From contig JAKACN010000012.1 of NCBI GenBank assembly GCA_021821365.1, positions 1-41,235 on the forward strand: a DNA stretch of 41,235 bases, in the 5' to 3' direction. How positions within the stretch are numbered: the first letter of the stretch is position 1; every line of letters begins with the position of its first letter. The DNA comes from Pseudomonadota bacterium. GTDB lineage: Bacteria > Pseudomonadota > Gammaproteobacteria > Burkholderiales > Burkholderiaceae_D. Positions 1 to 41,235 of this stretch are shown piece by piece. The translations under genes were made by a program, and so were the position numbers. Below the pieces are notes generated by a model. The model had not been told where the DNA came from. It saw nothing but the letters and a program-made list of their open reading frames with translations, and ran no database searches.

Positions 1-1
1 T

Positions 2-78
2 TGGATGCCTCCTTTTCAAGGTGGTTGGTGACAACTCCACTTTGGCACTCAGATGCCGTTTCTGAAAGGAGGCGTCCA
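2..78. other. Three-way-junction structured element (possible RNA or mobile-element end)
   Basis: Positions 2-16 pair with 64-78 in a 15-bp stem that includes two G-U pairs. Inside it are two hairpins. One (18-43) has a 7-bp stem, a two-base bulge (35-36), three more pairs and a GTGA (GNRA-class) tetraloop. The other (44-57) has a 4-bp stem and a six-base loop. This is seen directly in the sequence. It matches no riboswitch or ribozyme consensus that I could recall. It lies downstream of the hpt 3' end, so it cannot be an hpt leader. Either strand could be the transcribed one. Confidence 0.4.
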
Positions 79-142
79 TTCCATTACGGAAAGAAAACCC
101 TCAAGGATTTTTCCGTGTTTTCTGTGTTTTCCGTGGACAATG
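74..142. repeat. Degenerate copy of A/T-rich palindromic repeat (copy A)
   Basis: The right arm (about 110-141) is a good match to the repeat family, with TTCCGTGTTTT-like units ending in GTGGAC. The left arm (74-97) is eroded and starts GTCC. Its left end abuts the folded element at 2-78. Confidence 0.5.
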
Positions 143-238
143 CCTTCGGTGGACTATCCTTACGGCTTGATGGCGCGGATGCACTATCGGTCGCGCCAAT
201 GGCAACCAACATTTCTGCTTCAACCGACCATGAAATAG

Positions 239-303
239 GTCCACGAAAAACACATAAGACACATAAGCTTCCCTATGGGTTTCCTTTTGTGTTTTTTGTG
301 GAC
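239..303. repeat. A/T-rich palindromic repeat (copy B)
   Basis: The left arm begins GTCCACGAAAAACACA at 239. The right arm ends TTTTTTGTGGAC at 303. They form an inverted repeat around a short loop (about 269-281). It lies 17 bases beyond the hpt stop codon, so it could end hpt transcription. The rest of 1-319 shows no credible gene. Confidence 0.7.
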
Positions 304-319
304 AAAGTTTTTGGGTGGA

Positions 320-904
320 CTACCCCTCTGTCCTGATCGCCCAGATAGCAGGCAGGTTGCGCCAGTAGCCGTAGGCGTCCATGCCGTAGCCGACCACGAA
401 TTTGTTCGGCAGCGTCAGGCCGACGTAATCTGCCTGTGCCGGTTTCGTCTTGCCGATGTCCTTGTCGGCGAATACCGCGAGCACCACTTCCGCGGCACCC
501 ATCTCGAACAGGCGTTCCTTCACATGCGCGAGGGTTTCGCCTTCGTCGAGGATGTCGTCCAGCACGATCACCGTGCGGCCTTCGACGTTCGAGCGCGGGA
601 TGACCTTCCATTCGATCTTGCCGCCCTGGTCCTTGCTGCCGTAACGCGTGACATGCATGTAGTCGAACTCCAGTGGGAACTTCAGCCGGGTCAGCAGCTG
701 GCCGCAGAACACCACCGCGCCGCCCATTACGCCGAGCACCAGCGGGAAGGGCGCGCCTTCCGCGTGATCGAAGCGGTCATTGAGTTGCTGCGCGACTTTG
801 TCGACCGCGCGCTGCACGGCGGCTTCATCGAAAATCAGTTCGGCGTCGGCGAGCAGGGCGCGCGCCTTGTCGCGGTGGAATTCGCTGTCAATCGGATAGG
901 ACAT
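320..904 (-). CDS. hpt: Hypoxanthine(-guanine) phosphoribosyltransferase
   Basis: Purine salvage enzyme of 194 residues. It transfers phosphoribose from PRPP to hypoxanthine or guanine in the cytoplasm. The PRPP-binding signature VIVLDDILDEGET (residues 112-124) is intact. The C-terminal KFVVGYGMDAYGYWRNLP block is typical of HGPRTs. An in-frame start 14 codons upstream exists, but I chose the ATG at 904 because GGAGG sits about eight bases before it. The gene is transcribed toward the palindromic repeat at 239-303. The family assignment is firm. Preference between hypoxanthine and guanine cannot be read from the sequence. Confidence 0.93.
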   Translation of the reverse strand: MSYPIDSEFHRDKARALLADAELIFDEAAVQRAVDKVAQQLNDRFDHAEGAPFPLVLGVMGGAVVFCGQLLTRLKFPLEFDYMHVTRYGSKDQGGKIEWKVIPRSNVEGRTVIVLDDILDEGETLAHVKERLFEMGAAEVVLAVFADKDIGKTKPAQADYVGLTLPNKFVVGYGMDAYGYWRNLPAIWAIRTEG

Positions 905-997
905 GATGCCGGACCTCCAGGCAATGGTTGGATCGAAGGCTGCCATCCTACCGCAGTATTGCCCGCAGCAACAGTCGCACGCCGCATCACATCAGCA

Positions 998-3142
998 TCA
1001 CATCAGCACATGCTGCGCATGGATGCGGTACCAATTCTCGAAATCGGCAGTCGGCAACGGATGACAGACATGGAAGCCCTGGATCGCGCCGCAGCGGCGC
1101 GCATGCAGCGATTGCAGGGTCGCTTCCGATTCGATCCCCTCGGCGATCACTTGCAGCCCCAGCTCTCTGCCCAAGTTGATGATGGCCGCCGCGATGGCCC
1201 GGTCGCCGCGGTCCGTGTCGAGGTTGCGGACCACGTCCCTGTCAATCTTGATCGCGTCGACCGGCAGTTGTTTCAGGTATGACAAGTTCGAGTAGCCCTT
1301 GCCGAAATCGTCCAGCAGAATGTGCGTGCCGAACTGCCTGAGCGCACGCAGCGTGTCGAGCACGGCTGCGAAATTCTGCAGCACGATGTTCTCGGCGATT
1401 TCCAGCTGCAGCCAGCCCGGATCGATGCCGCATTCCGTCACGATGCGGCTCACCATGCAGCGGAATCCAGGCTGCCGGAACTGCACCGGCGACACGTTGA
1501 CCGAGATCGTGATGTCACCCAGGCCGTTGCTGTGCCAGTCGCGTTGCTGGCGACACGCTTCGCCCAGTGCCCATTCGCCGAGCTGGTTGATGAGACCGGT
1601 GCATTCCGCCACCGCGATGAACTGTTCCGGCGCCACGCCGGAATCCGGCCAGCGCAGCAAGGCTTCCGCGCCGATCACCCGGTCCGCATCGATGTCGACG
1701 ATAGGCTGGTAGTACAGCTTGAACTGGTGCTGTCGCAGGCCGCATCGCATGCGCCGTTCCAGGTTGTGCGCGTTGGCGGCGCGTACGTTCAGCTCGTTGG
1801 TGAAGAACTGGAAGTTTTCGCGCCCGCACTCCTTGGCGTGGTACATCGCTGCGTCCGCATGCTTGAGCAGCGTATCGATGTCTTCGCCGTCGCCCGGGAA
1901 CAGGCTGATGCCGATGCTCGACGAAAGATGCAGCTCCAGCGCCTTGTATGCATAAGGCCTGACGATGGACGCGATGCATTGCGACGCCACCCGTGCGGCG
2001 CCGTGCGCGCCGTCGACGTCGGCCAGCACGATCATGAACTCGTCGCCGCCGATACGCCCCGCCACGTCTTCCGCCCGTATGCAGCCGGTCAGGCGCCTGG
2101 CGACTTCCTGCAGCACCGCGTCGCCGGCTTCGTGGCCGTAGGTATCATTGATCGGCTTGAACCGGTCCAGATCGACGAACAGCACGGCGCTGCGCAGGCC
2201 GTCGCGGCGCGCCGATGCCAGCACCCGCTCGCCGAGCGCGTACGCCAGCGCGCGGCTGGGCAGGCCGGTCAGCGCATCATGCTGCGCCAGCAGCAGCATC
2301 TTTTCCTCGGCTTCCTTGCGCCGCGTGATATCGAGGCAGGATCCGGCCACGCGCAATGGCGCGCCGGCGCTGTCGCGCTCGACCACCTGCGCGCGCACGA
2401 ACATCCATTTCCATTCGCCATCGCTTCCGCGCAGGCGGATTTCCTTGTCCATCGGCCCCGGCGGCGCGTGGCCGACGTCGGCCAGGCATTGCATGATGTC
2501 CGCCCGGTCGTCCGGATGGAGAAGGGAAATCCAGAATTCCAGCTCGGGACGCACGTCTTCCGGCTTGAGGCCGAGCGCCTGCGGCAAGCGTGCGAAACAA
2601 TGCATGGCGCGGCTATGGCAATCGAGATGCCACAGGTGAACGTCTGCCCCATCGAGAGCAAGGTCGAGGTCCTGCTTGCGCCTTTGCAGCGCTTCCTCGG
2701 CGCGCTTGCGTTCGCTGATGTCGCGGACGACGCCGGTGAACTTGCGCAGGCCGCCGACCGTCATCTCCGTGACCGCCAGCTCGACCGGGAAGGATGTGCC
2801 GTCCTTCCGTTGCGCAACGAGTTCGCGGCTCGCGCCGAGCACATGACGTTCGCCCGTGCGCAGGTAGTGCGCCAGGTATTCGTCATGGTGCTCGCGATAC
2901 GGTGAAGGCATCAGCACGCTGATGTTGTGCCCGACCAGTTCCTCCGCAGCGAAGCCGAATGTCTTTTCCGCTGCCGGATTCACGAGTTCAACGATGCCTC
3001 GCTCATCGATCACGATGACGGCGTCCTGCATCGCGGAGAGCATGGCACGCAGCATCTCATGACCCGAATCGGTCCTGCTCTCCAGAATGTCCTGCATCAT
3101 GTGCATCAGTCGGAGGCGGCGCGGCGAATGTGTCCGGTGCAA
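998..3142 (-). CDS. PAS-PAS-GGDEF-EAL c-di-GMP turnover protein
   Basis: A cytoplasmic signalling protein of about 714 residues with no membrane segment. The order is PAS (about 30-145), a second PAS/PAC region (about 150-275), GGDEF (about 285-445) and EAL (about 460-705). The cyclase motif GGDEF is intact and is preceded by RAED five residues upstream, the RxxD product-inhibition site. The phosphodiesterase residues also look intact: EALLRW, NVSP, EIAE, LDDFGKGYS, IKID, AEGIE and QGF. Both activities are therefore possible, and the PAS domains probably sense a ligand or redox signal. The listed start is a TTG. ATGs at 3106 or 3100 are equally possible because none has a convincing ribosome binding site. 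Confidence 0.9.
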   Translation of the reverse strand: MHRTHSPRRLRLMHMMQDILESRTDSGHEMLRAMLSAMQDAVIVIDERGIVELVNPAAEKTFGFAAEELVGHNISVLMPSPYREHHDEYLAHYLRTGERHVLGASRELVAQRKDGTSFPVELAVTEMTVGGLRKFTGVVRDISERKRAEEALQRRKQDLDLALDGADVHLWHLDCHSRAMHCFARLPQALGLKPEDVRPELEFWISLLHPDDRADIMQCLADVGHAPPGPMDKEIRLRGSDGEWKWMFVRAQVVERDSAGAPLRVAGSCLDITRRKEAEEKMLLLAQHDALTGLPSRALAYALGERVLASARRDGLRSAVLFVDLDRFKPINDTYGHEAGDAVLQEVARRLTGCIRAEDVAGRIGGDEFMIVLADVDGAHGAARVASQCIASIVRPYAYKALELHLSSSIGISLFPGDGEDIDTLLKHADAAMYHAKECGRENFQFFTNELNVRAANAHNLERRMRCGLRQHQFKLYYQPIVDIDADRVIGAEALLRWPDSGVAPEQFIAVAECTGLINQLGEWALGEACRQQRDWHSNGLGDITISVNVSPVQFRQPGFRCMVSRIVTECGIDPGWLQLEIAENIVLQNFAAVLDTLRALRQFGTHILLDDFGKGYSNLSYLKQLPVDAIKIDRDVVRNLDTDRGDRAIAAAIINLGRELGLQVIAEGIESEATLQSLHARRCGAIQGFHVCHPLPTADFENWYRIHAQHVLM

Positions 3143-3384
3143 TCATCCGACGGGAATGCCGTTGCTGCGCGCCGCGCCGGACGCCAGACGTTCCCGCATG
3201 AAAACAAGGATGCAATCCCAGGGAAATTGGACTCCTCCGCGGCGGCATGATTCCCGTGTTCACGCAATTCTGGTGCGCCGACGCGCCGTATCGCAAGTGC
3301 GCGCAGGAATCATCGCGTGCGCGGGGAATTTTCGATCGGATGCGGGCTCGAAAGGGAATTGCTTGTCAGACCCCAGGGAAAGCA

Positions 3385-3645
3385 ATGAAAACCGCATTGA
3401 AGCAGCACCAGGTCAAGACCGGGCGGCCGGCGAAGAAAGGGCTGACGCCGCGCCTGCCGCACGAACGCGACGAGTCCGACGACAGCCAGGCCGACATCCC
3501 GGTGCGCGATGACATGAAGCAAGCGTACGAGGACTTGAAGAGCGGACAGGTCGATACGGACCTGCGCAACACGGGCGGCGTGGACGAAGTCGTGAACAAG
3601 CGCCCGGGCAAGTCACCGGACAAGGTCATCAAGAAATCGTTCTAG
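3385..3645 (+). CDS. Small charged hypothetical protein
   Basis: 86 residues, rich in Lys, Asp and Arg, with a basic N-terminus (KTGRPAKKG) and basic C-terminus (KSPDKVIKKSF). No membrane segment or known domain is visible. The ATG at 3385 was chosen over longer upstream options because AGGGA lies just before it. The coding call rests on the ribosome binding site and on composition unlike a random frame. Function is unknown. The basic ends would suit nucleic-acid binding, but that is a guess. Confidence 0.65.
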   Translation: MKTALKQHQVKTGRPAKKGLTPRLPHERDESDDSQADIPVRDDMKQAYEDLKSGQVDTDLRNTGGVDEVVNKRPGKSPDKVIKKSF

Positions 3646-3714
3646 CGGTTTATCTGGATGAACCCACATGGCGTGTCTTGACGGCGCGCAGCAGTTGCTG
3701 GGGAAAGTATGGAT

Positions 3715-3804
3715 GTCCACGAAAAACACAAAAAACACGAAAAGAAACTCAAGGAATTCTTTCGTGTTTTTTGTGTTTTTCGTGGACAAGGTTTTTTTGT
3801 GGAC
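3715..3804. repeat. A/T-rich palindromic repeat (copy C), possible bidirectional terminator
   Basis: A near-perfect inverted repeat. The left arm starts GTCCACGAAAAACACA at 3715 and the right arm ends TTTTTCGTGGAC at 3787. A second partial right arm (TTTTTTTGTGGAC) runs to 3804. It sits between two convergent genes whose stops are at 3645 and 3830. The T-runs follow the stem on both strands, which would suit termination in both directions. Confidence 0.75.
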
Positions 3805-3829
3805 TTAGCGATTCCTCGCGAGCGTACGC

Positions 3830-5077
3830 TCACTCGTACTTGCGCGCGTCCTCGATCACCTTGCCGTCGTTCGGCAGGCTGCCGCGTGCCACCAGCTTGA
3901 CCTCGCCGCGCAGCTTGGTCACTTCGCGGATCGTGTCGACGATGGTGCTTTCCGTGACGGCGTCGCGGTCGTCCACTTCGCAGTGCAGCGTCATCATGTC
4001 GTTCGCCATTTCGCCGGTCACGACGAGGCGTGCCTTGCGAATTTGCGGATGCCTGCGCGCGACTTCCGCCACCTGCGACGGATGCACGAACATCGCGCGC
4101 ACCTTGGTGGTCTGGTCGGCGCGCCCCATCCAGCCCTTGATGCGCGTGTTGGTGCGGCCGCAGCGCGAGATGCCGGACATGACCGCCGACATGTCGCCGG
4201 TGCCGAAACGGATCAAGGGATAGTCGGGGTTGAACGAGGTGATCACCACTTCGCCCACTTCGCCTTCCGGCAGCGGGTCGCCGGTGCCGGGGCGCACGAT
4301 CTCGAGGATCAGGTCTTCGTCGAGGATCATGCCGGGATTCACTTCGCCGCCGGTCTGCGTTTCGTAAGCGATGTTGCCGATGTCGGCCGAGCCGTACATT
4401 TGCAGAACGTGCGGCACGCCATTGTCCTGCAGCCACTTGCGCAGCGACGGCGGCAGGGCCTCCGCGCCGACCAGTGCGCGCTGCACGCTGCCGATGTCGG
4501 CCTGCATCTCGCGCGCTTTCTCGATGATGATCTTGAGGAAGGACGGCGTGCCGACATAGGCATCCGGCTTCAGCTCGGCCATCGCCTGCACCTGCATTTC
4601 GGTCTGGCCGGTGCCGGCCGGGATCACGGCGCAGCCGAGTCGGGCCGCGCCGCCTTCGACCATGAAGGCGGCTGGCGTGAAGTGATAGGAGAAGCAATTC
4701 TGCACTACATGGCCGGCGCGCAGGCCGAGTGCCGCCATCGGGCGCGCGAAACGCCACCAGTCCTGGCCCCGACCCTCCGGATCGAAGATCGGGCCGGGCG
4801 ACATGAACAGGTGCCGCAACTCCCGCGCCGGCGTGGAGGTCAGACCGCCGAACGGCATCGCCTTTGCCTGCAGGTCCTTCAGGTCCGACTTGCGCGTCAC
4901 CGGCAGATGCGCCAGCGCGGCGCGCGACGTGATGTCCGCCGCCTTGACGCCGTGCAGGATGCCCGCCCAGCCCGGCGCGGCTTGTGCGCGCGCGACGAGT
5001 TGCGGGAGCCGGGCCATCAGGTCGCGTTCGCGTTGTTCCGGATCGCGGGTTTCCAGGGAGTCGAGGATGTCAGTCAT
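3830..5077 (-). CDS. Phenylacetate-CoA ligase family protein (AMP-forming)
   Basis: 415 residues, close to the usual PaaK length. It probably activates a carboxylic acid with ATP and CoA to give an acyl-CoA. PaaK-type landmarks are an altered nucleotide loop SPGPIFDPEG (93-102), GTGQTE, GAEALPPSLR (194-203) and YGSADIG (218-224). The C-terminal subdomain ends GKVIEDARKY, where the catalytic lysine is expected. The start at 5077 has AGG upstream and removes 16 unlikely residues. It is the last gene of the liv-type operon, so its substrate is probably what the transporter imports. Without paa catabolic genes nearby, phenylacetate itself is not established. Confidence 0.82.
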   Translation of the reverse strand: MTDILDSLETRDPEQRERDLMARLPQLVARAQAAPGWAGILHGVKAADITSRAALAHLPVTRKSDLKDLQAKAMPFGGLTSTPARELRHLFMSPGPIFDPEGRGQDWWRFARPMAALGLRAGHVVQNCFSYHFTPAAFMVEGGAARLGCAVIPAGTGQTEMQVQAMAELKPDAYVGTPSFLKIIIEKAREMQADIGSVQRALVGAEALPPSLRKWLQDNGVPHVLQMYGSADIGNIAYETQTGGEVNPGMILDEDLILEIVRPGTGDPLPEGEVGEVVITSFNPDYPLIRFGTGDMSAVMSGISRCGRTNTRIKGWMGRADQTTKVRAMFVHPSQVAEVARRHPQIRKARLVVTGEMANDMMTLHCEVDDRDAVTESTIVDTIREVTKLRGEVKLVARGSLPNDGKVIEDARKYE

Positions 5078-5176
5078 GGCGGACCTGTCGATGTGTGAAG
5101 TGCGATTTCCTTTTTGCAGACGCACTGGGGGCCGGGGCGCGGCGGGCGCCAGTGCGTGTGCGGCTTTTGGGGGGAA

Positions 5177-5193
5177 GGTGCGCGGTGCGCACC
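5177..5193. repeat. GC hairpin between livF and the PaaK-like gene
   Basis: GGTGCGC (5177-5183) and GCGCACC (5187-5193) form a perfect 7-bp stem with a three-base loop. It has no T-tract, so it is more likely an mRNA-stability or REP-type hairpin than a terminator. Confidence 0.55.
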
Positions 5194-5213
5194 CTACGAT
5201 GCGGACCGGCGCT

Positions 5214-6062
5214 TCAGGCCAGCCATCGCTTGCGTCGTCGGTAGAATTTCATGTCGCGGAAACTCTTGCGTTCCGCACCGGACACGCCGAGGTAGAACTC
5301 CTTGACGTCTTCATTGGCCGCCAGGTCCTTCGCGTCGCCTTCCATCACCACGCGGCCGTTCTCCAGGATGTAGCCGAAGTCCGCATAGCGCAGTGCCACC
5401 ATCGTGTTCTGCTCGGCCACCAGGAAGGACACGCCTTCCTTGCTGTTGAGGTCTTTTACGATCTCGAAGATTTCCTCGACGATCTGCGGCGCCAGGCCCA
5501 TCGAGGGCTCGTCGAGCAGGATCATCGACGGCTTGGCCATCAGCGAGCGGCCGATGGCGCACATCTGCTGTTCGCCGCCCGAGGTATAACCGGCCTGCGA
5601 CATGCGGCGCTGCTTGAGACGCGGGAAATAGTGGTACACCATTTCCAGCGAATCCTTCAGTTCGGCGCGCGAGATCCTGCGGGTGTAGGCGCCGGTCAGC
5701 AGATTCTCCTCGATGGTCAGGTGGCCGAAGCAGTGGCGGCCTTCCATCACTTGCGACAGCCCGCGCTTGACGAGTTCGTTCGGCGTCAACTGGTCGACCC
5801 GCTCGCCCTTGAATTCGACGCTGCCTTTCGTCACGTCGCCGCGCTCGCCGCGCAGCAGCGTCGAGATCGATTTCATCGTGGTCGACTTGCCCGCGCCGTT
5901 GGCGCCGAGCAGGGCGACGATCTTGCCCTGCGGGACCTGCAGCGACACGCCTTTCAACACCAGGATCACGTGGTCGTAGATGACTTCGATGTTGTTGACG
6001 GACAGGTAAGGCTGGCCATTGGCTGCTGCTGCAACCGGCACGACGGTTTGCGTTGTCATCAT
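5214..6062 (-). CDS. livF: Liv-type ABC transporter ATP-binding protein (LivF)
   Basis: 282-residue ATPase that powers the importer from the cytoplasmic face. Walker A is GANGAGKST (53-61), the signature is SGGEQQ (161-166) and Walker B is ILLDEP (181-186). The short form, with the GLAPQIVEEIF stretch after Walker B, is typical of LivF rather than LivG. The C-terminus is extended and very basic (RRRKRW). The start is ATG 6062 or the adjacent ATG 6059, weakly supported by AAGAA upstream. It follows the binding-protein gene in the operon, with a GC hairpin between them. Confidence 0.92.
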   Translation of the reverse strand: MMTTQTVVPVAAAANGQPYLSVNNIEVIYDHVILVLKGVSLQVPQGKIVALLGANGAGKSTTMKSISTLLRGERGDVTKGSVEFKGERVDQLTPNELVKRGLSQVMEGRHCFGHLTIEENLLTGAYTRRISRAELKDSLEMVYHYFPRLKQRRMSQAGYTSGGEQQMCAIGRSLMAKPSMILLDEPSMGLAPQIVEEIFEIVKDLNSKEGVSFLVAEQNTMVALRYADFGYILENGRVVMEGDAKDLAANEDVKEFYLGVSGAERKSFRDMKFYRRRKRWLA

Positions 6063-6114
6063 GTTTTTTCTTGAAACGGATTTCACGAGCCGATGTGTGA
6101 ACCAGGCGCTGCAC

Positions 6115-6147
6115 GGCGCCTTCCCCCGTCAAGGGGGAAGGGGCGCC
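6115..6147. repeat. REP-like GC hairpin between the binding-protein gene and livF
   Basis: GGCGCC plus TTCCCCC pairs with GGGGGAA plus GGCGCC, with a small bulge and a short loop. It begins 12 bases after the binding-protein stop codon. In other ABC operons, hairpins here protect the upstream binding-protein message. That role is inferred. Confidence 0.6.
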
Positions 6148-6159
6148 GTTACAGTCGCA

Positions 6160-7461
6160 TCAGTCCGCGCATGCCGGCGTGATCTTCTTCTCGGCGGCGT
6201 ACTTGCCGGACGATTCCTCGACCAGCTTGCGGGTCAGCGCCTTGTCGCCCGTGACCCAGGTCGAGGTGACCGGCACCCACTTCTTGCCGTTCCATTGCTG
6301 CACCTTGACCGCGCCCGAGCCTTCATGGTCGTCGCAGGTGGTCTTGACCGGCGGGAACATGCCGAGCGCGCCAAGCTGCTTCTGGCGGGCCTCGTCGATG
6401 TTCAGGTTTTCAAAGCCCCAGCGGATCTGCTGCGCCGTCATCTGCTTGCCCTTGCCGAACTTCTCCTGCGCCTTGCGCATCGCTTCGACCCACAGGATGG
6501 CTGCCGTCACGCCGCGCATGTGGTACACGGAACCGACGCGGGTCTTGTCGTCGAGGTTGCCCTTGCCGGCGTCATAGACCTTCTTGCGGATATCGTCCAG
6601 CACCGGGTAGTTGCCCGGGGTGTTGAAGGTCATCGAGGTGTAGTTCTTCGCGGCTTCGCCGGCCGGGATCACGTCCTCTTCCGAGCCCGCCCACCACACG
6701 CCGAGCATCTTCTCGCGCGGGAAGCCGTTGCGCTGCGCGGTCTTGATCGCCACCGCGTTCATCACACCCCAGCCCCACAGGATCACGTAGTCGGGCTTGG
6801 CCTGGCGGATCTGCAGCCACTGCGACTGCTGCTCGTTGCCTGGATGCGCGACCGGGATCTTGATCAGTTCGAAGCCATACTTCTTCGCCATTTCATCGAA
6901 GACCGGGAAGGGCTCCTTGCCGAAGGCGGAGTCGTGGTACAGGTCGACGATCTTCTTGCCCTTGAGCTTTTCGACGCCGCCGTTCAGGCTGCCGAGATAG
7001 GCGATCATCGCCGCCGCCTGGTCCCAATAGCTCGTGATGAGCGGGAAGACATACGGGAAGACCTTGCCGTTGGCCGCGTCGGAGCGTCCGTAGCCGAGGG
7101 TCGTCAGCGGAATCTTGTCGGTGGCGACGCGGTCCAGGATGCCGTAGGCGATGCCGGTCGAGAGCGGTTCCACCAGCGAGGCGCCGCCATTCTTGGACTT
7201 CAGGCGCTCATAGCACTCGACGCCGCGCGAGGGGTTGTATTCGGTTTCGCATTCTTCCCAGCTGAGCTTCACGCCGTTGATGCCGCCGGTCGCGTTCACC
7301 AGGTTGAAGTAGTCGATCGCACCGCCGTAGAAGCCGGAGCCGCCGGCAGCATAGGGGCCGACGCGATAGGAAAGCAGCGGAACGAATTGTTCCTGTGCTG
7401 CCGCGACGCTCAGGGAACCGGCCAGCGCGGCGCCCAGCAGTACTGATTTGATCAATTTCAT
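6160..7461 (-). CDS. Liv-type ABC transporter substrate-binding protein
   Basis: 433 residues with a Sec signal peptide (charged MKLIK, hydrophobic core, cleavage after AAA near residue 22). The mature part starts QEQFVPLLSYRVGPYAAGGS, as in periplasmic type-1 binding proteins. It is longer than LivJ/LivK of E. coli (about 345 mature residues) and has paired cysteines in the ECETEY/VECYE region. This resembles the subgroup found beside CoA ligases rather than true leucine-binding proteins. GGAGGAGG gives a very strong ribosome binding site, consistent with high expression of a binding protein. The ligand is unknown; an aromatic or fatty acid is an inference from the neighbours. Confidence 0.9.
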   Translation of the reverse strand: MKLIKSVLLGAALAGSLSVAAAQEQFVPLLSYRVGPYAAGGSGFYGGAIDYFNLVNATGGINGVKLSWEECETEYNPSRGVECYERLKSKNGGASLVEPLSTGIAYGILDRVATDKIPLTTLGYGRSDAANGKVFPYVFPLITSYWDQAAAMIAYLGSLNGGVEKLKGKKIVDLYHDSAFGKEPFPVFDEMAKKYGFELIKIPVAHPGNEQQSQWLQIRQAKPDYVILWGWGVMNAVAIKTAQRNGFPREKMLGVWWAGSEEDVIPAGEAAKNYTSMTFNTPGNYPVLDDIRKKVYDAGKGNLDDKTRVGSVYHMRGVTAAILWVEAMRKAQEKFGKGKQMTAQQIRWGFENLNIDEARQKQLGALGMFPPVKTTCDDHEGSGAVKVQQWNGKKWVPVTSTWVTGDKALTRKLVEESSGKYAAEKKITPACAD

Positions 7462-7516
7462 GGTGCTCCTCCTCCTTGTAAAGACTGCAATGACGACTGT
7501 TGAATCAACTTGTTAT

Positions 7517-8575
7517 TCAATGCGGGAACGGCCACAAACGCAGCTTTTCCTTGCCGATCTGCCACAAGCGCGCCAGACCGTGCGGCTCGACGATCAGGAA
7601 GAAAATGATCAGCGCGCCGAATACCATCAGTTCGAGATTGGATGCGACCGAGGTCGGTAGCTCCATGGCGTGCGCGAGAATGTTGAGCAGGATGGGCAGC
7701 AGCACAATGAAGGCCGAACCGAAGAAGGCGCCGATGATGGAGCCGACGCCGCCGATGATGATCATGAACAGGATGCGGAACGACAGGTCCAGGCTGTAGG
7801 CTTCCGGCTCCACCGTGCCGAGATAGGCGAACGCATACAGCGCGCCGGCCACGCCGCAGTAGAAGGAACTGACGGCGAACGCCAGCAGCTTGGTGCGCAT
7901 CAGGCGGAAACCGATCACCTCGGCAGCCACGTCCATGTCGCGCACCGCCATCCAGGAGCGGCCGACATTGGTGCGCACCATGTTCTTCACCATCACCGCC
8001 ATCACGCACACGATGGACAGCGTCAGCAGGTACTTGCTGGCCGGGCTTTCGAAGTGGTAGCCGAAGATGACGATCGGCTGCGCGGTGATCACGCCCGAGG
8101 AGCTGTTGTTGGTGAACCAGGAAATCTTGGTCAGGCACCACACCACGAAGAACTGCGTCGCCAGCGTCGCGGCCGCGAGATAGAAGCCGCGGATGCGCAG
8201 CGACGGCAGGCCGAATGCGACGCCGACCAGCGCCGCGCACAACCCGCCGAGAATGAAGGCGAGCAACACCGGAATACCGGGAATGCGCAGGATGAAGTTG
8301 TACGAGGCGAAGGCACCAACCGCCATGAAGGCCGCAGTGCCGAGCGACAACTGGCCCGCATAGCCGGTCAGGATGTTCAGGCCCAGTGCCGCCAGCGAGA
8401 AGATCAGGAACGGGATCAGGATCGCCGAGAACACATAGGGCGATGCCAGGAAAGGAACAGCCAGGAAGGCCACCGCCAGCAGCAGGGCGATGCCGATGCG
8501 GTCCTGCCGGATCGGGAAAATCTGGCTGTCCGCCTGATAGGTGACTTTGAATTGTCCAGCTTCGCGGTAGAACAT
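7517..8575 (-). CDS. livM: Liv-type ABC transporter permease (LivM)
   Basis: 352-residue inner-membrane permease with about nine to ten hydrophobic segments. The LivM hallmarks LNILTGYAGQLSLGTAAFMA and SLRIRGFYLAAATLATQF are present, as is the EAA-like cytoplasmic loop (GRSWMAVRDMDVAAEVIG). The ATG at 8575 was chosen because AGGA precedes it. An in-frame ATG at 8611 adds only polar residues. Longer extensions run through a REP-like repeat and are not credible. It pairs with LivH to form the channel. Confidence 0.93.
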   Translation of the reverse strand: MFYREAGQFKVTYQADSQIFPIRQDRIGIALLLAVAFLAVPFLASPYVFSAILIPFLIFSLAALGLNILTGYAGQLSLGTAAFMAVGAFASYNFILRIPGIPVLLAFILGGLCAALVGVAFGLPSLRIRGFYLAAATLATQFFVVWCLTKISWFTNNSSSGVITAQPIVIFGYHFESPASKYLLTLSIVCVMAVMVKNMVRTNVGRSWMAVRDMDVAAEVIGFRLMRTKLLAFAVSSFYCGVAGALYAFAYLGTVEPEAYSLDLSFRILFMIIIGGVGSIIGAFFGSAFIVLLPILLNILAHAMELPTSVASNLELMVFGALIIFFLIVEPHGLARLWQIGKEKLRLWPFPH

Positions 8576-8621
8576 GTTGTATTCCTGATTCGGTAAATGC
8601 CGTTGATTCATTAACCTGGCG

Positions 8622-8742
8622 ATTCCCTCCCCCTTGCAGGGGGGGGCCAGGGCGGGGGTAGCGAGGTCGAGCAATCGTCTACGACGGCGCGAAGGCATCA
8701 CCCCCATCCCAACCTTCCCCCTGAGAGGGGGAAGGGGCCTGC
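8622..8742. repeat. Pair of REP-like GC hairpins between livH and livM
   Basis: The first hairpin centres on CCCCCTTGCAGGGGG near 8630-8645. The second is a perfect 9-bp stem, CCTTCCCCC (8713-8721) with GGGGGAAGG (8727-8735). The pair occupies the 184-base gap between livM and livH. They belong to the same family as the hairpins at 6115-6147 and 9690-9727. Confidence 0.65.
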
Positions 8743-8759
8743 ATATAAAAACCTTTTCT

Positions 8760-9662
8760 CTAAATCCGTCGAATGATCTTCTCGCCGAACAGCCCTTCCG
8801 GCCGCACCAGCAGGAACAGCAGCGCCAGCACATACGGGAACCATCCCTCGATGCCGCCGCCCACCATCGGCCCGATATACACCTCGGCCAGTTTCTCCGA
8901 AGCGCCGATGATCAGTCCGCCGAGGATCGCGCCCGGCACCGAGGTGAAGCCGCCGAGGATCAGCACCGGCAAGGCTTTCAGCGCAACGAAAGTCAGCGCG
9001 AACTGCACGCCGTTACGCGCGCCCCACAGCAGGCCTGCCACCAGCGCGACGAAACCGGCGACCGCCCACACGATGCCCCAGATCTGCTGCAGCGGAATGC
9101 CCACCGCCAATGCGGCCTGATGATCGTCCGCCACGGCGCGCAGCGCGCGGCCGATCTTGGTTTTGGAGAAGAACAGCGCGAGGCCGGTCACGAGCGCGGC
9201 GCAGATGCCGGCGGCGATCACATCGAACTGCGATACCGAAATGTTGAAATGGTCGAGCAGGTACTGGATCGGCACGTCTTCGATGCCGATCTGCAGTTCG
9301 CGTACCTGCGATCCCCACAGCAGTTGCGCGAGGCCCTCGACGAAGAAGGTCAGGCCGATGGTCGCCATGAACAGCGTGATCTCGTGCTGGTTGACCAGCG
9401 GACGGAGCACGATGCGCTCGGTGGCCAATCCGAGTATGACCATCGCGACCATCGTCAGCGGGATCGCGATCCAGAGCGACACGCCGAGCCCATCCGCGAT
9501 GCCGACGCAGGTCAGCGCGGCGAAGAACACCATCGCGCCCTGCGCGAAGTTGAACACGCCGGAAGCCTTGTAGATCAGCACGAAGCCGAGTGCGACCAGT
9601 GCATACATCACGCCGGCCAGCAGACCGCCGATCAGAACTTCGAAGAAGAAACTTACATCCAT
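8760..9662 (-). CDS. livH: Liv-type ABC transporter permease (LivH)
   Basis: 300-residue inner-membrane permease with about eight hydrophobic segments. Characteristic LivH stretches are GGLLAGVMYALVALGFVLIY, the GRALRAVADDHQAALAVGI cytoplasmic loop (the ATPase contact) and LGGFTSVPGAILGGLIIG near the C-terminus. AGGGAC lies before the ATG. The length is normal for the family. Confidence 0.94.
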   Translation of the reverse strand: MDVSFFFEVLIGGLLAGVMYALVALGFVLIYKASGVFNFAQGAMVFFAALTCVGIADGLGVSLWIAIPLTMVAMVILGLATERIVLRPLVNQHEITLFMATIGLTFFVEGLAQLLWGSQVRELQIGIEDVPIQYLLDHFNISVSQFDVIAAGICAALVTGLALFFSKTKIGRALRAVADDHQAALAVGIPLQQIWGIVWAVAGFVALVAGLLWGARNGVQFALTFVALKALPVLILGGFTSVPGAILGGLIIGASEKLAEVYIGPMVGGGIEGWFPYVLALLFLLVRPEGLFGEKIIRRI

Positions 9663-9689
9663 GGTTTGTCCCTGTTTGACGTCCTTGGC

Positions 9690-9727
9690 TCCCGCCCCCT
9701 TGCAGGGGGAGGGGCGGGGTGGGGGTA
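9690..9727. repeat. REP-like GC element between livG and livH
   Basis: CCCCCTTGCAGGGGG forms a hairpin, followed by a G-rich GGGGCGGGGTGGGGG tail. The core is the same as in the element at 8622-8660. Confidence 0.6.
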
Positions 9728-9852
9728 AAGTGGTTGCTTCAGGCCTGCAAGCGGCTCAACCACGCTATCGCCCATCCCAAACCCAATCGTTCCACCTCGC
9801 CGCCATCGAACGGTTCGGTTCTATACGGTACGCTTACAACCTTCCCACCTCG

Positions 9853-9900
9853 CCGCTTGCAAGCGGCTCGGATTCGCGCGGCGCAAAGCATGCTTTGCGC
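9853..9900. repeat. Two perfect palindromes in the livG-livH gap
   Basis: A 14-bp perfect palindrome, CCGCTTGCAAGCGG (9853-9866), is followed by a 20-bp perfect palindrome at 9881-9900 centred on GCATGC. The sequence GCAAGCGGCTC of the first is repeated upstream near 9747-9757. The 260-base gap holds no credible gene. These could be REP arms, mRNA hairpins or protein-binding sites. Confidence 0.6.
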
Positions 9901-9922
9901 AACCCCGCGCTCATCCCGTTCT

Positions 9923-10711
9923 TTAGTGCGCTACTCCCAAATAAGCATTGATCACATCCTGGTTGCCGCGCACTTCGTCCGGCGTGCCGTCGCCGATCTT
10001 CTTGCCGTAGTCGAGCACCACCACGCGATCGGATATGTCCATCACCACGCCCATGTCATGCTCGATCAGCACGATGGTGGTCCCGAACTGGTCGTTCACG
10101 TCGAGGATGAAGCGGCACATGTCCTGCTTCTCTTCCACGTTCATGCCGGCCATCGGTTCGTCGAGCAGCAGGATCTCCGGTTCCGCCGCCAGCGCGCGCC
10201 CGAGTTCGACGCGCTTCTGCAATCCGTACGGAAGGCGGCTGACGGGTGTCTTGCGGATGTGCTGGATCTCGAGGAAGTCAATGATCTCTTCCACCTTCTT
10301 GCGATGCGCGATCTCTTCCTTCTGCGCCGGGCCCCAGTAGAGCGCCTGCAGCAGGAAGTTGGTCTGCATCTTCAGGTTGCGGCCGGTCATGATGTTGTCG
10401 AGCACCGACATGCCCTTGAACAGCGCGATGTTCTGGAAGGTGCGCGCAATGCCGCTCTTCGCCGCCTTGTAGGTGTTCATGTCCTTGCGGTGCTTGCCGC
10501 GATACACGATCTCACCCTGCTGCGGGTGGTACACGCCGTTGATCACGTTGAGCATCGAGCTCTTGCCGGCGCCGTTCGGGCCGATGATGGCGCGGATCTC
10601 GTGTTCGCGCACATCGAAGGAAATGTCGGTCAACGCCTTCACGCCGCCGAAGGAGAGCGAGATGTTCTGCAGGTCCAGGATGACGTCGCCGATTTGTCGG
10701 TTTGCACTCAT
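9923..10711 (-). CDS. livG: Liv-type ABC transporter ATP-binding protein (LivG)
   Basis: 262-residue ATPase. Walker A is GPNGAGKSS (44-52), the signature region is LPYGLQKRVELGRAL, the degenerate form usual in LivG, and Walker B is ILLLDEP. The LivG-specific C-terminal helix (GTPDEVRGNQDVINAYLG) is present. It starts four bases after the stop codon of the acyl-CoA synthetase gene, so the two are almost certainly co-translated. Confidence 0.94.
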   Translation of the reverse strand: MSANRQIGDVILDLQNISLSFGGVKALTDISFDVREHEIRAIIGPNGAGKSSMLNVINGVYHPQQGEIVYRGKHRKDMNTYKAAKSGIARTFQNIALFKGMSVLDNIMTGRNLKMQTNFLLQALYWGPAQKEEIAHRKKVEEIIDFLEIQHIRKTPVSRLPYGLQKRVELGRALAAEPEILLLDEPMAGMNVEEKQDMCRFILDVNDQFGTTIVLIEHDMGVVMDISDRVVVLDYGKKIGDGTPDEVRGNQDVINAYLGVAH

Positions 10712-10715
10712 GTTC

Positions 10716-12674
10716 TCAGGCGGCCTTCTTCAGTTCACCAAATGTCTTCACATCTACGATGCGCAGGTCGGCGGCAACCATGCCCTGACGGCCGTCCTCG
10801 AACTTCACCTGCGTTTCGATGTACTGCGAGGTCTTGCCGGCGTACAGCGCATCGATCAGCACCTTGTACTTCTCGGCGATGAAGCGGCGGCGCACCTTGC
10901 GGGTGCGGGTCAGCTCGTCGTCGTCCGGATCGAGTTCCTTGTGCAGCACGAGGAAGCGATGAATCTGCGTGCCGGACATCATGGACTCGGTCGACAGGTC
11001 GGCGTTGACCTTCTCGACGCATTCGGCGATCAGCTCGTAGGTCTCGCGCTTGCCGGCCAGGTCGGTATAACCGGAGTAAGGGATGCCGCGCCGCTCGGCC
11101 CAATTGCCGACCGCTTCCATGTCGATATTGATGAAGGCGCACACCATGTCGCGCTGGTTGCCGAAGGCGACCGCTTCCTTGATGAAGGGGAAGAACTTCA
11201 GCTTGTTCTCGATGTAGTTCGGCGCAAACATTTCGCCGCTGTTCATCTTGCCGACGTCGGCCGCGCGGTCGATGATTTTCAGGTGGCCTTCCTCATCGAA
11301 GATGCCGGCATCCCCGGTGTGGAAGTAACCGTCGCTGTCGATGACCTCGGCGGTTGCGTCCGGACGCTTGTAGTATTCCTTGAGCATCGCGGCGGACTTC
11401 ACCAGCACTTCGCCGTTGTCGGCCAGCTTCACTTCCACGCCGGGCGCGGGCAGGCCGACGCTGTCGAACTTGATGTGGCCGTCGGGTTGCAGGCACACAT
11501 AGGCGCAGGTTTCGGTCGAGCCGTACAACTGTTTCAGGTTGACGCCGATGGAACGGTAGAAGCGGAACAGGTCGGGGCCGATCGCCGCGCCCGCGGTGTA
11601 GGCCACGCGCACGCGCGACAGGCCGAGCACGTTCTTCAGCGGCCCATAGACGAAGACGCTGCCGAGCGCATAACGCATGCGGTCGACGAATCCGACCGGC
11701 TTGCCGTCGAGGATGTCGGAGCCGACGCGGCGCGCGACGTCCATGTAGTGATGGAACATCTTGCGCTTGATCGCGCTCGCGTCTTCCATGCGGATCATCA
11801 CCGTGGTCAGCATGTTCTCGAATACGCGCGGCGGCGCGAAGTAATAGGTCGGGCCGATCTCGCGCATGTCGGTCATCACGGTGTCGCCCGATTCCGGGCA
11901 GTTCACCGTGAAGCCGGCGAGCAGTGCCTGCGCAAAGGAGAACAGGTGATCACCCACCCAGGCCATCGGCAGGTAGGACAGGATGTCGTCGTTTGCGGTG
12001 AGCCTGTCGAAACCCACGCCGCCTTCCGCCGCGGCGATGAAGGAGTCATGCGTCTGGCACACGCCCTTGGGCTTGCCGGTGGTGCCGGAGGTGTACAGCA
12101 TCACGGCGGTATCGTCGCTGCGGCCCGCGTTGAGTTCGGACAGGAAGAAATCCGGGTGCGACTTGTCGAAATCGCGGCCGAGCTCCTGTACCTTGTCGAA
12201 GGCGGCCAGCTCCTTCTGGTGGTAGTGGCGCATGCCGCGCGGGTCGTCGTAGATGATATGGGAGATGCGATCGAGGCCCTGCTTGATCTCGAACAGCTTG
12301 TCGACCTGTTCCTGGTCCTCGACCACGGCGAAGTCGATTTCCGCGTCGTTCAGCACATAAGCCATATCGGCCGCTGGCGCATCCTGGTAGAGCGGCACCG
12401 CGACGCCGCCGAGGCATTGCGCGGCCGCCATCGACCAGTACAGGCGCGGACGGTTGTCGCCGATGATCGCGAGGCTCATGCCGCGCCGGAATCCCATCGC
12501 CGCGAGGCCGCAGGCGAGGGCGCGCACTTCATCCGCCACCTGGGCCCAGTTCCAGGTCTGCCAGATGCCAAGATCCTTTTCACGGAAGGCCGGCTTGTCC
12601 GGCCTGATTTGCGCGTGCTGCAGAAGCATGCGGGGGAACGTGCGTTCGCCCGACTTGATTGTGTCTGCCATCAT
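10716..12674 (-). CDS. AMP-dependent acyl-CoA synthetase (long-chain fatty-acid ligase type)
   Basis: 652-residue adenylate-forming enzyme that activates a carboxylate with ATP and joins it to CoA. The P-loop-like motif YTSGTTGKPKG (184-194) is perfect. Later motifs include LYGSTETCAY and YFHTGDAGIFDEEGHLKIIDR, which bind AMP and form the hinge. The C-terminal lysine region (TRTRKVRRRF) resembles long-chain synthetases of the FadD15 type. The start is ATG 12674 or 12671; upstream in-frame residues overlap the regulatory gap. As first gene of the operon, divergent from the Crp/Fnr regulator, it probably traps the imported acid as its CoA ester. Chain type cannot be determined by eye. Confidence 0.9.
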   Translation of the reverse strand: MMADTIKSGERTFPRMLLQHAQIRPDKPAFREKDLGIWQTWNWAQVADEVRALACGLAAMGFRRGMSLAIIGDNRPRLYWSMAAAQCLGGVAVPLYQDAPAADMAYVLNDAEIDFAVVEDQEQVDKLFEIKQGLDRISHIIYDDPRGMRHYHQKELAAFDKVQELGRDFDKSHPDFFLSELNAGRSDDTAVMLYTSGTTGKPKGVCQTHDSFIAAAEGGVGFDRLTANDDILSYLPMAWVGDHLFSFAQALLAGFTVNCPESGDTVMTDMREIGPTYYFAPPRVFENMLTTVMIRMEDASAIKRKMFHHYMDVARRVGSDILDGKPVGFVDRMRYALGSVFVYGPLKNVLGLSRVRVAYTAGAAIGPDLFRFYRSIGVNLKQLYGSTETCAYVCLQPDGHIKFDSVGLPAPGVEVKLADNGEVLVKSAAMLKEYYKRPDATAEVIDSDGYFHTGDAGIFDEEGHLKIIDRAADVGKMNSGEMFAPNYIENKLKFFPFIKEAVAFGNQRDMVCAFINIDMEAVGNWAERRGIPYSGYTDLAGKRETYELIAECVEKVNADLSTESMMSGTQIHRFLVLHKELDPDDDELTRTRKVRRRFIAEKYKVLIDALYAGKTSQYIETQVKFEDGRQGMVAADLRIVDVKTFGELKKAA

Positions 12675-12832
12675 CCCACTCTCTTTTAACAGGTCTAACC
12701 GTCGTGAGGGACCGGAGCGCCTGCGTGGGCGAAGCCATGCTTGCCGCGGGTATATCCGTGGCAATCATCTCAGCTTACAATGTCTCCGTTATTCTTGTAG
12801 TCAGGATACTAGACAGTTCAATTTTTGTGCGC

Positions 12833-12848
12833 TGTCATTTGACTGACA
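12833..12848. promoter_or_regulatory. Candidate Crp/Fnr-family operator (TGTCA-N6-TGACA)
   Basis: A perfect inverted repeat, TGTCA then six bases then TGACA. Geometry is identical to the E. coli CRP site (TGTGA-N6-TCACA) but with a changed half-site. It lies 40 bases before the regulator start codon and about 160 bases before the divergent operon. That position suits autoregulation and control of the transporter. Binding is inferred. Confidence 0.5.
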
Positions 12849-12888
12849 ATCAACCGTTATTTTGAAATTATCGTTGGTGCGCCGCACA

Positions 12889-13578
12889 ATGAATCCAGAG
12901 AAAGTTTCCCTCAAGGACCTGCTGCATCAAACCATCTGGGCGAAAGACCTGACACCGGCGCAACTGGAACGCGTGGAAGCCGACACCGTCGAGCTGTTCG
13001 TCCCGAAGGGAGGCTTCATCTGCCGCAAGGGCGAAATGGTCGATGCATGGTTCGGCATCATCGACGGCCTCGCCAAGATCAACACGCTGTCGCCCGAAGG
13101 GAAGTCGGTCACCTTCACCGGCATTGCCACCGGCAGCTGGTTCGGCGAGGGCACGCTGCTCAAGCAGGAGATGCGCAAGTACGACGTGGTTGCGCTGCGC
13201 GACAGCCGCATCGCCCGCATGCCGGCCAAGACCTTCATGTGGCTGCTCGATAACAGCCTGCCGTTCACGCACTTCCTGCTGCGCCAGCTGAACGAGCGCC
13301 TCGGACAGTTCATCGGCATGGTCGAATTCGACCGCCTGCTGGACGTCGACACGCGCGTCGCGCGCTGCCTCGCCGCGCTCTTCAACAATCACCTCTATCC
13401 CGGCACCGACATGTTCCTGCAGGTCTCGCAGGAAGAGATCGGCTATCTGTCCGGCGCCTCGCGCCAGCGCGCCAACCAGGCGCTGCAGGTGCTGGAGAAG
13501 GAAGGGCTGCTGAAGGTCGATTACGGCGGCATCCGCATCCTCGATCTGGAAGGCCTGCGGCGCTTCCAGGCATCCTGA
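12889..13578 (+). CDS. Crp/Fnr-family transcriptional regulator
   Basis: 229 residues. The cyclic-nucleotide-binding-type beta-barrel is N-terminal (about 25-120, with GSWFGEGTLLKQEMRKYDV in the cassette position). A dimer helix follows, then a winged helix-turn-helix (about 170-225; recognition segment SGASRQRANQ). There is no N-terminal Fnr-type cysteine cluster, so it is not an Fe-S oxygen sensor. Where CRP has Arg-Glu at the start of the recognition helix, this protein has Arg-Gln (182-183), which suits a different half-site. A TTG at 12862 would add nine residues; ATG 12889 is preferred, though neither has a good ribosome binding site. It is likely the local regulator of the divergent liv-type operon. 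Confidence 0.88.
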   Translation: MNPEKVSLKDLLHQTIWAKDLTPAQLERVEADTVELFVPKGGFICRKGEMVDAWFGIIDGLAKINTLSPEGKSVTFTGIATGSWFGEGTLLKQEMRKYDVVALRDSRIARMPAKTFMWLLDNSLPFTHFLLRQLNERLGQFIGMVEFDRLLDVDTRVARCLAALFNNHLYPGTDMFLQVSQEEIGYLSGASRQRANQALQVLEKEGLLKVDYGGIRILDLEGLRRFQAS

Positions 13579-13608
13579 TTCACTCACGATCGAACAGCGA
13601 ACCTCCTG

Positions 13609-14373
13609 ATGGAAAAGCTTACTGCGGACCTGCCCACCCTCGACACGCTGGCGGCATTCTGGTCCGGGCCGGTGCTGGCCACCAACCTGATTGTTTTCCT
13701 GAGCCTGTTCGGCGCCTTGCTGCTCGGCCTGCTGGTCGGCTACGAGCGCTCCTACCGCGGGCGCGCGGCCGGCATGCGCACCTATGGCCTGGTGTGCATG
13801 GCATCGGCGGCGCTGACCGTGATCGCCGGCTATCCCGGCGACTGGTACGGCGGGCAGGTGATGGTCGGTCTCGGCGCGGACCCGACGCGTATCATCCAGG
13901 GCATCGTCACCGGCGTCGGCTTCCTCGGCGCGGGCGTCATCATGAAGGAAGGCTTCAACATCAGCGGCCTGACCACGGCGGCCTCCATCTGGGCGGCCTC
14001 GGTGATCGGCGTGCTGGTGGGTGTCGGCTTTTATCTGTCGGCGATGCTGCTGGCGATGCTGTCGGCCATCTGCATGATCTGGGTGCCAAAGGTGGCGAAC
14101 TGGCTGCCCTCACGCGCCGCCATCGCCATCGAGATGCGCTTCCACGAAGGTTTCGCGCCGACTGAAGAGCAGCTGCGCGAAGCTGCGGTGAAGCGCGGCT
14201 ACGAGATCGCCGGCGGTTCGATCTCGATCGCGGTGAAGGAGGGCAAGACCGAATGGCATTTCGTCGCCGTCGCCTTCGACAAGAACAGCGGCGCGCCCAT
14301 CAGCGATCTTGCCCGCGAGATGTCGCAGTTCGAAGGCCTTGACGCCTTTCATCTCTCGCATGCGCGCAACTGA
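13609..14373 (+). CDS. MgtC/SapB family membrane protein
   Basis: 254 residues. The N-terminal half has about five membrane segments with the family motifs GYERSYRGRAAGMRT (about 44-58) and GVGFLGAGVIMKEG (about 103-116). A soluble C-terminal domain (about 175-254) resembles the ACT-like domain of MgtC. MgtC proteins affect Mg2+ adaptation and ATP-synthase or membrane-potential control in pathogens; in free-living bacteria the role is unclear. It starts 30 bases after the regulator stop and may share its transcript. No clear ribosome binding site precedes the ATG. Confidence 0.88.
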   Translation: MEKLTADLPTLDTLAAFWSGPVLATNLIVFLSLFGALLLGLLVGYERSYRGRAAGMRTYGLVCMASAALTVIAGYPGDWYGGQVMVGLGADPTRIIQGIVTGVGFLGAGVIMKEGFNISGLTTAASIWAASVIGVLVGVGFYLSAMLLAMLSAICMIWVPKVANWLPSRAAIAIEMRFHEGFAPTEEQLREAAVKRGYEIAGGSISIAVKEGKTEWHFVAVAFDKNSGAPISDLAREMSQFEGLDAFHLSHARN

Positions 14374-14398
14374 TCTGCTGCATCGGCTAAAAGCAGGG

Positions 14399-14529
14399 GG
14401 CCACGGAAACACTCGGCGTGCCCCACAGAAAACACGGAAGAAAACATGGTCTCGGATTCGCTGCTTGAACCCGGGAGAGGCGCGGCAATAATGGGTTTTA
14501 TTTTTGTGCCTTTTGTGTGTTTCGTGGAC
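14399..14529. repeat. A/T-rich palindromic repeat (copy D1)
   Basis: The left arm CCACGGAAACAC with CACAGAAAACACGG (14400-14446) faces a right arm (14496-14529) ending TGTTTCGTGGAC, across a loop of about 50 bases. It is the same family as the copies near positions 240 and 3715. It lies just after the mgtC-like stop codon. Confidence 0.6.
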
Positions 14530-14566
14530 AGTTCAAGGCAGTAGCATGCGCACCTTGATGCGCCAA

Positions 14567-14699
14567 GTCCACGAAAGGCAGGGTCCACAAAAGACACAAA
14601 AAACACGAAAAGATCTTTGTGTCTAAAGCGCTCCTTGAAATTCAGGCGAGCGGGCAAAAACAAAGGTTTCTTTTTGTGCTTTTTGTGTCTTTTGTGGAC
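14567..14699. repeat. A/T-rich palindromic repeat (copy D2)
   Basis: There are two left-arm starts (GTCCAC at 14567 and 14583), the second continuing AAAAGACACAAAAAAC. The right arm ends TGTCTTTTGTGGAC at 14699. Copies D1 and D2 fill the 354-base gap between the convergent mgtC-like and pfpI-like genes, which holds no credible gene. Confidence 0.7.
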
Positions 14700-14727
14700 A
14701 AAAGAATTTTCCCTGGATAAACCCTCA

Positions 14728-15330
14728 TCAGCCGCTAATGCCGATACCCGCCTGTTCGCTGCGTGACTTGCGTGCACTCTCGGTCATGCGTTGCGACAGG
14801 GTGTCGATCATTTTCTGGTTGAACGCGGGGATGTCGCCCGGCTTGCGGCTGGTGACGAGATTGCCGTCCACCACGACTTCCTGATCGAGCCATTTTCCGC
14901 CGGCATTGCGGATGTCGTCCTGCAAGGTCGGCCAGCTGGTCATGGTGCGATCCTTGACCAGTCCCGCCGAAACCAGCAGCCACCCGCCGTGACAAATGGC
15001 GGCGATCATCTTGCCGTCTTCATCCATTTCCTGTACGAAGCGTTGTGCGTCGGGAACGATGCGTATCTGGTCGCCATTCATCACTCCCCCCGGCAGGAGC
15101 ACCGCGTCGAATGCCTTCGAATCGGCTTCCTGGAAGCTGAGGTCGACGTCGAACTGGTCGGCCTTGGTGTCATGGTGGAATCCTTGCACCTTGCCGTGCT
15201 TGCTGGAAATGACCTTGGTGATGGCACCCTGCTGTTCCAGTGCCTGGCGCGGGTCGGTGAATTCGATCTGCTCGAAGCCGTCGGTGACGAGGATGGCGAT
15301 ATTGATGCCCGAAAGTGCTTGTTGGTCCAT
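14728..15330 (-). CDS. PfpI/DJ-1 family protein (class I glutamine-amidotransferase-like)
   Basis: 200 residues. The nucleophile elbow AAICHGGWLL places Cys113 next to His114, and Glu20 (DGFEQIEF) is the usual partner. Relatives include proteins described as proteases, chaperones and glyoxalase- or deglycase-like enzymes, and general stress proteins. The precise reaction here is not known. The ATG at 15330 has AGGAAAGGA upstream. It diverges from a second Lon protease, which supports a protein-quality or stress role. Confidence 0.88.
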   Translation of the reverse strand: MDQQALSGINIAILVTDGFEQIEFTDPRQALEQQGAITKVISSKHGKVQGFHHDTKADQFDVDLSFQEADSKAFDAVLLPGGVMNGDQIRIVPDAQRFVQEMDEDGKMIAAICHGGWLLVSAGLVKDRTMTSWPTLQDDIRNAGGKWLDQEVVVDGNLVTSRKPGDIPAFNQKMIDTLSQRMTESARKSRSEQAGIGISG

Positions 15331-15355
15331 GATGCGATTCCTTTCCTTGATAGGC

Positions 15356-15386
15356 GGCTTCGTGCAGGTGATGCCTGCGCGAAGCC
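15356..15386. promoter_or_regulatory. Strong hairpin in the pfpI-lon divergent region
   Basis: GGCTTCG plus GCAGG pairs with CCTGC plus CGAAGCC, with one mismatch and a five-base loop. It starts 26 bases before the pfpI-like ATG, so it may lie in that gene's 5' leader. No heat-shock promoter consensus was evident in 15331-15564. Confidence 0.4.
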
Positions 15387-15564
15387 TGAGCCGCGTGCGC
15401 GGCAGTCCGGAGCAGGTGAGGTTCGACTGAAGCGCCGTGCGATAAGTTCTGTCGCGAATCCGGCGGAACGGTCGGCTTGCGCGCCGTGTCCAAGTGAAAA
15501 TTCACCTGTCGCCGAACCGGACCATGCACGGCGATCCGGGCGCGCAAGGAAGAGGGGCTGCATC

Positions 15565-17991
15565 ATGAACATCGATCAGGAGCGGGAACGCGGCCGCGAG
15601 CCGGCCGGCGATGATGCAGAACCGTTCGAGGCCTTCGGGCTGCCGGCCGAGGAGGTGCCCGGGCTGCCGCCGGATGCCGTCGTCATCATCCCGCTGCGCT
15701 CGCTCGTGCTGTTCCCCGGAATGATTGCGCCGATCAACCTCGGACGCGACCGATCGATCGCGGCCGCGCGCGAAGCGGTGCGGCGCGGCCTTCCGGTCGG
15801 GCTGGTGCTGCAGCACGACTCCGACGACGAGACGCCCACGCCGGAGCAGCTGTATCGCACCGGCACCATGGCCAGCGTGCTGCGCCTCATCTCCGGTCAG
15901 GACGGGGCGAATTACCTGGTGTGCCAGGGCGAGCAGCGCTTCCGCGTGATCGAATTCCTCGACGGCTATCCCTTCCATGCCGCGCGCATCCAGCAGCTGA
16001 CGGATCCGGAAGAGCAGTCCGCCGACATCCAGGCGCGCGTGATCCAGTTGAAGGAGCGTGCGGCGGAAATCATCGACCTGCTGCCGCAGGCGCCGTCGGA
16101 GCTGACGGGCGCCGCCGAAAACATCGAATCCGCCTCCGCGCTCGCGGACTTCGTCGCCGGGCTGATGGACCTGCAGCTGCAGCAAAAGCAGGACCTGCTC
16201 GAAACGCGCGACCTGCAGCAGCGACTCGACAAGGTGCTGCGCTTCCTGGTGCGGCGCATCGAGGTCTTGCGCCTGTCGCACGAGATCAACGAGCAGACGC
16301 GCGAACGCATCGACGACCGTCAGCGCGAATACCTGCTGCGCGAACAGTTGAAGACCATCCAGGATGAACTGGGCGAGCCGGAAGGGATCGCGGGCGAGCT
16401 GCAGGAACTGGACGAAGCAATCGCGCGTGCCTGCATGCCGGAGGACGTCGAAGGCCATGCGCGCAAGGAATTGCAGCGGTTGCAACGCATGCCGGAGGCA
16501 TCCGCCGAATACGGCATGCTCTCGACCTGGCTTGAATGCATGAGCGAGTTGCCATGGGCGACGCTGAGCGAAGACCGCATCGACATCGCCGAGGCGCGCC
16601 GCATCCTCGACGAAGATCACTTCGGCCTGCACAAGGTGAAGCGCCGCATTCTCGAGCATCTCGCCGTGCGCAAGCTCAATCCGCACGGCAAGAGCCCGAT
16701 CCTGTGCTTCGTCGGCCCGCCCGGCGTCGGCAAGACCTCGCTCGGCCAGAGCATCGCGCGCGCCACGGGGCGCCGGTTCGCACGGGTGAGCCTGGGCGGC
16801 GTGCACGACGAAGCCGAGGTACGCGGGCATCGACGCACCTATGTGGGCGCGATGCCGGGCAACATCATCCAGGCGATCCGCAAGGCCGGCACCCGCAACT
16901 GCGTGCTGATGCTGGATGAAATCGACAAGCTCGGCGCCGGCATGCATGGCGACCCGGCCTCCGCGCTGCTCGAAGTGCTGGACCCGGAGCAGAACGCCAC
17001 GTTCCGCGATCATTACCTCGGCCAGCCGTTTGACCTGTCGAAAGTGTTTTTCATCGGCACCGCGAACATGCTCGATTCCGTTCCCGCCCCGTTGCTCGAC
17101 CGCATGGAAGTGATCCGGCTGCCCGGCTATACGGAAGAAGAGAAGATGCAGATCGCGCACCGCTACCTGTTGCGGCGGCAGTGGGACGCGGCAGGGCTGG
17201 ATGCGCAGCAGTGCGCGCTGTGCGAGGAAACGGTGCAGGCCTTGATCCGCGACTACACGCGCGAAGCCGGCGTGCGCAACCTGGAACGGGAGATCGGCAA
17301 TGTCATGCGGCATGTCGCCATGCGCGTCGCGGAGGGCAGCACGCAGCAGATGCAGATCGGCCCGGCCGACTTGCCGGACATCCTCGGGCCACGCAAATTC
17401 GAAAGCGAGATCGCGCTGCGCGCCAGCCTGCCCGGCGTTGCGACAGGGCTCGCCTGGACGCCGGCGGGCGGGGACATCCTGTTCATCGAGGCAAGCCGCA
17501 CACCGGGCAACGGCAAACTGATTCTCACCGGACAGTTGGGCGACGTCATGAAAGAGAGCGCGCAGGCGGCGTTGACACTGGTGAAGGCGCACTGCGATGA
17601 ACTCCAGGTCGGCGCGGAGGTCTTCGACAAGAACGACATCCATATTCACGTCCCTGCCGGCGCCCTGCCCAAGGACGGGCCGAGCGCCGGCGTGGCGATT
17701 TATGTCGCGCTGGCCTCCCTCGTGCGCGACAGGCCGGTGCGCAACGATTGCGCCATGACCGGAGAGATCAGCTTGCGCGGCCTGGTGCTGCCGGTCGGCG
17801 GCATCAAGGAAAAAGTGCTGGCCGCGTTGCAGGCCGGCATTCGGACGATCCTGCTGCCGGCGCGCAATCGCAAGGAACTCGACGAGATTCCGGATGCGGC
17901 GCGCAGGCAACTGCACTTCGTGTGGCTGGACACGGTGGACGAGGCCATGCGCGAAGCCATTGGAAACCTGATCATTGGAGATGATGCATGA
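15565..17991 (+). CDS. lon: ATP-dependent Lon protease (second-copy type)
   Basis: 808 residues, the normal length for LonA. The order is an N-terminal substrate domain (about 30-230), a coiled-coil region (about 230-340), the AAA+ module and the protease domain. Walker A is GPPGVGKT (384-391) and Walker B is LMLDEIDK (about Asp451). The catalytic pair is Ser707 (KDGPSAGVAI) and Lys748 (GGIKEKVLAA), both intact, so it should be active. The ATG at 15565 follows AGGGG. The long reading frame upstream of it runs antisense to pfpI and is not coding. Its context (no clpX upstream, no hupB downstream) suggests a second Lon rather than the housekeeping copy. The stop overlaps the next start by four bases. 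Confidence 0.94.
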   Translation: MNIDQERERGREPAGDDAEPFEAFGLPAEEVPGLPPDAVVIIPLRSLVLFPGMIAPINLGRDRSIAAAREAVRRGLPVGLVLQHDSDDETPTPEQLYRTGTMASVLRLISGQDGANYLVCQGEQRFRVIEFLDGYPFHAARIQQLTDPEEQSADIQARVIQLKERAAEIIDLLPQAPSELTGAAENIESASALADFVAGLMDLQLQQKQDLLETRDLQQRLDKVLRFLVRRIEVLRLSHEINEQTRERIDDRQREYLLREQLKTIQDELGEPEGIAGELQELDEAIARACMPEDVEGHARKELQRLQRMPEASAEYGMLSTWLECMSELPWATLSEDRIDIAEARRILDEDHFGLHKVKRRILEHLAVRKLNPHGKSPILCFVGPPGVGKTSLGQSIARATGRRFARVSLGGVHDEAEVRGHRRTYVGAMPGNIIQAIRKAGTRNCVLMLDEIDKLGAGMHGDPASALLEVLDPEQNATFRDHYLGQPFDLSKVFFIGTANMLDSVPAPLLDRMEVIRLPGYTEEEKMQIAHRYLLRRQWDAAGLDAQQCALCEETVQALIRDYTREAGVRNLEREIGNVMRHVAMRVAEGSTQQMQIGPADLPDILGPRKFESEIALRASLPGVATGLAWTPAGGDILFIEASRTPGNGKLILTGQLGDVMKESAQAALTLVKAHCDELQVGAEVFDKNDIHIHVPAGALPKDGPSAGVAIYVALASLVRDRPVRNDCAMTGEISLRGLVLPVGGIKEKVLAALQAGIRTILLPARNRKELDEIPDAARRQLHFVWLDTVDEAMREAIGNLIIGDDA

Positions 17992-18404
17992 GCAGAGAGC
18001 TTGAAGGACGCAAAGAGCTTGAAAGACGCAAAGAGATCGAAAGGAGCAGAGATCCCGAAAGGAGCAGAGAGCCCGAGAGGGTGCGAGACACGTTCCTTCC
18101 CGTCGAGCTGGACGGCACGGCTGAAAAACGTGCGTCGGCGCTGATGCCGCGCCCGGGCGGGTTTTTCACGTTCCGCTACTCCTCCACCGAAATCCATGCG
18201 GAAGGCGGCAACCTCCATGTGAAGATGAAGGAAACCCGCTATCAGGACGGCCATCTGAAGTCGGAAGAATGCGAGAGCATGCTCGACCGCCAGGCGTATC
18301 AGCGCATGGTGACGGAAGCGCAGGGCTATTTCCTGAACCAGATGACGAGCCTCGCCAGGTTGTTCTATCTGCCGTTTTCACGCGGCCGGCGCCATGACGA
18401 ATAA
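17988..18404 (+). CDS. Hypothetical protein with N-terminal charged hexapeptide repeats, coupled to Lon
   Basis: 138 residues; the ATG overlaps the Lon stop (ATGA), implying translational coupling. Residues 4-33 are five six-residue repeats of the form (E/D)xExR(K/R): ELEGRK, ELERRK, EIERSR, DPERSR, EPERVR. They should form a highly charged helix. The rest (about 45-138) is a globular region with a FFTFRYSSTEIHAEGG strand-like stretch, ending in a basic tail (SRGRRHDE). I recognise no family. Partnership with Lon as adaptor, substrate or regulator is inferred from coupling alone. Confidence 0.75.
   Translation: MSRELEGRKELERRKEIERSRDPERSREPERVRDTFLPVELDGTAEKRASALMPRPGGFFTFRYSSTEIHAEGGNLHVKMKETRYQDGHLKSEECESMLDRQAYQRMVTEAQGYFLNQMTSLARLFYLPFSRGRRHDE
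17997..18086 (+). repeat. Five 18-bp tandem repeats within the Lon-coupled gene
   Basis: Units begin at 17997, 18015, 18033, 18051 and 18069. The first two differ by one base; the rest diverge progressively. The 18-bp length preserves the frame, so copy-number change would add or remove hexapeptides. Confidence 0.8.
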
Positions 18405-18643
18405 CGCGCCGGCCTGAGATCGCATCCGCTCCGGCGGTGTTCCGCCATCGCGGCAAATCGCGAGGAGAAGTGCTGCGCGCCGCTCTCCGCGCATCGCACA
18501 TCGAACATGGGATGTTCCTCCGCCTGGAACAGTCCGCTCTCCAGTTTTTCGCTCGGGTTTTGAGAACCTGCCAACAAATCGGGGTCTAAAAATGACCGCC
18601 GGTTGTCAAAAAATTATCCGGCAATCCAATCGAAGGAGAGAGC

Positions 18644-19465
18644 ATGAAGAAGTTACCTATTGCCATATTCCTGTCGCTGCTCGGCATGGCGACGCAGGCA
18701 TCCGCGCAAAGCACGACCACCACCACCACCACGACCGACCAGGACAAGCAGTCCCAGAATGCGGCCAGCCCCGGTGCATCCTCCTCCGGCGCGTCCAGCG
18801 CCCCGAACACGGTGACGACCACCACGACAAAATCCGGCGACAAGAACGACAGCATGTCTTCCGGCTCGTCCGGCACGGGCAGCAGCGCTTCGGGTACGAG
18901 TGGCACGAGTGATACGAGCGGTACGAGCGGTACGACTACCGCGCCGGGCAGCAGCAGCGACACGCCGGCCAGCTCCGGGACGAGTTCGGGCATGAGCACC
19001 ACGCCGGGAAGCAGCGGTACCGGAACCGACACGTCGGGAACGAGCGGGACTTCGGGAACGAGCGGGACTTCGGGAACGAGCGGGACTTCTGGCACGAGCA
19101 GTACGCCGGGCAGCGGCACGAGTACCGATAGCTCGGGAAGTTCGGGAACCAGCGGTGCTACCGGATCGTCCCCCGGCAGCACGACCGGGAGTTCCGGCCT
19201 GAAGGTGCCGCCAACGCCGGATTACGGCACCAGCAAGGGCTCGTCCGGAAGTTCCAGCTCGGGCACGACGGGAACGGGCTCGTCAGGGACCGATACGTCG
19301 GGCGGTACCACGAGCGGAACATCGGGCGCGGACAGTGCGACATCAGGCACATCGGGCACCTCCGGCACATCGGTCGCGCCCTCCAGCCCGGGAACCTCGA
19401 GCGACATGGGCACGAATCCGTCGAAGGAAAACATGCGCCGCGACGACAGTTCGACGACGAAGTGA
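18644..19465 (+). CDS. Exported Ser/Thr/Gly-rich low-complexity protein
   Basis: 273 residues with a clear Sec signal peptide (MKKLPIAIFLSLLGMATQASA, cleavage near 21). The mature protein is almost entirely Ser, Thr, Gly and a little Pro and Asp. It has a poly-Thr stretch (residues 24-31), GTSGTS repeats through the middle, and a charged tail (NMRRDDSSTTK). No cysteines or folded domain are seen. AAGGAGAG precedes the ATG. It is probably disordered and periplasmic or extracellular. It may be a surface or matrix protein, or merely a composition-driven family. The opposite-strand Pro/Val-rich reading frame is a shadow. Confidence 0.78.
   Translation: MKKLPIAIFLSLLGMATQASAQSTTTTTTTTDQDKQSQNAASPGASSSGASSAPNTVTTTTTKSGDKNDSMSSGSSGTGSSASGTSGTSDTSGTSGTTTAPGSSSDTPASSGTSSGMSTTPGSSGTGTDTSGTSGTSGTSGTSGTSGTSGTSSTPGSGTSTDSSGSSGTSGATGSSPGSTTGSSGLKVPPTPDYGTSKGSSGSSSSGTTGTGSSGTDTSGGTTSGTSGADSATSGTSGTSGTSVAPSSPGTSSDMGTNPSKENMRRDDSSTTK
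19034..19099 (+). repeat. 18-bp minisatellite within the Ser/Thr/Gly-rich gene
   Basis: Three perfect 18-bp units of TCGGGAACGAGCGGGACT start at 19034, 19052 and 19070, followed by a degenerate partial unit. Perfect identity suggests recent expansion and possible length variation between strains. Confidence 0.8.
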
Positions 19466-19548
19466 TCGAGGCGAAGTAGCGAGGCCGTGCCACACACCGG
19501 TGACGCGGCCTCCGTCCTGGCCCGGTGCGGCCCCGGATGTTGTGTGTC

Positions 19549-20070
19549 TCAGTGCTTGTGGTGGGCGGCCTTGCTGTCGGTCGGCTGTGCGCCGTTGTCG
19601 ACATCGATCCGGACCAGATTCTTGGCCTGGTCGGTGATGTATTTCACGCGAACCGATTTCGCGGCGACGCCGTCCTTGACCAGTTCCTTCTTCACCTTGT
19701 TCGCGCGCGCCAGGGCAATCGATTTTGCATTGCCGACCTTGCGCTTGTCGCAGTAGCCCGTCACCACGATCTTCTTCGATGGCTTCGCCGACGCCGCGAG
19801 CTGCGCGAGCAGTGCCTGCGCATCGCTGTTCAGCTCGACGCCTTTCGTGTCGAATTCGATGATCGCCGGATTGCCGATCGCGGCCGTGGCCGCGCTTGCG
19901 CTCGTCGCGGCTGCGCTTGCGCTTGCCTCGGCCGGCTTGGCCGTCGCGAGCGCTGGCGTCTCCTGCTTGCCTTGCGCCAGCCCGTCGCCGTTGCCGGTTT
20001 CATTCTGCGCACAACCGGCGAGTGCGACGAACGATGCCGTCAGCATGGTGGCTGTCAGTTTCGAAAACAT
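19549..20070 (-). CDS. OmpA-family C-terminal-domain lipoprotein
   Basis: 173 residues. MFSKLTATMLTASFVALAGC is a lipoprotein signal with lipobox LAGC; the modified cysteine is residue 20. An Ala-rich linker (about 35-70) leads to an OmpA-like peptidoglycan-binding domain (about 72-155, with IIEFDTKGVELN and TGYCDKRKVGNAKSIALARA). Such proteins tether the outer membrane to the cell wall. The ATG at 20070 has AAGGGGAA upstream; the 62-residue upstream extension is not convincing. It is divergent from the FecR-domain gene. Confidence 0.87.
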   Translation of the reverse strand: MFSKLTATMLTASFVALAGCAQNETGNGDGLAQGKQETPALATAKPAEASASAAATSASAATAAIGNPAIIEFDTKGVELNSDAQALLAQLAASAKPSKKIVVTGYCDKRKVGNAKSIALARANKVKKELVKDGVAAKSVRVKYITDQAKNLVRIDVDNGAQPTDSKAAHHKH

Positions 20071-20306
20071 GAAATTCCCCTTGAAGTCGTCCGCCGCGCA
20101 ACAACGCGGGTATGCTGTACGGCGATGCATGAAAATGGCTTGCCTGTCGCTGCCGGACTTGTTCTTTTTCTGATGCCGGCGGCGTCCCTGATCAGGCTGT
20201 TGATATAAACGCAACGCCGGCCATTGTATCAAAACATTAGTGCCGCACGGAAACATTGTGGTGTATCCGGCAGGATAAGCATGCGGCCGGCGCGGGAGGA
20301 GACGAC

Positions 20307-20984
20307 ATGTTCGACAAACGGGACCATTCGGCGTTGCGGCGTGTGATGCTGCGCGGATTCGCGCTGGCTGGCGTGGCTGGCGGCGGCGTCCTGGGATGGT
20401 TGCGCGAGGCGGCCGCGGCCAACCCGGACAGCGGCATGCGCAGCATCAAGGGCGACGTTCGCATCGACGGTGCGCCGGCCGCGTCCGGGCAGCCGGTCCG
20501 GCCGGGCCAGACGGTCACCACCGGCCCCGGCGGGGAAGCCGTCTTCGTGATCGGCAGGGACGCCTTCCTGCAGCGCGGGAACAGCAGCTTCGCCATCGAG
20601 CGCAGCGGAGCGGGCGTGCTTGTCCTGCGCTACCTCAGCGGCAAGGTGCTCAGCGTGTTCGGCAAGGGGCGCAAGACGCTCATGACGCCCACCGCGACGA
20701 TCGGCATCCGCGGCACCGCCTGTTATATCGAAGCCGAGGAGGAGCGCACCTATTTCTGCCTGTGCTATGGTCGCGCGATGCTGACGCCGCTCGGCGAGGG
20801 CGCGCAGGCAATGACGCTGCATACCAGCCATCACGAGCGGCCCCTGTACGTCGGCATCGGCAAAGGCTCAATCGAACCGGCGCACGTGGTCAACCACACC
20901 GACGCGGAACTGACGATGCTGGAAGCACTGGTCGGACGCAAGCCGCCATTCCTCGGCAAGCTCAAGGACGGCGGCGCTTATTGA
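20307..20984 (+). CDS. FecR-domain protein with twin-arginine-like leader
   Basis: 225 residues. RRVMLRGFALAG (11-22) followed by a hydrophobic stretch and AAAANP resembles a Tat signal. A FecR-like beta-rich domain follows (about 45-150), with VRPGQTVTTGPGGEAVFVIG and TPTATIGIRGTACYIE typical of this family. Two closely spaced cysteines lie in YFCLCYG. GGGAGGAG precedes the ATG. Classical FecR proteins are anti-sigma factors. Here no sigma factor is adjacent, so it is more likely one of the many periplasmic FecR-domain proteins of unclear role. Confidence 0.8.
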   Translation: MFDKRDHSALRRVMLRGFALAGVAGGGVLGWLREAAAANPDSGMRSIKGDVRIDGAPAASGQPVRPGQTVTTGPGGEAVFVIGRDAFLQRGNSSFAIERSGAGVLVLRYLSGKVLSVFGKGRKTLMTPTATIGIRGTACYIEAEEERTYFCLCYGRAMLTPLGEGAQAMTLHTSHHERPLYVGIGKGSIEPAHVVNHTDAELTMLEALVGRKPPFLGKLKDGGAY

Positions 20985-21035
20985 TTCGCTGTCTTCGATC
21001 CACCGCCTGTCGATCCGCCGAATCGGCGCCCCGGC

Positions 21036-22139
21036 TCACTTCCTGAACAGCTTCTTCACCACGCCCCCGATGCCTTCGGCCGCGCTGCCCACACCGCGCG
21101 TCAGGCCTTCGAGGCTGATGCCCAGCGTTTCCGCCACGGCTGCGCCGATGCGCCGCGCAAAACTGTCGTTGAGCGAAAACTGCGGATCGTTCAGGTTGCC
21201 GTCCAGCGTGAAGTTGATGGTGATCTGGCCGTTGCGATTCTTCAGCGCCGCGACCACCGCCTGGCGCGGCACGCCCATGAAGGTGCCGAACGGACCCTGG
21301 CCGGGCAGCAGCTCCAGCCCGGTCAGGCTCACCGTACCGGGCGCGTGCAGGCGGTTGTTGTGCACCGTCGATTTCAGTTTCATGTCCAGCGTGCCGCGCC
21401 GCACACCGGTTTCCGATGCCTTGATCAGGTAAGGCTGCAAGGCGACCAGGTCCACGCCCTGCAGCTTGGTGGTGATGTCCGAATTCCTGTCGGCCACTTC
21501 GGCCCAGCCGTCGATCATCAGCCTGCCGTCGCGATGCACACCTTTCACGCTGCCATCGAGCTGGATGCGGGTGCGGCCGGACAGATTCGGCAGTTGCAGG
21601 TCGTCGATCCGCGCATGCACCTGGTCGATGCGCGTCTTGTGCGCCGGCTGGCGCACCGTCGCGTCGAAAAATTCCATGACACCGTCGCGCAATTCGATGG
21701 TGCCGATCGACACCGGCAGCGCTGCCGAGGGCTTGTCCGCACCTGCCCTGGCGGGCGCTTCCATCAGGCTCGGCAAGAGCCGCAGCTTGCCGTCCTGTGC
21801 GCGCAGCACCGAGACATAGGCCTTTTCCACCGTGATGCTCGGCACATGCATACGCGCCGAGATCAGGCCGAGCAGGTCGGGCTTGACCACGATGCGTTCG
21901 GCACGCAGGGCATCTTCTGCCGGCCAGCCTTTCGGCGCGCGAATGCGCATGCCGCGCACTTCGATCGCCGACCAGCCGACCACGATGTCGGCCACCTCGC
22001 TGTCCGGGCCGAGCGCCTGCTCGACCTGCGTCTTCAATGCCTTCGTCGCGATATGCAGCCCGATCGACGCGGCCGCTCCCAGCGCCACGACGACCAGCAG
22101 CACAATGGCCAGCAGGCGTTTCAGTGTCTCGTTGTTCAT
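21036..22139 (-). CDS. AsmA/DUF748-like membrane-anchored protein
   Basis: 367 residues with one N-terminal membrane segment (about 8-30) and a long, beta-rich periplasmic part. Segments such as VPSITVEKAYVSVLRAQDGK, IGTIELRDGVMEFFDATV and NGQITINFTLDGNLNDPQFS are typical of AsmA/DUF748 proteins. That group includes envelope lipid-transfer or assembly proteins. The C-terminus (GSAAEGIGGVVKKLFRK) is amphipathic. It starts 15 bases after the deaminase stop, so it is in the same operon, though a functional link is not obvious. Confidence 0.8.
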   Translation of the reverse strand: MNNETLKRLLAIVLLVVVALGAAASIGLHIATKALKTQVEQALGPDSEVADIVVGWSAIEVRGMRIRAPKGWPAEDALRAERIVVKPDLLGLISARMHVPSITVEKAYVSVLRAQDGKLRLLPSLMEAPARAGADKPSAALPVSIGTIELRDGVMEFFDATVRQPAHKTRIDQVHARIDDLQLPNLSGRTRIQLDGSVKGVHRDGRLMIDGWAEVADRNSDITTKLQGVDLVALQPYLIKASETGVRRGTLDMKLKSTVHNNRLHAPGTVSLTGLELLPGQGPFGTFMGVPRQAVVAALKNRNGQITINFTLDGNLNDPQFSLNDSFARRIGAAVAETLGISLEGLTRGVGSAAEGIGGVVKKLFRK

Positions 22140-22154
22140 TGCTTGTTTTTGTCC

Positions 22155-23435
22155 TTATGCTGCCGGCGTATGCCTGAAATCCACCGTGCCCGGCCGTCCC
22201 GGCACATCCAGCGTCGCGTGCGCCGCCGGCGAGCGGCTCACGATACGCCCGCGCCGGATCACGTAGCGCCGTGCCGCGCGCAGCCGGATCGCCTCGATCG
22301 TGCTGCCGGCATCGAGGATCACCATGTCCGCATGACAGCCTGGCTGCAGGCCGTAGCCATCCAGCCCGAGGATGCGCGCCGGCGTCTCCGTCACGGCCAG
22401 GAAGCAGGCATGTATGGCTTCCTGTCCCGTCATCTGTGCCACGTGCAGGCCCATGTGTGCCACTTCCAGCATGTCGGCGGAGCCAAGGCTGTACCACGGG
22501 TCCATCACGCAGTCGTGGCCGAACGCCACGTCGACGCCGGCGGCCAGCAGCTCCGGCACGCGCGTCATGCCGCGCCGCTTCGGGTAGCTGTCGTGCCGTC
22601 CCTGCAGCGTGATGTTGATGAGCGGATTGGCGATCGCGGCCACGCCGGCCTCGCGCATCAGCGGCAGCAGCTTGCTGACGTAATAGTTGTCCATCGAATG
22701 CATCGAAGTCAGGTGCGAACCCGCCACCTTGCCATGCAGCCCGAGCCGCTGCGCGTGATACGCGAGCGTTTCGATGTGGCGCGACATCGGGTCGTCCGTT
22801 TCGTCGCAATGCATGTCCACGCGCAGGCCGCGTTCGGCAGCAAATTCGCACAGCAGGCGGACCGATTCCGCGCCATCGGCCATGGTGCGCTCGAAATGCG
22901 GAATGCCGCCGACCACGTCAACGCCCATGCCGACGCCACGCCGCAGATTGGCGAAGGCGGTCGGGCTGCGCAGCAGGCCGTCTTGCGGGAACGCCACCAG
23001 CTGCAGGTCCAGCCAGGGCGCGACCTGTTTCTTCACTTGCAGCAGCGCTTCCACCGCCAGCAGGCGGTCGTCGCACACGTCGACATGGGTGCGGATCGCC
23101 AGCAGCCCGCGCGCGATCGCCCAGTCGCAATAGCGCAGGGCGCGCTCGACCAGCGCTTCCTGCGTCAGTGTCGGCTTGAGCTCGCCCCACAGGGCGATGC
23201 CTTCCAGCAGCGTGCCGGAGCGGTTGACGCGCGGCAGACCGTGGCTGAGCGTGGCGTCCATGTGGAAGTGCGCATCGACGAAGGGCGGCGTCACGAGGTC
23301 GCCGCCGGCATCGATGCACTCCTGCGCGGACACTCGCAGGCCAGGGCCGATGGCAGCGATGCGTCCGTGTTCGACGGCAATGTCAATGCCGCGTGTCCCG
23401 TCCGGCAGTGTGGCGTTGCGTATGAGCACGTCCAT
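22155..23435 (-). CDS. codA: Cytosine-deaminase-like amidohydrolase (CodA family)
   Basis: 426 residues of metal-dependent amidohydrolase; CodA deaminates cytosine to uracil. The metal and catalytic residues align with E. coli CodA at a constant offset of five: His56 and His58 (HFHMD), His209 (MHCDETDD), Glu212, His241 and Asp308 (FGHDC). NPLINITLQGR and YPKRRGMTRV are also conserved. At the E. coli Asp314 position this protein has Cys309, a known specificity position, so another aminopyrimidine substrate is possible. ATG 23435 has AGGA eight bases upstream and is preferred to the TTG before it. Confidence 0.85.
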   Translation of the reverse strand: MDVLIRNATLPDGTRGIDIAVEHGRIAAIGPGLRVSAQECIDAGGDLVTPPFVDAHFHMDATLSHGLPRVNRSGTLLEGIALWGELKPTLTQEALVERALRYCDWAIARGLLAIRTHVDVCDDRLLAVEALLQVKKQVAPWLDLQLVAFPQDGLLRSPTAFANLRRGVGMGVDVVGGIPHFERTMADGAESVRLLCEFAAERGLRVDMHCDETDDPMSRHIETLAYHAQRLGLHGKVAGSHLTSMHSMDNYYVSKLLPLMREAGVAAIANPLINITLQGRHDSYPKRRGMTRVPELLAAGVDVAFGHDCVMDPWYSLGSADMLEVAHMGLHVAQMTGQEAIHACFLAVTETPARILGLDGYGLQPGCHADMVILDAGSTIEAIRLRAARRYVIRRGRIVSRSPAAHATLDVPGRPGTVDFRHTPAA

Positions 23436-23459
23436 CAATGCTGTCCTTGTTGTTTCGGT

Positions 23460-24341
23460 TCACGCATGCTGATAGGGAGGAAGGCGCGCGCCGCAATCCT
23501 TGCAGTAGTTTGCGTCCATCTCATGTCCCTCGCTCAGGCAATGGGGGCAGGTGCGCGTGGTGACCGGGCGCGCCAGGCGCTGCGTCGTGATCTCGGCGGT
23601 GACGATGCCAGTCGGCACGGCCAGCACGCCCCAGCCGAGCAGCATCATCAGTGAAGCAATCACCTTGCCGATGTCGGTATGCGGCGTGATGTCGCCGTAA
23701 CCCACGGTGGTCATCGTCACGATCGCCCAGTACATCGCCTTGGGAATGCTGCTGAAGCCGTTCTCCGGACCTTCGATGACATACATGATCGTTGCCATCA
23801 CCAGCACCACCATCATCACGATCGACAGGAACACCATGATCTTGCGCCGGCTCGCGCGCACCGCGCTGGTCAGCACCTGGTATTCCTGCACGTACATGCT
23901 CAGCTTCAGGATCCGGAAGATGCGCAGCAGGCGCAGGATGCGCACATCGAGCAGCAGATGCACTTCCGGAACGAAGAACGCAAGGTAGGTCGGCAGCACC
24001 GACAGCAAATCGACGATGCCGAAGAAACTGCTGGCATAACGCAGCGGATAGCGCACGCAGGCAAGCCTCAGCAGGTACTCGATCGTGAACAGGACGGTGA
24101 AGGCCCATTCGAGCGTATCGATCAGCGTTGCGTGCCGCTGGTTGACCGCCTGCACGCTGTCGAACAGTACGACCAGGATGCTGACCAGGATGGCGGCGAT
24201 CAGCCACAGGTCGAAGCGCCGGCCGGCTACCGTGTCGGATTCGAAGATGATGGTGTAGAGACGCAAGCGCCAACCGCTTTCCGGCCGGCCGAACTGCGCT
24301 TGCGGCTGGGCTGCGGTGATGGGGGAGCCTGTCTGGGTCAT
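23460..24341 (-). CDS. Voltage-gated-type potassium channel with C-terminal zinc ribbon
   Basis: 293 residues with a six-transmembrane plan. S4 (133-146) is DVRILRLLRIFRIL, with arginines every third residue as in voltage sensors. The selectivity filter TTVGYGD is at 211-217. The cytoplasmic tail carries Cys265, Cys268, Cys280 and Cys283 (CPHC and CKDC), a zinc-ribbon pattern unlike the usual RCK domain. The ATG at 24341 lacks a strong ribosome binding site. It is followed after 24 bases by the deaminase gene and preceded by the cupin gene. Confidence 0.9.
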   Translation of the reverse strand: MTQTGSPITAAQPQAQFGRPESGWRLRLYTIIFESDTVAGRRFDLWLIAAILVSILVVLFDSVQAVNQRHATLIDTLEWAFTVLFTIEYLLRLACVRYPLRYASSFFGIVDLLSVLPTYLAFFVPEVHLLLDVRILRLLRIFRILKLSMYVQEYQVLTSAVRASRRKIMVFLSIVMMVVLVMATIMYVIEGPENGFSSIPKAMYWAIVTMTTVGYGDITPHTDIGKVIASLMMLLGWGVLAVPTGIVTAEITTQRLARPVTTRTCPHCLSEGHEMDANYCKDCGARLPPYQHA

Positions 24342-24406
24342 GATGAAGGATTGATTGTTTGTAGCAGACCTTACTGCAAGATACCGGACCGCGCAATTGC
24401 GTCTCC

Positions 24407-24727
24407 TCAATAGAAGACCGCGAGCCAGACGGTTTCCGCATCTTCCGCCGTCCATTCCACGCGATGCTTCTCATGCGGCGGGATATCGACGTAGTCGCCC
24501 TCGGCAAGCTCCAGCAGGCGGCCATCCTTCTCGAAGCGCAATGCGGCGCGACCCTTCAGGACCACCACCCATTCGCTCTCCGGCTGGTCGTACCAGAATC
24601 CCGGCGGCGAACGATGCCCCTTCGACACGATGCGCTCGATACGCGTGCCCTTGCCCGCCGCCAGGACCTGGAAGAGTTCCTCCGGCAGTTGCGTCGGTAT
24701 TGCTCCGTACAGATTTCCCTTGTTCAT
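24407..24727 (-). CDS. Small single-domain cupin protein
   Basis: 106 residues. The cupin motifs are present: FWYDQPESEWVVVLKGRAALRFE (first motif region, with Glu but not the usual HxH) and GDYVDIPPHEKHRVEWT (second motif, PxxxxH with His residues 86 and 89). The incomplete metal set leaves enzyme or binding function open. GGGG lies upstream of the ATG. It is the first gene of the minus-strand group running to the DUF748-like gene and is divergent from the binding-protein gene at 24978. Confidence 0.82.
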   Translation of the reverse strand: MNKGNLYGAIPTQLPEELFQVLAAGKGTRIERIVSKGHRSPPGFWYDQPESEWVVVLKGRAALRFEKDGRLLELAEGDYVDIPPHEKHRVEWTAEDAETVWLAVFY

Positions 24728-24977
24728 GTTTGCTGCCCCGTCGGTCGGCGGCTTGTCAGTTTGACCATGCCATTCACCGAACCGAATTAAATTCGATATT
24801 GCGGAATGCCGGGAAATAAATTGCTGCCGACCCGTGGATTCCGTGAAAAGAACGCAAGATAATTTTCCTCGATCTTCTCCATAATGCCCATCCGTGACCC
24901 ATCCCGTTCACAGAGTCGGGCGCGGCGCGACACAATCGGCGCGTCCTGGAGAGATACTTCATCGAGGAACAACAATC

Positions 24978-26102
24978 ATGAAACTGAACAAGATTATCGG
25001 CGGTCTTGCCATCCTGGGCCTGGTCGGCACGGCAGCCGCGCAGGAAGTCGTGGTCAAGATCGGCCACAGCGGCCCCTTGTCCGGCTCGCAAGCCTTTTCC
25101 GGCAAGGACAACGAAAACGGCGTGCGCCTCGCCATCGAGGAACTGAACGCCAAGCCGATCACCGTCGGCGGCAAGAAGCTCAAGTTCGAACTGGTGAGCG
25201 AGGATGACCAGGCCGATCCGAAGTCCGGCGTGAGCGTGGCGCAGAAGCTGGTCGACAGTGGCGTGAAGTACGTGGTCGGTCCGTACAACTCCGGTGTCGC
25301 GATCCCGGCCTCGCGCGTCTACAGCGAAGGCGGCGTCGTGGTCGCCACCGTCGCGTCCAACCCGAAGGTCACGCAGCAAGGCTACAAGAACCTGTTCCGC
25401 GTCAACGCCAGCGACTCCCAGCTCGGCTCCAAGATGGCGCTGTACGCCGCCAAGGAACTCAAGCTGAAGACCGTCGCCGTGGTGGATGACCGCACCGCCT
25501 TCGGACAAGGCGTCGCCGAGGAATTCGAGAAGCAGGCCAAGGCTTCCGGCATGAAGGTGGCCGCCCATGAATTCACCACCGACAAGGCCTCCGACTTCAC
25601 CTCCATCCTGACCAGCCTGAAGGCCAAGAAGGTCGACGCGATCTTCCTCGGCGGCTATGCCCCGCAGGGCGGCCCGATGGTACGCCAGATGAAGCAGCTC
25701 GGCATTACCGCCAAGCTGCTCGGCGGCGACACCATCTGCGTGCCGGAAATGGGCAAGCTCGGCGGCGACGCCGTGGGTGAGAACGTGCTGTGCGCGCAAG
25801 GCGGCGCCATCCTCGACAAGGCCGCCAGCGGCCCGGCTTTCAAGGAAAAGTACAAGAAGCGCTTCAACCAGGACCCGGACGTCTACGCCGCTTCCTTCTA
25901 TGACGGCGTGATGATGTATGCCGACGCGATGAAGAAGTCCAATTCGATCGATCCCGCCAAGGTCGGCGCCGAAATCTACAAGGGCACCTACAAGGGCGTC
26001 GCCGGCACCTACTCCTTCGACGACAAGGGCAACATGAAGCAGTCGCCGGTCACGGTGTTCACGTTCAAGAACGGGCAGCCGACGCCGTTGGTCAGCTACT
26101 AA
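24978..26102 (+). CDS. livK: Branched-chain amino-acid-type ABC substrate-binding protein (LivJ/LivK-like)
   Basis: 374 residues with a Sec signal (MKLNKIIGGLAILGLVGTAAA, then QEVVVKIGHSGPLSG). The mature length and motifs such as GHSGPLSGSQAFSGKDNENG, YVVGPYNSGVAIPASRVYSE and TDKASDFTSILTSLKAKK match true Leu/Ile/Val-binding proteins better than the operon copy at 6160-7461. No permease or ATPase genes are adjacent, so it must work with a Liv transporter encoded elsewhere. GAGGAAC precedes the ATG, and an intrinsic terminator follows the stop. Confidence 0.92.
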   Translation: MKLNKIIGGLAILGLVGTAAAQEVVVKIGHSGPLSGSQAFSGKDNENGVRLAIEELNAKPITVGGKKLKFELVSEDDQADPKSGVSVAQKLVDSGVKYVVGPYNSGVAIPASRVYSEGGVVVATVASNPKVTQQGYKNLFRVNASDSQLGSKMALYAAKELKLKTVAVVDDRTAFGQGVAEEFEKQAKASGMKVAAHEFTTDKASDFTSILTSLKAKKVDAIFLGGYAPQGGPMVRQMKQLGITAKLLGGDTICVPEMGKLGGDAVGENVLCAQGGAILDKAASGPAFKEKYKKRFNQDPDVYAASFYDGVMMYADAMKKSNSIDPAKVGAEIYKGTYKGVAGTYSFDDKGNMKQSPVTVFTFKNGQPTPLVSY

Positions 26103-26122
26103 GATCCGGTATTGTCAGCAAT

Positions 26123-26153
26123 AAAAAGAGGAGCGGAAACGCTCCTCTTTTTT
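26123..26153 (+). terminator. Intrinsic terminator, likely bidirectional
   Basis: GAGGAGCG (26128-26135) and CGCTCCTC (26140-26147) form a perfect 8-bp stem with a GAAA tetraloop. It is followed by TTTTTT and preceded by AAAAA. It lies between the convergent livK-like gene (stop 26102) and the diguanylate cyclase gene (stop 26152). The A-tract becomes a T-tract on the minus strand, though it partly follows that gene's stop codon. Confidence 0.92.
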
Positions 26154-27642
26154 ATGCACTCGCCGCCTCGACGCCGCCATCCTCCGGCATCAGCGCCACC
26201 TGCAGCCGATTCCGCCCATTCGCCTTGGCCTTCGACAGCGCATCGTAGAGCCGCGCAAAGAAAGCCCACCCCGCTTCCTGCAGCCCGAACTGCGCCACAC
26301 CAAGGCTGATGGTGATGCCGCGGTCCGGCACCACTGCGGAGAAATCGTGCGCGTCGATGGCTTCGCGCAGCTTTTCCGCCACCGTCGCTGCCTGCTCCAG
26401 CGCGCATTCCTTGAGCAGGACCATGAATTCCTCGCCACCCCAGCGCACGATCACGTCGCTCTCGCGCACGGTGTTGCGCGCCACCATCGCCGCCTTGCGC
26501 AGCACGTCGTCGCCGGCGCCGTAGCCATGGCTGTCATTGATCTGCTTCAGGAAGTCGATGTCGAACAGGATGCAGGACATCGGCCGGCCGGTGCGCTCCA
26601 CGTCCAGCTTGGCGTGGTGAAAGACGATGTCGAATGCCTGCCGGTTGAGCAATCCCGTCAGCGAGTCGCTGCCCGCCGACCGCTCCAGTTGCGCGCGATG
26701 GCGGCGCGCGCCAAGCGTCAGGATGACCAGCACGATCAACGTGGCGAACAGGCCGATGGCGAGATTGAGCAGAAAGCGGTGCCGCACCGGTTCGACGAGC
26801 GGCGCAAGATCCTGCTCCACGAGAAGATGCCAGCCCAGCTCCGGCACGAAGCGCGCGCTGACCAGGACGCGCGCGCCGTTGCGCTGGTATTCGAACCAGG
26901 CCGGCTTGCTGTCCTTGTGCAGCAACTGGCGCGCGATCGCGCCGATCCCGGGAGCCTGTTGCAGCGCGCCGTGCCACTGCTGCAGCGCGCCTGCCGCCAG
27001 CACCAGTGAGCCTTGCCCATCGACGAAGGAGATGCGGCTGCCGAAGCGGCGCGGGACACTCTCGATCAGTTCTCCCAACCGGTCCGCCTTGAGGCCGACC
27101 CCGGCCACGCCGAGGAAGGTGCCGTCCCTGGAGAGCATGCGGTGGTGGATGAACACCGTCATCGCGCCATCGTTCACGCGGTCGACGGCGATGTCGGCGA
27201 CGTAGGGCGTATGTGCATCCTTCGCGCGGAAGAACCAGTTGTCCTGCGCGTCGCCTTCCTGGATCGCCTTCAGCGTGCCGTCGGCGTAATAGTATTTGCG
27301 GCTGCGTTCGGAGACCAGGAAGGTGGTGGCGGCGCCCTGCAGTTGCCGCACGTCGGAGAGATAGTGCACGATCGGCGCCGCATCGCTTTCGCCGTTGAGC
27401 AGCCAGTCCTGCACGAAGCTGTCGTTGGCCATCATCGACGCGATCACGGCCGGTTTCTCCAGGTCGGCCTCCAATGCGGCCTGCACCTGGTCGCCGGCCA
27501 GCGGCAGCACCCGTTCGCCGAGTTCCTGTCGCAGCGCGTGGCTGGCGGACTGGTAGCCGGGGATGGGCGTCGCGAAGAATGCGCCCAGGAGCAGGGCGCT
27601 TATCCAGACGGTGGAGCGATAGGTTTGCAGGAATGGCGGCAT
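26152..27642 (-). CDS. Membrane-bound diguanylate cyclase with periplasmic sensor domain
   Basis: 496 residues. Membrane segments are at about 10-30 and near 300-325 (FLLNLAIGLFATLIVLVILTLG). Between them is a periplasmic Cache-like sensor (about 40-290, with WLLNGESDAAPIVHYLSD and FLGVAGVGLKAD). The cytoplasmic GGDEF domain has GGEEF preceded by RESD five residues upstream (the inhibition site), so it should make c-di-GMP. The first residue was set at ATG 27642, which has GAGAAA upstream; longer starts add a low-quality extension. It diverges from the ethylene-receptor-like kinase, with a 339-base gap that shows no other gene. Confidence 0.9.
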   Translation of the reverse strand: MPPFLQTYRSTVWISALLLGAFFATPIPGYQSASHALRQELGERVLPLAGDQVQAALEADLEKPAVIASMMANDSFVQDWLLNGESDAAPIVHYLSDVRQLQGAATTFLVSERSRKYYYADGTLKAIQEGDAQDNWFFRAKDAHTPYVADIAVDRVNDGAMTVFIHHRMLSRDGTFLGVAGVGLKADRLGELIESVPRRFGSRISFVDGQGSLVLAAGALQQWHGALQQAPGIGAIARQLLHKDSKPAWFEYQRNGARVLVSARFVPELGWHLLVEQDLAPLVEPVRHRFLLNLAIGLFATLIVLVILTLGARRHRAQLERSAGSDSLTGLLNRQAFDIVFHHAKLDVERTGRPMSCILFDIDFLKQINDSHGYGAGDDVLRKAAMVARNTVRESDVIVRWGGEEFMVLLKECALEQAATVAEKLREAIDAHDFSAVVPDRGITISLGVAQFGLQEAGWAFFARLYDALSKAKANGRNRLQVALMPEDGGVEAASA

Positions 27643-27981
27643 GGCGATTTTCTCGTGGCTCAGGCAGGCTGCATTCCGATCCGCGACGCGAGGCCTGTGG
27701 CGTGTCCCGGCGAACACGGCTGGAACAAGTATGGGGCATCGTCCCGGGGCGGCGCAATACGATGTTGTGTGGATGCCTGAACCCGTCGCGCCGGCGCTGG
27801 CCTGCCCGTGCAGGCGGTTCCATTGTCTTTGCGTGCCAGATTGACAATGCCGGATTGGCAAGCTGGTACACTTGCGCTGCTGCGGTTGCGGCCGGCTTGG
27901 TTTTCCTCATGCCGGATGCAGCCGCCGGAGACAAATGCCGGCAAACAGCCGAACGACAGCCCGGGAACATGGGAGGAAAAG

Positions 27982-29118
27982 GTGTCCAATCTGGTGGAGC
28001 AGTGGTTTTCGAGCAAACGATTTTTCTCCTTCGGCCCTGGCTATGTGAGCAATCCCGAACTGCTGTGGATCAATGTGGCTTCGGATGCGGTCATCGGCCT
28101 GTCCTGCTATTCGATTTCCACACTGCTGCTTTACTTCGTGTACCGCCGCGGGAACGTTCGCTTCCACTGGATGTACGTGATGTTCGCGCTGCTCATCTTT
28201 GCCTGCGGCACCTCGCATCTCGCCATGCTCGCCGCGATCTGGACGCCGATCCCCGGGCTGGATTCGGCGGTCAAGGCGGTCACCGCCGTCGTCTCCGCCG
28301 CCACTGCGATCATGCTGCTGCCGATGGTGCCCAAGCTCCTGCTGCAGCCCAGTGCCGCGCAATTGCGCAAGGTGATCGCGCAGCTTGAGCACGAGGTGGC
28401 GGAGCGCCGGAATATCGAAGAGGCATTGCGTCAGTCGCAAGGGACCCTGCGCGAGCTGGCGGCCTACCAGGAACGCATCCGGGAAGACGAGCGCAAGCGC
28501 ATCGCGCGCGAGATCCACGATGAGTTGGGGCAGAACCTGCTTGCGCTGCGGCTCGACGTATCCGGCCTGCACGCCCGCGCCGGCGAGCACCATCCGCACC
28601 TCAGGCAACGGGCGGCGACCGCGCTGGAGTATATCGACACGACGATGAAATCGATCCGCAACATCATGAACAACCTGCGGCCGCCGGTGCTGGATCTCGG
28701 CCTGAGCGCCGCGATCGAATGGCAGGTGCGGCAGTTCGAGCAGCGCAACGACATCAAGTGCGAGCTCGTGATGGACGAAGAGGGCATGGCCTTGCCGGAC
28801 GCGCAGGCGACGGCCATCTTCCGCATCCTGCAGGAATCGTTGACCAACATTGGCCGTCATGCGCATGCGAACCATGTGCGCATCGCGCTGGCGGTCGTGA
28901 ACAGCCGGCTGCTGCTGACCATCGAGGATAACGGCGTCGGCATGTATCCCGGCGATCGCCGCAAGCCGCGCAGCTTCGGGCTGGTCGGCATCCAGGAGCG
29001 GGTCAAGATGCTGAACGGCGAGCTGACGATCGACAGCCGCGTCGGCAAGGGCACGGTGCTGAGCCTGTCCGTTCCGGTCTATTATCCGGCGCCAAAGACG
29101 GCTCCATCCGGCGCGTAG
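27982..29118 (+). CDS. Histidine kinase with ethylene-receptor-like membrane domain
   Basis: 378 residues. Three membrane helices (about 24-55, 60-90, 95-120) closely resemble the ethylene-binding domain of plant ETR1. SDAVIG carries Asp35, ACGTSHL carries Cys75 and His79 (the copper ligands in ETR1), and VTAVVSAATAIMLLPMVP matches ETR1 helix 3. The Asp-to-Cys spacing of 40 equals ETR1 (Asp25, Cys65). A coiled-coil linker leads to a HisKA_3 domain (REIHDELGQN, His179) and an ATPase domain (DNGVGM, GLVGIQER), the NarX/DegS class. GTG 27982 was chosen for GGGAGG five bases upstream; ATG 27916 is the alternative. No response regulator is adjacent. Confidence 0.88.
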   Translation: MSNLVEQWFSSKRFFSFGPGYVSNPELLWINVASDAVIGLSCYSISTLLLYFVYRRGNVRFHWMYVMFALLIFACGTSHLAMLAAIWTPIPGLDSAVKAVTAVVSAATAIMLLPMVPKLLLQPSAAQLRKVIAQLEHEVAERRNIEEALRQSQGTLRELAAYQERIREDERKRIAREIHDELGQNLLALRLDVSGLHARAGEHHPHLRQRAATALEYIDTTMKSIRNIMNNLRPPVLDLGLSAAIEWQVRQFEQRNDIKCELVMDEEGMALPDAQATAIFRILQESLTNIGRHAHANHVRIALAVVNSRLLLTIEDNGVGMYPGDRRKPRSFGLVGIQERVKMLNGELTIDSRVGKGTVLSLSVPVYYPAPKTAPSGA

Positions 29119-29203
29119 ATCCGTTTTGCGCCTAGTCACGGCCTATCGTGCGCGAACAGGTACAGTCGACGGATGATTGTTTCCGACCAGGCCTGACCAG
29201 GAC

Positions 29204-30343
29204 ATGGCCACGATCGCCGGCGTGTTGCCGGCCGCATACGACCCACTTGTCGCCAGCAAGGTTGCCGGCCTGCGCCATGTCGATGACAGCATGCCGGGCA
29301 TCACGCGCCGCGCAGCGAACGGCGGCTTCCGCTACATCGCATCGGATGGCCAGCCTGTCCGCGACGAGGCGACGCTGGCGCGCATCAAGGCGCTCGCCAT
29401 CCCGCCCGCATGGACGGAGGTGTGGATCTGTCCGTGGGACAACGGGCACATCCAGGCGACCGGGCGCGATGCGAAACGGCGCAAGCAGTACCGCTACCAT
29501 GCGCGCTGGCGCAACGTGCGCGACGAGGCGAAATACGAACGCGTGCTCAGCTTCGGCATGGCCTTGCCGGCGATCCGCAGGCAGGTGGATGAAGACCTCG
29601 GACGGCACGGCCTGCCGCGCGAAAAGGTGCTGGCCACCATCGTGCATCTGCTGGAAGCCACCATGATGCGGGTCGGTAATGAGGAATATGCGCGGCACAA
29701 CAAATCCTTCGGCCTGACCACCTTGCGCGACCGCCATGTGCGCATCGACGGCAGCGAGGTCGAATTCCATTTCCGCGGCAAGAGCGGCGTGCGGCATGCC
29801 ATCAAGGTCGAAGACCCGCGCCTGGCGCGCATCATCCGGCGCGTGCGCGACCTGCCGGGGCAGGAGCTGTTCCAGTACGTGGATGACGATGGACAGGTGC
29901 GCAGCGTCGGCTCGGCCGACGTCAACGATTACCTGCGCGCGTTGACCGGCGAAGACTACAGCGCCAAGGATTTCCGCACCTGGGCCGGCACGCTGCTGGC
30001 TGCCCTCGCGCTGCAGGAATATGAAAAGGTCGACTCCGACGCGCAGGCGCGCAGGAACGTGGTGCGCGCGATCGAAACGGTCGCGGAAAGGCTCGGCAAC
30101 ACGCCCTCCATCTGCCGCAAGTGCTACGTCCATCCCGCGATCATCGACGCCTACCTGGACGGCACCATGCTGCACGCCATGCAGGAGCGGGCGCAGCAGG
30201 AACTGGACCATGACATGCGCGCCATGCGTCCCGAAGAGGCGGCGGTGCTTGCCCTGCTGCAGCGCAGGTTGAGAGCGGGCGAACCGGCGTCGCCGGTGAA
30301 AGGCCGTGCCGGATACCACCGGAAATCGCGGCGCGCCCGCTGA
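29204..30343 (+). CDS. Type IB DNA topoisomerase (poxvirus-like)
   Basis: 379 residues, typical of bacterial TopIB. It nicks one DNA strand through a 3'-phosphotyrosine to relax supercoils. The catalytic tyrosine is Tyr308 in CRKCYVHP. The core has KRRKQYRYH and LLEATMMRVGNEEYARHNKSFG, with the usual basic catalytic residues (for example RTWAGT, about 262-267). The C-terminus is basic (RKSRRAR). ATG 29204 was chosen; a TTG nine codons upstream is possible. No adjacent gene suggests a shared pathway. Confidence 0.93.
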   Translation: MATIAGVLPAAYDPLVASKVAGLRHVDDSMPGITRRAANGGFRYIASDGQPVRDEATLARIKALAIPPAWTEVWICPWDNGHIQATGRDAKRRKQYRYHARWRNVRDEAKYERVLSFGMALPAIRRQVDEDLGRHGLPREKVLATIVHLLEATMMRVGNEEYARHNKSFGLTTLRDRHVRIDGSEVEFHFRGKSGVRHAIKVEDPRLARIIRRVRDLPGQELFQYVDDDGQVRSVGSADVNDYLRALTGEDYSAKDFRTWAGTLLAALALQEYEKVDSDAQARRNVVRAIETVAERLGNTPSICRKCYVHPAIIDAYLDGTMLHAMQERAQQELDHDMRAMRPEEAAVLALLQRRLRAGEPASPVKGRAGYHRKSRRAR

Positions 30344-30419
30344 AAAATTTTCACTCGGCGATGGCCGGCGGAAGATGCAATAATCCAGCCTTGTCTTCAC
30401 CACAACGCATGGAAAGCAC

Positions 30420-30722
30420 ATGATCCTGGAACTCGCCGACATCCGCATCCAGCCGGGCAAGCAAGCCGAATTCGACGCCGCCATCCAGCGCGGCGTCGAG
30501 CAGGTGATCGCCAAAAGCAAGGGCTTCCGCGGTTATAAAATCAACAAGGGCATCGAATCGCCGGAGCGTTACGTGCTGATGATTTTCTGGGAAACGCTGG
30601 AAAACCATACCGTGGACTTCCGGCAATCGCCGGCGTTCCAGGAATGGCGCGCGATGGTGGGACCGTATTTCGCGGAGGCGCCGACGGTCGAGCACTTCAG
30701 CCTGCTGGCGGAATCCGCCTGA
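30420..30722 (+). CDS. Antibiotic-biosynthesis-monooxygenase (ABM) domain protein
   Basis: 100 residues of ferredoxin-like fold. It starts with a beta strand (MILELADIRIQPGKQAEFDAA) and has the RYVLMIFWETLENHTVDFRQS stretch typical of ABM proteins. Members include small oxygenases, heme-degrading proteins and many of unknown role; no catalytic set is diagnostic here. GGAAAG precedes the ATG. Confidence 0.85.
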   Translation: MILELADIRIQPGKQAEFDAAIQRGVEQVIAKSKGFRGYKINKGIESPERYVLMIFWETLENHTVDFRQSPAFQEWRAMVGPYFAEAPTVEHFSLLAESA

Positions 30723-30857
30723 GCGGGCATTGCGACGGCGCCATTTCCGGGATTCATGTTGCCTGCAAGACATGAAACCGGATCACTTTGCTGCGCAGGA
30801 TGATATGATCCCGAATCAAGCTGTATCAACTGCCCATGCCAGTGAGGTCAAACAAGA

Positions 30858-31433
30858 ATGTCATTCAATGCTGATGCCGTCACCCTGATGCTTGCCGCCT
30901 TGCTGGCAGTCGTCGTTCTGGCAGTGCTGGCTTATCTCATTGCCAACAAGGCCAGGGCACGTCGACAGCAACGGGATGTCGCAGCCATCAGGGCCACCAT
31001 CATCGATTATTTCCGCCGCACCGGCGTGGAAGTGTCGGCCGACTGCTTCCGCAGCGACGAAGGGTTTACCGCGGTGGTCGAGTCGGAGCCGATGAAGCGC
31101 TTCCGCCTGTCACATATCATCGAAATGACCGTGCGCGAGCATGTGCGCAAGGCCTGCGGCCTGGAGCTCGACAAGATCTACTGGCGCTTCCCGATCAAGG
31201 ATGCCGTGCAGGCGGTTGCCGTCTCCGACTCCCGGGAGGGCGGCAACGGCGCCGAAGGTGCCGCCGATGCGGCGACGGGCGAAGAAAAGAAGGCGGACGA
31301 ACTGTCCGACGATTACATCAACGAGGGCCTGGAACACTACCGCCACATTCCCAAGCCGGAAGTGACCGAGATTCCATGGGAAACCTTCGAGCAGGTCGCG
31401 ACCATCGGCAAGGAAAAGAAGGACGGCGAATAG
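30858..31433 (+). CDS. Membrane-anchored hypothetical protein
   Basis: 191 residues. One N-terminal membrane segment (about 10-30) is followed by a basic stretch (NKARARRQQR), so the rest is likely cytoplasmic. The middle (45-120) looks folded (IIDYFRRTGVEVSADCF, FTAVVESEPMKRFRLSHIIE). The C-terminal 70 residues are acidic and Lys-rich. No recognised family. The ATG has only a weak AAGA upstream. It is probably a lone transcription unit. Confidence 0.75.
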   Translation: MSFNADAVTLMLAALLAVVVLAVLAYLIANKARARRQQRDVAAIRATIIDYFRRTGVEVSADCFRSDEGFTAVVESEPMKRFRLSHIIEMTVREHVRKACGLELDKIYWRFPIKDAVQAVAVSDSREGGNGAEGAADAATGEEKKADELSDDYINEGLEHYRHIPKPEVTEIPWETFEQVATIGKEKKDGE

Positions 31434-31607
31434 CCGCCGCGCGTGGCAGTCGTCAGTCGTATTCGCGCGACGCCGTTTCTCTCTCCGCTGGACAAGTTTT
31501 CCCGTACGCAGCAGCATAGGCGATAGGCAACAAGCCTTGCGGCGCACAAGACTTGCGATGCGACCACGCGATCGGCGCGATCGCCTTACCGTCAATCCGA
31601 AATCAGC

Positions 31608-32150
31608 ATGACTACCCTCACGCAACCCAACATCAGGCTTCGCCCGCTGGAGCGCAACGACCTGCATTTCGTCCACCAGATCAACAACAACAGCAACATC
31701 ATGCGCTACTGGTTCGAAGAGCCGTACGAAGCCTATGTCGAGCTGGTGCAACTGTACGACCGGCACATCCACGATCAGAGCGAGCGCCGCTTCATCATCG
31801 AGAATCACACGGAGGAACTGGTCGGGCTTGTCGAGCTGGTGGAGATCAACTACATCCACCGCCGCGCGGAGTTCCAGATCATCATCGCGCCGTCCTGGCA
31901 GGGCAAGGGCTATGCGGAACGGGCGACGCAGCTGGCGGTGGAGTATGCGTTCTGCGTCCTGAACCTCTACAAGCTGTACCTGCTGGTCGACAAGGAAAAC
32001 GTCAGGGCAATCCACATCTACCAGAAATGCGGTTTCGTGACGGAAGGCGAGCTGACCGGCGAATTCTTCGTCAATGGCATCTATCGCGACGCCTACCGGA
32101 TGTGCATGTTCCAGAATGCGTACCTGGCAACACGGGAAACCCGTTCCTGA
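31608..32150 (+). CDS. speG: Spermidine N1-acetyltransferase
   Basis: 180 residues of GNAT fold; it acetylates spermidine and spermine with acetyl-CoA and so limits polyamine toxicity. It matches E. coli SpeG over nearly the whole length as I recall it: [45 protein letters not shown] and [20 protein letters not shown]. The acetyl-CoA loop is QGKGYA (about 102-107). The ribosome binding site is weak. Confidence 0.95.
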
Positions 32151-32295
32151 ACAAGGTTCACCAGCCGGCAAGGCATCGCCATTCCCGGCGGCACCTTGCG
32201 CTCCGGCCGCCGTCCTGCCGTATGCCCCCGTTCTCGTGACTTGCTTGTGAACGCGGGTTCCGGTGATTGACCTTGCCGCACACTTCTCCCCGTCG

Positions 32296-32367
32296 TCCCC
32301 GCGCAGGCGGGGATCCATAGTGAGCTCGTTTCAATATCGGGCCGATGGGTCCCCGCCTGCGCGGGGA
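32296..32367. repeat. REP-like inverted repeat pair
   Basis: The 21-base arm at 32296-32316 pairs with 32347-32367 with one mismatch, around a 30-base loop. Each arm also contains its own small hairpin (CCCCGC and GCGGGG). This is the BIME layout of REP sequences. It lies in the 417-base gap between speG and the SRPBCC gene, where I see no other gene. Confidence 0.8.
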
Positions 32368-32567
32368 TGAAGGGAAGGGGCGGATTGCGAAACCAAACGT
32401 TCCTGCCCGCACGCGAACAAACCACTGTGTCGCAAAGCAAGGATGGGTGCCTGCCATAGCGCCGCGCCCCTGTGTGGGAACTAGGCTCTCCCAAACCCGG
32501 ACTAACCTGATCCTTGGGTTTCCGCACCGCGCGCCCTCCCGCGCGGTCGGCGCAACGGAGGCAAGCC

Positions 32568-33595
32568 ATGATGCAAGACCAGGCAGCAAGCCCGGATGTG
32601 CCGGGTAGCGCGGTGCGCGAATTGCCGCACCTTCCGCACGTCGATCAATCCGATGTTCCACGGCAGGTCCGTCCCCCATCGTACGATACCGCCTACCGCA
32701 CCGAGGACGCCGCGCGCGCAGCGCATCTGGCGAAGATGCTCGGCTGGTTCAGCATCGGTCTTGGTGCCGCCCAGCTCCTCGCGCCGCGCAGCGTATCGCA
32801 GGCGGCAGGCGTCGGCGAGCGCACGAACGCCATGCGCGCGCTCGGCGTGCGCGAGATCGCCAGCGGTATCGGCATCCTCGCGCGCCCGCGCCAGCCGGGA
32901 TGGCTGTGGGCGCGCGTGGCAGGTGACGCGATGGATCTCGCGCTGCTCGCACTGGCCGGACGTTCTCCGCAGGCGCAACGCCGCCGTCTGACGCTTGCAA
33001 CCGCAGCCGTGGCCGGCGTCGCCGCGCTGGATGTGCTGTCGAGCATCCAGAACCAGCGCATGACTGTCAGCAGCCCGGAGAGCACGGAGCTGCACGTGGA
33101 GAAGAGCCTGATCGTCAACCGCGCTCCCGAGGACTGCTATCGCTTCTGGCATGACTTCGAAAACTTCCCGCGCTTCATGAAGCATATCGAATCGGTGCGC
33201 ATCACCGGCGACAATCGCATGCATTGGATCGCAAAGGGGCCGGCCGGCCTCGACATCGCATGGAATGCGGAGCTCACCGCCGACGAACCGAACCGCTATC
33301 TCGCGTGGCGCTCGATCGAAGGATCGGATGTCGAGAACGCCGGTGCGGTCATCTTCGACAACGCACCCGGCATGCGTGGCACCATCGTGCGCGTGGAGCT
33401 GCACTACAGCCCGCCGGGCGGCAAGGCCGGCGCGCTGATTGCCAGGCTGTTCGGCGAGGAACCGTCGCAGCAGATCGACGAGGACCTGCGTCGCTTCAAG
33501 TGGCTGATCGAGACCGGCGAGATCCCGACCACCATCGGCCAGCCTTCCGGCACGCGCGGCGTGGTCGGCCGGCTTCTGAAAAGAGGAGAAGCGGG

Positions 33596-33599
<4 letters not shown>
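32568..33599 (+). CDS. Membrane-anchored SRPBCC (polyketide cyclase/dehydrase-like) protein
   Basis: 343 residues. The N-terminal part (about 50-165) has several hydrophobic segments ([40 protein letters not shown]). A SRPBCC ligand-binding domain follows (about 180-325; [20 protein letters not shown] and [15 protein letters not shown]). The first ATG of an ATGATG pair at 32568 follows GGAGG. The stop codon overlaps the start of the dehydrogenase gene (ATGA), so the two are translated together. The ligand is unknown. Confidence 0.88.
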
Positions 33600-34765
<1,166 letters not shown>

Positions 34766-34772
34766 CAGCCGG

Positions 34773-35366
34773 TTAGCCCACGTCGCTGTGCACGTCCATG
34801 TGATACAGGCCCCAGGGACACAGCCCGAAGCGCTCGTTGACCGGCTTCGCGGCCATGTCGGGGAAGCGGTCGGCGTCGTACACCGCCCACAAGGGGCCGA
34901 GGCCGCCGAGCGGCATGGGTTGTCCGTCGAGATGCGTGGCGACGATGAAGCGCCGCTCGCGCGCATCGGCCAGCGGCAGCGACACCGCATAGCCATCGAT
35001 GGCGCGCAGCACCAGTTTCGTGCCCTCACCGAGAGCAGCGCCGCTCGCCTTCATCATCTCGGTGAGCAAGGGGCCGCGCAAGGCATGCGGCTTCGCGTCG
35101 TATTCCAGCGTCGGCCTGATCTCAATGGCGGGCAGGGCGGTGAGCGCGGCGTAGTCGAACGCGTGCGCCTTGTCGAACCGGACTCCCTGCTTCTTCATCA
35201 TCTGGTCGAGCGCCGGATCGAGCGCGCCGCGATTCCCCTTGCCAATAGCGCCGGTCACGGTCAGCAGTGCGGGACCGCGCGCGGGCATCGCCGGTTGCGC
35301 GGCAAGCGCGAGCGAGGGAAGCGCGGCCGAGCCGAGCGCGGCGGCGATGAATTCACGTTTGTTCAA
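34773..35366 (-). CDS. Molybdopterin-oxidoreductase-domain-like exported protein
   Basis: 197 residues with an N-terminal export signal (KREFIAAALGSAALPSLALA). The mature part resembles the small sulfite-oxidase-fold proteins often labelled molybdopterin-dependent oxidoreductases (ALTALPAIEIRPTLEYD, FIVATHLDGQPMPLGGLGPLWAVYD). Only one cysteine is present, near the end (FGLCPWG), and not where the molybdenum ligand sits. It may therefore not bind the cofactor. It follows lpxO on the same strand with a 36-base gap, and converges on the dehydrogenase gene seven bases away. Confidence 0.72.
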   Translation of the reverse strand: MNKREFIAAALGSAALPSLALAAQPAMPARGPALLTVTGAIGKGNRGALDPALDQMMKKQGVRFDKAHAFDYAALTALPAIEIRPTLEYDAKPHALRGPLLTEMMKASGAALGEGTKLVLRAIDGYAVSLPLADARERRFIVATHLDGQPMPLGGLGPLWAVYDADRFPDMAAKPVNERFGLCPWGLYHMDVHSDVG

Positions 35367-35402
35367 TGTCTGTCCTCCGTTGTTGTCGTGTGAGATTCTA
35401 AG

Positions 35403-36302
35403 CTAGACAACAACGATCAAGGCCGCCGCGGACACGATCAGCACGATCTTCGTGGCGTAATAGACATGTTTGTTCCAGGACTTGAAGCGGCGGCGGTACT
35501 GTCCTGCCAGCCAGACGAAGCGGAACAGCCTGTTCACGCCGCCGAGCTGGTCGCCGGTTTCGTTCGGAGAGCTGGCGGCCGTCATCATGGTGCGGCCGAG
35601 AAAGCCGTTCACCGCCTGTGCCCAGCGATAGCGCATCGGCCGTTCGACGTCGCAGAACAGGATGATGCGGTCGCTGTCGCTGTCGTTCTTCGCCCAGTGG
35701 ATATAGGTCTCGTCGAACAGCACGCTTTCGCCGTCGCGCCAGCTGTAGCGCTGGCCGTCGACTTCGATGAAGCAGGAGTCCTTGTTCGGTGTCGCAAGTC
35801 CGAGGTGATAGCGCAGCGATCCGGCAAACGGGTCGCGGTGCATGTTCAGTTTCGCGCCGGGCGGCAGTTCGGCGAACATGGCCGCCTTCACCGACGGAAT
35901 CCCGCGCAGCAGCGCCACCGTCTTCGGACACAGGCGCTCTGCGGAGGGATGACTGGCGCCGTACCATTTCAGGTAGAAGCGTTTCCAGCCGTATTTGAAG
36001 AAGGAATTGAACCCGGCGTCGTCATTCTTCTCCGCCGCCTTGATTTTCTGCAGCGCGATCAGGTTCAGCGCTTCGGCACGGATTGTTTGCCAGTTGCGGT
36101 CGAGCTGCGTCAGTTCGGCGAAATCGCGTGACGACAGGTAGGGCGTCGACGGCACGCGCGAAAACAGGTGCATGAACATGTTGATGGGCGCCATGAACGA
36201 CGAATGGTCGAACATCTGGCGCGCGAAAGGCAGGCGCACCCTTCCGCGGAAATGAATGTGAAGCACCGACAGCAGATAGATGGAAACAACAGCCCATTTC
36301 AT
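35403..36302 (-). CDS. lpxO: Lipid A 2-hydroxylase LpxO
   Basis: 299 residues, the usual LpxO length (about 300). This Fe(II)/2-oxoglutarate dioxygenase hydroxylates a secondary acyl chain of lipid A. The layout matches: an N-terminal membrane segment (VVSIYLLSVLHIHFRG), DHSSFMAPINMFMHLFS, FNSFFKYGWKRFYLKWYG, and a C-terminal hydrophobic tail. Iron ligands are His155 and Asp157 (HRDPFAGS) and His202 (ETYIHWAKN); Arg212 (DRIILFCDVERPM) would hold 2-oxoglutarate. Relatives act on peptidyl aspartate, but the membrane anchors favour lipid A. Confidence 0.9.
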   Translation of the reverse strand: MKWAVVSIYLLSVLHIHFRGRVRLPFARQMFDHSSFMAPINMFMHLFSRVPSTPYLSSRDFAELTQLDRNWQTIRAEALNLIALQKIKAAEKNDDAGFNSFFKYGWKRFYLKWYGASHPSAERLCPKTVALLRGIPSVKAAMFAELPPGAKLNMHRDPFAGSLRYHLGLATPNKDSCFIEVDGQRYSWRDGESVLFDETYIHWAKNDSDSDRIILFCDVERPMRYRWAQAVNGFLGRTMMTAASSPNETGDQLGGVNRLFRFVWLAGQYRRRFKSWNKHVYYATKIVLIVSAAALIVVV

Positions 36303-36455
36303 GAAACGATCCCATGCAGAACTTGCCGGCGTGGCGGACTGCGGCCGGCGATCTGCATGAATAACGTATCGGCCATGTAACCGTTTTAAGAAAACGCAAA
36401 CTGTTTGCGTCGCGGCGACGCATGTTGCGCAAAAGACGCAGCGCCGCGCTCGCCG

Positions 36456-36734
36456 TCATTCGCGCCCGCGGAAGCGTGCGGCAATGCCGTAGGACAGCAC
36501 CGTCAGTTGCGCGACGATGTTCATTCCGGCAACTGCCGCGACCAGGGGATTCCTGGCAACGAGAAGGGCGTACAGTACGCCGATGGCGGCAATCGCAATC
36601 CACCCGCTCCAGGCGACGAGCGAAATCGACATGCGTGCTCGGCGGTCGCGATGATATTTCAGGATCTGTGGCAGGTACAGGGCCGTGGCCGCGATTCCCG
36701 ACGCGCCGTAAAGGACGCTTAACACCTGTTCCAT
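36456..36734 (-). CDS. PQ-loop (SemiSWEET-like) small membrane protein
   Basis: 92 residues with three membrane segments. The PQ motif is in ALYLPQILKYHRDRRARMSI, and the SLVAWSGW segment follows. The size and three-helix plan fit SemiSWEET half-transporters, which work as dimers to move small sugars; the substrate here is unknown. ATG 36734 follows GGAAG; an ATG one codon upstream is equivalent. Confidence 0.82.
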   Translation of the reverse strand: MEQVLSVLYGASGIAATALYLPQILKYHRDRRARMSISLVAWSGWIAIAAIGVLYALLVARNPLVAAVAGMNIVAQLTVLSYGIAARFRGRE

Positions 36735-37041
36735 CATCTTCCGTCGATTCCGCTGTTGACCGATAGCATTGCTTCGGGGCATGCATATTGCGTGAAAGAT
36801 TTTATTGGCCGGGAAGTCGGATGGAAATATATTTGCGGCGAAACTTGCGCTGGCGCCCATGCGCGCGCCACAGTTGCCCGGATGTCCTTCGAGGCGCCTG
36901 ACCGAGGTCAATTTATCATTGGTCTTGCTGTTGCAAAATGCCAAGACAGCATCCCCGCCGAACGCGTGGAAAGCGAGCCGATCCAACGATGTTCGGCCGG
37001 GAACGTCGATGCGACGCAGGCCAAACGAAGGCAAGTCTGTG

Positions 37042-37851
37042 ATGAATGCAAATCCCTCTGCCGCCATTGCCACACGCGATCTGTGCAAGCGCTTCAACGG
37101 CTTTGCCGCGCTGGAAGGCTTGACGCTCAGTGTCGCGCACGGCCTCATCTTCGGCCTGCTCGGTCCCAACGGCGCGGGCAAGAGCACCACCATCAAGATC
37201 CTCACCACGCTGCTCGATGCGAGCGCGGGTTCCGCGGCGGTGGCCGGCTTCGACGTCGCGAAAGAACCGCTGCAGGTGCGCCGGCATATCGGCTATGTGC
37301 CGCAGATGCTGTCCGCGGACGGCGCACTGACGGGCTATGAAAACCTGCGCCTGTCGGCCAGCCTGTACGGCCTGCTAGGTGCGGGGCGCGAGGCGCGCAT
37401 CGACGAGGCCATCGCGTTTTCCGGGCTGGGCGACGCCGCCGGCAAGCTGGTCCGCACTTACTCCGGCGGCATGATCCGGCGCCTCGAGATCGCGCAGGCC
37501 ACACTGCACTTGCCGGAAGTGCTTTTCCTCGACGAACCGACCATCGGCCTCGATCCGGTCGCCAGGCGCACTGTCTGGGACAGGCTGCAGCATTTGCGCG
37601 AAGCCAGGGGTACGACCATCCTGATCACCACGCATGACATGGAAGAGGCCGACCTGCTGTGCGACGAACTGGCGATCCTGCATCAGGGACGGCTGGCAGC
37701 GACCGGCACGCCCGCCGGGCTCAAGGCGCAGGTGGGGCCGGAGTCCACGCTGGACGACGTGTTCGTCCAGTTCAGCGGCGCGGTGATCGATCACGGCGGC
37801 GATTACCGCGACGTGCGCGAGAGTCGCGGCACCATCCGCAGGCTGGGGTGA
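37042..37851 (+). CDS. ABC-2 exporter ATP-binding protein (DrrA-like)
   Basis: 269 residues. Walker A is GPNGAGKST (41-49), the signature is YSGGMIRRLEIA, Walker B is VLFLDEPTIGLDP, and the H-loop is TTHDMEEAD. The C-terminal extension (GPESTLDDVFVQFSGA) is typical of the DrrA/NodI branch of drug and polysaccharide exporters. AAGGC lies before the ATG. The stop is three bases before the permease ATG. The 307-base region upstream (36735-37041), divergent from the PQ-loop gene, holds no other gene I can support. Confidence 0.93.
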   Translation: MNANPSAAIATRDLCKRFNGFAALEGLTLSVAHGLIFGLLGPNGAGKSTTIKILTTLLDASAGSAAVAGFDVAKEPLQVRRHIGYVPQMLSADGALTGYENLRLSASLYGLLGAGREARIDEAIAFSGLGDAAGKLVRTYSGGMIRRLEIAQATLHLPEVLFLDEPTIGLDPVARRTVWDRLQHLREARGTTILITTHDMEEADLLCDELAILHQGRLAATGTPAGLKAQVGPESTLDDVFVQFSGAVIDHGGDYRDVRESRGTIRRLG

Positions 37852-37854
37852 ACG

Positions 37855-38625
37855 ATGCTCGATTTCCTCTACCAGAGCAGCGCGATCGCCAGCGCCGAAA
37901 TCCACAAGCTGATGCGTGATCCGACGGAACTGTTTTCGCGCGCCGTGCAGCCGGTGCTGTGGCTGGCGGTGTTTGGCCAGGTCTTCAGCCAGGTGCGCGG
38001 CATCCCGACCGGAAACCTGCGTTACCTGGATTACATGGCGCCCGGCATCCTTGCACAAAGCATTCTGTTCAGCGCCATCTTCTACGGCATCGCCATCATC
38101 TGGGAGCGCGACCTCGGCATCGTTCACAAGCTGCTGGTCACACCCGCGCACCGCAGTGCGCTGGTGTTCGGCAAGGCGCTGGCGGCAGGCCTGCGGGGAT
38201 TGGTACAGGCGGCCGTGGTCTATGTGGTCGCGATCGCCTTGCGGGTCGCGGTGCGCTGGGAGCTGATGCCGATCCTCACCATGGCCGCTGCCGTCTTCGT
38301 CGGCTCCTGCATCTTCTCCACCTTCTCGCTCGTCATCGCCTGCATCGTCAAGACGCGCGAACGCTTCATGGGCATCGGCCAGGTGCTGACCATGCCCCTG
38401 TTCTTCGCGTCGAACGCGATCTATCCGCTGGACCTGATGCCGCCCTGGCTGAAAGCCGTCGCCGTGTTCAATCCACTGACCTACCTGGTGGATGCGCTGC
38501 GCGGCGCGATGATTGCCGGCGGAAGGAGCGCTTATACACCCGCCTTGAGTTTCGGCGTGATGCTGCTGGTGTTTATCGTGCTGCTGGGGCTGGCGTCGAA
38601 GCTGTATCCGGGACTTGCACGCTAG
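37855..38625 (+). CDS. ABC-2 type exporter permease (DrrB-like)
   Basis: 256 residues with six membrane segments; ABC-2 family. YLDYMAPGILAQSILFSAIF and NAIYPLDLMPPWLKAVAVFNPLTYLVDALRG are the family's conserved regions. It pairs with the upstream ATPase to export a drug, lipid or glycan; the cargo is not known. Its TAG stop lies in a CTAG shared with the convergent gene. Confidence 0.93.
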   Translation: MLDFLYQSSAIASAEIHKLMRDPTELFSRAVQPVLWLAVFGQVFSQVRGIPTGNLRYLDYMAPGILAQSILFSAIFYGIAIIWERDLGIVHKLLVTPAHRSALVFGKALAAGLRGLVQAAVVYVVAIALRVAVRWELMPILTMAAAVFVGSCIFSTFSLVIACIVKTRERFMGIGQVLTMPLFFASNAIYPLDLMPPWLKAVAVFNPLTYLVDALRGAMIAGGRSAYTPALSFGVMLLVFIVLLGLASKLYPGLAR

Positions 38626-38903
38626 TGCCGGCTGAGATGATCCGCAAGGCATGCGCCGATGCCGAAGGTAACCAGGGTGCCGGCAATCAGGGCGAGGTCG
38701 AACATGGCAGCGCCGATGCCGGCGCTGATGACGCTGATGCCGATGACCAGGAGCGGGCGCACCTTCCCGACGGGTTCAGGATCCTGCGACGGGTCCACCT
38801 CCCGACTGTCCGTCGCGAGCAGCAGGAATAGCGGGCAGCGCTGGCATTGGTTCGCATCGAACGTCGCCAGCCGGGTGCAGTCGTCGCATGCGCTGATTTT
38901 CAT
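38622..38903 (-). CDS. Small zinc-ribbon membrane protein, hypothetical
   Basis: 93 residues. Cys6, Cys9, Cys20 and Cys23 (CDDC, then CQRC) form a zinc-ribbon pattern. Two membrane segments follow (about 50-68 and 70-88). ATG 38903 has GGGA upstream; an earlier start nine codons up is possible. It converges on the ABC-2 permease gene with a four-base overlap at the stops. No known family is recognised. Confidence 0.7.
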   Translation of the reverse strand: MKISACDDCTRLATFDANQCQRCPLFLLLATDSREVDPSQDPEPVGKVRPLLVIGISVISAGIGAAMFDLALIAGTLVTFGIGACLADHLSRH

Positions 38904-39036
38904 TGGTCCCACGTCTGCGGTGCGTGTCAAGGCAAGCCTAATGGAAAAAGCTTACTCCTTTTGCATCGCCCCGGCGCAGCGCACGGTGCTCGGATAACGA
39001 CAATTCTTGACCTGGGACAAGTCCGGCCGATCCGGC

Positions 39037-39249
39037 TCAGAGGAGTTCGAGGACGACCCCGCTGCGTGCCACCTTGCACATGCTGGCGGCCGGCATCACA
39101 CGAATGCATCCCCCGGCATCGCGCAGGAACAGCCAGCCAGCGCAGATCCGGGTGACCGTGGCGCGAAAGTCCGCAACGCCGCGCAATTGGCATCGGGCAA
39201 CCACATCGCGCCGGAAAGCCACGGTATCGCCCACTTGTATCCTGCCCAT
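39037..39249 (-). CDS. Small hypothetical protein
   Basis: 70 residues beginning MGRIQVGDTVAFRRDVV, probably a small beta-barrel. It has four cysteines and no membrane segment. GAGGAAA before ATG 39249 supports this start over the longer upstream frame. It is divergent from the methyltransferase gene. Function is unknown. Confidence 0.65.
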   Translation of the reverse strand: MGRIQVGDTVAFRRDVVARCQLRGVADFRATVTRICAGWLFLRDAGGCIRVMPAASMCKVARSGVVLELL

Positions 39250-39433
39250 TCCATTTCCTCGCAAAACCGGATTGACCGGTTCCACGGGACAATGTTCCTT
39301 CGCGTCATGAAGAACGGGATGATGAAGAAGGCAATACGGCGCGGTTCGACACGAAAGTTGTGTTCGCACAAACCCCGGTCGAGCGGGTGCGTTGAATAAT
39401 AATCGCAGGCAGAAATCCCGAGGGGGAAGAAAA

Positions 39434-40132
39434 TTGAAGAACGCGATCGACGCGGATCACGGCACGGCGCCTGCCGGCGGCTATATCGACAGGATCCTCT
39501 CTGCACAGCGGCACAAGCTGTTCGATGCCTTCATGGCATTCAAGCAGGACGACAGCAACGGAAGCGTGCTGAACGTGGGCATCGCGCCCGAGCATGGCCG
39601 GCATGCCGCGGAACAGGTCGCCAACCGGTTCGACTACCTGCTTGCCTGGTGCACGCCGCAGCAACGCATGGGCATCACCTCCTACCATCTCGGCGCGCCG
39701 GCCGGCCATCGGCGTACGGCGCCCGGCGACATGCGCCTGCCGTTCGCCGACAGCCAGTTCGACTGGGTGGTGTGCAATGAAGTGATCGAACGCGTGGGCG
39801 ACTTCGAGAAACAGTTTGCGCTGGTGCAGGAACTCGGCCGGGTGTGCGGCAAGGGATTGTTCGTGACCACCTCCAACCGGCGGCATCCGATCGAGTTCAA
39901 TACGCGGCGTCCTTTTCTGCACTGGCTGCCCCGCTCGTGGTGGCGGCGCGCGCTGGCGTGGAGCGGCACAGGCAAGCCCGCCGGGGCGGCCACGCTCAAC
40001 CTGCTGGACTCCGCCACGCTCTACAAATTTGCCGGCCTGCTGCCCGGCAAACCCGATCATGATGTCGGACACAAGCGCGTGTTCGGCATCAAGGCGCACT
40101 TCTTCCTGATGGTGCGCAAGGCGCCTAATTGA
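39434..40132 (+). CDS. SAM-dependent methyltransferase (class I)
   Basis: 232 residues. A degenerate SAM-binding strand-loop (VLNVGIAPEHG, about 45-55) is followed by the type-11 methyltransferase post-I/II region (MRLPFADSQFDWVVCNEVIERV) and LVQELGRVCGKGLFVTTSNR. The C-terminal part (RRPFLHWLPRSWWRRALAW) looks membrane-associating. TTG 39434 was chosen because AGGGGGAAG lies just before it; a TTG at 39392 would extend it by 14 basic residues. The substrate is unknown. Confidence 0.82.
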   Translation: MKNAIDADHGTAPAGGYIDRILSAQRHKLFDAFMAFKQDDSNGSVLNVGIAPEHGRHAAEQVANRFDYLLAWCTPQQRMGITSYHLGAPAGHRRTAPGDMRLPFADSQFDWVVCNEVIERVGDFEKQFALVQELGRVCGKGLFVTTSNRRHPIEFNTRRPFLHWLPRSWWRRALAWSGTGKPAGAATLNLLDSATLYKFAGLLPGKPDHDVGHKRVFGIKAHFFLMVRKAPN

Positions 40133-40292
40133 TCCAGGTGTGGGTTCCGTCGTCGCGCTGGTAATAATCCGCGCCGCCTGCGCCCGATTGCGTGTTCGCC
40201 GTTCCCGTGTCGCCGCTCGAGCTGCCAGGCATGTGCATGCTGGAACAGGCCGACAGCAGGCCGAGCATGAGCGTGATCATCAATGCTTTCAT
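40125..40292 (-). CDS. 55-residue lipoprotein
   Basis: Encodes MKALMITLMLGLLSAC, a lipoprotein signal with lipobox LSAC (Cys16), followed by a Ser/Gly-rich spacer and the C-terminal YYQRDDGTHTWIN. GGAG lies about eight bases before the ATG at 40292. Its last eight bases overlap the 3' end of the convergent methyltransferase gene. It is short and easily missed, but signal, lipobox and ribosome binding site agree. Function is unknown. Confidence 0.75.
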   Translation of the reverse strand: MKALMITLMLGLLSACSSMHMPGSSSGDTGTANTQSGAGGADYYQRDDGTHTWIN

Positions 40293-40595
40293 TTCATGAC
40301 TCCGTGGTGCGCCAAACGAGGTATCACTATAGGCGGCGCGCCGGACGCACGCCGCGGGCAGCGCGAGCGCACCTGATGTGGCGCAAAGACGGTTCGCATT
40401 CCGATGCCGTGCGAACAGGGCTGATCGACGAGACGCAAGACAGACGGTGCATCGACGGCCGTGCCGCGCGACGGTCGTCCGGGAACGGTGCTGGCAATTG
40501 CGTCAAAAAAGGCTAATCTGTTCTTGACCGGCCCATACGGGCTGACCATCGACAACATGATGCGGCATGCGATGCCAACCCCCAAGGAGAAGGAT

Positions 40596-40829
40596 ATGCA
40601 ATCGACGTTCCATGCCTCCGATTCAGGCCAGGCGGTGATCCGGAATACGACCGCGGTCGACAGCGAACAACTGGTGGTGACCTTGCATCCGGGAAGCGAT
40701 TCGATGGTCGACATCCAGATCAGGGAAGAGGTGTCGGACGGCGAGCAGGTGTCGAATACGATCTCCATCAACCAGCCCAACCTGCAGAAGCTGTTCGAAT
40801 GGCTGCGCGACCAGGGAGTGGTGGACTAA
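40596..40829 (+). CDS. Small hypothetical protein
   Basis: 77 residues, acidic, beginning MQSTFHASDSGQAVIRN. No membrane segment, cysteine or known motif is seen. AAGGAG lies before ATG 40596, better than the longer frame from 40461. The 303-base gap before it (40293-40595) holds no gene I can support. Convergent with the next gene. Confidence 0.68.
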   Translation: MQSTFHASDSGQAVIRNTTAVDSEQLVVTLHPGSDSMVDIQIREEVSDGEQVSNTISINQPNLQKLFEWLRDQGVVD

Positions 40830-40836
40830 GGGCAGG

Positions 40837-41064
40837 TCAATGCTTCAGCATGGTCAGCGCGACCCTGCGCGCTTCCTGTTCGGCTTCCCCTTCGGTGCGG
40901 AACACGGTTTCGACCGCGACCCGCTGGTGCGGGAACACTTCGTTCCTGTGCATCGGATTGCGGGACGGTCCGAAGATCGTGACGAACGCGCCCCAACCTT
41001 CGACATCGGCGAGATGGATGCCTGAATACTCGATTTCATAGTCGCCTATCGTCTCCGTCGCCAT
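40837..41064 (-). CDS. Small hypothetical protein
   Basis: 75 residues, MATETIGDYEIEYSGIHLADVEGWGAF, with an alpha-helical, charged C-terminus (EAEQEARRVALTML). It looks like a small alpha/beta soluble protein. GGGAGG about eight bases before the ATG supports the start. Function is unknown. Confidence 0.7.
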   Translation of the reverse strand: MATETIGDYEIEYSGIHLADVEGWGAFVTIFGPSRNPMHRNEVFPHQRVAVETVFRTEGEAEQEARRVALTMLKH

Positions 41065-41191
41065 CGCGGCCTCCCATTATTCGCATGGACATCCCCGGCC
41101 GCGGACTTGATGCATTCCGCATTCCCTTTCCGCGTGCGGTGCTAAGCTGGCATTGTAGGGCAGAAAATCCGGGCTTCATATGGGGGAACAA

Positions 41192-41235
41192 ATGCCAGTC
41201 TACGAATATACCCGCCGCACGGGAAAACGTTACAC
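41192..41235 (+). CDS. Start of a gene cut by the window end
   Basis: ATG 41192 follows GGGGGAAC and opens MPVYEYTRRTGKRY before the window ends. An in-frame ATG at 41180 lies upstream with no better site. Too little remains to name it. Confidence 0.5.
   Translation, partial: MPVYEYTRRTGKRY

Follow-up and report, generated by a model that had tools for sequence, protein, structure and literature searches.

A HisKA_3 histidine kinase with an ethylene-receptor-type membrane domain and signs of relaxed constraint on its binding pocket

Few of the predicted bacterial ethylene receptors have, to our knowledge, been assayed for ethylene binding. Such putative receptors are predicted from sequence in many bacteria and have been proposed to act in plant-microbe contact, according to an extract of PMC11819568, and for one of them, AzoEtr1 of Azospirillum brasilense, the same extract describes saturable ethylene binding. 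For plant ETR1, the available part of PMC6586836 names I35, P36, I62, C65 and H69 as essential, that of PMC8879215 reports that the substitutions Y32A, F61A, I62A, C65Y and H69A diminish binding, and that of PMC11819568 names D25 and C65. The set of seven binding residues used here (D25, Y32, I35, P36, I62, C65 and H69) was assembled from these three partly available sources and from what Wang et al. 2006 reportedly found.

The window is the whole stretch of DNA that was analysed (41,235 nucleotides), and the genus of the window and its relatives was taken as Noviherbaspirillum. It encodes a histidine kinase with a membrane domain of the ethylene-binding type, which is laid out as follows:

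27971..27976, + strand: GGGAGG, a likely ribosome-binding site 5 nt 5' of the GTG (sequence, by eye)
27982..29118, + strand: HisKA_3 histidine kinase with an ETR1_N membrane domain, 378 aa, GTG start (translation, Pfam, orthologues)
28057..28341, + strand: ETR1_N (ethylene-binding-type) domain, residues 26-120 (Pfam PF25487)
28489..28692, + strand: HisKA_3 phosphoacceptor domain, residues 170-237, with His179 in EIHDELGQ (Pfam)
28807..29079, + strand: HATPase_c domain, residues 276-366 (Pfam)

The open reading frame at 27982..29118 and its HisKA_3 output, as read in the initial annotation, are borne out by the translation, by the GTG start with its GGGAGG and by Pfam, where HisKA_3 and HATPase_c both exceed their cut-offs and identify the protein as a HisKA_3 kinase. 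A profile search of the membrane domain had been proposed there as a check, and this search matched ETR1_N (PF25487) over residues 26-120 at 2.7e-29 and 101.7 bits, far over the cut-off of 27; the E-value in the genome search was 8.7e-30. Searching the PDB sequences with the whole protein gave nine sequences, all of them matching the kinase core, with DesK as the best solved-structure match (phmmer 8e-14), and the PDB sequence search with a 40-row profile of the sensor domain gave no match. In the AlphaFold2 prediction (40 sequences, mean pLDDT 86) long helices were observed at residues 25-56, 62-87 and 93-112, and together with hydropathy these indicate three transmembrane helices in the sensor. 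In this model helix 1 carries D35 and C42, helix 2 carries C75 and H79, and helix 3 carries K98.

The residues of the window protein at the pocket positions of ETR1 are listed below:

28084..28086, + strand: Asp35, at ETR1 Asp25 (sequence, alignment)
28105..28107, + strand: Cys42, at ETR1 Tyr32, where 99% of 107 canonical rows have Tyr (sequence, alignment)
28117..28119, + strand: Ser46, at ETR1 Pro36, where 93% of 107 canonical rows have Pro (sequence, alignment)
28204..28218, + strand: Cys75 to His79, at ETR1 Cys65 and His69, the retained copper ligands (sequence, alignment)
28273..28275, + strand: Lys98, at ETR1 Lys91 (sequence, alignment)

The pairings D35/D25, C75/C65, H79/H69 and K98/K91 were taken from the AzoEtr1 numbering in the extract of PMC11819568, and those for Y32, I35, P36 and I62 were extrapolated by the same offset of 10 as the D, C and H positions. 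D35, C75 and H79, which had been assigned to these ETR1 counterparts in the initial annotation, are present and paired as printed for AzoEtr1 in that extract, and the protein has in them the Asp25/Cys65/His69 residues of ethylene receptors. I45 (ETR1 I35), I72 (ETR1 I62) and K98 (ETR1 K91) are also present. In all, five of the seven ETR1 binding residues are retained (D35, I45, I72, C75 and H79) and not the full seven, and the two departures that had been claimed, Tyr32 to Cys42 and Pro36 to Ser46, are both real in the alignment. The original work behind the ETR1 residue set is reportedly that of Wang et al. 2006. In helix 3, the six positions whose conservation reaches 95% among the 107 canonical rows were all found to be retained (K98, T101, A102, S105, T108 and A109), which fits the near-identical third helix described in the initial annotation. 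Over the domain, conservation is 90% or higher at 34 positions, of which the window protein keeps 24. The MPHGHC motif ahead of helix 1 is absent from the window protein, where FFSFGPGY is found instead.

The canonical rows are 107 of a total of 139, and all seven residues occur in 88 of them. Left out were the 13 genus orthologues, six related HisKA_3 rows, seven duplicates or fragments (L075, L076, L077, L084, L085, L108 and L153) and six odd or cut rows (G054, G050b, G059b, G072a, G072b and G083b). Rows from genome contigs were found with patterns from the ETR1_N domain and so lean to conserved residues, which the order and phylum samples do not.

Five of the 139 rows have cysteine at ETR1 position 32; besides the window these are G007, G038, G044 and G083b, none of which keeps more than three of the seven residues. 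L237, from the order and phylum samples, also has Cys at this position and keeps two. A change from Tyr to Cys requires a single base. Serine at position 36 was found together with the other six residues in G006, G029, G068, G090, L150, L227 and L231, and this recurrence suggests that Ser may be tolerated there. We noticed further departures in the alignment. Four HisKA proteins (L047, L061, L062 and L063) have Ser at the Pro36 position with an apparent one-residue deletion in helix 1 and the other six residues kept. Glutamate replaces the Asp25 residue in L081, L083, L086, L188 and L230, with the other six kept except in L081, and asparagine occupies the same position in L131, L201, L203 and L211.

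ETR1_N matches (E up to 0.001) were found in 14 of the 15 genus genomes and 49 of the 294 sampled family genomes, and the order and phylum samples gave them in 27 of 399 and 29 of 398 genomes, respectively. Viral contigs held no relative. A total of 56 new loci came from the order and phylum samples (with two further places without a locus), and 48 of these were parsed: 29 have all seven residues and 13 have six; of the remaining six, L204 shows all seven by eye, L210 and L239 score under the Pfam cut-off, and L235-L237 depart from the set. Seven unparsed loci were read by eye, where L215, L223 and L233 show all seven residues and L206, L208, L234 and L238 four or five; L209, which is below the cut-off, lies outside this reading. 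Additional diverged ETR1_N domains were seen in other proteobacteria (L234, L235, L236, L237 and L238), and it is possible that these are independent decays.

A syntenic orthologue of the kinase is present in 13 of the 15 genus genomes, the window included, and the binding residues are lost among these orthologues by degrees. All seven are kept in G005 (Noviherbaspirillum denitrificans TSA40), six in G013 (Herbaspirillum sp. ST 5-3), five in the window, G010 and G011 (Noviherbaspirillum sp. Root189), four in G012, G004 and G014b, three in G007 and G003b, one in G001 and G008 and none in G002, with the alignment at the seven positions uncertain for G001, G008 and G002. Cys75 or His79 is absent in nine of the 13 orthologues and both are absent in four; by eye, the alignment showed no conserved replacement of the lost ligands in the other orthologues. 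In a kinase-only tree with outgroups, four to seven keep/lost changes were counted per binding position, and in a tree of concatenated neighbour proteins from the 13 loci two to four, where both trees have many weak branches and some rows of the latter are under half filled. If copper ligands cannot be regained, then by eye the neighbour-protein tree has Cys65 lost five times and His69 lost four times.

The HisKA_3 motif occurs in 21 of the 59 ETR1_N matches of the genus and family, the architecture being called by sequence motifs with some loci cut at 1,500 flanking bases. At least six residues are kept in four of the 21 HisKA_3 rows (G005, G021a and G016a with seven each and G013 with six), whereas 33 of the 38 rows without this motif keep as many. 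Three hydrophobic stretches remain in the sensor, the kinase boxes were observed by eye to be intact in all 21 aligned HisKA_3 rows, and none of the genus matches contains an internal stop codon. G006 has no HisKA_3 orthologue match; a different ethylene-domain HisKA protein adjoins an amidohydrolase there that is 80% identical to the one in the window (L047:5783-10309), and this protein is possibly a replacement at a related place.

The mean pairwise identity among the 13 orthologues is 0.35 in the sensor and 0.68 in the rest of the protein, and in all 78 pairs the sensor is less conserved than the rest. Among full-residue relatives this order is reversed in 782 of 783 pairs (5 of 6 HisKA_3, 756 of 756 HisKA and 21 of 21 unclassified), although the pairs are not independent and the selection favours conserved domains because the controls were picked by their full residues. 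Each of these controls has the full set of seven and a stretch of over 180 residues following the domain, only pairs with a rest-identity of 0.35-0.8 were used, and the controls include many closely related Nostoc and one Burkholderiaceae genus, with G005 present in both sets. A sensor at least as constrained as the rest, an unpublished yardstick drawn from the relatives here, was found in none of the 78 orthologue pairs.

By the NG86 method, which is crude at these distances, the sensor dN/dS is 0.32 for the window-G013 pair (bootstrap 0.19-0.54) and 0.41, 0.44 and 0.26 for the three other orthologue pairs. Six control pairs, of which half keep seven residues and half keep six, give 0.05-0.10. 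The kinase dN/dS in the four orthologue pairs is 0.09-0.19. The sensor/rest ratio of dN/dS was observed to be 2.3-3.0 in the four orthologue pairs and 0.20-0.76 in the six controls; the bootstrap interval of this ratio exceeds 1 over its full width for every orthologue pair and for no control. Since the sensor dN/dS remains below 1, the domain is still constrained. The best control for relaxed constraint is the within-genome pair of G003 and G014, each of which carries both kinds, with a dN/dS of 0.10 for the full-residue sensor and 0.41 for the decayed orthologue. GGDEF proteins of G003 and G014 with an all-seven domain of the ethylene-binding type are located at L042:8009-10375 (-) and L043:7994-10366 (-). 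Over the 13 orthologues, 48 of 91 cells are kept at the binding residues against 169 of 260 at other conserved positions of the transmembrane part (nominal P 0.045, with cells that are not independent). Decay specific to the pocket was set aside, and the decay is domain-wide and not aimed at the pocket, because the loss at the seven positions is only marginally above that at the other conserved positions.

The genes around the kinase are the following:

24894..26102, + strand: Peripla_BP_6 (livK-type) gene, upstream (Pfam; match in 7 of 12 other orthologue loci)
26152..27861, - strand: dCache_1-GGDEF diguanylate cyclase, divergent (Pfam; of the 13 loci, only the window and G013, with L046 and L075, have it in this position)
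29177..30343, + strand: DNA topoisomerase IB, downstream (Pfam; nine of the 12 other loci have a long match and one a remnant)
30420..30722, + strand: ABM-domain gene (Pfam; match in 12 of 12 other orthologue loci)

In addition, a cupin gene was matched in nine and an amidohydrolase in seven of the 12 other orthologue loci, with one contig being short. The window has two Peripla_BP_6 (livK-type) genes, at 6160-7461 (-) and 24894-26102 (+). The diguanylate cyclase that had been described as diverging from the kinase is real (26152-27861, -; Pfam). As a conserved partner it was rejected, since it is syntenic only here and in G013 while the other matches are to generic GGDEF proteins (30-34%), and its presence at the locus is therefore no evidence for a pathway. 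Topoisomerase IB was likewise rejected as a fixed partner because a long match is found in just nine of the 12 other loci; G013 has a 41-aa match (L046:8798-8920), and the fetched stretches of G010 and G004 (L048 and L051) have none. The claimed absence of an adjacent response regulator agrees with the Pfam scan, in which none of the 28 window ORFs covered, a subset of the total, gave a Response_reg match. ACC deaminase (TIGR01274) was considered as a sign of ethylene biology and set aside: four of the 15 genus genomes have a match, none over the cut-off, and G000 has none. The window genome has further HisKA_3-type kinases with cores that are 56-59% identical. We noticed two HisKA_3 kinases that by eye start with a receiver-like segment, unflagged by the motif test, at L241:2710-4035 (+; window genome) and L244:2912-4273 (-; G009), and their cores are 59-63% identical to that of the window kinase. 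Because related kinases carry such a segment, a shared unlinked response regulator is plausible for the window kinase.

We consider the window kinase to be an ethylene-receptor-derived HisKA_3 kinase under relaxed pocket constraint, with a probability of roughly 0.55 on the basis of the sequence comparisons. Its ancestor would have sensed ethylene through Cu(I), as suggested by the orthologue G005 and the related G021a and G016a, which keep all seven residues. In most of the genus ethylene would no longer select for the pocket, and the three helices would persist mainly as a membrane anchor and signal-transmitting bundle, or would have another input, with the kinase signalling to a response regulator encoded elsewhere. 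The window protein would then be an intermediate in which D35/C75/H79, K98 and helix 3 are kept and Y32 and P36 are lost. It may still hold copper, and the loss of Y32 and P36 makes it probable that ethylene is bound weakly or not at all. As the pocket seems to be wearing away with the kinase intact, this copy may no longer be a normal ethylene sensor. Counter to decay, the window protein belongs to the better-preserved members of the series: the copper ligands, the six conserved helix-3 positions and 24 of 34 conserved positions overall remain, and six of the seven residues persist in the sister G013. Of the initial annotation's proposal that this kinase senses ethylene or a similar small ligand, membership by descent holds through the ETR1_N match, but sensing by this copy is weakened because two of the seven binding positions are changed, the constraint on the domain is relaxed and nine of 13 orthologues lack Cys75 or His79; the kept copper ligands and helix 3 remain in its favour. 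No description of degenerate bacterial ethylene-binding domains or of such decay was found in the open-licence literature, and subscription papers may differ.

It is somewhat unlikely that the window protein is a working ethylene receptor in which Cu(I) on C75 and H79, positioned by D35 and K98, would bind ethylene and alter the kinase output, and Cys42 and Ser46 would only tune the affinity. Such a receptor would agree with the ETR1_N match, with the retained copper triad, K98 and conserved helix-3 positions, with the numbering of the proven AzoEtr1 (extract of PMC11819568) and with the seven rows named above that combine Ser36 with the other six residues; the available part of PMC9603746 also proposes that Agaricus proteins are functional receptors although they have just two of the three essential residues. 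However, Y32A diminishes ETR1 binding in the extract of PMC8879215, the other rows with Cys at this position (four of 139, and L237) keep at most three residues, the sensor is under relaxed constraint with the MPHGHC motif lost, and no response regulator was found nearby, unlike the arrangement given for AzoEtr1 in the extract of PMC11819568. We find it doubtful that the ETR1_N fold has been freed from ethylene in a bacterial lineage and kept for signalling with another input (metal, thiol or membrane state), where the window protein, having Cys42 next to the kept Cys75 and His79, would stand midway with its metal site remodelled; if this were true, a bacterial "ethylene-binding domain" need not mean ethylene sensing.

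A change of ligand, in which Cys42, Cys75 and His79 would make up a three-coordinate Cu(I)/Ag(I) site, or else a redox switch, for metal or thiol sensing in place of ethylene, is improbable. Cys42 in helix 1 is level with Cys75-Gly76 in helix 2 when counted along the predicted helices (i + j about 118), and a dN/dS below 1 indicates that some function is kept. The proximity of Cys42 and Cys75 is, however, drawn from residue counting, the sister G013 has Tyr, by eye nothing conserved takes the place of the lost ligands in the other orthologues, and Cys42 occurs elsewhere without Cys75 (Val75 in G007 and Gly75 in G038), which resembles one-step drift from Tyr to Cys. Remodelling of the copper site by Cys42 was rejected as it is unsupported by co-occurrence across the rows, and it is this occurrence of Cys42 without retained copper ligands that makes a remodelled metal or thiol site so improbable. 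We would hardly expect an incipient pseudogene in which sensor and kinase are both losing function. The decay of the sensor domain is in line with it, but the kinase dN/dS of 0.09-0.19 in four pairs, the catalytic boxes undamaged in all 21 rows, the genus matches free of internal stops and the gene standing at its locus in 13 of 15 genomes all argue against it.

Whichever residues the individual copies have kept, the orthologues provide one kinase at one locus whose binding residues range in number from seven down to zero while the kinase part stays intact, and this is a natural graded series for the requirements of the pocket. An ETR1_N match alone does not identify an ethylene sensor.

Among the known systems, AzoEtr1, the proven receptor, is like the window protein in its three-helix ETR1-type domain, where D35, C75, H79 and K98 have the same numbers, and in its histidine kinase output, as given in the extract of PMC11819568. 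According to the same extract AzoEtr1 has all seven residues, a PAS domain with the histidine kinase and an adjoining response-regulator gene, whereas the window protein departs at Y32 and P36, has a kinase of the HisKA_3 type and showed no response regulator in its vicinity. SynEtr1 (Slr1212, Synechocystis) and plant ETR1 share the ethylene-binding-type domain and the copper ligand positions with the window protein, which differs from both in having no GAF domain, a HisKA_3 kinase and two of the seven binding residues changed. DesK-type HisKA_3 kinases resemble it in the kinase core, and the DesK match is confined to query residues 141-365 with the sensor outside it. The orthologue of N. denitrificans TSA40 (G005, L077) is located at the same locus with the same architecture and 61% identity and, unlike the window protein, has all seven residues, the MPHGHC motif and a His at the Lys98 position.
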